Source: Ovis canadensis
Lineage: Eukaryota > Chordata > Mammalia > Artiodactyla > Bovidae
DNA length: 64,000 bases
Direction of reading: 5' to 3'
NCBI RefSeq assembly: GCF_042477335.2
Contig: NC_091246.1
Coordinates: 252,034,501-252,098,500, forward strand
Within the stretch, counting starts at the first letter, position 1. Each line of letters starts with the position of its first letter. Below the pieces are notes generated by a model, which was given only the letters and a program-made list of their open reading frames with translations, was not told the DNA's origin and searched no databases. The translations under genes were made by a program, and so were the position numbers. Below are positions 1 to 64,000 of the stretch, in pieces.

Positions 1-2040
1 AATGCAGCACTCGCTGGTGTCATCCCTTAGGGCTTTGGATAGTTCTACTGGGATTCCGTAGCATCCTCTGACTTCATTAACAGCAGTACTTCCCAAGGCC
101 CGCTTGACTCTGCTCTGCACAAAGTCTGGCTCTGGGCGGCTGAACACACCATCGCAGCCGTCCGGTTCATTAGGATCTTCCTTATACAGTTCTTCCAAGT
201 ATTCTTTCCATCACTTCTTGACCACTTCAGTGTCTACTAGGTCCCTACCGTTTATGCCCTTGATTGTGCCCATCTTTGGGCAAAATTTTCCCTTGATATC
301 TCCAGTTTTCCCCAAGAGATCTCTGGTCTTTCCCCTTCTGGTGTTTTCTTCTAGTTTTATACCCCGTTCATTGAAGGCCTTCTTTTCTCTCCGTACTGTT
401 CTTCAGAAATCTGCGTTTAGGTGCATAAATTAGTGCTTTAGTCGCATAAATTAGTTCTTTCCCTTTCTCCCTTGCATTTCAATTCTCTTCTTTCTTTAGC
501 TAGGACTTCCCTGCAGCTCAGTTGGTTAAGAATCTGCCTGCAATGCAGGAGACCTGGGTTCAGTCCCTGGGTCAGGGCAATCCTCTGGAGAAGGGCATGG
601 CAATGCACTCCAGTACTCTTGCCTGGAGAACCCCACGGACAGAGGAGCCTCTGATAACCAGTTTGCCTTCTTGCTTTCCTTTTTCTTTGGGGTGGCCTTG
701 CTTGCTGCCTCCTGTGCGATACTATAGACCTCAATCCATAGTCCTTCAGGCACTCTGTCTACCAGACCTAATCCCTTGAATCTATCCATTACCTCTGCTG
801 CACGTTCAAAAAGGATCTGACTTAAGTCATACCTGGCTGGCCTACTGGTTTTCCTCACTTTATTTAAGTCTGAACTTTGCTATGAGAAGTTGATGATCTG
901 AGCCATAGTCAGCTCCAAGTCTTGTTTTTGCTGACTGTATACAGCTTCTTCATCTTCAGCTACAAAGAATGTAGTCAATTTGATTTCGGTATTGGCCATT
1001 TGGTGATGTCCATGTATAAAGTCATCTCTTGTGTTGTTGAAAAAAGGTATTTTCTCTGACAATGCAGTCTCTTGGCAGAATTCAGTTAGCTTTTGTTCTG
1101 CTTCATTTTGTTCTGCAAGGCCAAACTTGCCTGTTACTCCCGGCATCTCTTGATTTCCTACTTTTGCATACCAATCCTCAGTGATGAATAAAATATCTTT
1201 TTTCTGGTATTAGTTCTGGGAGGTCTTCTAGGTCTTCAAAGAACGGATCAACTTCAGCTTCTTCGGCATTGGTAGTAGGGGCATAGATTTGGATTACCGT
1301 GGTGTTGAACGGCTTGCCTTGAAAACGAACCAAGATCATTCTGTCATTTTTGAAGTTGCACCCAAGTACCACATTTTGGACTCTTCTTTTTATTATTATA
1401 AGGGCTACTCCATTTCTTCTATGGGACTCTCGCCCACAGTATTATATATAATGGTCATCTGAATTAAGTTCACTTATTCCCATCCATTTTAGTTCACTGA
1501 TTCCTAAGATATCAATGTTTATTCTTACCATCCCCTGCTTGACTACGTCCACCTTACCTTGATTCATGTTCCTAACAATCCAGGTTCCTATGAGATACTG
1601 TTCCTTGCAGCATCGGGTTTTACTTTCATCACCAGCCTCATCCACCGCTGGGCATCATTTCCGCTTTGGCCCAGCTGCTGCATTCTCTCTGGGACCATTA
1701 GCAGTTATCCTCCACTCTTGCCCAGCAGCACATTGGACACCTTCCAACCTGGGGAACTCGTCTTTTGGTGTCAAATCTTTCTGTCCGTTCATGAGGTTCC
1801 CACAGCAAGTACACTGGGGCGGTGTCCGTTCACGAGGTTTCCACAGAAAGTACGCTGGGGCGGTTTGCCATTCCCTCCTCCGGTGGACGGCGTGCTGTCA
1901 GAACTCCCACTGTGACCGGTCCATCCTGGATGACCCTGCACGACATGGCTCACAGCTTCATTGAGTTATGCAAGCCGCTTTGCCACAACAAGGCAGTGAC
2001 CCATGAAGGGCATACCGCATTAGGCCCACCATGAAATCTT
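1..2040 (-). mobile_element. BovB LINE, endonuclease and 5' part, reverse orientation
   Basis: Read on the minus strand, the fragment holds pieces of the BovB protein in several broken frames. These include an apurinic-endonuclease-like stretch (1442-1645, with WIVRNMNQGKVDVVKQGM and DILGISELKW) and the linker before the RT domain (526-858). The left edge continues beyond the window. A SINE is nested at 503-650. It is a decayed copy with no usable frame. Confidence 0.85.
503..650 (+). mobile_element. Bov-tA SINE nested in BovB
   Basis: This is a tRNA-Glu-derived ruminant SINE starting GGACTTCCCTGCAGCTCAG. It contains box-B-like GGTTCAGTCCCTGG and the CACTCCAGTACTCTTGCC tail section, and is truncated near GACAGAGGAGCC. 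Confidence 0.85.
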
Positions 2041-2755
2041 GTCCTTTTCTCCTTTGCCTTTTGCTTCTCTTCTTTTTTTTTTAAATTAATTTATTTATAT
2101 TAATTGGAGGCTAGTTACTTTACAGTATTGTGGTGGGTTTTGCCATACATTGACATGAATCAGCCATGGGTGTACATGTGTCCCCCATCCTGAACCCTCC
2201 TTCCCCCTCCCTCCCCACCCCATCCCTCAGGGTCATCCCAGTACACCAGCCCTGAGCGCCCTGTCTCATGCATCGAACCTGGACTGGCGATCTATTTCAC
2301 ATACAGTAATATCCATGTTTCAATGCTATTCTCTCAGATCATCCCACCCTCATCTTCTCCCACAGAGTCCAAAAGTCTGTTCTCTACATCTGTGTCTCTT
2401 TTGCTGTCTCGCATACAGGGTCATGGTTACCATCTTTCTAAATTCCATATATATGTGTTAATATACTGTACTGGTGTTTTTCTTTCTGACTTACTTCACT
2501 CTGTATAATAGGCTCCAGTTTCATCCACCTCATTAGAACTGATTCAAATGCATTCTTTTTAATAGCGAGTAATAGTCCATCGTCTATATGTACCACAGCT
2601 TTCTTATCCATTCATCTGCCAATGGACATCTAGGTTGCTTCCATGTCCTGGCTGTTGCAAAGCTTCTCTTCTTTTCTTGGCTATTTGTAAGACTGCCTCA
2701 GACCGCCATTTAGCCTTTTGCATTTCTTTTTCCTAGGGATGGTTTTGACCACCAC
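2041..2755 (-). mobile_element. BovB fragment split by an L1 insertion
   Basis: The sequence on both sides of 2077-2661 joins into one BovB coding region (CTTTTGCTTCTCTTCTTTT / CTTGGCTATTTGTAAG). It is equivalent to the linker upstream of the RT domain in the copy at 31612-35588. Confidence 0.75.
2077..2661 (-). mobile_element. Ruminant L1 3' end with 14-bp target-site duplication
   Basis: A reverse-orientation L1 3' UTR and terminal region starts with poly(T) and runs through the AATTGGAGGCTAGTTAC and CCATACATTGACATGAATC landmarks. It is flanked by GCTTCTCTTCTTTT at 2063-2076 and 2662-2675, so it is a 5'-truncated retrotransposition into the older BovB. Confidence 0.9.
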
Positions 2756-2757
2756 CC

Positions 2758-3125
2758 AGATGGGTTTGACTGTGTGGATTACAAACTGTGGAAAATTCTT
2801 AAAGAGATGGGAATACCAGACCACCTGACCTGCCTCCTGAGAAACCTGTATACAGGTCAATAAGCAACAATTAGAATCAGACATGGACCAACGGACTGGT
2901 TCCAAATTGAGAAAGGAGTCCGTCAAAGCTGTATATTGTCACCCTGCTTGTTTAACTTATATGCAGAGTACATCATGAGAAATGCCAGGCTGGATGAAGC
3001 ACAAGCTGGAATCAAGATTGCCGGGAGAAATATCAATAACCTCAGATATGCAGATGACGCCACCCTTATGGCAGAAAATGAAGAGGAACTAAAGAGCCTC
3101 TTGATGAAAGTGACAGAGGAGAGTA
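2758..3125 (+). mobile_element. BovB reverse-transcriptase fragment, forward orientation
   Basis: The 2936-3196 frame contains CLFNLYAEYIMRNARLDEAQ and the RT active-site box YADDATLMAE. The segment begins in FDCVDYKLWKIL-type sequence. Its orientation is opposite to the adjacent BovB piece, so a rearrangement or second insertion lies near 2750. Confidence 0.85.
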
Positions 3126-3417
3126 AACCCAGTAAACAAATTCCTTCAACACAGGAATTTGGTGGGGACACAAGTCAATGCTCGATACAGGCCTAGCTCT
3201 TCAGGAAAACTGTATCTTCAAGACGAACACTGCCCGAGGCGGCTGTGAGTCAGTGTGGATGGACTACGACGGGGAAAGCCTTGGACCCTGCGGTCCTGGC
3301 CCCCTCTACGTCCCCTATCTGCTTTTTGTCTGTGGAAAAATCTGAGCCAAAGAGTAAGTTTAATCAGATAAGTGAGAATGTGCAGAAACAAAGGAGAGCA
3401 GCCAAAGAAAGAAAGAA
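3126..3417. other. Unassigned spacer
   Basis: No recognisable gene or well-matched repeat was seen. Short frames here carry no family signature. Confidence 0.4.
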
Positions 3418-3545
3418 GGTGAAGTTGCTCCGTCGTGTCCGACTCTACGGCCCCATGGACCGCAGCCTGCCAGGCTCCTCCATCCAGGGGGTTTTCCAGG
3501 CAAGAGTACTGGAGTGGGGTGCCATTGCCTTCTCCAGGCAAAGGA
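3418..3545 (-). mobile_element. Bov-tA SINE fragment
   Basis: This is a reverse-complement SINE body (GCTCCGTCGTGTCCGACTC ... GGAGTGGGGTGCCATTGCC), lacking the tRNA-like head. Confidence 0.8.
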
Positions 3546-3784
3546 GACCAAATAATAATAACGTAGTCATTAAGCAAGACAAGGATCTTTAGTTCCTCCT
3601 CAAGGGCCGCAGTAAACATCCTGAGCCGTCTCCCGAGAGCTGTCTTATAGAAACCGAAGCTCTCTCCAGGTGGAAGAAGTTAGCCACGTGGTGACCAGAC
3701 TATACCTATGACATAAGCCTCCACAGTTCTAAGATCTGGCTTCACAGAAAGGGAAACAAACCAACCACGGAACTAAAGATGAAT
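3546..3784. other. Unassigned spacer
   Basis: Nothing was recognised between the SINE fragment and the BovB tail. Confidence 0.35.
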
Positions 3785-4228
3785 GCCTTGTTGTTGCTCA
3801 GCCACTAAGTCACGTCCAACTCTGTGATTCTGTGGACTACAGCATGCCAGGATTCCCTGTCCTTCACTGTCTCCTGGAGTTTGCTCAAATTCATGTCCAT
3901 TCAGTGAGTGATGCTATCGAACCATCTCATCCTCTGTCGTCCCCTTCTCCTGCTCTCAATCTTTCCCAGTATCAGGATCTTTTCCAATGAGTCAGCTCTT
4001 GGCATCAGTTGCCCAAAGTATTGGAGCTTCAGCTTCAGCATCAGTGTTTTCAATGAATATTCAGGGTTGATTTCCTTTAGAATTGACTGATCTGATCTCC
4101 TTGCATTCCAAGGGAGTCTCAGCACTACAATTTGAAGTATCAATTCTTCAGCTTTCAGCCTTCTTTGTGGTCCAGCTCTCACATCTGTATATGACTACTG
4201 GAAAACCCAGAGCTTTGACTATAGAAAA
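3785..4228 (-). mobile_element. BovB 3'-terminal fragment
   Basis: This is a reverse-orientation BovB tail and C-terminal coding region. The minus frame at 3901-4182 retains NQ/DQSILKEINPEYSLK-type sequence. It is followed directly by a Bov-tA SINE. Confidence 0.85.
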
Positions 4229-4430
4229 TAAAGAAGAAGAAAGCCACTCAGTCGTGTCCGACTCTTTGAGACCCCATGGACTATACAGTCCATAGACTTC
4301 TCCAGGCCAGAATGGGCCTGGAGTGGGTAGCCTTTCCCTTCTCCAGGGCATCTTCCCAACCCAGGGATCAAACCCAGGTCTCCCATATTGCAGGCAGACT
4401 CTTTACCAGCTGAGCCACAAGGGAAGGCTT
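4229..4430 (-). mobile_element. Bov-tA SINE, near full length
   Basis: The SINE runs in reverse from CACTCAGTCGTGTCCGACTC to GCTGAGCCACAAGGGAAGG, including the tRNA-like GGGATCAAACCCAGGTCTCC part. Confidence 0.88.
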
Positions 4431-4741
4431 TGTGGGCTCCTAAAACAGTAAAGATAAAATGTTCCTAAAACAATCAATATGATGCTGGTTAAACCACTGA
4501 TGACCAATTTCAAGATGATTCTGAGAGCTGACATACATGTTTATACATATAATGCTTTTCCTCTCTATAAAAGTCTCTATCTGATTGTTCTCAGGAGTCT
4601 GGCTTTGGACAGGCAGCTGTCCTCCACAACCCTGTCCCACCCATTTCCCGGCATCCAACATAAAACAAACTTTCCTTTCTACCAACCTGTCTTCTTTATT
4701 GCCTTTCAAGTGCTGAGCAGCCGGACCTCGGTTCCATAACA
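4431..4741 (+). mobile_element. LTR-like segment (solo LTR candidate)
   Basis: It starts TGTGGG and ends CCATAACA. It holds a TATA-like CTCTATAAAAG at about 4564 and a TTTATTGCCTTTCAAGTGC stretch near the end, a layout like bovine ERV LTRs. No family could be assigned. Confidence 0.4.
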
Positions 4742-4743
4742 TC

Positions 4744-5232
4744 CTGACAGTTGTTTGGGGGTTTGTTTAGTTTTTGGGTAAAGTAAATTCCTGATAACCT
4801 CAGATTAGGGATTGATACCCTCTGATTGCCTGCCACCCACTTCAAAGACCACTGTCTAGAATAAACACCTTGCCATCCACATGACTACATAAAGGGCCAT
4901 ATGCCTCCCCTCACTAAGGCGCCTTTGTATTGGAGATTTTGGTTAATTTGACTATTTGGGGGCCACCTGCTGTTTCTCTTCCCATGTTTTACACTGACGC
5001 TTACATGGTTTAGCTTCACCAATAAAGGGTGAGCACACAAAACCCTAGGCCCCGCCTTCGACCCCAGTAAAAACAGAACCCCAGACCCGAGATCTCCAGC
5101 TCTCTCTCGACTCTGACCTCACTGTGGGGTCCCAGGTGCGCCGTGTAAGTCCCAGGTCCTGTAAGTAATAAACCTTTACTCTTTCAAAGTTTTCTGCTGA
5201 TTATTGCTGAAGGGCCTCTGGCAGTAGTAACA
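4744..5232 (+). mobile_element. Second LTR-like segment
   Basis: It runs TGACAG...AGTAACA, with AATAAA at about 5167 and a short region between signal and end that is typical of R-U5. It may be a separate solo LTR next to the first, or part of one longer element. Confidence 0.4.
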
Positions 5233-6622
5233 ACCATACCGTCTTGTCCAGCCATAGCCCTGGCTATTGAGGGGTTGAGATTACCATGCAATAGTTTTTC
5301 CTAGTCACTGATCTCAAGGATCAGTGGTTTAACACAAGAAACTTGTATTTCTCACGCAGACAAAGACCACTGAGGGTCTGCGGGCCTTTCTCCGACGGGT
5401 GTCCCCCATGCTGTGACTCAGGGACCCAAGCTGCCTCCAGCTTCCGGTCCCATTCTGGGCGGCACAGAAAGACTGGGGCATGGCACCCATATTTGCCTCA
5501 CTGCAGCCTGGCAGTGGCCCTCAGCACTTCTAAGCCAGATTCAGTCTCCTGGGTCTAACCTGAAGAGGGGCCTGGGGAATGTGGGGGTGGGGGGAGCAGG
5601 CAGAATGGTGATGGGCAACATAGCCATGCCACACTGGCTTTTGGGGAGATGGGTGTTGGAAAGTGTTAACTGAAGGCCTTGGGAGCTGAATTCGAGCACT
5701 ATTAAAGGGCTGGAAAAGAGTTTCAGAAATGAAAACTAGAGTCACTGTTTCCCTGAGACTGAAAAAGAAGCAGCATTAGATCCAAGGAGACTCAACCAGC
5801 TCCATCTCCAAACAGACAGGAGACAAGGCGGCAGCTGTGGGTGGAGGGGAAATCCCAGGGCAGCCTCCGGCTTTCTCCAGGTGGGCGGGGCGGGGGGGTG
5901 CGGCGGGGAGGAGATATAGAGAAGCGAGAGGAGAGGGTGGAGGCGCTGGTCCCAGTCGGAGGAAGGGACCACCTGCTCCCCTACAGTGTGTTCCCTGCTG
6001 GGGCCCCCAGGGTCCCAGGTCACCGGACAAGTTCTCATCGCCTCCTGAGAGGCTTACATGATTCCTGCCACTTTGAAGAGCCTTAGTACTACTTCCTGTG
6101 AATGACTGGTTTATGGAATGAATGAATACCAGTACATAGCGTGCTTCTTATCCCCAGACGGCCTGCTTAGCAGCAGAAAGGAAAACTCCTTGGTCAGCAG
6201 GAGATGGCCCTCGCCCTCTCCTGGAAGTGGGTTCAGGAGGACCACACCCGGACCTGGTTACGGGAATTTATTCACTCAGAGAGAGAACCACAGGGAAGAT
6301 GACAAAATAATCCACAGTTTTGGCATTAGCCAATGGCACGTAAGGATGGAAAAACCTCAGCTCTGTAAGGCCAGCTGAGAGGCAAAAGAGAGGGTCGCCT
6401 AGCGGAAGAGACATGCCAAACTCTGAGACCAATAACGGGCCATACACCCATCCTATTTCCTGCCCCACCAACCCCTAAGCTTCCAGAGGGATCAGCTATT
6501 TAACTGGAGCTCAGAATAAACAAGGCCGTCACTTGGAGATTTTAACTTGGGATCCTCTGAGAAGCAAATAGCCAGAAATGAATACCCAGTCCCTGATCAC
6601 TGGCTGACTTCAAGAGAGGCTA

Positions 6623-6624
<2 letters not shown>

Positions 6625-6656
<32 letters not shown>
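6625..6656 (+). repeat. (GT)n microsatellite
   Basis: About 16 uninterrupted GT units, roughly 0.7 kb before the start codon of the PLA2G2A-like gene. Confidence 0.95.
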
Positions 6657-6657
<1 letters not shown>

Positions 6658-6784
6658 CAGGTGTGAGCACAGGTCTGCACATGCCTGATTTGGTGAGACC
6701 AGAGGGCAGGTGAGCACAGGTGTGTCGTGTTGGAACTTGAATATATTCTTTAAAGGATGCCCACACTAGTAGATGAGCACAGAG

Positions 6785-6835
6785 AGTGTGTGTGTGTGTG
6801 TGTGCGTGTGCACACGAAGTGTGTGTGAGTGTGCA
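6785..6835 (+). repeat. Imperfect (GT)n microsatellite
   Basis: A GT-rich tract interrupted by GC and CACACGAA, 130 bp after the first one and about 510 bp before the ATG. Confidence 0.85.
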
Positions 6836-7333
6836 TTTGTGCATATACAAGTGTAAGGGGGAAAGAGGTGGTGCTGCTTTGGTTCTGGAGAAAACCACTG
6901 CAGATCCGACTCCATGGGCGGAATTCCCAAGCCTGAATCCAGTGTGGGGGTGAGCAAGCTACGTATGCTGGGGGACACACAGCCTACGACCTCTGGGATC
7001 TCCCAGTTTAGTGGGGTGACCGGGTCACAGCCCCCCAGAAACTCTCAGGAGGGTGAAGAGCATGGCCGTCTCAGCAGTATATCATGGGGGGAGGTGGTCT
7101 TGACCAGTGAGTCATGTAACAAAGCTGGGAGGCACCCCCTGCACATGTCCTGTGTGCCCGATGAAGGCAGTCACGCTGGACCCCGCCTGGGATGGAAGAG
7201 CGTGTCTGTGATCTCCTTGAAAGACTCCCTCCATCAAGATCGTTGAATGTGAGCAGGACAGCAGGGGCCGGGGCAGAAGCTGGACCACCTGTTAGAGGAT
7301 CTAGGCTGGTCTGTCTGTATTTCTCCCCCACAG

Positions 7334-7343
7334 AACCCTCAGC
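7334..7343 (+). other. 5' UTR start of the first coding exon of the PLA2G2A-like gene (splice acceptor at 7333)
   Basis: A pyrimidine-rich tract ending in CCCCCACAG at 7333 lies just before the initiator ATG. This suggests that the coding exon begins at 7334 and that at least one non-coding 5' exon lies upstream. Non-coding first exons are usual in this gene. The upstream exon and promoter could not be placed. Confidence 0.5.
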
Positions 7344-10325
7344 ATGAAGACCCTCCTGCTGCTGGCAGTGATCATAGCCATCGGTAAGAGTTGAACCTGA
7401 CCTCTGGCCACAAGGGGCTCAGCACAGGGAGGGAGGCACCCTCTTCCCCCGGCTTCCCTTCCCACCGCATCTGGCCCTCTCTCAGAAGTGGGGGCAAGGG
7501 GGTGGCAGGGAGAGGCAGAGGGAGGCCACAGGGTCCCAGGCCCCGTCACTGGCTGCTGTCCTTCCAGGCCTGCTGCAGGGCCATGGAAGTTTGGCAGATT
7601 TCCAGAAAATGGTCAAGTTCACGACAGGAAAGGACCTTCTGACCACTTACAGCTTCTATGGTTGCCACTGTGGTGCGGGTAACAGAGGAACCCCCAAGGA
7701 CGCAACAGATCGGTGAGGCCACCCCCAGCCCTCCCTGCCCTCTGCCCACTTGTGGCCCCAGTGTGGGTGGGAGCTGAAGCCTCCTGCTTTAGTCCCATCA
7801 GCACAGAACCCAGGAAGTCCCGGCCTAAAAAGCAGCCAGCTTGTTGGAAGCTCTGCTGTAAACTATTCCAGTGTCCCAGAGCCAAGGGGCTGAGCCCACA
7901 GGGCACTGGGCTCCCTGGAGCTTCTGGGAGGCAGCCCCAATAGCTCCTTCTTGGCACAGGTGCTGCAGGGCACGTGACTGCTGCTACGAAAACCTAAGAA
8001 AACGCGGATGCCGCACCAGCTTCCAGAGCTACAACTTTATTTTCCAACGGGGCCAAATCGTTTGTGGTAAGAAAAGAGACCCACAACACCACCCAGCCTT
8101 GCCTGTTCATTTTACTGACTGTCCGCGGGGCCAGGCACTGCACTGGGTGTCCGAGCTAGAAAAAAGGGACCGTGTCCCTGTCGCAAGGAGTTCATAGGGG
8201 ACTGAGAAGAAAAGAAAATCAAAATCTAACATGACAGTCTCAGATGGGAAGTAAGAAAAAGGTCAGGGCTCTGAACACAGCCTGAGGGTCATGGAAGCCT
8301 GGAAGCTTCCTGAAAGTGGTGATCTCCAAGCTGAGTCTTCAAGGCTGAGAGGGGTCAGGGGAAGGAGCATTGAGAACATCCCTACAAGAGGATACATCAG
8401 GGACAAGGGGCCAGAGGGAACTGCAACAATTCTGTGCTGCTGAAGGAAAAGGTGAGGATGAGACAGGGTGGTGAGTGATGAAGCCGGAGAGACAGGAAGG
8501 GGCTAGGTCAAGTTTCCAGGCCGTATTGTATTTAGATTATGTCCTAAAGAATTAGGGAGCTCTTAACCAAAGGAGTGGTATAATAATACTTGAATGTCAC
8601 ACTTGCTCTGTCTGAGGATAGATGCACACAGATGAAAGTGGGGGGCCATTGTCATGATGCAGACGAGAGACAGGAAGCCCTTGAGCTTTAGCAATGGTGG
8701 GTCAGGATGCAAGCGGTGGAGAGTGCCATCGAGATGCATTTGAGATCGGATTGGTAGAGCTTCGTGGTGGATTGGTTATGGTGCCTGGGAGCTGCTGGGT
8801 TGGCTATACCATTGTGTGGATGGTTCTACCAAGGAGGGCCTGGTAGGAGAGGGCAGGAGGCATTCCATTTGGAGCGTGTTGAGTTTGGAAGCTTCCAGAA
8901 CACCCAGAGAGATGGGCAGAAGGCAGCTGGATGAAGGAACTGGCAGCTCAAGGGAAAATCTGGACACAGATGCAGGAGGCGGCTGCAGAGGGAGGAGGTA
9001 CCCACCCATCTGGTGTTTAAAGGCCCAGAAAGGAGACAGAGCGGGGACAGTCAGAGAAGGAAGGGAGGAGAAAAGAAGGCCGAGGGGTGGGCCAGGAGGA
9101 GAGGGTTAACAGCTGCAGGTTTCACAGAGGGGTCCTCCAGGATAAGGGCTGACCGGGCTCCTGGGGTTCAGAGGCAGAACGATCACTGAGGACCTCAGCG
9201 GGAGTTGCTCCCATGGATCTGTGAGGGCAAAGCCAGATTAGAGCGGGTTGGAAGGTGGGTGGGAAGTAAAGAGAGGTCGTGAGTGTAGACAAAGTTCTGG
9301 AGCAAGTTTGGCTGTGGAGGGGAGGAGAGAGATGGGTGGTGGCTGGAAGGAATTGCCTAGTGCCCCAGACCTACTGACTCATGAGTGAGATTTGGAAAAA
9401 CCATGGACTATTCCTCAACAGCCTGAGGTCTCTAAGATCAGAAATCATGTCTTCCCATCATGACCTGCCACAGGGCTCTGTGGCTTTCGCAGGCTCTGGA
9501 TGCCCACCTAACAGGTGCAGAGAGTGAGGAGGTCTGACTCCTGGAAGAGAGCTGGGAGAGGGCAGCGCCAAGGCGGGGCCGCTCCTCCGCTGTGGTGCCA
9601 GGGGTCCAGTCCTTCCCCAGCCTCTGTGCTGCCACGTTGGCAGTGTGATTCCAAGGCACAGTCAGGGCTCCGAGAGTTATGGGTCGCTCTACAGGAGAGG
9701 CTTTCCCTTTGCACATCTCTCTCTTTGAGAGGAAATTCATCCTTCCTGGAAGTGCCCCACAGACTTTCCCTTGGGGCTCACTGGTCAGGGCAAGAGCACG
9801 TGCTCCCCAGACACTAATCATAGCTAAGGAAGCAGGGATGACCATGGCTGGCTTTCACCCATCAAGACCCATTCCCAGAGCCCAGGGGCCAGGGGCTATG
9901 GACCTGAACACACCTTCTGGGGAGAAGAAAGAGACAGCGTCTAACAGCAAGGCTTTTCACAGCATCCCAGGGCATGACTGCTGGTACCCCATGAGACCGG
10001 GTGTGGGCTTCCTGAGGGCAGGAGTTCTGTCTCCCCATCAGTCAGAAATACCTGGACATCGGTGCTTCTTCCAGACTAGAAACTGGGAAAACAGGGACTG
10101 TGTCTTCTCCCCTAGAATTCACACAAGAATCCATAGAATTTTAACAAACCCCCATCCTACATTTAGTTTATTGTGATTTCAGGCGATCAGGACTACTGTA
10201 AGCGCCATCTGTGTCAATGTGATAAAAAAGCTGCCGATTGTTTCGATAAAAACCGGAGGACCTACAATAAAAAATTCCAATACTACAACAACCTTCTGTG
10301 CTTTGGGAGTGCCCCCAAGTGCTGA
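7344..10325 (+). CDS. PLA2G2A: PLA2G2A-like secreted group II phospholipase A2, catalytic His replaced by Arg
   Basis: Coding exons are 7344-7383, 7568-7712, 7960-8066 and 10183-10325, with GT/AG borders and phases 1, 2, 1; they total 435 bp and give 144 aa. Residues 1-20 are a hydrophobic signal peptide ([14 protein letters not shown]...), leaving a 124-aa mature protein, the usual IIA length. Group II features seen are 14 cysteines, the Ca loop [11 protein letters not shown] (residues 44-54), CCRARDCCY (63-71), Asp111 in CQCDKKA, and a Cys-ending C-terminal extension. Asp68 (calcium ligand) and Tyr71 are kept. Position 67, where the family has the catalytic His, is Arg, and residue 52 is Asn where Gly is usual. 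The mature chain is very basic (hand count of K/R minus D/E about +12), as expected for a heparin- and bacterial-surface-binding IIA enzyme. The family hydrolyses the sn-2 ester of phospholipids outside the cell. This copy probably cannot do so by the normal His/Asp mechanism, though binding roles could remain. The assignment to IIA rather than another group II paralogue rests on N-terminal and overall similarity and on position next to PLA2G2E. Confidence 0.9.
8067..10182 (+). other. Intron 3 of the PLA2G2A-like gene (2.1 kb)
   Basis: It starts GTAAGA and ends TGATTTCAG. No further PLA2 exon and no BovB or SINE copy was seen inside it. The part from about 8210 to 8760 reads like a very old, unclassified interspersed repeat. 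The rest is unique sequence. Confidence 0.6.
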
Positions 10326-10637
10326 AAAGCCTTCATCCTGGAAACCCTGCCAACCAATGCCGAGTTTCCTTCTCTAGCACCCCACTTCCTACCCTAACCA
10401 CATTCGCCAGCAAATGACGGGAAACCCCTCGCCCACCCTAGAGACCAGCCAGGAGCACTTCTCCTCCCCAGACTGAAGCTTTCTGTCCAGAATGAGAAGC
10501 TCAAAGTTCTGGCATGTATGCTGGCTCCTTCCCCCTGCTTCCTTGGGCAGCCAGAGACGGTTTCCCAATTCCTACTCTTGAATCAAGACCAACGCCATGT
10601 TTACCTGTAGCGGCTACATTCCTGGTTGGCTCTTCTG

Positions 10638-10643
10638 AATAAA
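10638..10643 (+). promoter_or_regulatory. Polyadenylation signal AATAAA of the PLA2G2A-like gene
   Basis: AATAAA lies 313 bp after the stop codon. It is followed within about 25 bp by a GT-rich stretch (10662-10675) that fits a downstream element. The 3' UTR would be about 330 bp. An intact signal argues that the gene is, or was recently, expressed despite the altered active site. Confidence 0.75.
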
Positions 10644-10649
10644 GCGATT

Positions 10650-11582
10650 CATTTGGCAAACTGTGTGTGTGTGTGCGGGGGCTGGGGGGGGGGGGTCAGG
10701 GTGCTCACAGGCACTTCTAGTGTAAGAACAAACTAGTACAAGGCAGTAGAGTATACGGGGTTAGAAATACAGGCTTTGTACCAGACAGGCTGAGCCAAAT
10801 CCCCACCACTGCCGCTTCCCTAAGCCTCAACACCCTCATCTAAATGGAGATCACTTTGGTCCCGAGTTCATGGGCTTGAGGGAAAAGCAAAAGGGATGTG
10901 AAGTACCAAGTCTAGCTTGTCTCCATCTGTCCTTATTACAAGTAAAACCCAGCCTTCCACCTCTCCCACCTTGGATAAGAGCAGCTCCTGCTGGCCTGTT
11001 GGGAAAGAACAGAAGTGTTGTTCCTGGCATCCTGGGGTCTATAGTCCAAGCCTCCTGTGAGATACGTTCTTCTCCTATGTTGCTGGCCCAGAGGTGGGTC
11101 AGGGTAACACTGGCCACCAGTGGGACTCTCAGGGCACTTATCTCCTCACCCAGGGCTGGCTTCCTGAGCTTGCGACCCAGGCAGAGTCCCAGTGGGCACA
11201 GCACCTAGTTTACAGCTCTGCCACAGCCATCGCAAAATTGTTAATGATGTGGAATCCAGCATTTTATTCTGTACGGGGACCTGCAAATTACGTAGCTGGT
11301 CCTGCCCTTACCTGGATGCTACGTCCCCTCTTGCCATCCAAGGCTCCTCTGAGATATTCCCACCTGGGCCCAGGCACATCTAATTCTTTTCATCATCAGA
11401 GTTGCTGGCTGCGGGTCCCACAAAGGCACCGGGCTCGTGGGGCCTGGATAGGAGCTGAGCTTCAAGAAGTTCTGCATTCACCCAGAGCGAGTGCCTTCTG
11501 TGGTTCATCTTCAAAGAGTGGGAGCCTTTTTGTAATTCTGAAGGAAGAGGCTCCCTTTGCTAGTGGTAGCCCTGATCATGTT
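10650..11582. other. Intergenic sequence downstream of the PLA2G2A-like gene
   Basis: It contains a GT/G-run at 10661-10694. The remainder shows no recognised gene and no clear repeat family. Confidence 0.4.
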
Positions 11583-12053
11583 TCAGTTCAGTTCAGTCCC
11601 TCAGTCGTGTCCGACTCTTTGCAACCCCATGAATCGCAGCACGCCAGGCCTCCCTGTCCCTCACCAACTCCCAGAGCTTACTCAAAGTCATGTCCGTCAA
11701 GTCAGTGATGCCATCCAACCATCTCATCCTCTGTCATCCCCTTCTCCCGCTTTCAGTCTTTGCCAGCATCAGGGTCTTTTCCAATGAGACAGTTTTTCTC
11801 ATCAGATGGCCACAGTATTGAGGTTTCAGCCTCAGCATCCATCCTTCCAATGAATATTCAGGACTGATTTCCTTTAGGATGGACTGGTTGGATCTACTGC
11901 AGCCCAAGGGACTCAAGAATCTTCTCCAACACCACAGTTCAAAAGCACCAGTTCTACAGTGCTCAGCTTTCTTTATGGTCCAACTCTCACATCCATACAT
12001 GACTACCGGAAAAACCATAGCTTTGACTAGACAGACCTTTTTTGGCAAAGTAA

Positions 12054-12262
12054 AGTGAAAGTGAAGCTGCTCAGTTGTGTCTGATTCTTTGCAATCCCAT
12101 GGACTGTAGCCCACCACTCCTCCATCCATGGGAATTTCCAGACAAGAGTACCGGAGTGGGTTGGCATTTCCTTCTCCAGGGGAATCTTCCCAACCCAGGG
12201 ATCGAACCCGGGTCTCCTGCATTGTAGGCAGACGCTTTACAGTCTGAGCCACCAGGGAAGTC
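12054..12262 (-). mobile_element. Bov-tA SINE with 11-bp target-site duplication
   Basis: A full-length reverse SINE flanked by TGGCAAAGTAA at 12043-12053 and 12263-12273, which is the BovB target sequence. Confidence 0.93.
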
Positions 12263-14764
12263 TGGCAAAGTAATGTCTCTGCTTTTTAATATGCTGTCTA
12301 GGTTGGTCATAGTATTTCTTCTAAGGAGGAAGTGTCTTTTAATTTCATGGCTGGAGACAAGAAGTGCAGTGATTTTGGAGCCCTCCCCCAAAATAAAGTC
12401 TCTCCCTGTATCCATTGTTTCCCCATCTATTTGCCATGAAGATGGGGGCAGATACCATGATCTTAGTTTTCTCAATGTTGAGATTTAAGCCAACTTTTCA
12501 CTCTGCTCTTTCACCTTCATCAAGAAGCTTTTTAGTTCCTCTTCACTTTCTGCCATAAGGGTGGTGTCATCTGCATATCTGAGGTTATTGATATTTCTCC
12601 TGGCAATTTGATTCCAGTTTGTGCTTCATCCAGCCTGGCATTTCCCATGATGTACTCTGCATAGAAGTTAAATAAGCAGGGTGACAATATACAGCCTTGA
12701 CGTACTCCTTTTCCTATTTGGAACCAGTCTGTTGTTCCATATCCAGTTCTAACTGTTGCTTCTTGACCTGCATACAGATTTCTCAAGAGGCAGGCCAGGT
12801 GGTCTGATATTCCCATCTCTTGAATAATTTTCCACAGTTTATTGTGATCCACACAGTCAAAGGCTTTGGCATAGTCAATAAAGCAGAAGTAGATGTTTTT
12901 CTGGCACTCTCATAATTTTTCAATGATCCAGCAGATGTTGGCAATTTGATCTCTGGTTCCTCTGCTTTTCTCAGTCCAGCTTGAACATCTGGAGTTTCAC
13001 GGTTCATGTACTGCTGAAGCCTGGCTTGGAGAATTTTGAGCATTACTTTGCTAGCATGCAAGATGACTGCAATTGTGAGGTAGTTTGAGCATTCTTTGGC
13101 ACTGCCTTTCTTTGTGATTGGAATGAAAACTGACCTTTTCCAGTCCTATGGCCACTGCTGAGTTTTCCAAATTTGCTGGCATCGTGAGGGAAGCATTTTC
13201 ACAGCATCATCTTTTAGCATTTGAAATAGCTCAACTGGAATCCCATCACCTCCACTAGCTTTGTTCATAGTGATGCTTCCTAAGGCCCTCTGACATCGCA
13301 CTCCAGGATGTCTGGCTCTAGGTGAGTGATCACACCATCGTGGTTATCTGGGTCATGAAGATCTTTTTTATGTAGTTCTTCTGTGTGTTCTTCCCACCTC
13401 TTCTTAACATCTTCTGCTTCTGTTAGGTCCATACCATTTCTGTCCTTTATTGTGCCCTTCTTTGCATGAAATGTTCCCTTGGTATGTCTAATTTTCTTGA
13501 AGAGATCACTAGTCTTTCCCATTCTATTGTTTTCCTCTATTTATTTGCATTGATCACTGAGGAAAGCTTTCTTATCTCTCCTTGCTATTCTTTGGAACTC
13601 TGCATTCAAATGGATCTTTCCTTTTATCCTTTGCCTTTAGTTTATCTTCTTTTCTCGGCCATTTGTAAGGCCTCCTCAGACAACCATTTTGCTTTTTTGC
13701 ATTTCTTTTTCTTGGGGATGGTCTTAATCCCTGCCTCCTGTACAATGTCATGAACCTCCATCCATAGTTCATCAGGCACTCTATCAGATCTAATCCCTTA
13801 AATCTATTTCTCACTTCTACTATATAACTGTAAGGGACTTGATTAAGGTCATACCTGAATGGTTTAGTGGTTTTCCCCTACTTTCTTTAATTTCAGTCTG
13901 AATTTGGTAATTAGGAATTCATGATCTGAGCCACAGTCCGCTCCCGGTCTTGTTTTTGCTGACTGTATAGAGCTTCTCCATCTTTGGCTGCAGAGAATAT
14001 AATCAATCTGATATCAGTATTGACCATCTGGTGATGTCCAAGTGTAGAGTCTTCTCTTGTGTTGTTGGAAGAGGGTGTTTGCTATGACCAGTGCGTTCTC
14101 TTGGCAAAACTCTATTAGCCTTTGCCCTGTTTCATTCTGTATTCCAAGGCCAAATTTGCTTGTTACTCCAGGTAGCTCTTGACTTCCTACTTTTGCATTC
14201 CAGTCCCCTATAATGAAAAGGACATTTTTTTCAGTGTTAGTTCTAGAAGGTCTTGTGGGTCTTCATAGAACCGTTCAACTTCAGTGCCTTCAGCATTCCT
14301 GGTCAGGGCACAGGCTTGGATTTCTGTGATATTGAATGGTTTACCTTGGAAATGAAGAGAGATCATTCTGTTGTTTATGAGATGGCATCCAAGTACTGCA
14401 TTTCAGACTTTTGTTGACTATGATGGCTATTCTATTTCTTCTAAGGCATTCTTGCCCACAGTAGTAGATACAATGGTCATCTGAGTTAATCACCCATTCC
14501 AGTCCATTTTAGTTCTCTGATTCCTAGAATGTCGACATTCATTCTTGCCATCTCCTATTTGACCACTTCCAATTTGCCTTGATTCATGGACCTGACATTC
14601 CAGGTTCCTATGCAATACTGCTCTTTGCAGCATCGGACTTTACTTCCATCACCAGGCACATCCACAATCAGGTGCTGTTTTTGCTTTGGCTCTGTCTCTT
14701 TATTCTTTCTGGAGTTCTTTCTCCACTGATCTCCTGTAACATATTGGGCACCTACTGACCTGGG

Positions 14765-14975
14765 GACTTCCCTGGTGGCTCAGATAGTAAAGTGTCTGCC
14801 TACAATGCGGGAGACCTGGGTTCGATCCCTGGGTGGGGAAGATTCCCTGGAGAAGGAAATGGCAATCCACTCCAGTACTCTTGCCTGGAAAATCCCATGG
14901 ACGGAGGAGCTTGGTGCAGGCTACGGTCCATGGGGTCGTAGAGAGTCGGGCATGACTGAGGGACTTCACTTCACC
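14765..14975 (+). mobile_element. Bov-tA SINE with 8-bp target-site duplication
   Basis: A full-length forward SINE (GACTTCCCTGGTGGCTCAG ... GAGTCGGGCATGACTGAGGG), flanked by GACCTGGG at 14757-14764 and 14976-14983. Confidence 0.92.
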
Positions 14976-15715
14976 GACCTGGGTAGTTCATCTTTCAGTA
15001 ACCTATCTTTTTGCCTTTTTAACTGTTCATGGGGTTCTCAAGGCAAGAATACTGAAGTGGCTTGCCAGTCCCTTCTCCAGTGGACCACGTTTTGTCAGAA
15101 CTCTCCACCATGACCCACCCATCTTGGGTGGCCGTACACGGCATGGCTCATAGTTTCATTGAGTTAGGCAAGGCTGTGGTCCATGTGATCAGTTTGGTTA
15201 GTTTTCTGTGACTGCAGTTTTCAGTCTGTCTGACCTCTGTTGGAGAAAGATGAGAGGCTCATGGAAGCTTCCTGATGGCAGAGACTGAGGAGGAAATAGG
15301 GTCTTGTTCTGATGGGTGGGGCCATGCTCAGTAAATCTTTAATCCAATTTTCTGTTGATGGGGGGGGCTGTATTCCCTCCCTGTTGTTTTACCTGAGACT
15401 AAACTGAGGTGGAGATAATGAAGATAACGGTGACTCCTTCAAAAGGTCCCATGATGCACTGCTGCACTCAGTGCCCCCAGCCCTGCAGCAGGCCACCGCC
15501 AACCCACGCCTCCACTGGAGACTCCTGGACACTCACAGGCAAGTCTGGGCAGTCTCTTATGGGATCGCTGCTCCTTTCTTCTGGGTCCTGGTGCGCAGAA
15601 GCTTTTGCTTGTGCCCTCCAAGAGCCTGTTCCCCCAGGCCTGTGTAAGTTCTGGCGGCTCTATGGTGGGGTTAATGGCAACCTCCTCCAAGAGGGCTTAT
15701 GCCATTCCCGGGTCT

Positions 15716-16445
15716 ACTTTCATTTATTAGAATGGATAAAAGTCCGAAAGTATGACAATGCTCTATTGGCAAGGCTGTGTGGGGAATCAGCCCTCTCATG
15801 GATAGCTGGTGGAAGAGCGCAATGCCCACAGAGACTAAATTGCCAATATCTATCAAAATTAGATATGCAGTTATTCTCTGGCTCAGCAAAGAACTTCTGG
15901 AAATATACCTTATGAAGGTACACAAGCCCAGTAATTTGTGAGCAACTTTCACCATTTCTACAGTGTTCTTAATTGGGTTGGAAATACCCCCAAGTGTCCA
16001 TGTAGATAGAAAGAGTTAGATAAACAAGGGTACCACTTCAAATGGAATACAATATACCTGTTTAATGAGGGACATTTCCTCTGTTACAATACAGAAAATC
16101 TCCAGCATATGGTGGCAAGCAAAAAGAGCAGAGTGGGGGAATATAAATGGTGTGCTACATTTATGCAGGAAAGGGTGGGAATATGAATATGCATTTGTTA
16201 ATATTGACATAAACATTTAAAGAAAAGACCAGAAGTTAATTTCAATGCTTGCCTGTAAAGAGCAGCTCTATCAGGGAGGGAAATGTGGTCACAGAGGGGA
16301 GAGACCTCTCAATCTATAATTTTTCATATTGTTCTGTTTTTCAGTGGTATGAATGTATCTCCCATTTAAAAATTAGCATCATCAAACACATACAAACATT
16401 TCTTTCCCTAAGACAAACACCAATGATTAGAGACAATATAGTCTA
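15716..16445. other. Old repeat-like intergenic sequence
   Basis: Text near 15990-16200 resembles the 3' part of an ancient mammalian L1 (GTCCATGTAGATAGAAAG, AATGGAATACAATA). It is too diverged for a firm call. No gene was recognised. Confidence 0.35.
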
Positions 16446-16740
16446 ATCCAGGGACTGGAAAACAGCCTGGCCAAATATATCTACTGCCTGGTTTTGTGCA
16501 GCTTGCAAGCAAAGAATAGTTTTTACATTTTTAAATGGTTGAAAAAAACATCAAAAGAAGAATAACATTTGTGGTACATTAAAATGATATAAAATTTAAA
16601 TTTTAGTGGAAATAAATAGTCTCATTTGGTTTCATGTTGTCCAAAATCCATTTCATATGGCTGCTTAGATGTCACAACAGCATAGTTGAAGAGCTGCAAC
16701 AGAGAAGGTGTGGCCTTCTGCAGGAAAAACATGCCAATCC
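16446..16740 (+). mobile_element. hAT-Charlie type DNA transposon fossil
   Basis: It starts near CAGGGACTGGAAAACAGCCTGGCC and contains CTGCCTGGTTTTGTGCAGC and CATATGGCTGCTTAGATG. This matches the pattern of the common placental MER1/Charlie repeat that begins with a CAGGGGT..GCAAAC-like terminus. Confidence 0.55.
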
Positions 16741-16879
16741 TTAGTCAAATCTGGTGCTTCCCAAACTATCTTTGGTGAAAGACCAGACCTTTTGGTCTTT
16801 GCTCTGCTCAGATTACTACTTTCACAAAATAAAACACTTACAAAATATAAACCCAAATGTTCTACTATTTGACTCAATG

Positions 16880-17340
16880 AATATAAAATTCCTCTGTCAA
16901 ATTGCCAAGACCAGATAGTTTTACAGGTGAATCCTACCAAACATTTATAGAAGAGTTAGTACTTATCCTTCTTAAACTATTCCAAAAAATTGAAGAGGAA
17001 AGTATACTTCTAAACACATTCTATGAGACCAGCAGCATCACCCTGATATCAAAACCCAACAATGATAACACAGAAAGAGAAAATCACAGGCAAATATCAC
17101 TGATGAACATAGATGCAAAAATCCTGAACAAAATATTAGCAAGCTGAATTCAATAAAACATTTAAAAGATTATACACAATGATCAAGTGGAATTTATCAC
17201 AGGGATGCAAGGATAGTTCAATATTTGAAATTCAGTCGAGGTGATACCCCATATTAACAAATTGAAGAATAACTCATATGATCATTTCAATAGATGCATT
17301 AAAACCTATTGACAAAAGTCAACATTGATTTATGATTAAC
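16880..17340 (+). mobile_element. L1 ORF2 fragment (reverse transcriptase region)
   Basis: The 16902-17147 frame reads [20 protein letters not shown] then [15 protein letters not shown], the N-terminal fingers region of L1 RT. It is probably the same L1 copy that resumes at 20378, split by later insertions. Confidence 0.85.
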
Positions 17341-17394
17341 AAAAAAAAACTCTCCACAAAGTGGGCATAGAGGGAACATACATACCTCACCATA

Positions 17395-17655
17395 TTGATG
17401 CTTTTGACTGTGAACAATTGATGCATTTGAACTGTGGTGTTGGAGAAGACTCTTGAGAGTTCCGTGGACTGCAAGGAGAGCTAACCAGTCCATCCTAAAG
17501 GAAATCAGTCCTGAATATTCACTGGAAGGACTGATGCTCCCATTCTTTGGTCACCTGAAGCAAAGAAGTGACTCACTAGAAAAGACCCTGATGCTGGGAA
17601 AGATTGAAGGCAGGAGGAGAAGGGGACGACAGGGGATGACGAAAGGTTGATGCTG
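17395..17655 (+). mobile_element. BovB C-terminal fragment
   Basis: Forward BovB sequence whose frame 17453-17650 reads RVPWTARRANQSILKEISPE. It is a short internal piece inserted in the L1 tract. Confidence 0.85.
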
Positions 17656-18366
17656 AGCTGTGAAAGACGCTGGGATTCTTGGCCTCCAGAGGAGAGGATT
17701 TCAATCTGGGGCCAGTGACAAGGCTTGCTCACTCAGAGCTTTTGTGTGATAAAGTTTTATGTAAGTATAAAAGAGATAGAGAAAGCTCCTGATGTCTACA
17801 CCAGGAGGGGGCAGAAAGAGTGCCCCCTGCTAGTCTTTAGCAGGAAGTTATATATCCACTAGCAGACTGCTAATTAGAGAAAGGAAATGTCTCAAAACTC
17901 AGAGAATGGCACCAGGCCCCTCACCTACAACATGCGTTTTGAGATAACATTGGCACAAGGTGAGTCATCCCGGGCCATTAAACGATTGACATGAATCTTG
18001 AAGAAAGGCAGGTTTCTAAGCAAATACATGGTGTTATTAACATAGCTTAAGAGAACGTTTGCAAGAGTAAAACATGCTGGTTTGTTGAGTAAAACATACA
18101 GTTCTGAGTCTTAGGCAGAACCAGCTTGAAGAAAGACAGAATCTAAGGTAAATACATAGTTCACTAACATCGCTTGAGAAAAACATTTTCATAAGAAAAA
18201 CATATTGGTTAGCTCAAGGTTTGAGGAAAGTTAAGCTCATGTGGAAACAAGTGTCATCATGACAACACAGACTTTTAAAGGAAACTGCCTTGTAATTTCG
18301 TATAGAGAATGGAAAAAATCTGACACGCAGAGCCTATTTTCCCCATTTGGAGCCCCCCCAGCCTTC
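17656..18366. other. Unassigned intergenic sequence
   Basis: A LTR-like or older repeat may be present (CTTTTGTGTGATAAAGTTTTA, and a diverged internal similarity between about 17980-18080 and 18110-18200). No family was recognised and there is no gene. Confidence 0.3.
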
Positions 18367-18479
18367 CTGCCTGGAGAAGGCAATGGCGCCCCACTCCAGT
18401 GCTCTTGCCTGGAAAATCCCATGGACAGAGGAGCCTGGTGGGCTGCAGTCCATGGGGTCGCTAAGAATTGGACACGACT
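18367..18479 (+). mobile_element. Bov-tA SINE fragment abutting BovB
   Basis: The 3' two-thirds of a forward SINE (GAGAAGGCAATGGCGCCCC ... AATTGGACACGACTCC), joined directly to the BovB copy that follows. Confidence 0.85.
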
Positions 18480-19806
18480 CCAATTCCAAAGAAAGGCAAT
18501 GCCAAAGAATGCTCAAACTACCGCACAATTGCACTCATCTCACATGCTAGTAAAGTAATGCTCAAAATTCTCCAAGCCAGGCTTCAGCAATACGTGAACC
18601 GTGAACTCCCTGATGTTCAAGCTGGTTTTAGAAAAGGCAGAGGAACCAGAGATCAAATTGCCAACATTTGCTGGATCATGGAAAAAGCAAGAGAGTTCCA
18701 GAAAAACATCTATTTCTGCTTTATTGACTATGCCAAAGCCTTTGACTGTGTGGATCACAACAAACCGTGGAAAATTCTGAAAGAGATGGGAATACCAGAC
18801 CACCTAACCTGCCTCTTGAGAAATCTGTATGCAGGTCAGGAAGCAACAGTTAGAACTGGGCATGGAACAACAGACTGGTTCCAAATAGGAAAAGGAGTAT
18901 GTCAAGGCTGTATATTGTCACCCTGCTTATTTAACTTACATGCAGAGTACATCATGAGAAACGCTGGGCTGGAAGAAACACAGGCTGGAATCAAGTTTGC
19001 CAGGAGAAATATCAATAACCTCAGATATGCAGATGACACCACCCTTATGGCGGAAAGTGAAGAGGAACTAAAAAGCCTCTTGATGAAAGTGAAAGAGGAG
19101 AGTGAAAAAGTTGGCTTAAAGCTCAACATTCAGAAAACAAAGATCATGGCATCCGGTCCCATCACTTCATGGGAAATAGATGGGGAAACAGTGGAAACAG
19201 TGTCAGAATTTATTTTTGGGGGGCTCCAAAATCACTGCAGATGGTGACTGCAGCCATGAAATTAAAAGAGGCTTGCTCCTTGGAAGAAAAGTTATGACCA
19301 ATCTAGATAGTATATTCAAAAGCAGAGACATTACTTTGCCGACTAAGGTCCGTCTAGTCAAGGCTATGGTTTTTCCAGTGGTCATGTATGGATGTGAGAG
19401 TTGGACTGTGAAGAAGGCTGAGCACCGAAGAATTGATGCTTTTGAACTGTGGTGTTGGAGAAGACTCTTGAGAGTCCCTTGGGCTGCAAGGAGATCCAAC
19501 CAGTCCATTCTGAAGGAGATCAACCCTGGGATTTCTTTGGGAGGAATGATGCTAAAGCTGAAACTCCAGTACTTTGGCCACCTCATGCGAAGAGTCGACT
19601 CATTGGAAAAGACTCTGATGCTGGGAGGGATTGGGGGCAGGAGGAGAAGGGGATGACAGAGGATGAGATGGCTGGATGGCATCACAGACTCGATGGACGT
19701 GAGTCTGAGTGAACTCCGGGAGATGGTGATGGACAGGGAGGCCTGGCGTGCTGCAATTCATGGGGTCACAAAGAGTTGGACACAACTGAGCAACTGAACT
19801 GAACTG
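18480..19806 (+). mobile_element. BovB LINE 3' third with reverse-transcriptase frame
   Basis: A forward 1.3-kb copy. A 259-aa frame (18468-19247) contains FIDYAKAFDCVDHN, QGCILSPCLFNLHAEYIM and YADDTTLMAE. A frameshift near 19200, at a run of G, moves the remainder into the 19180-19656 frame (VFPVVMYGCESWTVKKAEH). It ends in the GAACTGAACTGAACTGA tail. It is 5' truncated in the linker region. Confidence 0.92.
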
Positions 19807-19975
19807 AACTGAGTGACTTCACTTTCACTTTTCACTTTCATGCACTGGAGAAGGAAATGGCAATTCACTCCAGTGTTCTTGCCTGGAGAATCCCAGGGAC
19901 GGGGGAGCCTGGTGGGCTGCTGTCTATGGGGTCGCAGAGAGTCAGACACGACTGAAGCGACTTAGCAACAGCATA
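19807..19975 (+). mobile_element. Bov-A2/Bov-tA SINE fragment
   Basis: Starts after a CACTTTCACTTTTCACTTTC linker and continues with CACTCCAGTGTTCTTGCC to GACACGACTGAAGCGACTTA. Confidence 0.85.
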
Positions 19976-20004
19976 GCAAAGCAAGCCTTCCTGCCTGTTG
20001 CCTT

Positions 20005-20157
20005 CTCAATGAGATAGTTGGATGCCAACACTGACCCAATGGACATGAGTTTGAGCAAGCTCCAGGAGTTGTTGATGGACAGGGAATCCTGGTGTACTGC
20101 AGTCCATGGGCTCTCAAAAAGTCGAGCATGACTGAGTGACAGAACTTAACTGAACCT
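20005..20157 (+). mobile_element. BovB tail fragment
   Basis: Forward copy of the last ~150 bp of BovB (CAATGGACATGAGTTTGAGC ... GTCCATGGGCTCTCAAAAAG). Confidence 0.8.
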
Positions 20158-20180
20158 CAACATAATAATGGCCAAACCTA

Positions 20181-20375
20181 CAGGGCTTCCCTGGTGTGGC
20201 TCAGAGGTAAAGAATCTGAAAGTTCAATCCCTGGGTTGGGAAGATTCCCCTGGAGAAGGAAATGGCAACTCACTCCAGTATTCTTGTCTGGGAAATCTCA
20301 TGGACAGAGGAGACTGGCGGACTACAGTCCATGGGGTTGCAAACAAGTCCGCAGGACTTAGCAACTAAACAACAA
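20181..20375 (+). mobile_element. Bov-tA SINE
   Basis: Forward SINE from GGCTTCCCTGGTGTGGCTCA to AGGACTTAGCAACTAAACAA, with an internal deletion in the tRNA-like region after AAAGAATCTG. Confidence 0.87.
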
Positions 20376-20377
20376 GC

Positions 20378-22290
20378 ACAACGGCAAACCTGTAGCTAAC
20401 ATCACACTCAACAGTGAAAAGCTGGAAGTGTTTCCTCTCAGATCAAGAATGAGACAAGGATGCTCACTCTCACTACTTTTGTTCAAAACAGTATTGGAAG
20501 TTCCAGCCACAACAATCAGACAAGAAAAAGAAATAAAAGGAATTCAAACTGGAAAGGAAAAAGTAAAACGGTTACTGTTTGCACGTGGCATGATACTATA
20601 TGTAGAAAAGATCCCACAAAAAGAAACATCAAAACTAAGAAATGAATTCAGTGATGTTGCAAGATACAAATTAATGTGCAGAAATATGTTGCATTTCTAT
20701 ACACTAGCAATGAACTATCAGAAAGAGAAATTATGAAAACCAATCCCATTTACAATTGCATCAAAAGAATAAAATACTTAGGAATAAAGCTAACCAGTGA
20801 GGTAAAAGACCTGTAGTCATAAAACTATAAGATATTGATGAAAGAAATTGAAGATGACACAAAAAAGGGGAAAATATATGGTGCCCACTGGATTGGAAGA
20901 ATTAATATTACTAAAATGACCATAGTACTCAAGGCAACGCAGAGAATCCATTCAATTCCTATCAGAACACCAATAGAATTTTTTGCAAAACTAGAACAAA
21001 TACTTTTAAAATTTATGAAAAACACAAAGACTTTGAACGGTCAAAACAATCTTGAGAAGAAGAACAAAGCTAGAGAAATCAGGTTCACTGATTTCAAAAT
21101 ACACTACAAAGTTACAGAGGGCAAACACTGTATGTTTCCAAACTGTATGATTCATACGGCACAGATTCATATGTCAGTGGAACGAAACAGAGAGCCTAGG
21201 AGTAAACTTCCACTTACATGGGCAATTAATCTACAATGGAGATAACAAGAACATATAACGGGGGAGAAGACTCTTCAGTAAATGGTGCTGGGAAAACTGG
21301 ACAGTTGTGTGCAGAATAATCAAACTGGACTACTCTCTGATACCATATACAAAAATAAACTTAAAATGAATTAAAGACTTAAATGTAAGCCCTGAAACCA
21401 TACAATTCCTAGAAAGAAGCATAGGCAGTGTGCTGTTTGATATAAGTCTTAGCAACTTTTTTGGATCTGTCTCCTCGGGGGAGGAAAACAAAAGCAAAAA
21501 TAAATAAATATCAAACTGAAACGCTCTTGCCCTGCAAAGGAAACTGTCAATAAGATTAAAAGACAGCCAGCTGAATGGGAGAAGATATTTGCAGATGACA
21601 TATCGGATAGGGAGTTAATATCCAAAATATACTAAGAACCCATAAAATTCAACATCATAAAAAACAAGCTGATTTAAACATGGGCAGATAACATGAATAG
21701 ACATTTTTCCAAAGAAAACATACAGACAGCCAACATCACTACTCATCACAAAAATGCAAAGCAAAACCACAATGAGATATCGCTTTCCATCTGCAAAATG
21801 ACTGTTATCAGACAGACAACAAAGAACCGGTGTTGGTGAGAAGGTAGTGAAAAGGGAACATCTGTACACTGTTGATGGGCATGTACCTTGCTGTAGCCAC
21901 TGTGGAAAATAGTATGGAGGTTCTTCAAAATATTAAAAATAGAACTACCATACAATCCAGCAATTTCACTTCTGGGTATTTTTCTGAAGAAAACAAAATG
22001 ACTAATTTGAAAAGATATTTGCATCCCTATGTTTACTGCAGCACTGCTTACAATAGCCAAGAGACGGAAGCAACCAAGTACCCATCAAGAGTTGAATGGA
22101 TAAAAAGGGTACAGTTTACTTGCAGAATGGAATATTATTTGGCCTTAAGAAAGAATCCTCCTATTCCTGACACCATCGATGAACCTAGAGGGTATTATGC
22201 TAAGTGAAATAATTTTGACAGAGAAAAACAAGTTCCATGTGATTTCACTTGAAAGTGGAATCTAGAAACAAAACAAGTGAGCACACACAA
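20378..22290 (+). mobile_element. L1 ORF2 and 3' part
   Basis: Forward L1 sequence from the RT palm region to the 3' end. Frames show RMRQGCSLSLLLFKTVLEVPA-like text near 20430-20500 and a C-terminal region at 21872-22207 (GMYLAVATVENSMEVLQNIK). Multiple stops make it non-functional. It appears to continue the fragment at 16880-17340. Confidence 0.85.
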
Positions 22291-22307
22291 TAGAAACAAA
22301 CAGATTT

Positions 22308-22404
22308 ATATACGAAGATTGCCGAGGTCAGGAGTGTGATTCAATAGGAGAGGAGCATATACGAAGATTGCCGAGGGCAGGAGTGTGATTCAATAGGAGA
22401 GGAG
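22308..22404 (+). repeat. Tandem duplication of a ~48-bp unit
   Basis: ATACGAAGATTGCCGAGG...GGAGAGGAG occurs twice with a 49-bp period (22308-22355 and 22357-22404). Only about two mismatches separate the copies, so the duplication is recent. It lies in the tail of the L1. Confidence 0.9.
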
Positions 22405-22926
22405 TGAAGCAGAACAGGGACCAAGAGGTGCAAACAAACTTCCCGTTACAAAATAAGTGTCATGCAGATGACACACACAGCATGGAGAATACAGTCAGTA
22501 ATGTTGCGATGACTGCGGGGACAGATGATGAGTAGCCGTGGCATGGCACTCATCCAGCAATGCGCAGTGACATCAAGTCTGCAGGCTGTGCCCCTGGAGC
22601 CAACACAGTGTACTTCAACTAAGAGAAAGAAGAACTTTCCTTTCCGTCTTTGACGGTCTTAGTTTTCATTGCAATATGCCTGTTTATCAGTTCTTCCTTA
22701 TCTTTCCTGTATGCACTCTTAGGTCCTTTCCCCTTTAAGTACAAGAATTTTACATTGCTTCTTTGAATATTTCCTTTCCTCTGTTTTTCCTCTTTTCTTC
22801 TGAGACTTCTATTATCTGAATATCGACACTTCTGTCCTCCACATCTCTTAGATTTTATTTTCTATTTTCAACATTTTCTCTTCGCATTTCTTCCTAGGAG
22901 GATTTCTCAATCTATAACCCCTGTGT
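22405..22926. other. L1 3' flank and unassigned sequence
   Basis: The first ~200 bp look like the remainder of an L1 3' UTR. The rest is pyrimidine rich with no recognised feature. Confidence 0.35.
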
Positions 22927-23080
22927 CAGGGATTTCCTGGGCAGTTCAGTGGTTAAGACTTCACTGGGGTTCAATCCCTGGTTAGGGGGCTAACGTCCCA
23001 CATGCCTTGTGGCTAAAAACAGAACATAAAACAGAAACAATATTGTAACAAATTTAATAAACACTTTAAAAATCAGTAAA
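22927..23080 (+). mobile_element. CHR-type tRNA-Glu SINE
   Basis: GGGATTTCCTGGGCAGTTCA, then GTGGTTAAGACTTCACTGGGG and TTCAATCCCTGGTTAGGGG, then an A-rich tail. This is the head and box B of the cetartiodactyl CHR SINE family. Confidence 0.75.
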
Positions 23081-23629
23081 TAAAAACCCTTGTGTCATTT
23101 GTCATCTGGTTCTCCCATTTTAACCACAATATTCTTCAAAGCTAACATTTACACTTAGATTTTGCTTGAATGATCTCTTGCTCTTGACTTACAGTGTGAA
23201 TATCTTCCCTTATCTACATACGTGTGTCTACCATGCTCATTTTAATGTTCTGCTCATCCATCTTCAGAATTCTGCTCAGATGGTCTGCGTTGTCAAGAAT
23301 GCCTCCTTTTCTTTAGTGGGCGTGGCTTGTGTGCCTCAAGGAGAATTTAGGGCAAGGGGAGGGGATGAGTCCTAGTTTTGACGATCGCCATTTGCCACCA
23401 CCCCAGGAAGGGGCTCTGCTCAGGTGCTTTCCTCATTAAACACCTGGGGAAAAGCAGCCGTGGCAGGAAGTCACGTCCTGAGGTTGAAATCAACCGTCCC
23501 TGGGATTGGGGGATGCAGTGGAGGAGGACGTAGTCAAAGATGAGATGAAAGAATGAATGCTCTCTGGTCGCTGAGCAGCCTGTATTGTTGTCAACAGTTT
23601 CGCACCCCAGCAGGGCTTTTGGACAGCCC
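23081..23629. other. Unassigned intergenic sequence
   Basis: No gene or firm repeat was recognised. Confidence 0.35.
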
Positions 23630-23785
23630 TATTACCTCCCTGGGTCGGGAAGGTCCCCTGGAGAAGAAATGCAACCTACTCCAGTATTATTGCTTGGGAA
23701 ATCCCACGGCCAGAGGAGCCTGGCAGGCTACAGTCCACGGGGTCACAAAGAGTTGGACTGAGCAACTGAGCACGCACGTACTATT
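23630..23785 (+). mobile_element. Bov-tA SINE fragment
   Basis: Forward SINE body from CCCTGGGTCGGGAAGGTCCC to GTCACAAAGAGTTGGACTGA. The head is missing. Confidence 0.82.
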
Positions 23786-24682
23786 ACCTCCAGATCATGA
23801 GCACCTCATCTCTGGCTTCTGGGGTAAAAAGGCAAAAGGAGAGGAAGAGGAGAACTCAGGAACCTTCCCAGTCCTCGCGGGAACCAGTCGTCCCCTGCTC
23901 CAGGGCAGAGCTGGCCCGCTCCACACGCCCACGCTGAGGAGCCGAGGTCAGCGTCGTGCCTCCTCGCAGGAGCCAGAGTCAGTTCTTCTGTTAGCTCTTC
24001 AGACCCACGTTTCTCCCCCAGATTTGTAGTTTTGCCAGACTGGTGCTGTTGGCAAAGGAAGCCAGCAGCCTACGCCATTTTTCAATCTCGGCAGCAGAAG
24101 AGGGAATATACGGTGCACTGTCTTATGTCTAACTGAAAAGCACACACGCAGAGACACTAAATACTTCTCACGGAACCATGGATGGATCAAAAAACAAAGA
24201 AAATATATGAGGGACACTTGGTGGCGGAGATGGAAGAAGAAATGGGGGAAAGGAATCAACTAACACAAAACTGGTGTCTTACACAAACCAATGCGCTATG
24301 AGAAACCATGGTCAGTCATAAAAGCATTACTCCTTTGATAAGCAAAACAGCTTCTAGAAATCTCCCCTATAAACACGCACACACACACCTACACACACAC
24401 ACAGAGTGATGCCTGAGCAGCATGTAAGGGACAGAGTGAGAATTCGAGCCCAGAGCTATCTTGATCCAAAGTCTGTTCTGTCCACTGTCCATGATCATTT
24501 AATCTTTCCTGGGGTGTCGGTGTGAGTGCCTGCTGACACACAGGTCAGCTGGGCCCCTGGGTCCTAGTTTATATCATCTCACCAGCATAAATACCCATTT
24601 CTCAAGTATTGCTATCTCTTGGCTATATTAACAGAGATGGTACCTAATTCAAAACTCCTTCTTTTGATTCTGTCTTCAGTTT
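23786..24682. other. Unassigned intergenic sequence
   Basis: Includes a short (CA)-rich tract at 24374-24404. Otherwise nothing was recognised. Confidence 0.35.
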
Positions 24683-24987
24683 GGTGGTTTTTAAAATTTA
24701 TTTATTTTAATTGGAGGCTAATTACTTTACAATATTGTGGTGGGTTTTGCCATACACTGACATGAATCAGCCATGGGTGTACATGTGTCCCCCATCCTGA
24801 ACCCCCCTCCCACCTCCCTCATCCCTCAGGGTCTTCCCAGTGCACCAGCCCTGAGCGCCCTGTCTCATGCATCGAACCTGGACTGGCGATCTGTTTCACA
24901 TACAGTAATATATGTGTTTCAATGCTATTCTCTCAAATCATCCCACCCTCGCCTTCTCCCACAGAGTCCAAAAGACTGCTCTTGACA
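24683..24987 (-). mobile_element. Short L1 3' end with exact 14-bp target-site duplication
   Basis: Reverse L1 tail (AATTGGAGGCTAATTACTTT landmark) of 305 bp, flanked by TCTGTCTTCAGTTT at 24669-24682 and 24988-25001. It is heavily 5' truncated and recent. Confidence 0.93.
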
Positions 24988-25129
24988 TCTGTCTTCAGTT
25001 TTAAGATGGAATTAAATGGGCACACCCTGTCTGATAGTAAGTAGGATAAAGTCAGTTTCATGCTGAGTGGCTGAAAAGTGACCATCTGAGACTTAAAATA
25101 CTCTAAGCATGACATAACAGGCCATTCAT

Positions 25130-25606
25130 TTCAGTTCCATCGCTCAGTCGTGTCCGACTCTTTGCAACCCCGTGAATCACAGCACGCCAGGCCTCCCTGT
25201 CCATCACGATCTCCCGGAGTTCACTCAGACTCATGTCCATCGAGTCTGTGATGCCATCCAGCCATCTCATCCTCTGTCATCCCCTTCTCCTCCTGCCCTC
25301 AATCCCTCCCAGCATCAGAGTCTTTTCCAATGAGTCAACTCTTCACATGAGGTGGCCAAATTACTGGAGTTTCAGCTTTAGCATTATTCCTTCCAAAGAA
25401 ATCCCAAGGCTGATCTCCTTTAGAATGAACTGGTTGGATCTCCTTGCAGTCCAAGGGACTCTCAAGAGTCTTCTCCAACACCACATTTCAAAAGCATCAA
25501 TTCATCGGCACTCAGGTTTTTTCACAGTCCAACTCTCACATCCATACATGACTACTGGAAAAACCATAGCCTTGACTAGATGGATCTTTATTGGCAAAGT
25601 AATGAA
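25130..25606 (-). mobile_element. BovB 3'-terminal fragment
   Basis: Reverse copy from CAGTTCCATCGCTCAGTCG to TATTGGCAAAGTAATG, covering the tail and C-terminal coding part. Confidence 0.9.
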
Positions 25607-25950
25607 TTAGGTGAATAAGTGAGTGCATGGTAATAGAAACCTCACCTGGTTCACTGTTAGCTAGGGGCCTGGCCTGGATGCAGCAACCATGGAGGGTCCA
25701 GGATACAGGTGGGACTGCAAGAATTCAGGGAGACACATAAAAGGTGCCGACCACAGTCAGCCCCTTGGGCCACTCGGATCCACTTGAGCCCTTCCTCTAT
25801 GTCCAGCTTTCCCACCGCAGCATGCGGCCTCTGTTTTCTTGTGATAACAAGATGCCCCACTTCTACACTGAAAGGGAGGCACAAGGCCAGTGGCTCAGAG
25901 TCCTTCAAATCCAAATCTCCTAAAACATTCATTAAGAAGGTTAGGGAAAG

Positions 25951-26210
25951 GGCGTCCCTGGTGGTCCAGTGGTTAAGAACTCACTTGCCGGTACAGGGGT
26001 CCTGGGTTCCATCACTCACCGCTCTGAGTAGATGCGACAAGCCGAAGAGCAGCTAAACTCGTGTGCCCCCAACTACAGAAGCCCGCTGTGATCTGAAACG
26101 GGAGACGCCGCAACAGTGAGCAGCCAGCGCACGGCAACAGGGAGGAGCGCGCCATCGCTGCAGCTGACGACAGCCCAGTGCAGAGACGAACACCCAAGGA
26201 AGCCGTGATA
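25951..26210 (+). mobile_element. CHR-type SINE
   Basis: GGGCGTCCCTGGTGGTCCAG, GTGGTTAAGAACTCACTTGCC and GTCCTGGGTTCCATC form the head and box B, followed by the typical CAACAGTGAGCAGCCAGCG region. Confidence 0.75.
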
Positions 26211-28010
26211 TCTTAACGCTTCCCAAAGGCCAGTGGAGTGGCCCCTGCTGCAGGCGCTTCTAAAATCTTAGCGGATACCCAGCATGCCCTTCCTCCCACG
26301 CCCATTTCAGATTTTCCTCTTTCTCTTTGGCTTATTTCTGCTCATGTGGCAGATGTCACCTTTACTCAAAAGGGTAACCCTGGGCGAGCAATCCGCTGAT
26401 CCTAGAGGCGACTCAGGGCCCCATCTAGGCAAGGAAATCCAGAGTCATAGTCTAGAAGGACGACCCTAGCCTCCGGGCAGGCACTTGGCGTGGCTGCCGA
26501 GTCCTCATCCCAAAGAGAGGGGCTTGGTCTACACAGGTCTGTAATGGGACTGCTACCTGTCCTGGCTCATGAAACTCTGAGAAGGGACTCAGAGAAAAGG
26601 ATTTGTCTCAAAGAAGAGGCTCTTTCAGAAGAGGCTAAACATTTAGGGAAAAAATCAGCCCCTTTTCTAGTCACCTTCCCCAAAGCAGGTCTTCACTTTA
26701 TTTCCACCTTTGTTTTTTTTTTTTCTGCCAATGAAGAGGTGACTCTGCTGGCCTCTGAGGACCTGGAAAATCAAATCTAGACTATCTGAGCTTCCCACAT
26801 TTAGTTCAAGCCTAGCCCAGGAAACTTTTCAAGGGCAAAGCTTCATTCCGTGATGAATTCCATTCCCCAAGGGAAAGAAATCACATCAACCGCACTATGC
26901 GGCCTGGCGGAGGTGAAAGAGCCAGCTGACCAACAGAGGGGCTTTCCCACTCTGCAGCTGGGTCACGGCCTGGAAGCAGTTTCCATTCCAATGAGGGCGT
27001 GATGAGAAGGAAGGTGCTCAGAAGCCAGGATGCTGACAGCTGCAGCAAAAACTACGCGTCTCAACTACTCCCACCTCCGGGCTTTTACTTTGAGTCACGT
27101 CCTCGGCCAAGCGTTTTAACTGCGTTTCCTCATTTAGTCCTCTTAGCAACCTTATGAAGTAGATAATATTGTTATTTCCACTTTCCATCCATTTATTCAA
27201 TAAGACATTTATTGAGCGTTCAATGTTCCAGGCATAGAACCGGGCACTAAGGATTTAACAAAAGCCAATCAGGCAATCATGGCAACCAGAAGGGGGAAAA
27301 GTGATTCATTTATAACTTCATTTATTACTCATTTGATAATCTTTTCTATGTAATTTAACCAACCAAATAAACACAGTTTAATATCTCTCTTTGGGATGTT
27401 CCAGGGGCCCTCTGAAGCACCCCAAAGTTAGCTAGAGATCAAAAGAACTTCAAAAGAGTTCTATTTAAGAAGTTTTATCAAAAAGATCAATTAAAAGGGT
27501 TTAAACCTAGGTAAAATGAAAATACTTTACTTAATGTTAATTACTCTAAGACGTGTCTATATTAGGTCAACAAACAAACATTAATATCAGGTATTTAACA
27601 CTGAATATTTCCCAGTTTATATGAACCTGGAATTTATTGTTTAATTTAGAATTACTTGATTTGTAAGCGCTTACCTTTTTTAAGCTAGATAAATACATCT
27701 CATATACAAATTAACCTCAAAAATATTATCCAGAGACAGAGACAAACCAAGACATATTTAGACAGACACAGTGCAAGATCCAGCTTCAAGTCTTTTTTTT
27801 TTTTTTTCCTCAGTGTCAGGAGTTAGAGATGGTCTAGATAAGTGTTCCTGAGAGCCCTGGTCACAAGGCACAGGGAAAGAAAATTAAGTTCTAACAAATG
27901 GCAGCAGGTCTAAACCACATGGTGTCCAGGCAAAGCAAAATGGCCATCAAAAATCACAACACAGATCACAGAGTTAAAACACACACATATAAACCCGGCA
28001 GTCTTCATCA
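26211..28010. other. Unassigned intergenic sequence
   Basis: No coding gene was recognised. Around 27170-27240, the string TTTATTCAATAAGACATTTATTGAGCG is shared by ancient mammalian repeats. From 27300 to 27800 it is AT-rich without a firm match. Confidence 0.35.
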
Positions 28011-28090
28011 AAGTGAAGGTGAAGTCGCTCACTCGTATCAGACTGTTTGTGACCTGTGGACTGTAGCCCACCAAGCCTTTCCATAACATC
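28011..28090 (-). mobile_element. Bov-tA SINE fragment
   Basis: GTGAAGTCGCTCACTCGTAT ... GTGGACTGTAGCCCACCAAG, a reverse SINE remnant at the distal edge of the ERV leader. Confidence 0.65.
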
Positions 28091-28626
28091 AAAGATTTTA
28101 AGGGAGGAAAGGAAGCCAGGTTGAAAGAAGAAGGGGGAGGAGGCGGGAGAGGGGGCAAAAGGGGTGGCCTTACAGACGTCTCCTGCCACCTACAGATACC
28201 CAGGCCTTACGGGACTTTTCCCTGGGCTTCCAGAGGAGGGAGGACTGGAACTCGGCCCTACCAGAAATCAGAACCAGAATTCGAGTTCTCTGCCAAGAGG
28301 AGGGGATCAGTCTCCAATCCTCAGCTCAGGCTGAGGGCCCTTCGACCAGATTTCTGTGTCCAGGACCAGGGAACTAGAAAAACAGGGAAGGATAGGAAGG
28401 GTTAAGGAGAGACAGAGAGGGAAGGAGAGAGAGATCAAGAAAGTCTCTTGTTTCTTACCGGTCAGGGCATTCTGGCCAGTTGTCCGCGTCAGGAGGAGAC
28501 CAGGGACAAAAGGGTCCCAGTTGCGGCTGCTGGGTCTGGTCCATTGGCAGGCAAGCTGGCCCCTGAATACCCCGAGTGGTCAGGATGTCAGTCTCAGCAA
28601 AGAAGAATCCCACCAGAGTCACCATT
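28091..28626 (-). mobile_element. ERV 5' leader following LTR B
   Basis: On the minus strand the LTR ends at 28627 and is followed after AA by TGGTGACTCTGGTGGGAT, a primer-binding-site-like 18-mer of uncertain tRNA. A splice-donor-like GACCGGTAAG follows at about 28452-28461, and then a polypyrimidine-rich leader. No gag frame was recognised in it. Confidence 0.5.
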
Positions 28627-28978
28627 TGTTGCAGGAAGAAGGACCCCTTCCAGGGCCCGAAACTGGGCTCTTGCCTAACACTCGGAAATGAATTGTCCGA
28701 GGAGACATATGTGCTGACAAAGCAAGAGATTTTATTGGGAAAGGGCACCTGGGTGGAGAGCAGCAGGGTAAGGAAACCCAGGAGAACTGCTCTGCTGCGT
28801 GGCTCACAATGTACAGGCGGTGTCTCCTTTAAACTTTTCCCAAACTCTTCCGGTTGGTGGAGGCTTATTAGTTCCGCATTCCTAATCAGGATCTCCTGCC
28901 ATAAAACAACTCATGCAAATGGTTACTATGGTGCCTGGCCAGGGTGGAGTGGTTTCAATCAGTGTGCTTCCCGTAACA
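28627..28978 (-). mobile_element. ERV1-type LTR 'B' (352 bp)
   Basis: On the minus strand it begins TGTTACGGG and ends CTGCAACA, forming TGTTR/YAACA termini. It holds a polyadenylation signal (minus AATAAA, plus TTTATT at 28731-28736). A purine run (GCAGGGGGAA, just above 28979) precedes it like a polypurine tract. The sequence resembles a common bovine class I LTR. Confidence 0.75.
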
Positions 28979-29111
28979 ATTCCCCCTGCAAGATGGGGTA
29001 TATAGCGGCGCCGTTGGTTCAGGCTCCTTGAGATTTTTTGGTTTTTTTTTTTTCTTACATGTGTCGCCAACACCTGAGGGGTAGAAAATCCCTGTTGAGG
29101 CAAAACAGATT

Positions 29112-29426
29112 CTACCCAAGGAGGGGGGCTTGGTCAGGGTGTCTGATCCGCGGTAGGAAGATATCTCGGACTTGGTGTACAGTTCCCAAGTCAAAGGTGC
29201 CTTCTGAGGGCCAGCCTACATGGAAGGTTGGCCATTCTGCGCTGCAAAAAGTTATTAATTTGTTCTTCTTCACCAGCACCGATAGATTCTGTGCTCTAGA
29301 CTTAAAATCAGAAAAATGGTCAGTCCTAAGGGACAACAGAGTGGAAGTCTCTTGCCCCAGGATTACAGGATAGAACACAGGAGACAAGACGAACACCCAG
29401 AGAGCAGCGACAATGCCGGCACCCAC
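29112..29426 (-). pseudogene. Gammaretroviral gag matrix (MA) fragment, endogenous
   Basis: The 104-aa minus frame contains TFCSAEWPTFHVGWP followed by EGTFDL and HPDQAP, the signature core of the gammaretroviral matrix domain. The position where family members have Met-Gly-Gln reads Leu-Gly-Gln. The frame instead opens 24 residues upstream in a hydrophobic stretch. It stops after the matrix core, and downstream sequence lies in other frames and runs into the polypurine tract. This is a dead, old copy. Confidence 0.82.
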
Positions 29427-29540
29427 AAAGATGCGACGAACAGAGGAGACAAACCTCGGCCGAGAACACAGTACTAGGTCTTCCTGGGCCCCCTGAACCC
29501 TCCTATCCCTCTAGGTTATCTTACCAACAAGGCGTTCACA

Positions 29541-29694
29541 GAGCCAGCCGCCTTCCCAGCACGATGCCGGGCCTCGGCCTTACGCCGGCTAAGACCACTA
29601 ATTTGCCCCTGATTAAGCCTGACAAGAGCTCTCTTCTCACCAGAGCCAGCTGCCTTCCAGCGCGTACGCTGGGCCTCGGTCTTACACTGGCTAA
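29541..29694 (-). repeat. Duplicated unit in the ERV leader
   Basis: Units 29541-29592 and 29643-29694 share GAGCCAGC.GCCTTCC and GGGCCTCGG.CTTAC.C.GGCTAA, with about 50 bp between. Their divergence exceeds a recent duplication. Confidence 0.75.
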
Positions 29695-29782
29695 CCAAAC
29701 TTAACACCGGTGTTCAGATAGCTTTCCTCCAAGTGAGGAAACCCCTTCTACTGGGAGGGTGTTATTCTTCCCAGTTAAAGGG

Positions 29783-29800
29783 ATCCCGGACGAACCCCCA
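29783..29800 (-). other. tRNA-Pro-type primer binding site
   Basis: On the minus strand TGGGGGTTCGTCCGGGAT lies two bases after the LTR end. It differs by one base from the 18-nt complement of tRNA-Pro used by gammaretroviruses. This fixes the ERV class and orientation. Confidence 0.85.
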
Positions 29801-29802
29801 AA

Positions 29803-30216
29803 TGTTATGCCCAGAGTCCGAGTCCCCAGAACTGAGAGAATAAGATGTCCACAGCAATGCAAAAGCATAAAGGGGTTTATTGCTAACTCGAGTTAGGGCC
29901 CAGGTCTCATCCAGCACAGCGGAATCCGACAAGAGCCCCGAGCTCTGAATCACATCTACTTTTATACAGATGGGTCTTTGTTCCTGTAACAGCGTAGCTG
30001 ATTGGTTAAACCATGCACGCGGGCGGGACTATTAAACCTCGCATCCCTATCCGGATTGGCGCGGGTCTGGCGCGGGCAGGGGCTACAGGGATTTCTTCTG
30101 ATTGGTCGAGCTACACTGCCTGCGGGAGTTCCCAGGGCCTCAGCTTTCCTGGAGACGAAACCTCAGGCCTAGCCTGCCCCTTTAGAGCCTGTCCTGGCTC
30201 CAGTTTGGTCCTAACA
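29803..30216 (-). mobile_element. ERV1-type LTR 'A' (414 bp), 5' LTR
   Basis: Minus-strand TGTTAGGACC...GGGCATAACA termini. Contains CCAAT-like motifs, TATAAAAG (plus 29959-29966) and AATAAA (plus 29876-29881), the normal U3-R-U5 order. It is followed directly by the primer binding site. Confidence 0.85.
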
Positions 30217-30235
30217 TGACGAACCTAGACAGCGT

Positions 30236-30545
30236 ACTAAAAAGCAGAAATGCCAATAAAGGTGTCTAGTCAAAGCTATGGTTTTTCCAGTAGTCATGTG
30301 AGACTTGGACCGTAAAGAAGGCTGAGCGCCGAAGAATTCATGCTTTTTAATTGTGGTGAGGAAGACTGAGGCTCGGCGAGACGGGAAGCGGGTGACAGAG
30401 GATGAGATGGTTGGATGGCATCACTGACTCAATGGATACGAGTTTGAACAAACTCCAGGACACAGTGAAGGACAGGGAAGCCCGGCGTGCTGCAGTTCAA
30501 GGGGTCGCAGAGAGTCAGACACAACTTAGCCACTGAATAACAATC
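30236..30545 (+). mobile_element. BovB 3' fragment with internal deletions
   Basis: Forward pieces of the C-terminal coding region and tail (CTAGTCAAAGCTATGGTTTTT, GTTGGATGGCATCACTGACT, GAGTCAGACACAACTTAGCC). Several segments are missing compared with 18480-19806. Confidence 0.82.
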
Positions 30546-31611
30546 ACAAAGGAAGGATCAGGACGGCAGAGTAGGAAAACCCTGAGTTCACCTCCCGCCA
30601 AGAGTGCATCAAAACTACATCTACACATAAAGAAACTCTTTCTGAGAACAATCTGAAGACTGGCAGAATGGCTCTTCCACAGTCAAGGTTATAAATTCAG
30701 AACCATGCAGAGTCTTGTAGGAAGGGAGAAGATAATCTGGTCAGGATCTACACCCCTAATGAGCACCCCAGAACAGGAGGGAGGTGTCAGAGGCTTGGGG
30801 ACCCTCCCTAAGGACTGAGGCCCTCGAGCCCCGTATTAGGCACCCTAGCCCTGGGGTCTGGCCCTGGGAAGATGAACCTTCTTTAGGCTGGCTGGAAAAT
30901 CAGTGGGGCTTACCCGAGGGTTACAAGAAGCTGAGACCCTGCTTTTAAATATTGGGCACACAGATCTGCTTGTTCCCAGGCCCAGCACAGAGGCAGCAGG
31001 TTGGAACTGTTGGTGCTCCAGCCAGCCTTCCAGGACCAGCCCAGTGCACTCCCCAGCCCACACAAGCCTCCTACGCCAGCCCTGCGCCCCATCCAGGCAA
31101 TAACCATCATCACACTTACCAGAGAGATGGAGAGCCAGCTCAGAAGTACAGCTCTAGCCCCCCCAGGCTGGTGCTACCCCCGCCCTCTCAGCCAAGGCAG
31201 AGACAGCCATCACATGCCCAGGGAGAAGGGGTGCAGCTCAGAACTGCTGCTCTAGCCCGAGGGCCCCGCCCCCACCCCAGCTCCAGGCAAAGCAGAAATC
31301 TCCATCTTTCCAGGGAGAAGTTCATCTCCCTGGGGCTCCTCCTCTAGGCCCTCAGGGACCAGTCAAACACACCCCCAACAGGGCAGGAGCTGTCTCTGAG
31401 CCTGAGAGAAGCTCCCGCGTCTCGCACTAAGTTACACCTCTAGTCTCTCCAGCACCAGCCCCACCTCCCACCAGGGTGCTGGCCACCAGTGCCCCCCATG
31501 AGAAGACACTGCCCATGCCCTCTTGAGACCCCACCAAAGTCACCGGGCACACACAGACTGCAGACGGACTCTCCCACACAAGGACACTCCTTCAATAGTC
31601 AGGCAGAAAAC
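30546..31611 (+). mobile_element. Probable L1 5' UTR / 5' region
   Basis: GATCAGGACGGCAGAGTAGG, the CATCTACACATAAAGAAACT stretch and the long GC-rich, CCAGAGAGATGGAGAGCCAG sequence read like an ungulate L1 5' end. No ORF1 was recognised. The alternative is unique GC-rich sequence. Confidence 0.4.
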
Positions 31612-31838
31612 TCAGTTCAGTTCAGTTCAGTTCAGTGGCTCAGTCGTGTCCGACTCTTTGCGACCCCATGAATCGCAGCACGCCAGGCCTCCCTGTTCAT
31701 CACCATCTCCCAGAGTTCACTCAGACTTCCGTCCATCGAGTCCGTGATGCCATCCAGCCATCTCGTCCTCAGTCATCCCCTTCTCCTCCTGCCCCCAATC
31801 CCTCCCAGCATCAGAGTCTTTTCCAATGAGTCAACTCT

Positions 31839-33611
31839 TCACATGAGGTGGCCAAAGTACTGGAGTTTCAGCTTTAGCATCATTCCTTCCAAAGAAATCC
31901 CAGGGTTGATCTCCTTTAGAATGGACTGGTTGGATCTCCTTGCAGTCCAAGGGACTCTCAAGAGTCTTCTCCAACACCATAGTTCAAAAGCATAAATTCT
32001 TTGGTGCTCAGCCTTCTTCACAGTCCAACTCTCACATCCATACATGACCACAGGAAAAACCATAGCCTTGACTAGACGGACCTTAGTCGGCAAAGTAATG
32101 TCTCTGCTTTTGAATATGCTATCTAGGTTGGTCATAACTTTTCTTCCAAAGAGTAAGTGTCTTTTAATTTCATGGCTGCAATCACCATCTGCAATGATTT
32201 TGGAGCCCAGAAAAATAAAGTCTGACACTGTTGCCACTGTTTCCCCATCTATTTCCCATGAAGTGATGGGACCGGATGCCATGATCTTTGTTTTCTGAAT
32301 GTTGAGCTTTAAGCCAACTTTTTCACTCTTCTCTTTCACTTTCATCAAGAGGCTTTTTAGTTCCTCTTCACTTTCTGCCATAAGGGTGGTGTCATCTGCA
32401 TATCTGAGGTTATTGATATTTCTCCTGGCAATCTTGATTCCAGCTTGTGCTTCTTCCAGTCCAGCATTTCTCATGATGTACTCTGCATAGAAGTTAAATA
32501 AGCAGGGTGACAATATACAGCCTTGATGCACTCCTTTTCCTATTTGGAACCAGTCTGTTGTCCCATGTCCAGTTCTAACTGTTGCTTCCTGACCTGCATA
32601 CAGATTTCTCAAGAGACAGGTTAGGTGGTCTGGTATTCCCATCTCTTTCAGAATTTTCCACAGTTTATTGTGATCCACACAATCAAAGGCTTTGGCATAG
32701 TCAATAAAGCAGAAATAGATGTTTTTCTGGAGCTCTCTTGCTTTTTCCATGATCCAGCGGATATTGGCAATTTGATCTCTGGTTCCTCTGCCTTTTCTAA
32801 AACCAGCTTGAACATCAGGGAGTTCACGGTTCACGTATTGCTGAAGCCTGGCTTGGAGAATTTTGAGCATTACTTTACTAGCATGTGAGATGAGTGCAAT
32901 TGTGCGGTAGTTTGAGCATTCTTTTGCATTTCCTTTTTTTGGAATTGGAATGAAAACTGACCTTTTCCAGTCCTGTGGCCACTGCTGAGTTTTCCAAATT
33001 TGCTGGCATATTGAGTGCAGCACCTTCACAGCATCATCTTTCAGGATTTGAAACAGCTCAACTGGAATGCCATCACCTCCACTAGCTTTGTTCATAGTGA
33101 TGCTTCCTAAGGCCCACTTGACTTCACTTTCCAAGATATCTGGCTCTAGATTAGTGATCACATCATCATGATTATCTGGGTCGTGAAGATATTTTTCGTA
33201 CAGTTCTTCCGTGTATTCTTGCCACCTCTTCTTAATATCTTCTGCTTCTGTTAGGTCCATACCATTTCTGTCCTTTATCGAGCCCATCTTTGCATCAAAT
33301 GTTCCCTTGGTATCTCTAATTTTCTTGAAGAGATCTCTAGTCTTTCCCATTCTGTTGTTTTCCTCTATTTCTTTGCATTGATCGCTGAAGAAGGCTTTCT
33401 TATCTCTTCTTGCTTTTCTTTGGAACTCTGCATTCAGATGCTTATATCTTTCCTTTTCTCCTTTGCTTTTCACCTCTCTTCTTTTCACAGCTATTAGTAA
33501 GGCCTCCCCAGACAGCCATTTTGCTTTTTCACATTTCTTTTCCATGGGGGTGGTCTTGATCTCTGTCTCCTGTACAATGTCACGAACCTCATTCCATAGT
33601 TCATCAGGCAC
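31839..33611 (-). pseudogene. BovB ORF2 reverse transcriptase portion (590 aa open frame)
   Basis: Contains the RT motifs in order: PIPKKGNAKECSNYRTIALI, AGFRKGRGTRDQIANIRW, FIDYAKAFDCVDHN, GKGVHQGCILSPCLFNFYAE, YADDTTLMAE and the C-terminal VVMYGCESWTVKKAEH. The full family protein also carries an N-terminal APE-type endonuclease. Here that part lies in other frames, so this is a relic of a recently active copy rather than a host gene. Confidence 0.9.
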
Positions 33612-34350
33612 TCTATCTATCAGATCTAGGCCCCTTAAATTTATTTCTCACTTCTACTATATAATAATAAGGGATTTGATTTAGGTCACGCCTGAATTGT
33701 CTAGTGGTTTTCCCTACTTTCTTCCATTTAAGTCTGAATTTGGCAATAAGGAGTTCATGATCTGAGCCACAGTCAGCTCCCAGTCTTGTTTTTGCTGACT
33801 GTATAGAGCTTCTCCATCTTTGGCTGCAAAGAATATTAGGTCTGATTTTGGTGTTGACCACCTGGTTATGTCCATGTGTAGATCTTCTCTTGTGTTGTTG
33901 GAAGCGGGCGTTTGCTATGACCAGCGTGTTCTCTTGGCAAAACTCTGTTAGCCTTTGACCTGCTTCATTTTGTACTTCAAGGCCAAATTTACCTGTTACT
34001 CCAGGTATCTCTCGACTCCTTACTTTTGCATTTTAGTCCCCTATAATGAAAAAGACATCTTTTTCTGGTGTTAGTTCTAAAAGGTCTTGTAGGTCTTCAT
34101 AGATCCGTTCAACTTTAGCTCCTTCAGGATTACTGGCCGAGGCATAGGCTTGGATTACCATGATGTTGAATGGTTTATCTTGGAAATGAACAGAGATCAT
34201 TCTGTCGTTTTTGAGATTGCATCCAAGTACCGCATTTCAGACTCTTTTGTTGACCATGATGGCTACTCAATTTCTTCTGAGGGATGCCTGCCCACAGTAG
34301 TAGATGTAATGGTCATCTGAGTTAAATTCACCCATTCCAGTCCATTTTAG

Positions 34351-34587
34351 TTAGCTGATTCCTAGAATGTCGACGTTTACTCTTTCCATCTCCTGTTTGA
34401 CCACTTCCAGTTTGCCTTGATTCATGGACCTGACATTCCAGATTCCTATGCAACATTGCTCTTTACAGCATCGGACTTTACTTCCATCACCAATCATCCA
34501 CAACTGGATGGTGTTTTTGCTTTTGCTTTGTCTCTTCATTCTTTCTGAAGTTACTTCTCCACTGATCTCCCTTAGTATACTGGGCAC
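34351..34587 (-). pseudogene. BovB endonuclease N-terminal fragment
   Basis: The minus frame carries IGIWNVRSMNQGKLEVVKQE then VNVDILGIS, the start of the APE-type endonuclease domain. It ends at a stop where a related frame (1442-1645) continues ELKWMGISEL. Confidence 0.8.
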
Positions 34588-35588
34588 CTACTGACCTGGG
34601 GAGTTCATCTTTCAGTGTCCTATCTGTTCACCTTTTCAACTGTTCATGGGGTTCTCGAGGTACGAATACTGAAGTGTTCACGGCATGGCTCGTAGTTTCA
34701 CTGAGTTAGTCATGGCTGTGGTCCATGTGATCAGTTTGGTTAGTTTTCTGTGATTGTTGTTTTCAGTCTGTCTGCCCTCTGATGGAGAAGGATAAGAGGC
34801 TCATGGAAGCTTCTTGATGGGAAAGACTGACTGAGGAGGAAACTGGGTCTTGTTCTGATGGGTGGGGCCATGCTTAGTAAATCTTTAAACCAATTTTCTG
34901 TTGATGGGCAGGGCTGTTTCCCTCCCTGTTGTTTGATTTGAAGCCAAACTACGGGGGAGGTAATGAAGGTAAAGGCGACTCCTTCAGAAGGTCCCATGAT
35001 GCACTGCCGCGCTCAGTGCCCCCAGCCTGCAGCAGCCACCATCGACCCACGCCTCCGCCAGGGACTCCTGGACACTCCTGGGCAAGTCTGGGTCACGTGT
35101 GGGGTCACTGCTCCTTTCTCTTAGGTCCTAGTGCACACAAGGTTCTGTTTGAGCTCTCCAAGAGTCTATTTCCCAGTCCTGGGTATGTTCTGGCGGCTCT
35201 ATGGCGGGGTTACTGGCAACCTCCTCCAAGAGGGCTTATGCCACGCCCAGGTCTGCTGAACCCAGAGCCCCTGCCCCTGTGGCAGGCCACTGCCGACCCG
35301 CACCTCCTCAGGAGACACTCACACAGTTCTGGCTCAGTCTCTGTGGGGTCCTGGTGCATACAAGGTTTGTTTGAGCCCTCTAAGCATCTCTGGTGGGTAT
35401 GGGGTTTGATTCTAAATGCGGTTTTGCCCCTCCTACCATCTTGCTGGGGCTTCTCCTTTGCCCTTGGAAATGGGGTATCCTTATTCGTGGGATCCAACAT
35501 TCTCCAGTGGACGGTTGTTCAGCAGTAGTTGTAATTTTAGAGTTATCGCAGGAGAAGATGAGTGCACGTCCTCCTTATCCGCCTTCTT

Positions 35589-36840
35589 AGGCCACAAAAA
35601 GTGGCGTCTTCAAGCCACCAAGTTTGTGGTAATATTCAAGCAGGCATAGGAAATGAAAGCAAACACAGAGAGTGATCCACAGAGGCAGATAGCAGAGCGC
35701 TCCCAAGGAGCGAGAGGGAGATGGGAGGTCCCCGTGCTTCTCTGGCAGCTGGTGCTATGACAGGCCTTGGACGGTTGAACAGAAGGCCAGTTCCCAGTGG
35801 CTCAGAGCCTGCTGACTGCACCCAGAATAGCAGGCATGAGAGGAGGTGCTGTTGGCACCAGGGCAGCTTCCTGGATGGGCAGTCCAGAGACTGGGCCTTG
35901 CAGAGAACTGGAAACAGCATCACCATGGCTGGTGGCAGACTGACCGATCCTCTTGCCACTGTTCTAGGTTCACCTGGACGCTGACCCCACCTCTGCCCTG
36001 CCTCCTCTTCCCCTGTCACCACTGGCTTCAGGCTGGTCTTGGATGGGCTCAAATTCTGACTCCTCTGCCTTAAGGGCTGGGGAGGGGCTTCCTGACTCCC
36101 AGGGCTACTAAGCAGGCTCCACAACACCCAAGGCTGGCGGCGGTGAATTTTGCCGCATTCTTCACCCTAGCTGTTACATCTCCTCCCCATCACACAGACC
36201 AATTCAGCCATCCTCCATCACTTGGCCAAAGAACTAAGGAGAATCTACCCAGTCCCAAGACAGAAACAGCCAGGACTGGGCAGCAGGCAACCCCCAGCCA
36301 GGCTAGAGACGACCCCTACCTGCCCCCTGACTCAAGGACAGGAGGCAGCAGTGTGTGGACGGATCCTGTCTGGTCATAACAGAGAGGCAACACCCACGGT
36401 AGAAACCCAGTGGCATCTGCTCAGTTGTTCTGGGAATCAGGAAGCCTCTCTCAGACCTTAAGGAGAAGACTTCAGGCCCGAGCCCTTGTTTAAGACCAGA
36501 ATGAGACCGCTGCTGACCGTTGAAGAAACGACAAAGCAGGGCGTGGGTTTGCTGTTCAACATGGGGAAGCCACGCGCAGCTGCCTGCAGGGGACAACGGG
36601 GAATCCTCCCAGGATTTCCTGGGAGGAGTGTTGCAAGTGACCCCTGAGAAGCTAGACAACCTCATCTCAATGGTTCAGCCGTGGGTCAGTGGTGACTGGT
36701 CTGTGGGCCAATGGTGCCCAGCCCCCAGCCCTAGGAGAAGGGAAGGAAAGGTGGCCTCTCGCTGCTCTGCCCATGGTTACTCCTTCTTTGCGCTTCGGAT
36801 TTTGTACGTTTGTTCGGCCCTGCTTTGTCTTTGTCCCCCT
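35589..36840. other. Unassigned intergenic sequence
   Basis: GC-moderate unique sequence. No gene or firm repeat was recognised. Confidence 0.4.
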
Positions 36841-37055
36841 TGGGCTTCCCTGGTGGCTCAGTGGTAAAGCATCTGCCTGCCACGCAGGAGACCTCGGTTT
36901 GATCCCTGGGTTGGGAAGATCCCCTGGAGAAGGGGATGGCTACCCACTCAAGTATTCTTGCCTGGAGAATCCCATGGACAGAGGAGCCTGGGGGGCTACA
37001 GCCCACGGGGTCACACAGAGTCGGACACGACTGAGTGACTAAGCCCACACACCCT
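36841..37055 (+). mobile_element. Bov-tA SINE, full length
   Basis: GGGCTTCCCTGGTGGCTCAG to GGACACGACTGAGTGACTAA, with intact A and B box-like sequences. Confidence 0.93.
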
Positions 37056-37502
37056 TTGTCTTTATTAAATGCACAGATTTTATTATTAGATATTTCCCCC
37101 TCTTAAATCAGCTCTTTGACCAGTCAGTTCTACTGTTTTTCCTTTTCACTTATTACAGTCTATCTCTGTTGTATCCTTCCTACACGTCTTTCCATTTGTC
37201 TTTTTCTAACTTCTTGCACAGAATGCTTAATTTATTCATTTCATTCTTCCTCACTTATGAATGCATCTAAGGCTATCAATTTTCTGTGTACAGTTTAATC
37301 TGTAACCTGTAGCTATGAAATGTTGTTTTCATTATTATTTCCAGTATTCTGCAATATTAAGAATATCTTCATATATATGAGAGTTATTTAGAAGAATCCC
37401 CCTTTTCCAGTGACTGGAGGCTTTTCTTTCTTTTGTTAGTTTTTCTGCTCCCTATTGTGTTGTAGACCAAGTCTAGGCTATTTCTATCTACTTTTTTTAA
37501 AA

Positions 37503-37830
37503 AAATGATTGATTCTTTAAACTTTGTTTGTCCATTTATTTACGGCTGTGCTGGGTCTTCCTTGCTTTGCAAGGGCTTTCTCTAGTTGGCGAGCAGGGGC
37601 TGCTCTTTGCTGCGGTGCATGGGCTTCTCATTGTAGTGACGTCTCTTGCTGTGGAGCACGGGCTCTGGGCCCATGGGCTTCAGTAGTTACAGCACGGGTG
37701 GGCTCAGTAGCTGTGGCACACAGGCTTCGTTGCTCCACAGCCTGTGGAGTCTTCCTGGACCAGACATCAGACCCTGCCCCCGGCATCGGCAGGTGGATTT
37801 TTATCCACTGCACCACCAGGGAAGTCCCTA
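37503..37830 (-). mobile_element. CHR-type SINE, reverse
   Basis: Begins with a T-rich tail (GGCTGTGCTGGGTCTTCC, CAGGGGCTGCTCTTTGCTG) and ends at the head complement CACTGCACCACCAGGGAAGT. Confidence 0.85.
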
Positions 37831-38184
37831 ATTGATGTTTTCTTTGGCACCCAACATATGATCAGTTTTTGTTTGCGTTCCACACATGCTGGACTAGGAA
37901 GAATAACCTCTGTTTATTGGGCATAGAATTAGATCTATTAGATTCTTGAGACAGTCATTCAGTGAACATTTCTTAAGCATTTGCTATGTTCCAGCACTGT
38001 TCGCGTGCTCAGCTCACACCGATAAAAGAGATGTCTGGCCAAGTTTCCTGCTCTGGGATGAGGGGATAGGTAGGAGGGAGGAGACAGTGAATGAATAAAT
38101 ATAATTAAAAGTAAATTATATAGAAGGAAGAGAAGATGGAAAAGATGCTGATGATAAGTAAGAGCTATGCAGTTGGAAGTTTTA

Positions 38185-38585
38185 ACCACTAATATGCAGA
38201 TGACACCACCCTTACTTATGGCAGAAAGCAAAGAGGAACTAAAGAGTCTCTTGATGAAAGTGAAAGAAGAGAGTGAAAAAGCTGGCTGAAAACTCAACAC
38301 TCAAAAAACTAAGACCATGGCATCTGGTCCCATCACTCCATGGCAAATAGATGGGGAAATAATGGAAACAGTGACAGACTTTATTTTTTTTTGGGGGGGG
38401 GGGGCTCTAAAATCACTGCAGATGGTGACTGCAGCCATGAAATTAAAAGATGCTTCTCCTTGGAAGGAAAGCTATGACCAACCTAGATAGCATGTTAAAA
38501 AGCAGAGACGTTACTTTACCGACAAAGGTCACATGGTCAAAGCGATGGTTTTCCAGTGGTCATGAGATTCTGAAGCCCAAGTAAA
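38185..38585 (+). mobile_element. BovB fragment, forward arm
   Basis: Contains AATATGCAGATGACACCACC through GAAATTAAAAGATGCTTCTC and CATGGTCAAAGCGATGG. Diverged, with a G run at 38392-38403. Confidence 0.85.
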
Positions 38586-38591
38586 CCAAGT

Positions 38592-38818
38592 CAGTCATTG
38601 TCTCCATTGCCCCCCCATCTATTTGCATGAAGTGATGGAGCTGAACGCCATGATCTTCATTCTTGAATGTTGAGTTTTAAGCCACTCTTTTCCACTCTTC
38701 TCTTTCACCTTCATCAAGAGGCTGTTTAGTTCTTTTCTTTCTCCCAAAAGGATGGTGTCATCTGCATATCTGAGGTTACTGATATTTCTCCTGGCAATCT
38801 TGATTCCAGCTTGTGCTT
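38592..38818 (-). mobile_element. BovB fragment, reverse arm
   Basis: Reverse copy of the same BovB region (CCATCTATTTGCATGAAGTG ... GCATATCTGAGGTTACTGAT). It lies a few bases after the forward copy, making an inverted pair. Confidence 0.85.
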
Positions 38819-40780
38819 AAGGTGTATCTGAATTGCCTTAAATCCAGATGCATTTAAATGAAGGGGAAAATGTGCATTTTAGAATAAATTTAGAATTAGG
38901 TAGTTTTCAGATTTTACTTTCTTCTTGGTAGTTTGATCATGGGAGAGGGTTTATATTCAAATGAGGAGCATCTTATGGTTGGAATTTGTTATTGGAATAT
39001 CTTTCTGATGCCATTTGAGCTCACTTCAGAACCTCTCATAGTCTATGCTAGAAAAGAGGCTAAACCTGGAATGGGAAGCAGAATGTGAAATGGACTTTCA
39101 GATTTGGTTTTGGGGTGATGTATCAGAACCAGGTTCAGCTGTGAAATAATGGTGTCTTAAACAAGATGGAAGTTTATTTTTCTCTCACAGAAAAGAAGTT
39201 CAGAAGTAAGCAGTCCTCAGTGTAAAAGTGAGCCCACGGTCATGGGGCACTGGGCCTCCTATGTCTTGCTGCTCCGGTATTCTAACTTTAGTATCTCATG
39301 GTTAAATATGGTTGCTTGAGTGCCAGCCATTGTGTCCAGGTTCCATGTACAGAGCCTAAGACCAAGCCTGGGGGAACTCTTATCAAGTCGAGGAGGAGGC
39401 CTGCAATGGATATGGAGGAATGGCCAATGAGATGAGCAAAAACCAGGACAGAAATGGGAGGAAAGAGTTTCAAGAAAGATGATAATCTGTTTCTGCTCAG
39501 GGCTGCTGTGTCCTTCTCTTGTTGCCTGATTCGCTTCCTGTTCTCAAAAAACATTCTGTTGAAAGATTTACTCTAAAACATTTCTCATGACTTCATCACT
39601 TTTAACTTTAAAAAGTCTCTTTCCTTTCATTTATTTATTTTTCATGGTACCAATAGCCTTTATTGTTTGCAACAGGAAGTGGAAGAGGGGATACCACAGG
39701 TCTGATTCCTGGGGCAGCTCCACAGACTTGGTTGTCATCCTTGAAAAGCTCTTCCCTTTAATTTAAATCATAGTGTATTCTTTCTCTTAACAGCTATTGA
39801 AAATATCAGGCACGAGGGAATTAAAAATGCTGGGAAAACACAAACACAGCAAATCTTATTTCCTCAAAACTGCTCGGTCCTGGAAATTTTCTGTTTGCCC
39901 TTCCAGTTCTGGTCCCTGTCCTGCCTGCGTCCTGGGAGGCTGACCTTCAATAGATCCCCTTGCTTCCTGTTGGATTTGGCCCCGGGGAGGCCCAGCAGGA
40001 GAATCGGAGGAGGGAGGAGAGTGAGGTCAAGGTGTCTACTCCCCTGGGGCCCTCTCTGTGGGCTGGGTGTGCCCCCCCACTGAAGCCCACACCCCCTGCT
40101 CTGACCATCACCCTCTCTGGTGGCCCAGTAACTTTGACTTTGACTTTTCAGATGCGGCCATGGTAACAATTACCCCGCCATACCAAATTTCCCTACACCT
40201 GCCCACTTGTTTGCCCAAAGTCCCTTTATTAAAGTCTCCTTGGGTTACAATTTGACAGGGCCACCTCTTTTCCACTGGGACTGTGATATACATTCCGATC
40301 AGCCAGCCTCACTCCCAGAGCTTCCCCACGCAGCTCTTCCTGAGGTCACCAGCAATGACCACGTTGCTGGTCCAATGGTGAATCCCCAGGGCTCATTTTA
40401 GGGGGCTTATCACAGCATTTCACACGCTAACCCTTAGCCTCCCCAGCCCGCTTTCTTTACTTGGCTCCTGCCACTCGCTCCTGGTTTCCCTTCCAGTGAC
40501 TCCTCATCCTCCCAGCCTCCTCCACGGCTGCCCCAGGGTAGCTTTGGACCTCTCTCCGCCTCCCTACTCACTCCGTCGGTGACGCCATCAGCTCCCTCGG
40601 CTTTTCAGTATCGTCTGTTGACTAACGACTCTCAAGTTCATGCCTGCATTTCTATAAACGGAGATGCCTTTATTCAGCTGCCTACTCAGCACGTGGATGT
40701 CTAGTAGGCATTTCAAAGTCGACACAGCCAGGAGTGAACTCCTGACCTGCCCCCAGAGAACTGCTTCACTCCATCATCCC
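38819..40780. other. Intergenic sequence with possible processed-transcript tail
   Basis: At 39600-39770 the minus strand shows AATAAA (plus TTTATT at 39659) after a G/C-balanced stretch and before TTTATTTATTTTTC. That looks like the 3' end of an old processed transcript, but no protein was recognised. About 39130-39260 resembles an old interspersed repeat. Nothing else was recognised. Confidence 0.3.
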
Positions 40781-41083
40781 ATCTCAGTTCAGTTCCGTTC
40801 AGTCGCTCTGTCGTGTCCGTCTCTCTGTGACCCCATGGACCGCAGCACGCCAGGCCTCCCTGTCCATCACCAACTCCCAGAGTTCACCCAAACCCATGTC
40901 CATTGAGTCGGTGATGCCATCCAACCATCTCATCCTCTGTCATCCCCTTCTCTTCCACCTTGAATCTTTCCCAGCATCAGGATCTTTTCAAATGAGTCAG
41001 CTCTTCGCATCAGGTGGCCAGAGTATTGGAGTTTCAGCTTCAACATCAGTCCTGCCCATGAATACCCAGGACTGATCTTTCTA
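40781..41083 (-). mobile_element. BovB 3'-terminal fragment
   Basis: Reverse tail from CAGTTCAGTTCCGTTCAGTC to CATGAATACCCAGGACTGAT. Confidence 0.88.
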
Positions 41084-42078
41084 TCTCAGTAGATGGCAAT
41101 TTCCACTTCCAGGGGCTCAGGCAGAAAACCCTGGAGTCATCCTTGGCTCCTCCTATCCTTCATCCGATTGTTTCTCTTTTCAAATTATGTTCAGAAACTG
41201 AGCCCTGCCCACTGCCTCCATGGTGCCTGCCTTGTCCGAACCTCCGCCATCCCTCACCTGCTTCCGGCTTTGCCTCCTACAGCCGCTTCTCAGCACTTTG
41301 GTTGGAGCGATCGCTTCATGTGCGAGTCACATCATCTCTCTCGGCCTCGGTATAAAAGACAAAGTCTCACCGCGGGCGACAGGGTCCCACACGGTCCCAC
41401 GTGCAACGCTCTCTTGCTCAGTCTGCTCCAAACACCCTACTCTCCTGACTGGCCCTCCCACAGGCCAGGCTCCCCTCAGCTCTGGGGCTTCGGCCCTGGC
41501 TGCTCCCCCCGCCTGCTAGACTCCTCTCCCAGATGTCCGTGTGGTTGATGCTCTCTTGTCCTTCAATTTGCCTCAAATGTCACTTTCTCAGTGACCCCCC
41601 CAAAAAAAACCTAATTACAATTCCAATGCCTCTCCCCATCCCATTCCTCTTAACCTGCAGTACACTTTTTCTATTTTCATAGCATTTGTCACCTTCTAAC
41701 ATGCTATATAATTACTTAAAAAAAGCTTCTAGATATTTTTTCAGTCACTTCAGTCGCTCAGTCATGTCCGACTCTTCGCGACCCCATGGACTGAACAACA
41801 ATAACGAGATACATCTTAAAATCAGTATCATTTTACAATTCTTTGACAGGTGGGATCCTTGACCTAGTTGTGTAAAACTTTCCATTGACCACTCAGATAA
41901 GAAGAACCAGCATCAAAGCATATTAGATTAGACAGAAGACTCACCTTGCAAGCTAAATTCTAAGGGGATTGTGGCTATTATTTTTCGCTGGCTCAGTCTC
42001 AGCTAGAGGCTTCCGGATCTCATTTTCCCTTTTATGTTTCTAGGCCATCTCCCAATATCTTAGGCTTTCTCTCAAAGC
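41084..42078. other. Intergenic sequence with a small SINE/BovB scrap
   Basis: CAGTCGCTCAGTCATGTCCG ... CCCCATGGACTG at 41745-41793 is a remnant of a BovB or Bov-tA tail. The remainder was not recognised. Confidence 0.4.
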
Positions 42079-42235
42079 AGCAGTTCTGCCACCGCAGTGA
42101 GCATCAGAATTACCTGCAGAGCTTGTAAAAACAAGTTCCAGAGCCCGACCCCTAGGGTTTCTGGCTTAGAAGGCCCGCAGTGGGGTCTGGGGATTCGCCT
42201 TTCTAGCAAGGTCCCGGATGCTGCTGATGCTGCTG
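42079..42235 (+). mobile_element. hAT-type MER element, old
   Basis: Contains GCATCAGAATTACCTGCAGAGCTTGTAAAAACA and GGATTCGCCTTTCTAGCAAG with GATGCTGCTGATGCTGCTGG. This is the pattern of the CAGTGGTTCTCA-type non-autonomous hAT repeats. Confidence 0.6.
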
Positions 42236-42242
42236 GTATCTC

Positions 42243-42527
42243 GTTTTTATTTTTTTTCTTTTCAGATGTATCTACCTGTTTATTTAGTGGCTGTGCTGGG
42301 TCTTCACTGCTGCACGTGGACTTTATAGTTGCGGCGAGTCGGGGCTGCTCTTCACTGCAGTAAGCGGGCTTCTCGCTGCCCTGGCTTCTTGCTGGGCGGA
42401 GCGTGGGCTCAGCAGTGTGTGCTCAGGAGCTGTGATGCATGGACTTCACTCCGAGACACATGCCGTCTTCCCAGACCAGGCACTGGCAGGCGGGTTCTTA
42501 ACCACTAGGCCACCAGGGATGGCCAAG
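42243..42527 (-). mobile_element. CHR-type SINE, reverse
   Basis: T-rich tail, GGCTGTGCTGGGTCTTCACT, GGGGCTGCTCTTCACTGCAG, then CCACTAGGCCACCAGGGA at the head. It abuts the preceding hAT repeat. Confidence 0.85.
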
Positions 42528-42534
42528 AGCCCAC

Positions 42535-42830
42535 ATTTTTTAAAAAGTTATTTATTTTAATTGAAGGATAATTGCTTTATAGCACTGTGCTTGTTTCCGC
42601 CATACACTAACGTGAGTCAGCCACAGATATCCACACGTTCCCTCCCTCCCACCCCACGCCTCTAGGGGCTCACAGAGCACCAGTCTGAGCTCCCTGAGTC
42701 ACAAGGCAAATTCCCGCTGGCTATCTATTTCACATGAGACAGTGTATTTGCTTCCATCGTCTCTCCATTCACCCCACCCTTCCCCCCGCTGTGTCCACAA
42801 GAGAGACCACAGTCTGCGAATCCCTATTCT
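42535..42830 (-). mobile_element. L1 3' end, older copy
   Basis: Reverse L1 tail more diverged than those at 2077 and 24683 (TTTAATTGAAGGATAATTGC, CATACACTAACGTGAGTCAG). Confidence 0.8.
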
Positions 42831-43290
42831 AAGGAACTCTCTCCCCTAAATTCACCTGCCTGCCTTCCTTGATTCTGTTCTCCTTCTACTGCTTCTGTTC
42901 AGACTAAAAACAAAAAGCAAACCAACGCAAACCCTGAGGCATACTTCTCAAATTATTCTGGCTCCTCTTTTAATTTCCCAAGCAACTGGACCCCTGGAGA
43001 CAGAGCGTCGCAAGTGCAGCCCAGCTTACCTGCCTTAACCTTCGAGTTGACAATAATTCAATTGCATCGTTTCTGTACCTTACTACAGGCAGATGGTGTG
43101 TTGTATTTAGAGTAAAATTGTCCATTCCTTTTTTATTTTTCCTCTGTTATAAAACCTACCACCTTTTCATGGGTGGATCTAGAATCTGACTGGGGCCTGA
43201 CTTCTGGCATTGATAAATCCAGAGCTAACCTGAGACTTTATGTAGGATTGACCACACTAGACGAGCCCTGCAAATTCAAGGCTGATCCCT
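42831..43290. other. Unassigned intergenic sequence
   Basis: Nothing was recognised. Confidence 0.35.
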
Positions 43291-43505
43291 CCACAGCAGG
43301 GTTTTCAACCTCAACACTATTGGCATTTGGGACTGGATACTCCTCTGGTGTGGGGGCTGTCCTGGGTAGCGCAGGATGCTTAGCAGTGTCCCTGACCCGC
43401 ACCCACTGGATTCCAGTAGCATCCTGCCAGTTGCCACCCAAATACCCCTCCAGGTGTCCCCGGGGGGCGCTGAGAACAGTCCTCTACAGTTTAGTGCCTT
43501 GGCTT
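43291..43505 (+). mobile_element. hAT-Charlie non-autonomous element (MER5/MER20 class)
   Basis: TTTTCAACCTCAACACTATT, then GGGGGCTGTCCTGGGTAGCG and AGGATGCTTAGCAGTGTCCC, then the CAGTAGCATCCTGCCAGTTG region. The match to this common placental MITE is clear. The exact subfamily is not certain. Confidence 0.75.
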
Positions 43506-43599
43506 TGAGGCCATTCAAAGTAACTTAGAGGGAAAGGAATTTTGATGATCCACCTATACTGACCACTTCACCCTTCAGTTCTAAAAGCTAAAGCCTTCG

Positions 43600-44545
43600 T
43601 GCTGTACAGCAGCAGTGCTCACAATGCGCTGTGTGTGAGTCTCCCAGGACTCTTGTTAAAAGGCAGACTCTGGTTTCTGGTCTCACATTTAGGGCCCCTG
43701 TGGAAAATAGTGTGGAGGCTCCTCAAAACACCAAAAATAGAACTACCATATAATCCAGCAATCCCCAAACTGGGTATAAATCTGCAGAAAACAAAAATAA
43801 TTCAAAAAGATACCTACACCTCGATGTTCGTAGCAACATTGTTTATAATAGCCAAGATACGGAAATAATCTGAGTGTCTATCAACAGAGGAAGGACAAAG
43901 AAGATGTAAGATGTCTACACACAGTGGAGACAGACACGCACACTAGTCTACTGCTCAACCATAGAAAAGGATGACAGCCGAGCCGTTTGCAGCAGCATGG
44001 ACGGACTTGGAGGGTGTCAGGCTTCGTGAGACACGTCAGACAGAAACAAATACCACGTGATTTCACTCACATGTGGCATCTAAAAAATAGAACCAACCAG
44101 TGACTATAGCAAAAAAGAAACAGACTCACAGATATAGAACAAACTCACGGTTACTAGCCAGCAGAGGAAAGAGGGAAAGATAGGGGTGGGAGATTAAGAG
44201 CTGCAGACTACTCTGCATAAAGTTCACAAGCCTCAAGCACATACTGTACAGCACAGGGAAGACAGCGAATATTTTTTTTAAACTTTAAATGGAATATAAT
44301 CTATAAAAATATTGAATCACTATGTGTACACCTGAAACTCACATGGTATTGTAAGTCAACTATACTTTGATTTAAAGTATAAAATCAGTTTTAATTTTTT
44401 AAAATGCAGATCCTGATTCTGGGGTGGAACCTACCTGCGTACTTGAAGTCCAGCCCAACTCAGTGGGTCAGAATCTGCCTTTTAAGAAAATCCCCAGAGG
44501 ACTCATATGCATGTTAAGTTCGAGAAGGACTACCTGTAAAAACAC
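43600..44545 (+). mobile_element. hAT-type MER element split by an L1
   Basis: Left part 43600-43694 (CAGCAGTGCTCACAATGCGC, GACTCTTGTTAAAAGGCAGA) and right part about 44404-44545 (AATGCAGATCCTGATTCTGG, GGACTCATATGCATGTTAAG) form one CAGTGGTTCTCA-type repeat. The L1 segment lies between them. Confidence 0.65.
43695..44402 (+). mobile_element. L1 3' part inserted in the hAT repeat
   Basis: Forward L1 C-terminal and 3' UTR: frame 43599-43868 ends KIELPYNPAIPKLGINLQKT. It then runs to ACACCTGAAACTCACATGG and an A/T-rich end. Flanked by diverged direct repeats of about 22 bp. Confidence 0.85.
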
Positions 44546-45160
44546 ACTCAAATTTGGCTGAAGCTTAAGTGCTGGTCTGCAGAAGAAACACAGGAAACGC
44601 AGCAAGTCCCACCCCCGGGGACTATAGGACGTGCCTACAGGAAGCCTCATTCTCTCACCGTGAATCATCATGAATCCTTGTTTCAGTTGTGAATATAGCC
44701 TAAAGATTCCACAGCTCTCCAGCACCTGCTAAAGACCTCTGCTATCCCAAGTGCCTGTGCTAAGGCTGGCTCCAAATTCAAGGTCAAGATAAGTTATGTG
44801 GTTCACGCTTTTGCTCAGTCCCTTCTCATGTACCTGCCCGTTTCTGTCACCTGCAGCTCCACCAGAAAGGGAACAGGAGTTTGCCTCAAATGCCATCTGT
44901 ACTTTGCTTCCTAGTTCTATTTTTTATTTCTTATGTTCCTAATGAAGATCAGATATGGGTTTTGAAGGAAGGTCATTAAACAGTATTTTTCCCTTCCCAT
45001 GTAGGTGGTTTTTGTAGTGAACTTTAAATTCTATCTCTTATTAACCCAGATCCAGATGAACATCTTATTTCACCTGACTCATTTTTTTTAACGTTTTGAA
45101 ACATTTTAACACAAATACTGTAGAATTTTATCTCTAAATTTATGGTTTCTATGCCACGTA
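44546..45160. other. Unassigned intergenic sequence
   Basis: Nothing was recognised. Confidence 0.35.
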
Positions 45161-45486
45161 TTCTATGGACATGAGTCTGAGTGAACTCTGGGAGTTCATA
45201 CAGAACTCTGAAACTATGTCTGCTAAGTCGCTTCAGTCGTGTCTGACTCTGTGTGACCCCAGAGACAGCAGCCCACCAGCCTCCCCCATCCCTGGGACTC
45301 TCCAGGCAAGAACACTGGAGTGGGGTGCCATCGCCTTTTCCAATGCATGAAAGTGAAAAGTGAAAGTGAAGTCGCTCAGTCGTGTCCGACTCCTAGCGAC
45401 CCCATGGACTGCAGCCCACCAGGCTCCCCCGTCCCTGGGATTCTCCAGGCAAGAGGACTGGAGTGGGGCGCCATCGCCTTCTCCGA
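45161..45486 (-). mobile_element. Bov-A2-type dimeric SINE next to a BovB tail scrap
   Basis: 45165-45200 is a forward BovB tail scrap (GGACATGAGTCTGAGTGAAC). 45220-45345 and 45362-45486 are two reverse Bov-A monomers joined by a GAAAGTGAAAAGTGAAAGTG linker, the known Bov-A2 dimer layout. The monomers are highly similar. Confidence 0.87.
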
Positions 45487-46867
45487 CACTATGTCTGGCA
45501 CATTTTATGTTATGTGGTCTAGTTCACTGACAGACTTTTCCTTGTCTAGTTCTGGCCTTTTGTTACTATCTGAATACACTTATCTTATCTGCTTTCATCT
45601 GTTCTTAGATCACCTTTGTTCTGTTATCTCAGCAGTTAAGGCCTTGATGGACAAATTATTTTCAGATCTCAATCTGAAGATGTTTTGTGTCTAACATCAA
45701 AGTGTAACAAGGTGATCCTGGGTAGGAAAAGACTTGAAGATGTTTGAACCCTTGGTGAGGACAAATGAGAAAGGGATGGGCCTGAGCTTGGCTGTTGGTG
45801 TTTCCCACGTGGTGTCATTTAACATGGAGCGGCATGCACTCAGGAGGTGTGACGATGGGGACGGTAAAGATGGATGATGACGATGATGAAGATAAGGAGG
45901 AAGGAGGCAGGTCAATAATACGATCTTTCCCGTGGCACTTAAGTCCATGAAATGTCACATTGCTTTAACTTTCCAAATCAAATCAATGCGGCTCACCTGA
46001 GCCAGGTTGGTGGGCAATTTAAGTCATGTTTTGGAGGAATCTCTTCCACCTCCCTTGGATTTGTCCCATAGTCCTCAGGATTTATTCAGGCCAGGACATC
46101 TGGGAAAGGACCTTGGTACACCACAGCTGTACTTCTTAGTGGTCACTTGGCCCATATGAAAAGCTGAGGCTTGTCTCTCTCCAAGCCGTGGTTGAGCCCA
46201 CACATCTTTCTGGAGGTTTCTAACCTCTGCACCTGGTGTTCAATCTCACCTCCATGTACCACCCAGATACTCACCCTGGTGTCTCCTGAGTACAAATAGG
46301 GCCAGATTTCTGCTACCCATGGGAACTTTCTGGGTTAGTCTAGATGTTTCTCAGTTTCAAATGAGAAACTGAAGTCAAAGCAGCATAAGTCTTAAAGAGA
46401 ATTGGTTGACTCACATAATTTGAAGGTTCAGACCGGAAATCAAAGAATGTTGGATACAAGAATCTCAGCATAGCTCTCTCTGTCTCTCTCAATCACTCTC
46501 TGTCTCTCTCCACTTCCTCCACCAGCCACCATTAAGCATACTGGCTTAATTCTACACACAGCTTCTCCCGTGAAGTCAAGAAACAAGGTCACTGCCAGGT
46601 CTTTATAGCTCAAGGCCCCAGAGAAAGGGGAGACCCATAAATCAAACCTAAGGAAAGATTCTGATTGGTCCAGTTTGGGTGCCTATTCCTGGAAACATTG
46701 CTGTGTTTGGACGTCCTGGGTCATAAGCCCACTCTAGTGGTAGAAAACGCAGGACACCATGGCAAACAATTGTACAGGGCCATTGGAATGGAGGGGAGAT
46801 GGTTTTTCAAAGTAAAAAGTGTTTATTACCAAATGGAGACATGTTAACACAAACGCTCCCCACTACA
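45487..46867. other. Intergenic sequence, partly old repeats
   Basis: 46330-46700 resembles an old unclassified mammalian repeat with a TCTCTGTCTCTCTC simple tract. No gene was recognised. Confidence 0.35.
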
Positions 46868-47108
46868 CCCTGCTCAGTTCCACTGACTCGGGGTCGTGTC
46901 CGACTCTCTGTGACCCCATGGCCTACAGCACACCAGGCCTCCCTGTCCATCCCCAACTCCCGGAGTTCACTCAGATTCACGTCCATTGAGTCGGTGACGC
47001 CATCCAGCCATCTCATCTTCTGTCGTGCCCTTCTCCTCCTGCCCCCAATCCCTCCCAGCATCAGGGTCTTTTCCAATGAGTCAGTTCTTCCCATCAGGTG
47101 GCCAAAGT
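46868..47108 (-). mobile_element. BovB 3'-terminal fragment
   Basis: Reverse tail from CACTGACTCGGGGTCGTGTC to CATCAGGTGGCCAAAGTATT, ending in the microsatellite. Confidence 0.88.
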
Positions 47109-47126
47109 ATTACATATGTCTTTATG

Positions 47127-47129
<3 letters not shown>

Positions 47130-47182
<53 letters not shown>

Positions 47183-47213
47183 TATACACACATATATATA
47201 CACACACACATAC
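47130..47213 (+). repeat. (TA)n / (CA)n compound microsatellite
   Basis: About 20 TA units followed by alternating ACACACA and TATATATA blocks. It sits directly at the 5' break of the BovB fragment. Confidence 0.95.
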
Positions 47214-48685
47214 CTGGTCACATAAACACACAGAACGCCTAGTACCAAGACTTCATGAATGGTCTCTTTCGGACACTAAGCACAGCACAGCTCTGCTCCA
47301 TCAGCTTTAAGCCAGTGCCCTGTTCTGCAGAAGATATAGCGTCTCAGGAGAGGGTCTGATTGGCTGGCTTGTGTCATGCGCTTGCCTTTGGGGGTAGGGC
47401 CTCATTGTGATTGGCAGTTCCACCAGGAGCGTGTTGAATGAGAGAAGGGAAAGGAGAGGAGAGGGGATTCTGAGCAGAAGGAAGCAAAGATGCCCACAGG
47501 ACTTCCCGAGCCTCCGAGCCTCTGTAGCCGCAGCTCCTCCGGGCTCTCCCAGCAGAGCCCTGCTCACTCTTTAAGGCCCCAGCTCAGCAGCCAGCCCCTC
47601 TCTGCAGCTCTGCTTAAAGGCCAGGCTGGCAGAATGGATCGTTCCCTCCTCTGTGACTCCTCGGCTCCATTCCACACTGTTACAGCCGCTACACATCTGC
47701 TTACCTGTCCCCTGGGATTAGCATGAATCTTTTCATCATGGCAGTCAACAGTGTTAGAACCTAAATGTTTGCTAAACTGAATGTGTTGGATTCCTTCTCT
47801 CTCTTTGTAGGGACCTGGGAACCATTCATTTGCGCCTATTTTGAGTATCTCCAGGCAAGATGGGGCGAGTTCTGCTGCTCTGGCAGCTTCTGTCTGACTT
47901 CTGGCAGCTCCTTCATCTGGGTCTTGAGACTTGCTGAGCACATCAGAGCCGCCTTGCTTTGCCTTTGAGATGTGCTTTGTTCCTGCGTCTTACCTTTCCA
48001 GTTTTTCTTCCTAAGGTTGTAATTTCTCTTTGTCTAAGGACATCGAATTTTGTCTTCTGGCTGACAGGGAGGCACCTGGGTGGTCCTTAGGATGCTGACT
48101 TCCTGGATAGAACTTGTGCATCTTCCCAACCAATTAGAACAGCAAAATTTATATCTTTACATTTAGACTCTAGGGCTTAGGGCAGATATCTCCAGAATTA
48201 CCCAAATCCAGCTGGGGTTCTTCTGGATTTTTCTCTAAGAGTAGTTTCAGCTCCACAATTTTATTGAATCAGTTTGGATTTAGTATTTTCCCCCACCTGC
48301 ACGATAATGGGCCCTTCTCTCTACCCACTTCCAATTAAACAGGATTTCTGAATTTACTCTGTGTGGTTCTGGAAATACCCATGGAAGCATAGTGGTGAAC
48401 GCAACAGGCTCTGTGTTTCTGCAGATCACAAACCAAGATGCCCCAAGTGTTAGGTTTTGGGTACCTGGGTATCTCCAAGGAGGGCGGAATAGCAGGCTCT
48501 GGAAGACCAACGCACAAAGGGTCAGAGGAAGCAGCTGAGGTCAGCTTCAGTGCATTACTCCCACCAACTCCTGAGACCCTGAGCCTTGGGGACATCAGCC
48601 CTGTTCCTGAACTCACCATGGGGAGGCAGCATGGAGCAACAGTGTCAGAGCTGCCTGTCATCCGAGCCAGCCTGTGATCGGGTAG
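47214..48685. other. Unassigned intergenic sequence
   Basis: GC-mixed unique sequence. No frame shows a family signature and no firm repeat was seen. Confidence 0.35.
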
Positions 48686-48840
48686 CCTTGGCTGATTACT
48701 ACCTTGGCAGGAGACTGAGCCTAAGTTCCACCATCTGTGAAACAGGAAGCCCAAGACCCACGCCACAGGGCTGTGGTGAAGGTCAAATGTAAAGCCCCTG
48801 GAATGACATAGGAGGCGCTGAATGGACGTGGCATCACCAT
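48686..48840 (+). mobile_element. MIR SINE, ancient
   Basis: GCCTAAGTTCCACCATCTGT then GAAACAGG and AATGTAAAGCCCCTGGAATG follow the MIR core order. Confidence 0.5.
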
Positions 48841-48904
48841 CAGCCCTGACTACCCAGACAGACAGACCAAGGAGGCCCTGCCCAGGGCCCCACACTCTAG
48901 AGGG

Positions 48905-49286
48905 CTCCACGTGTCACACACACACATAATCAGATGTACACAAACTCATGGACACAGAGGGACACACACAGAGACACATAGGCACACAGACACACGTGTC
49001 CATGCCTGCATGCACGTTGGCAGAGGGGCACACAGACACACACGCTGAATGTGTTGGGAGGCCCAGGGGTGTCTGCAACCTGACAAGCACCCAGCCCTCA
49101 GCCTCCTCCTCACATCCAGCATCATTCCGGCCCCAGCGAGCATCCTCTGCCCTGTGGGTGGTGCTGCAGCCACGTCATCAATGGACACTTCTTCCCAGGG
49201 AGGCCACGAGCTGCAGGAGCCGGGGGTTGAACAACCTCACCAGACTCTCCTCTTGGAGGGGATGGAAGCACTAGTTCTTCTTCCTT
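48905..49286. other. Intergenic sequence with CA-rich tract
   Basis: 48910-49050 is rich in CACACA and GACACA. The rest was not recognised. Confidence 0.4.
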
Positions 49287-49530
49287 TTTCTTTTTTTAAT
49301 TTTTGGCTGCACGGGGTCTTCACGGCTGCCTGCGGGTGTTCTCTAGTTGCAGCGACCAGGGGCTGCTCTTCATTGCCGAGCATGGGCTCTAGGCATGCGG
49401 GCTTCGGGAGGTGCAGTGCACGGGCTTAGTTGCCCCATGGCATGTGGGATCCTCCAGACGAGGGATCGAACTCACACCCCCTGCGTCGGAAGCACAGAGT
49501 CTTAACCACTGGCCTACCTGGGAAGTTCTT
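49287..49530 (-). mobile_element. CHR-type SINE, reverse
   Basis: TTTTGGCTGCACGGGGTCTT, CAGGGGCTGCTCTTCATTGC, GGGATCGAACTCACACCCCC and CTTAACCACTGGCCTACCTG. Confidence 0.88.
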
Positions 49531-49687
49531 GCCTAACAAAGTGCCACCTCCCATGAGTTCCAAATACCCTTTGCCGGTGTCTGTTCAAACCACAGGTCTG
49601 GAGGTGCTCGTGAACTAGTAAGGTACCCTCCAAGGACTATTTGAGGAGATCAAACAATACATACTACTTGTACACTTATATAAATGG

Positions 49688-49822
49688 AGGTGATTGTTGG
49701 ATAGCATCACCGACTCAATGGACATGAGTTTGAGCAAACTCCGAGAGATAGTGAAAGACAGGGAAGCCTGGCTTACTGCAGTCCATGGGGTCGCAAAGAG
49801 TCAGACACCACTGAACACCAGC
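49688..49822 (+). mobile_element. BovB tail fragment
   Basis: TTGGATAGCATCACCGACTC to CGCAAAGAGTCAGACACCAC, forward. Confidence 0.85.
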
Positions 49823-50084
49823 AGGTCATATCACTGTGTCGTGAGAGCAGCTTCTTATATTGGCAACTGAATGACATTGAACGTTAGAATTGGGTATGGT
49901 TTTATTCTTATTAAAATATTTGGCATGTGTGATTAAATTTTCACCAAAAACTTTCAGAAAGTCAACTTATTCAAATAATTTCATTTAAAATTTTGTGTAC
50001 CATGTGCTATAATTGATATTGTGCATTTTAATTTTCATAGAGAATTCAGAGCACTTTAGAGGAAAAGCCTTTTTAAAAAATTGT

Positions 50085-50840
50085 TTTGTTGTTCCGTTGC
50101 TAAGTCATGTCTGATTCTTTGTGATGCCATGGACTGCAGCACACCAGGCTCCTCTGTCCTTCACTATCTCCCAGAGTTTACTCAAATTCATATTCATTGA
50201 GTTGGTGATGCTATCTAACCATCTCATTCTTTGCTGCTCGCTTCTCCTCTTGCCCTCCATCTTTCCCAGCATCAGGGTCTTTTCCAGTGAGTCAGCTCTT
50301 CACATCAGGTGGCCAAAGTATTGGAGCTTCAGCTTCAGCATCAGTCCTTCCAATGAATATTAAGCACTGATTTCCTTTAGGATGGACTGGTTGGATCTCC
50401 TTGCAGTCCAAGGGACTCTTAAGAGTCTTCTCCAACACCACAGTTCAAAAGCATTAGTTCTTTGGTGCTCAGCCTTCTTTATGGTCCAACTCTCACATTC
50501 ATACATGACCACTGGAAAAACCATAGCTTCAACTATATAGACCTTTGGCAGCAATGTCTTAGCTTTTTAATATGCTGTCTAGGTTTGTCATAGCCTTTCT
50601 TCCAAGGAGCAAGTGTCTTTTTTAATTTCATGGCTGCAGTCACCTTCTGCAGTGATTTTTGGAGCCCAAGAAAATAAAATCTATCTATATTTCCACTGTT
50701 TCCCCATCTATTTGCCATGAAGTGACAGGACCAGATGCCATGATCTTAGGCTTTTCACTCTCATCTTTCAGAGGCTTTTTAGTTCCTCTTCACTGTCTGC
50801 CATAAGGGTGGTGTCACCTGCATATTTGATATTTTTCTGT
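50085..50840 (-). mobile_element. BovB 3' fragment
   Basis: Reverse copy from the tail to the YADD region (GGGTGGTGTCACCTGCATAT). Minus frame 50360-50554 reads VVMYECESWTIKKAEH. Confidence 0.9.
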
Positions 50841-51334
50841 CTTTAGATTTACTTTTTTAGGAAACATAGTTCGATTTCATACACTTTGAATATAATTACA
50901 TCTTTAAAAAATCTTTTAGATCATCACTGTCAGAGGAACACAAACTAGAGAACATTTTGAATATAGCATAGTTGATTTCACTGAAATGAAAGCAAGAGAA
51001 ATATATTTTATGGAATAAATGTATAATAATTTGTGAAGTGTGTCTGTCTGTATAAGTCATTCAAACATCACCAGCCCATCAACAGAGCACATGAGAATGA
51101 TCAAACTCAATAGATTTGAACATATTTCTGATTTTCAATTTTATAAAAACTGTGGCTTTCCATAGTTTCTTCAATTTATTGTTGGGAAAGTATATTTAGA
51201 TGGAAACATAGAACATGCTTTATTTCCCAGTCTGTTGGCTTGATTGATAACTTTTAAATATTTACACACACGGTATGAGGACTCATCAGCCCCGAAAAAT
51301 GTTAAAATTTTAGGAGTAAGACTGACCACCACCC
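50841..51334. other. AT-rich unassigned sequence
   Basis: Nothing was recognised. Confidence 0.35.
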
Positions 51335-51575
51335 ACCAGGACGGGGTGGGAGTCGCGAGCAGGGGCGGCTCTCCACTTTGGTGTGAGGGCTTCTCGATTA
51401 GGTGGCTCCTCTTGTTCTGCAGTGCAAGCTCTGGGCACCCGGCTTCAGTATTTGCAGCGTCTGGGCTCAGCAGGTGAGGCCCCGGGCTTAGTCGGATCTT
51501 CCCGGACCACAGATTGAACTGGTGACCCTCGCATTGCTGGGCGGATTCTTAACCACTCAGCCACCAGGGACGCCC
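51335..51575 (-). mobile_element. CHR-type SINE, reverse, truncated
   Basis: GCGAGCAGGGGCGGCTCTCC, CTTCTCGATTAGGTGGCTCC and CTTAACCACTCAGCCACCAG. Confidence 0.78.
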
Positions 51576-51589
51576 CTGCAGGTACTATT

Positions 51590-51755
51590 TCGTTAACTCT
51601 CCCAACAATGCTATGAGATGGACGCTACTCACGTCCTTACTGTGCGGATGAGGAACAGTGTGGGAAGTGAGGTCATTTGCCCAAGGACACCCAGTCAGCC
51701 AGCGGTAACACCAGGCAGCCTGACCTCGAAGCCCACAGCGTCATTTGAACCAGGA
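51590..51755 (+). mobile_element. MIR SINE, ancient
   Basis: CTATGAGATGGACGCTACTC, GTGCGGATGAGGAACAGTGT, TTGCCCAAGGACACCCAGTC and CTGACCTCGAAGCCCACAGC follow the MIR consensus order. Confidence 0.75.
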
Positions 51756-52461
51756 CCCTATGGCACCTGGAGCAAAGGGGCCCCTCCCAGCGGGCGGGCC
51801 TGAACATCCCCCCCCCCCCACCACCATGTACAGGCACTTACAGACACCCCCCCGCCAGCATCACACAGGAGCTCATGCAGCACCCCGGCCCGTTCCTGTG
51901 TGGGCGTCCCTGCTCCCTGTGCCCTTCTTGGATCAGCGGGGGCAATGAAGCCATCTGGGACGGAGACTCTCGGCTTCCGCTCCCTCCCGTGGCCCTGCAC
52001 CTGTCCGGCAAGGGGTGGCGCCCGGCGCATTCATCACCCTTCCTCCTTGGCTCCACCACCCACCTGCGCTGAACCAGGTGTCCACTGAAGCATGGGCCCG
52101 CCCTGGAGTCCACGGTACCCCGCTCTCCTGCCTGCTTCTCTTCCTGGCTGCTGTCTCTCCCATTCATTCACTTCTCAGCAGCCAAAGTCACTTTGTCCAA
52201 ACACACAAGCAGGTCACTTGTTTCAAACCCTTATGCCATTCCACTGTTCCCTGGACAGAGCTCAGCAAGGCTCAGCAGAGCCACTTTACAAGGATGCTGG
52301 CGACCTTATAGACAACCGGCCCAGGCCAAGGAGTCTTGTTCTTTACCCTCCATCACAAATGGGAGGACCCAACTCTGTGCTGACAGTTGTGCAAAGCCCA
52401 TTCCCACCAGAGGGAGGTTTTCCCGTTGGGATGAAAATATCACCAGGTCTTTCAGAAAGAA
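51756..52461. other. Unassigned GC-rich intergenic sequence
   Basis: Contains a C run at 51810-51820. Several overlapping open frames on both strands are explained by base composition. No family was recognised. Confidence 0.35.
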
Positions 52462-52552
52462 AGAAAGTGAAGTCGCTCAGTAGTGTCCGCCTCTTTGCGA
52501 CCCCATGGATTGAAGCCTACCAGGCTTCTCCACCCACGGGATTGTCCAGGCT
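52462..52552 (-). mobile_element. Bov-tA SINE fragment
   Basis: AAAGTGAAGTCGCTCAGTAG to CCACGGGATTGTCCAGGC, reverse, short. Confidence 0.82.
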
Positions 52553-53669
52553 GAGGTCTTGCAGAGAGGGGCCTTATTCTCATGGGGGACCTCAGGCCTT
52601 CTCCTGCATCACGCAAGCTCTAGGCCGCTTGTCCATCAGACTCAAGCTGTGAGGTGAACGGGAGGTCAAGATCCCGGGATCAGCTTCCCAGTGAATCATG
52701 CCCTTCAAGACCCACGCACCACCAGCCCAACTCCCCAGGCTTCTTTCAGCCCCCCAGGAGCCACGTCCTTCAGACCACAGGGCCTTTGCACAGACTATCC
52801 TTCCATTTAAACTCTCCCCACTTCCTTATGAACATCTTGAGATCCCTGCTAAATCATTTCTTCCACAGGGAGCCCTGCCCAGATCAGACCTCCCCACTAA
52901 ATGCTCTCATAAACCCAAGGAACATTTGGTTGGGCTGCTTATTCCTATTTGAAAGCTTCCATTCAGTACACGATGACTAATGTCAGTCTCCCTGCTGCAC
53001 TGCCAGCTCCATGGGGGCAGAGATCAGGTCTGGCTTTGCTCTCCCATGGAGCCCCAGCACCTAGAAGATCCTCAGTCTAGTTTACTGACTGAAGAGCAAT
53101 GAATTCTTTCGGATGAAGGGGATTGCACTTTGCTGGGAGAGGCTTAGGATCCTTCGGGCTCCGGGGTAAGCATGGAAGTGAAGAGATTGAGCAGATGACG
53201 AGCTCTCTGCAAAGTGCTTGCAACACTGTAGGAACTTAATAAATGGTGGTTGTTTTGCCTTTTTTTATTGCGATGAGGATGACAATGTCAAGAAGGAGGA
53301 GGATGGTGACTTCTCACTACAGGGACAGCTTTACACCAAAAGAAAGAAGCCATTGCTGAGAGATGGGACTGTTTCCTGTTCCCCCATCATGGAAGTTAGG
53401 ATCTGCAAGTGGGGGCAATAACCCCACTGAAATGCGGGGAGACCCGGCCCAGCTGCATGCTGGCCTCCAGCAGGGATGAGGGCTTTGAGCTCCTAGGCCA
53501 GTAGCTGCCTCCCCCGTGACCAGGTTAAGGAGGGACCCAGTGTTTATGGATTCCTCCAGTGGGCATGGCACCCTGCAAAGAGCTTTCCACATTTCATTTC
53601 CTTTTCATCTGGCCCCAAACTCTGAAAAGGAGGCCTAATTATCCCCCATTAGTGATGATGCAGCGGAGG
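52553..53669. other. Unassigned intergenic sequence with an old SINE end
   Basis: GTAGGAACTTAATAAATGGTGG near 53230 looks like a MIR 3' end. 52680-53095 contains text like conserved old SINE/L2 debris. No gene. Confidence 0.35.
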
Positions 53670-53812
53670 ATGGGATGGTTAGATAGTATCACCGACTCAG
53701 TGGACATGAATCTGAGCAAACCCTGGAAGACAGTGAAAAGCAGAGAAGCCTGGCGTGCTGCAGTCCATGAGGTCGCAAAGAGCTGGACACGATTTGGCGA
53801 CTGAACAACACC
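53670..53812 (+). mobile_element. BovB tail fragment
   Basis: ATGGGATGGTTAGATAGTATC to GACACGATTTGGCGACTGAA, forward. It splits a MIR-like repeat whose remaining part follows. Confidence 0.85.
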
Positions 53813-53945
53813 ACAGATGACGAAACTGAGCTTGGGTGGTGATGGAACTGGCCAAGGTCACGCAGCCTGTATGTGGTGGGGCTTAGGTGAACACTCAAGT
53901 CCCTGTCTTGGTGATGCAGAGATGCAGAGCTTTCAACTACTTTGT
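53813..53945 (+). mobile_element. MIR SINE part
   Basis: CAGATGACGAAACTGAGCTT, GGCCAAGGTCACGCAGCC and TCAAGTCCCTGTCTTGGTG. MIR core, interrupted upstream by the BovB tail. Confidence 0.7.
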
Positions 53946-55050
53946 GCTACTAGTGAGAAAACCATAAAACCAAACACATTTCCTGAATGCCTAAACGTCT
54001 CCTCCCAAACGTCCCCACTTCACACCTCAGCTGGGGACACTGCCTCCTGGAAGCCTGCCTAGATTTCCCTGCCTGACTGGCCCCACAGTCCTTAGGTTTC
54101 TGCCACAGGTGCACTCTGGCAGAGCTCACAGGGGCCCCAGTCCTGGTCAGGCCAGGACTCAAAATGGCTCAATAAAGGGACTGTCTCAGAAACCCAGCCC
54201 TTCCTGAGAAACACCCTTTATGCTGCTGGAGGAAGGGCTGTGCGGCAAACCTCCCCAGGAATCAAAGCTAATTTTCAGTTATTTAGGAGGTAGCTCCCCT
54301 GTGAGTCACTGTTTGGGATATAATGACCTAGGCCAGGAGCCCGGGGCTGCCAGGAGCACCCTCGTTAAAATCAAAAGGCAAAAGTGAGAAGGGGATGCCC
54401 CCTCCCCCCGGAGACAGCAACTCAGCACAGCTAGGTGACCCTGGCCAAGCGCACCCACCTCTCTGGCTTCTTTCCCCCCAAGTCTCCCAGGGGGTGAGCA
54501 CAGCCCAGCATGGAAAGGGTTCCAGGAGAAGTCCCGAGCAGGAAATGGGAGGGGCCGGAGGCAGGGCCGCAGCAGAATGTATGTCAGTGTTTACCCAGCT
54601 TTACTGTCCAGGGTCAAAAAACCTTTAATCCCAAATCACTGCCTGAGATCCCTGCCACCAGCCCTCCCCACCCCACCCCAAGGTGACACCTCCCCAGGGA
54701 CTCTATCCCTGACAGAATAGGGAATATCAAGTTGGGCCAGGGAATTCGAATTGGGAGTCCTCCTCATCTGCGGGCTGAGGCCCAGCCTCTTCCCCTGGAA
54801 AGGATGCTGAAGCCAGACCCCCAGTCAGCTCCTGAAGAGGAGGCCCTACACTGGGTGTCTCAGCTTGAGGCTACAGGACGATTTTTACTGTGGGCCCTGG
54901 CTACTCTCCCTTTCATGGACCCTCTCCTCACTAAAAAAAAAAAAAAAAAAATTGGAAAGTAAATGCTGTGACTACAATGATATGAAGCTAAATATAACCC
55001 AACCTGGATTATAGTCACTCTGACTTTAAAGAAGGGAGAAGATCTTGAGG
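53946..55050. other. Unassigned intergenic sequence
   Basis: Includes an A run at 54932-54951. GC-rich and unique otherwise. Confidence 0.35.
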
Positions 55051-55262
55051 GCCCCTTTCCCTGGTGGTTAAGATCGTAAAGAATCCGCTTGCAATGCAGG
55101 AAAGCCGGGTTCAATCCCTGGATGGGGAAGATCCCCTGGAGAAGGAAAGGGCAACACATTCTATTATTTCTGCCTGGAGAATTCCGTGGACAGAGGAGCC
55201 TGGTGGGCTACAGTCCATGGGGTCACGAAGGAGTTGGACACGACTGAGCAACCAACACTTTC
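55051..55262 (+). mobile_element. Bov-tA SINE
   Basis: CCCCTTTCCCTGGTGGTTAAG to GTTGGACACGACTGAGCAAC, full length but for the first bases. Confidence 0.9.
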
Positions 55263-55374
55263 ACTTTTTTCAAAGATATCACGGGTGCCTGGCGGCCTGC
55301 CTGCTGTTGGTATTGCCTCCTGTAAGCCCTTTGAACTGTCTGGGGCCCCCGTTCTGGCTCGCCAGCTACTTAGG

Positions 55375-55510
55375 CGTGGGTCTCAGTTTGCTCCTCTGTA
55401 AAATGGGGATGATCACTGCGATCGAGTTACGAGGCTGTTTGAAGGTTCCTGGAGATCCTGCTGGAGAAGAGCTTGGCATGGTCCTGCCACAGAGTAAACA
55501 GTGGTGCGGG
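55375..55510 (-). mobile_element. MIR SINE, ancient
   Basis: CTCAGTTTGCTCCTCTGTAA, AATGGGGATGATCACTGCG and CACAGAGTAAACAGTG are in MIR order (antisense). Confidence 0.65.
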
Positions 55511-56735
55511 GACTGCTGAGCTGGCTGTGAGCCTTCCTTCTTTCCCATGAAGGAGATGGCTTCTATCCCCATAATAGAAACAGGAAAAACTGAGATTCCT
55601 CACAAGGAAACGTAATGAATAGTGGAAGCGGGACTCCAGGGGCACAGACCAAGCAACTCCCAGGCCCCAGACGTTGATGGAAGTGGCCGATCTGGTTATC
55701 CCAGCAGACCAGGAACACGGAAGGCAGGGGGATGTCGCAGGCCAGGTCCCGGCATCTTGCATCCGGTTCTGCCTGAGTGGACTCCAGCCAGCAAATGAGC
55801 CCATGGTGAGGCTGAGGCTGGTGGGACTCCGATATTTCTGATCACAGCAGAGCCGGGTCCCCTTCTCTGTCCTGCTGACTTCCAGCCACGCTCTGAAGCC
55901 CAGCCTCCATGTGCTGACCTGACTCCAGGGACAGCAGTCTCTCTCAGAGTCAAGCCACAGTAGGAAGCTGCTGTCTCCACCATGCGGGCCCCAAGATGAC
56001 ATCAAAAGGATGGAAGCTTCCAGTCCCTGCTGGAATGTGGGTTTTCCAGCTGACTCAGACAGAGCCTGTTTCTACAGGAGCCACGCTACACCACCGCTCA
56101 AGGGTTTTGGGGAGACAGAGTTCACAACTGGGAGGATTTTCACTACCCATCAAGCAAGCAGGAGCAGTCCTAAGAAAGAACAATAAAGATAAATCCCTGA
56201 GCCCAGCTGGCTCAGCTCCCAGCCTTTCGACTCTAGGTTCTTGGACACACAGCCCCCAGATGCCCAGAGCCTTGTCATTTAGCCAAGCTACAGTCCCTGT
56301 CTGGGTCCAACGGGGGCTGGTTGAGGGACAGGGCAGGGAGCCGGAGCCAAGCTGAACTAGCCAGTGGCGTGGACACAGTACAGGCTCGCCCTTACTGCTC
56401 CCAGGACATCTGAGTTCAGCCTCTCTGAGTCTCAGGAGCAGCGTCCATAAAATGAGGGTGAGAAAAAGACCCCACGAAGGAAAAGCCCCTGGCACGCCCC
56501 AGGCTCCCAGCTCTGCGCTGGGGGCGAGCGCAGGGATTCTGGGGCAGAGGGCAGTGATGGGAAGGGCGGGGAGGAGAAGGCCCAGAGGCTGGCCCCACTG
56601 CCTGGCTCTGGAAGCAGAGCCGCGGGCCCCAGCCTGGCCCCTCCCCTGGGGACTTGGCCAGAGTGTCAGAGCTGGAAGTATCGTTGCATCACTGGGTGCT
56701 CGGGGGTTAATGATGGGGAGTGGACAGGACCCGGG
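55511..56735. other. PLA2G2E upstream region
   Basis: Unique GC-rich sequence without recognised repeats. It probably holds PLA2G2E regulatory sequence, but no site besides the TATA-like box could be supported. Confidence 0.4.
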
Positions 56736-56742
56736 TATTTAA
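56736..56742 (+). promoter_or_regulatory. TATA-like box of PLA2G2E
   Basis: TATTTAA lies 100 bp before the ATG. This would put transcription start near 56765 and give a short 5' UTR of about 75 bp inside the first coding exon. No splice acceptor is needed to reach the ATG, although a CAG directly precedes it. This is a sequence-only prediction. Confidence 0.45.
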
Positions 56743-56841
56743 CTAATCGGGGAGGTGTCTGGAGATCAGAGGTGCCCCTGCTGGCTTCCGTCTCCTGCAG
56801 CCCAGCTTCTCTGGCCCCGGCTCCCCTCCCCGCCCCCCAGG

Positions 56842-59800
56842 ATGAAGCGGCCCCCTCTTCTGACCTTCCTATGCCTCCTGGGTAAGTCACCTTCATGCCT
56901 GCGCTCCTGCTCTGCCCCAGCTGGGAACACTCCGGGGGGCTCCTGAGCCAGTCCCCAGGGAGGGTGTCATCGGTCACCCTGAGACCAGCCCTGGCCCAGG
57001 AAGAACTGGCCAGTGGAAAGGGGGCACGGCTGCAGCCTGGACGGCCTGGGGGGACAGAGGGGAGGAAGCGGCAGGGGCCCCCCAACAGCTGCTGCTGCCC
57101 GAGCTCCACCGCCCACCTGAGTGTCCCTTTCTGCCTTTAACCTGCCAGGTGGGCGGGCCCCCACTGCTGCAGCAGCAGGACCTGGAGGAACTCGGGGAAG
57201 TCCGGGTGGTCAGGAAGTTTATCCAGCGACATCTGATGGGACTCGATGGGGACAGAGTGCTCCTGGGGGCGGGGGTGGGGGCTGACGCCAGGGGAAAGGA
57301 TCAGGAAACCGGGATGGGAGCCTAGAGGATGAGTGAGGGGGTGGTTTGGAAGGAGAGCGGGGTGGGAGGTCAGGTGGGGACACGACGCAGGTGAGGACCA
57401 GGAGACCCAGGTGCAGCAGCGTCACAGGGACGTCACTACTGACTGGCGCTGGCACTCAGTCGCTCAGTCTTTGCGACCCCGTGGACCGCAGCGCGCCAGG
57501 CCTCCCTGTCCATCACCAACTCCCGGAGCTCACTCACACTCATGTCCGTTGAGTGTGTGATGCCGCCCACCCATCTCTGTCGTCTGTCGTATCACCCATT
57601 AGCACTGTTACCGTCGGGAGTGAGGTGCTCGGGGCGGTGGAGGCTCCCGAGGCGATCCGAGAGGCGCCTGCGCTCAGATGTGGGGGCTGCAGCTGGCCGC
57701 AGAGAGTGGGGCCCTGAGGGAGCTGATGCCCTCCCGCTCCGTCCCTGCAGTGGCCCTGGCTGGCGGGAACCTGGTCCAGTTCGGGGTGATGATCGAGAGG
57801 ACGACGGGGAAGCCCGCGCTGCAGTACAATGACTACGGCTGCTACTGCGGGGTCGGCGGCGCCCGCTGGCCGGTGGACGGGACAGACTGGTGAGCAGGCA
57901 GCCCAGCCGGGGTCCTGCCTGGAGGGTGGAGGCGCCAGGGGAGCATCCTGCGGGGAGCTGGGGGTACCTAGGAAGCTGAGGCGTGACCACCACACTTGCG
58001 CGCCCCTTTGGGCCCTGAGCCCCCCCAAGCGGCCCCCCGTCCAGCCCAGCTGGCCCCTTCAGGCCGACCTCGATCTTCACAGGTGCTGCCACGCCCACGA
58101 CTGCTGCTACGGGCGCCTGGAGAAGCTTGGCTGCGAACCCAAGATGGAAAGGTACCTCTTCTCCGCCACCAGGCACAGCATCTTCTGTGGTGAGTGAGCG
58201 GACCTGGGGGTCCCCCAGGCCCCTGGAGAGGGAAGGGGTCAGCCAGGAACCCCTCTCCTGATGGAGACCCTTGAGCCTGGTCACCTGGGCGGGAGAGGCG
58301 GGTCTTCCATCATCACAGCGCTAGGGAGAGGCGTGTCCCTGCTCCCACAGCACTCGGTCTGGAGAGCCCGGGACCCATCAGCTCCTGCCCTGGGACCCCA
58401 GGAACAAGCCCCACATTCAGAGGCGCCCCCCCCCCTCCCCCGCCGCCAGCTTCAGCCTCTGAGGGGAGGAGCAAAGGGCCAGCACTGAGCCCCACCCAGA
58501 GAAGCTGCGCCCAGACAGCCCTCCCCAGGGCCTGGGCAGCTGCTAGGGACAGGTCCCCAGACCCAGAGGCTGGAGCTCGGACGCAGGGCCACAGACCCCG
58601 CTCCCAAAGGCTGACCCACCGCACCAGCGCGCCTCCTTGCCAGACCCCATGCCCACTTGGACCAGTTAGCCTTCTCCTCTGCTCCCTGGCCTGGGGAAAC
58701 AGCTGGACCCGAATCAGAGTGTCAAGGGCTCCACGCAGCCCAGCCCCATGGAGGGAACTCATATCGGAGAACCAAACCTCCTTCTTCCTGCAGCAAAGCC
58801 AGGAGTAGCCTGGAAGGCAGAGGGCAGGCCCGGAGCTGGGGGCACACAGCACAGGGGGCTGGGAGGGCCAGCGAGGACTCAGATCTCTGGGGTCTGTCCT
58901 GGGGGCGGGGCGGGACCAGAAGCAGAGCTGCGGGAGGCAGGCGGGGCTCCCAGTTTCCTGTTCCCACCGCAATCCACTCAGCAAAGAGGCTTTGGTAGGT
59001 AATGAGCTCCCAGTCACAGGGAGCTCATGCAAGGCTGGAAGCCACCTGTTAGGGACAGCGCTGAGAGGGTGAGTGAAGGGAGGGGTCAGGTGAATGGGAC
59101 ACAGGTTCGGGGAGCCCCCTCCCGCCGTGTGGCTCTGGGCAAGCGATAGAGCCCCTCAAAAGCTCCTATTTCTTCATCTGTAAAAGGGAGACCTAACCTC
59201 GCACTTGCCAGCTTAGCCCAGCTCCTGGGAGCTGACATAGCTGTTAAGCCCCTGCCAAATCTGAGTTCTGCTGAAAGAGCAGGTGAGAGGAGAACCTGGA
59301 TGGGAAATGAGGCTGACCTTCGCGAGAGATCCTGAGGAAGCCGGATATGTCTGAGCTGGGGGACGTCTTCGTGGGGACAAAAAGGAACCAGAGCCCCTGA
59401 GGGCAGACAGAGGTGGTAGAGGCAAGAGGAGGCTTTGGGGCCCCTGGAGTCCACAGAGCTGATGTCCGCGCCACTCCCCAGGCTGGGTGTGGGCGCACGT
59501 GGAGGGGGCGCCCTGAGATACATGCTGGGAAAGCGGGCTGCGTCCCCACTGAGGGCGGCAGGCGCAGGCCCCAGCTCCAGGCCCTCTGGGCACACCCAGG
59601 TCACCCGGGATCGGGCTGCTGCCGTTCAGTAGTTTTCCTCTCTGGTTCACGGCTGCCGGTACCATACGCAGTCCATTACGTGGGAGAAGGGTCGCCCAGA
59701 AACACAGCCGTCCCAGGGCTGGGACAGGTGGTCTCCCCGTGCGGAAGGGGCTCAGGGCAGTGGAGTGGGTTTGGGAAAGGAAGGAGCAGCAAAGATGAAT

Positions 59801-60136
59801 CTCCAGGCTTCTAGCGTCCCTGGCCCCAGAAGGACCTCCGCACCCTGCCCGTTCCCTCACCCAACCCTGGAGCATCCCCCCGGGGAGCGTGGGCTTCCAG
59901 GTGGAGAATGTGGACCCCAGCGCGCTCCCCTGCACGTGGCTGGGAGTGGCGGGCCCAAAGTTCCCGGGCCCTGACTGCCCACGTCCCATCCAGCCGGCAG
60001 AACCAGCTGCCAGCGACGGACCTGCGAGTGTGACAAGAAGGCTGCGCTCTGCTTTCGCCGCAACCTGGGCACCTACGACCGCAAATACGCCCATTACCCC
60101 AACAAGCTGTGCACCGGGCCCACCCCCCCCTGCTAA
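56842..60136 (+). CDS. PLA2G2E: PLA2G2E, secreted group IIE phospholipase A2
   Basis: Coding exons are 56842-56881, 57751-57889, 58083-58189 and 59994-60136, all with GT/AG borders and phases 1, 2, 1; they total 429 bp and give 142 aa. The signal peptide is residues 1-19 and the mature chain starts [10 protein letters not shown]. The Ca loop is YGCYCGVGG (42-50) and the catalytic motif is [10 protein letters not shown] (60-69), with His65 and Asp66 present. Asp109 lies in CECDKKA, and the C-terminus ends in Pro-Pro-Cys. There are 14 cysteines, as in group II enzymes. The KLGCEPK and YPNKLCTGP stretches are diagnostic of IIE over IIA, IID and IIF. The family is calcium dependent, secreted, and hydrolyses sn-2 acyl chains of phospholipids. 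Nothing looks broken, so the gene is predicted functional. The start ATG is the only one in frame with the signal peptide. Confidence 0.96.
57448..57600 (-). mobile_element. BovB 3'-end fragment in PLA2G2E intron 1
   Basis: A reverse-orientation BovB tail (CACTCAGTCGCTCAGT, then CGCCAGGCCTCCCTGTCCAT) sits in the 869-bp first intron, 150 bp before exon 2. It is a 5'-truncated copy and does not touch the splice sites. Confidence 0.75.
59120..59240 (-). mobile_element. MIR SINE in PLA2G2E intron 3
   Basis: GTGTGGCTCTGGGCAAGCGA then TATTTCTTCATCTGTAAAAG fits the MIR core (antisense). It sits in the 1.8-kb third intron. Confidence 0.6.
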
Positions 60137-62199
60137 GGGTGCGGTCTGCCTCCCACTGAGGCCTGCCAGGGCCCCCAGGCCTCGGGAGGGTTAGCACCAA
60201 AGGCTCTCCCCACCAGAAAACTCCTTTCCCGTAAGCCCATCCTTCCCTGAGAGGCCCCAGACTCAGCCCTGGACCATCCCTGGCCTCCCTGGCCACAGTG
60301 CCCTCAAAAAGAGCCACACCGGGGGCAGAGGGGCCCCTGGAACACCCAGAAGATTCTACAACCCATCCCCTGGGATCTCAGTCCCCTCTTCTGAACATGT
60401 GGATAATGTTTGCCCAGGATCCTAACACTGGCCCTCAGATTCTGTCCTAGGGTTTCACCAGTCTCCGGCTTCATTGGCTCCGGTGTTTCCTGAGCGCCCA
60501 GCAATGTGCTAAGCACGGGGACACAGCATGGGTCTGGCTCGGGTGGCCCCTGCAGACAGTTCCAACACTCTGTCCTTTGAGTTTTCCATTACAGTGAGTT
60601 TCTGTGATTCTCTTTTTTTCTAACGTGTTACTGTCTTATCCAAGATAATAATGGCAGTCTCTAGCAGAAATATTTCTGGCCATATGGCGTAATGTGAAAA
60701 GCACGCAAAATACCAGCCTAAAAATATTGTCCCCACCATGTCATCAGGCTTCAAATCCCTCCCATTAGAATTCTGGCTTAGAGGGAAAAGAGGCTCTCAA
60801 ATTAGCTTATTCAAAGCCCTCCCTTGGCAGAGGGGCACCCCAGAGGTCAGAGAGGGAAGGTTCTACCTGGAGGGGTGTCCTCACTCCCAAGCCAGTGGCC
60901 CTTCTTCTTCATGAGTCGGTATCAGTCACTGCCCCTCTGCTTGTCAGCATGAACAACCCAGAGTGCCCAGGGAAGGTCAGCTGTGAGGATACCCATGCCA
61001 GGCCCGGCTCCAGATACGGGGAGGGGACAAGGAAAGATTTCTACATCCTACATCTGGCATCCTGAGGCTGACTTTGGAGCCAATTCAATGCACCAAAGGA
61101 TTCCCATCAAATTGGAATGCAGCCTCCCTGGGAAGAAATAAACTTCAGCAGATTCTACTGCTAAATATAGACATGATACTCCACTGTAAGATGCTGATAA
61201 AATCTTCCAGGGTTGGGATAAGCCTACTCAATGAGATAAAGCATGTAAAAATGCACTGCACAGGCAAAGCTCACGGCGGACAGGGAATAAACGTTCACTC
61301 CCTCTCTCCATTTCTTGCCGTGTGTGCAACACCCAGGGCTTTGAGGGCAGGAAAGAGCCTGATGCCACCGAAAGGATAATCACCATAAATTTTAAAAGGT
61401 GAAGAAGTTCTGAGCTGGCCACACAAGAGAGGAGCAGATGTCTGTGCTTTGCTACTGTGACTGACTCGAATCCTGTGTGAAAAATCACCAGGAGATGAGG
61501 TCTTCAAGCGCAACGCGGGTGGGTGGGGAAGAGAGGACCGCGTTTGTTAGGCAGAGTGGTCCTGAGGCGCCCTCTGGTGTCCATTTTGTTCAGGCTGCCG
61601 GGAGGAAACAAATTTGGTTTAAACCTGGATTTCCCTTTGTCAGGGAGGGCAAAGTGTGCTTCAGGGCTGGTGAAATCAGTCCTCCCATATTTTCAGTAAT
61701 AAACAAGCTGAGAAATACTAAGCCCTTAAAGACATCTCAGAATGACGGTGCCACTGCACGAGCGCAGGATGAAGGGTCTGACTCGGGCGGTGCTCTGGGC
61801 GGGACCTATCGCTGGGAGGAGGCCCCGGTGAAGTCACAGTTGTTTAACCATCTGACGGGGTGGAAATTAGAACTTGAGGACAAGCCTCGGCACAGCCCGT
61901 TTTCCCAGGAATCAATAAATATTTGGTGAACGAGTCGATGATTCCATCTAAATCCTGTTCGTGTGCCTCTATAGCCCATACCCTTGATTTCCAGCTGTAG
62001 ACTTGGTAGGAAGGACTGAAAAGAGGAAAGCAGAACCCTGAACTTGATGTTGTTGGAGGTTCCAGGTAGAGCCCTCTGCTTTGCCAGTTAGCAGCAGTGT
62101 GTCATTCAAGACCTCACCGCTCAGGAAGCTTATTAGAAATGCAGAATCGTGGACCTGATCCCAGACCTGCTGGTTAACAAGACCCCCAGGTGGTTCATC
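60137..62199. other. PLA2G2E 3' region and downstream intergenic sequence
   Basis: Contains the putative 3' UTR and unique sequence. 62070-62190 (CTTATTAGAAATGCAGAATC, GGTTAACAAGACCCCCAGGTGG) looks like the remnant of a hAT-type MER repeat cut by the BovB insertion that follows. Confidence 0.4.
61137..61142 (+). promoter_or_regulatory. Candidate polyadenylation signal for PLA2G2E
   Basis: This is the first clear AATAAA after the PLA2G2E stop, about 1 kb downstream. If used, the 3' UTR would be about 1 kb. An earlier variant signal cannot be excluded. Confidence 0.3.
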
Positions 62200-62958
62200 A
62201 GTTCAGTTCAGTTCAGTCGCTCAGTCGTGTCCGACTCTTTGTGACCCCATGAATTGCAGCACTCCAGGCCTGCCTGTCCATCACCAACTCCCGGAGTTCA
62301 CTCAGACTCACGTCCATCACATCGGTGATGCCATCCAGCCATCTCATCCTCTGTCATCCCCTTCTCCTGCCCCCAATCCCTCCCAGCATCAGAGTCTTTT
62401 CCAGTGAGTCAGCTCTTCACGTGAGGTGGCCAAAGTACTGGAGTTTCAGCCTCAGCATCAGTCCTTCCAATGAACACCCAGGACTGGTCTCCTTCAGAAT
62501 GGACTGGTTGGATCTCCTTGCAATCCAAGGGACTCTCAAGTGTCTTCTGCAACACCACAGTTCAAAAGCATCAATCTTCGGCTCTCAGCTTTCTTCACAG
62601 TCCAACGCTCACATCCATACATGACCACAGGAAAAACCATAGCCTTGACTAGACGGACCTTTGTTGGCAAAATAATGTCTCTGCTTTTGAATATGCTGTC
62701 TAGGTTGGTCATAACTTTCCTTCCAAGGAGTAAGTGTCTTTTAATTTCATGGCTGCAATCACCATCTGCAGTGATTTTGGAGCCCCCAAAAAATAAAGTC
62801 TGACACTGTTTCCCCATCTATTTCCCATGAAGTGATGGGACCAGATGCCATGATCTTAGTTTTCTGAATGTTGAGCTTTAAGCCAACTTTTTCACTCTCT
62901 TCTTTCAGTTTCATCAAGAGGCTTTTTAGTTCCTCTTCACTTTCTGCCATAAGGGAGC
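62200..62958 (-). mobile_element. BovB 3' fragment
   Basis: Reverse copy from the CAGTTCAGTTCAGTTCAGTC tail to the AESEEELKSLLMKLKEESEK coding region. Well preserved. Confidence 0.92.
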
Positions 62959-63770
62959 CCCTAGCATAAGCTATGAACCAAGTGTTCAATCAAATAACTT
63001 GCTGAATAAGTGGTTAGAAATCAAATCACATTGGAATTTCCGAATTAAAGAGTTCAATTATGATTTCATGGACATTTGTCTGCTTCCTTAGGGTTCCTTG
63101 TAGTGTCTGGAGAACTGAATACTATATTAAATCTCATTCTCTCCCTCAATACACTTTCATACAAACTATGCCCCTGGCCCCGCACTGAATGCAGGAGGCA
63201 GAGACAAGTCTGCCGTGGCCAACCTCCAGACAGACACCACCAGTCACTCTTCACTGGCGAGTGTTGCAATGGAGCCAAAATCGGGCTCTCAGAACCAAAT
63301 GTTCCTCAGCCCTTCATTTCCCATCCAGTCCACCAAGCCCAGCTTCATTTCCCAGTTTGATTTCTATCACATCACTCTTCCGCCCTGAACCATCTATGGC
63401 TCCCCATTGTCCACCAACCCCTGGCATTCAAGCTTGGTTTCAGGAGCTTTACCCAGCCACATGTATTTCTCTATGCTCCTCACCATTGCCAGAACAGGCC
63501 CACCTCCCTCTGCAGCTCCGCAGTAGCTTCCTTCAACCTAGAAGGCTCCCTCTTCCCAGACTCCTTATCGCCACGTTCACATCCGCACGCTTGGAGGCAC
63601 ATCTCAAATGCTGCCTCTTCCATCTTTTTCCACTTGGAGGAGGTCTTGCCCTCCTCTGAAGGACCAAGCAATGTGTTCTTACCTTTCCTAGGGATACTCA
63701 CCCCAGTTATTTGGGCTCTCACTTTGGGTTCCTCCATGGTGCGGGCAGACTGCCCTGAACTCAAATCTGT
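62959..63770. other. Unassigned intergenic sequence
   Basis: 63250-63650 has the pyrimidine-rich look of an old repeat, but no family was recognised. Confidence 0.35.
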
Positions 63771-63900
63771 GATCTTGGACCCATCATTTATTCCCTCCTG
63801 TGTAAGACGGGGACGTGACCATCAACCTCACCGGGTGGTATAAGGTTTAAATGAGACAACTTATCCAAAGTGCCTGGAGCCTCAGAGAGCTCCATCTGTG
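63771..63900 (-). mobile_element. MIR SINE, ancient
   Basis: GTGATCTTGGACCCATCATT, GTGTAAGACGGGGACGTGAC and GGTATAAGGTTTAAATGAGAC followed by AAAGTGCCTGGAGCC keep the MIR order. Confidence 0.72.
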
Positions 63901-64000
63901 CTAGGTCACTTTGCATTTTTTTCTCCCCTATTTAATCCATCACATGACGGATGCTAAGTATCTGTTCAACTGAATCCACAGATACATGATCACGGTGATT

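Follow-up and report, generated by a model that had tools for sequence, protein, structure and literature searches.

An intact PLA2G2A-type gene in a tandem array of Ovis canadensis encodes arginine in place of the catalytic histidine

In secreted phospholipases A2 (sPLA2s) the attacking water is activated by His48 with the help of Asp99 and Tyr52, as described in PMC10893444. This raises the question of what a gene of this family in Ovis canadensis can encode when the codon for His48 specifies arginine and the reading frame is intact. The gene lies in a window (the whole stretch of DNA analysed) of 64,000 nucleotides, C2:252034501-252098500. It is a complete group IIA sPLA2 gene of four exons at 7344-10325 on the + strand, with GT/AG at all junctions. 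Exon 1 (coding; 7344..7383, +; donor GT) contains the start codon and the bulk of the signal peptide, and an AG acceptor is present at 7332-7333 (+), 10 nt upstream of the ATG. Exon 2 (7568..7712, +) encodes the end of the signal peptide, the N-terminal helix and the calcium loop, exon 3 (7960..8066, +) the active-site helix CCRARDCCY, and exon 4 (10183..10325, +) Asp111 (canonical Asp99), the C-terminal half and the stop codon. An AATAAA poly(A) signal is found at 10638..10643 (+). The open reading frame comprises 144 amino acids with a single terminal stop, and the mature protein has 124 residues, 14 cysteines and a pI of 9.17. The translation matched PF00068 with 118.7 bits (cut-off 32.1), and its best solved relatives are chains named 'phospholipase A2, membrane associated', including 1N29. 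The PF00068 match, the 14 cysteines, the four coding exons and synteny with PLA2G2E assign the gene to group IIA. Of this PLA2G2E neighbour, coding exons 2-4 were placed by eye at 57751-57889, 58083-58189 and 59994-60136 (57751..60136, +), while exon 1 was not located; the His-Asp pair is kept, and the translation differs from a goat entry at 1 of 129 aligned residues. An assignment of this neighbour at 57.7 kb to PLA2G5 was considered and rejected. Within the window, CC-x-x-[H/R]-D-CC is matched exactly at two sites, one in the IIA-type gene (hereafter the window copy) and one in PLA2G2E at 58084.

Reading of the codons showed CGT at 7973..7975 (+), which puts arginine at residue 67 (canonical 48), the site of the catalytic histidine. 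The next codon, GAC at 7976..7978 (+), retains Asp68 (canonical Asp49, a calcium ligand). Tyr71 (canonical 52) and Asp111 are also present in the translation. The first-pass annotation had described just this, a CCRARDCC motif in an otherwise intact PLA2G2A-type gene for a basic protein, and frame, splice sites, cysteines, active-site neighbours, poly(A) signal and pI all bear it out. Its claim of a calcium loop holds for Gly30 and Gly32, but it overlooked that Gly33 is replaced: AAC at 7681..7683 (+) encodes Asn52 (canonical 33), a site where Gly is near-invariant (98% of rows in a family set of 118). Compared with catalytic group IIA enzymes (PLA2G2A; human, PDB 1N29), the window copy has the PLA2G2E neighbour, the 14 cysteines, the mature length of 124 residues and the PF00068 domain in common, and differs in His48 to Arg and Gly33 to Asn. 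Thus, with the His48-Asp99 dyad broken (Arg48, with Asp49 and Asp99 kept) and Asn33 in the Gly30/32/33 loop, it stands outside the catalytic sPLA2s. It also stands outside the Lys49-type proteins, having kept Asp49 and lost His48. No frameshift, stop or splice loss marks it as a pseudogene, in contrast to two decayed copies nearby (L011 and L012, see below). Its intact frame combined with a lost catalytic residue is one of the traits expected of a natural non-catalytic homologue retained for another function.

The window copy is the member nearest PLA2G2E of an array in which at least four further IIA-type copies lie upstream on the same strand, as found by a genome search that scores best candidates only. 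The copy of lineage 3 (L009) is intact, with CCWEHDCC, the loop CGLGGRG and the full set of catalytic residues. That of lineage 2 (L010:3256-6753, corresponding to C2:252014256-252017753 of genome G000, on the same strand as the window copy) has an intact frame, reads CCRAHECC with Glu49, and carries Gly32 to Arg in its loop, CGMRGRG. Glu49 abolishes PLA2 activity. L011 (C2 ~252.027 Mb) is decayed with stops, and L012 (C2 ~252.002 Mb) is decayed with CCAEQDCC, that is, Gln48. The disrupted calcium loop of L012 resembles that of a Bos protein, P0129, with Asn48. The full catalytic set is therefore present in one of three intact array frames, L009 alone, and decay has affected two of the five members found. 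Outside the array, His48-Asp49 was kept in 10 of 11 exon 3s examined (PLA2G2E of the window, G5, G10, G1B, four 2D-like copies and two others on C2), the single exception being L023, a G5-like copy on C28 that has lost Asp49. Leaving out L023 and the decayed L011 and L012, the catalytic pair is intact in 1 of 3 copies in the array versus 10 of 10 outside (Fisher P=0.04). L023 (C28:123646700-123647300) reads CCWKHGHCY and is perhaps a retrocopy. An expansion of IID-like genes in cattle was reportedly described by Golik in 2006, as cited in PMC3229636; the four closely similar PLA2G2D-like copies at C2:251817028, 251846036, 251878262 and 251907329 fit such an expansion. Expansion of the PLA2G2 cluster is also discussed in PMC7767849.

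At codon 48, the other array copies have CAT (L009, L010 and L011) or CAG (L012). Acquisition of Arg48 by conversion from another of the copies found was ruled out, as CGT occurs in 0 of 4, and a point mutation of CAT is the apparent origin of Arg48. Conversion has nevertheless left its mark on other parts of the gene. Two-state segmentation, with identity levels set by us, delimited tracts of high identity to L010 at 7023..7593 (+; upstream region, exon 1, intron 1 and the start of exon 2; 95.9%), at 7683..7725 (+; the end of exon 2 with its donor; 100%) and in intron 3 at 8999..10088 (+), where 8999-9392 and 9408-10088 are each 97.5% identical and 9393-9407 are dissimilar. The intron 3 tract includes an identical run of 185 nt (window 9904-10088, L010 from 6335). 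Outside the tracts, identity to L010 is ~70-78%, with 72% in exon 3 and 71% in exon 4. We read this as recent interlocus gene conversion that would have spread the promoter/upstream region, exon 1 and a large part of intron 3, leaving exons 3-4 distinct. As a consequence, RNA data must be assigned to the individual copies by exons 3-4. In another animal, exon 2 of P0055, a protein from an ENA contig, combines stretches that read as lineage 1 with others that read as lineage 2, a pattern that fits gene conversion there as well.

The first-pass annotation had proposed a check of codon 48 in other ruminants. His48 is present in 4 of 4 full-length lineage-1 orthologues (Odocoileus, Dama, Bos javanicus and Bubalus; cluster representatives), and among these sequences Arg48 is confined to the window copy. 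In the tree, the window copy falls inside the lineage-1 clade (support 100/99), within the artiodactyl IIA set (98/96). Since the four orthologues of other ruminants keep His48, the sequences place Arg48 as new on the caprine (Ovis) branch. Position 33 is Ser or His in the same four orthologues and Asn in the window copy, with Gly in 0 of 5; loss of Gly33 is thus probably older than Arg48, predating the split of bovids and deer. A musk deer protein (Moschus P0007, a single predicted sequence) has the same His48Arg, with CCRARDCC in an intact frame. P0007 sits in the lineage-2 clade (100/99), another paralogue clade, and by this placement its Arg48 is independent of that in the window copy. The Glu49 neighbour, the conversion mosaic and this second Arg48 all go beyond the first-pass annotation. 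The lineage-2 protein of Ovibos, P0012, shares Glu49 with sheep L010, and both frames are intact; the frame of the sister copy thus seems to have survived a speciation since the Glu49 change. A full-length lineage-1 protein of sheep or goat was absent from 58 protein matches, the only near-identical match being P0006, a fused Ovis model in which exons 1-2 are the same as in the window copy and exon 3 is skipped. Likewise, DNA patterns of lineage-1 exon 3 had no match in the collections of viral contigs and genome contigs.

Loss of the catalytic pair recurs among relatives. We collected 132 proteins (one relative listing consisted of the best 120 of 295 proteins; clustering was at 90% identity). 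Position 48 was covered in 126 of them, and the six without residue 48 were dropped before counting, as was P0057, whose apparent loss is an artefact of an exon-3 stretch that is not homologous. His48 or Asp49 was lost in 8 of the 125 surveyed relatives among the proteins listed, a set that mixes paralogues and includes a few non-IIA proteins: P0007 (R48), P0012 (E49), P0041 (Q48/E49), P0059 (H49), P0068 (L48), P0112 (S49), P0123 (Q48) and P0129 (N48). As a control, PLA2G2E was covered at this site in 76 of 78 proteins, and both residues were kept in all 76. Ignoring relatedness, the difference (8/125 versus 0/76) gives a Fisher P of 0.026 for loss of His48 or Asp49 and 0.16 for His48 alone. 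At 26 other conserved sites, 9 of 10 lost-residue copies (the window copy and L010 included) have 0-1 departures, compared to 0.35 on average across the 106 intact reference rows. P0129 is decaying, with 7 departures, and P0112 has lost one cysteine besides carrying S49. Gly30 of the calcium loop is replaced in PLA2G2A-type proteins of bat, hedgehog and glider (P0099 W, P0104 W, P0107 H, P0112 I, P0114 S and P0120 D).

The explanation that we find the most probable, with reasonable though incomplete confidence, is that the window copy is a caprine Arg48 member of a ruminant tandem array whose product is folded but non-hydrolytic and acts, if at all, by binding. Its main competitor, clearly less probable but still to be taken seriously, is an early-stage pseudogene. 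Under this reading a redundant member of the tandem array has lost catalysis, is drifting, is perhaps unexpressed, and will follow L011 and L012 in a process of birth and death. The two decayed members of the array fit this course, as does the lack of a full-length caprine lineage-1 protein among the 58 matches. Private changes in the mature protein also agree with it. Measured against a conservation set of 118 of the 132 rows (four lineage-1, nine fragmentary or odd and one low-scoring row left out), 2 of 12 such changes fall at sites conserved at ≥95%, where a simple mutation model expects 2.4 (P=0.55), so that conserved sites are struck at the neutral rate; one of the two (position 52 of the translation) is already non-Gly in relatives. 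Counting clean private changes only, there are 9 on the window branch versus 4 on the bovine branch (P=0.17), and the window branch is not slower.

Against drift along the whole branch stands the state of the gene itself. If the entire branch had been neutral, the absence of any stop, indel, splice loss or cysteine loss would have a probability of ~0.01-0.05, depending on the indel rate, for which ratios of 0.05-0.14 per substitution were assumed. An intact frame is unremarkable if the loss was recent, its probability being 0.18-0.34 if about a third of the branch was neutral (5 missense changes). The paralogues have overall dN/dS values of 0.47-0.60, mostly reflecting older history. Between lineages 1 and 2, dN/dS is 0.83 in exons 1-2, where dS is lowered by gene conversion, a value in line with decay, and 0.44 in exons 3-4, which speaks against it but averages a long, mostly catalytic history. 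The intact frames with Glu49 in both sheep L010 and Ovibos P0012 likewise count against rapid decay after catalytic loss. We conclude from these comparisons that constraint would have acted for part of the caprine branch. The statement of the first-pass annotation that this is 'not simple decay' is thus supported in part, in so far as a wholly neutral branch is improbable, but not for a shorter neutral period, given the rate of private changes and the decayed neighbours. As to the cause, we lean slightly towards a relaxation of constraint within a redundant array, rather than towards a binding role favoured by active selection.

That Arg48 stems from a mistake in sequencing or assembly, or from a rare allele of the sequenced animal, is improbable. 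The residue has been seen in one assembly, and the CpG within CGT would make reversion to CAT a fast transition (a factor of 10 was assumed). However, the assembly consists of large contigs (C2 255.66 Mb; 42 contigs in all), and no other array copy found could have supplied CGT. Moreover, a 221-bp piece holding exon 3 matches the 2.97-Gb genome at 100% in one place only, and the second best of 4 places is 75% identical, which makes a collapsed duplicate or mis-joining at the window copy unlikely.

Arginine is, on general chemical grounds, not expected to serve as a general base at normal pH. Engineered human IIA enzymes are left with <0.5% (His48Asn) or 1-4% (His48Gln) of the activity of the wild type; the crystal structure of His48Gln can be superimposed on that of the wild type, and several signalling effects persist in H48Q (PMC7583969). 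In viper enzymes, the loop is said to need Gly32 and Gly33 for its catalytic conformation, and both are less conserved in PLA2-like proteins (PMC10893444). Because both H48 mutants are nearly inactive, the fold persists in H48Q and the loop of viper enzymes needs its two glycines, the Arg48/Asn33 protein should be catalytically dead yet foldable; the loss of catalysis asserted by the first-pass annotation is very probable in light of the human mutants. That useful catalysis persists through an alternative mechanism is highly improbable, despite the retention of Asp49, Tyr52 and Asp99 and a small positive monolayer signal of unproven origin from the vipoxin Q48 subunit (PMC13414281), given the base chemistry, the nearly dead H48N and H48Q and the additional loss of Gly33.

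Under the favoured explanation of a folded, non-hydrolytic protein, a CAT-to-CGT transition on the caprine (Ovis) branch would have put arginine at position 48. By then, and probably since before the divergence of bovids and deer, the calcium loop of this copy would already have been without Gly33. The protein would still be processed, form seven disulfides, fold and be strongly cationic, but hydrolysis would be lost, since the residue that serves as general base for the attacking water is missing. Any action would then proceed via binding, to heparan sulphate, anionic membranes, an integrin or a receptor, or by competition or pairing with the active lineage-3 enzyme. Binding to heparan sulphate and integrin is described as catalysis-independent (PMC7583969), and H48Q PLA2G10 still acts in a PLA2R1-dependent manner (PMC9320362).

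Natural non-catalytic PLA2s lend support to the likeness drawn by the first-pass annotation. In the acidic subunit of vipoxin (Q48), His48 is replaced, the scaffold and hydrophobic channel are kept, and the subunit works with an active paralogue (PMC13414281). Vipoxin differs in having Gln rather than Arg and in being a snake venom protein and a known heterodimer. Lys49 and other PLA2-like venom proteins have a group II scaffold without catalysis, often with changes at loop residues 32/33 (PMC10893444). The Lys49 type has Asp49 replaced and His48/Asp99 kept; the window copy is the reverse. PLA2G12B belongs to a different sPLA2 group. This sPLA2 relative is catalytically inactive and contributes to lipoprotein expansion by non-enzymatic means (PMC10920679). 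Among the top papers listed by keyword searches of the open-licence literature, none was seen to describe a natural loss of His48 or Asp49 in PLA2G2A of ruminants.

What would such a copy mean for the array? A tentative and rather speculative view, to which we give a low probability, is that the ruminant PLA2G2A array is convergent with a venom-like mixture. One active enzyme would stand beside two scaffold-preserving dead homologues (R48 and E49), with promoter and intron shared by recent conversion and the catalytic exons distinct, and the dead copies would persist because they bind partners, act as decoys or serve as ligands of receptors. The case for roles of sPLA2-IIA that do not need catalysis has been built largely on engineered His48 mutants (PMC7583969), and an array in which copies with His48 or Asp49 naturally replaced accompany an active one constitutes a natural experiment on such roles. 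The recurrent losses among relatives and their absence in PLA2G2E suggest that some PLA2G2A copies can do without catalysis, or else that copies are expendable owing to redundancy. Expression data for sheep 'PLA2G2A', such as the lymph-node network entry in PMC4433221, may concern a non-enzyme. The gene family seems to lose its chemistry while keeping its shape, the window copy carrying R48 and a neighbouring copy being changed at the adjacent residue.
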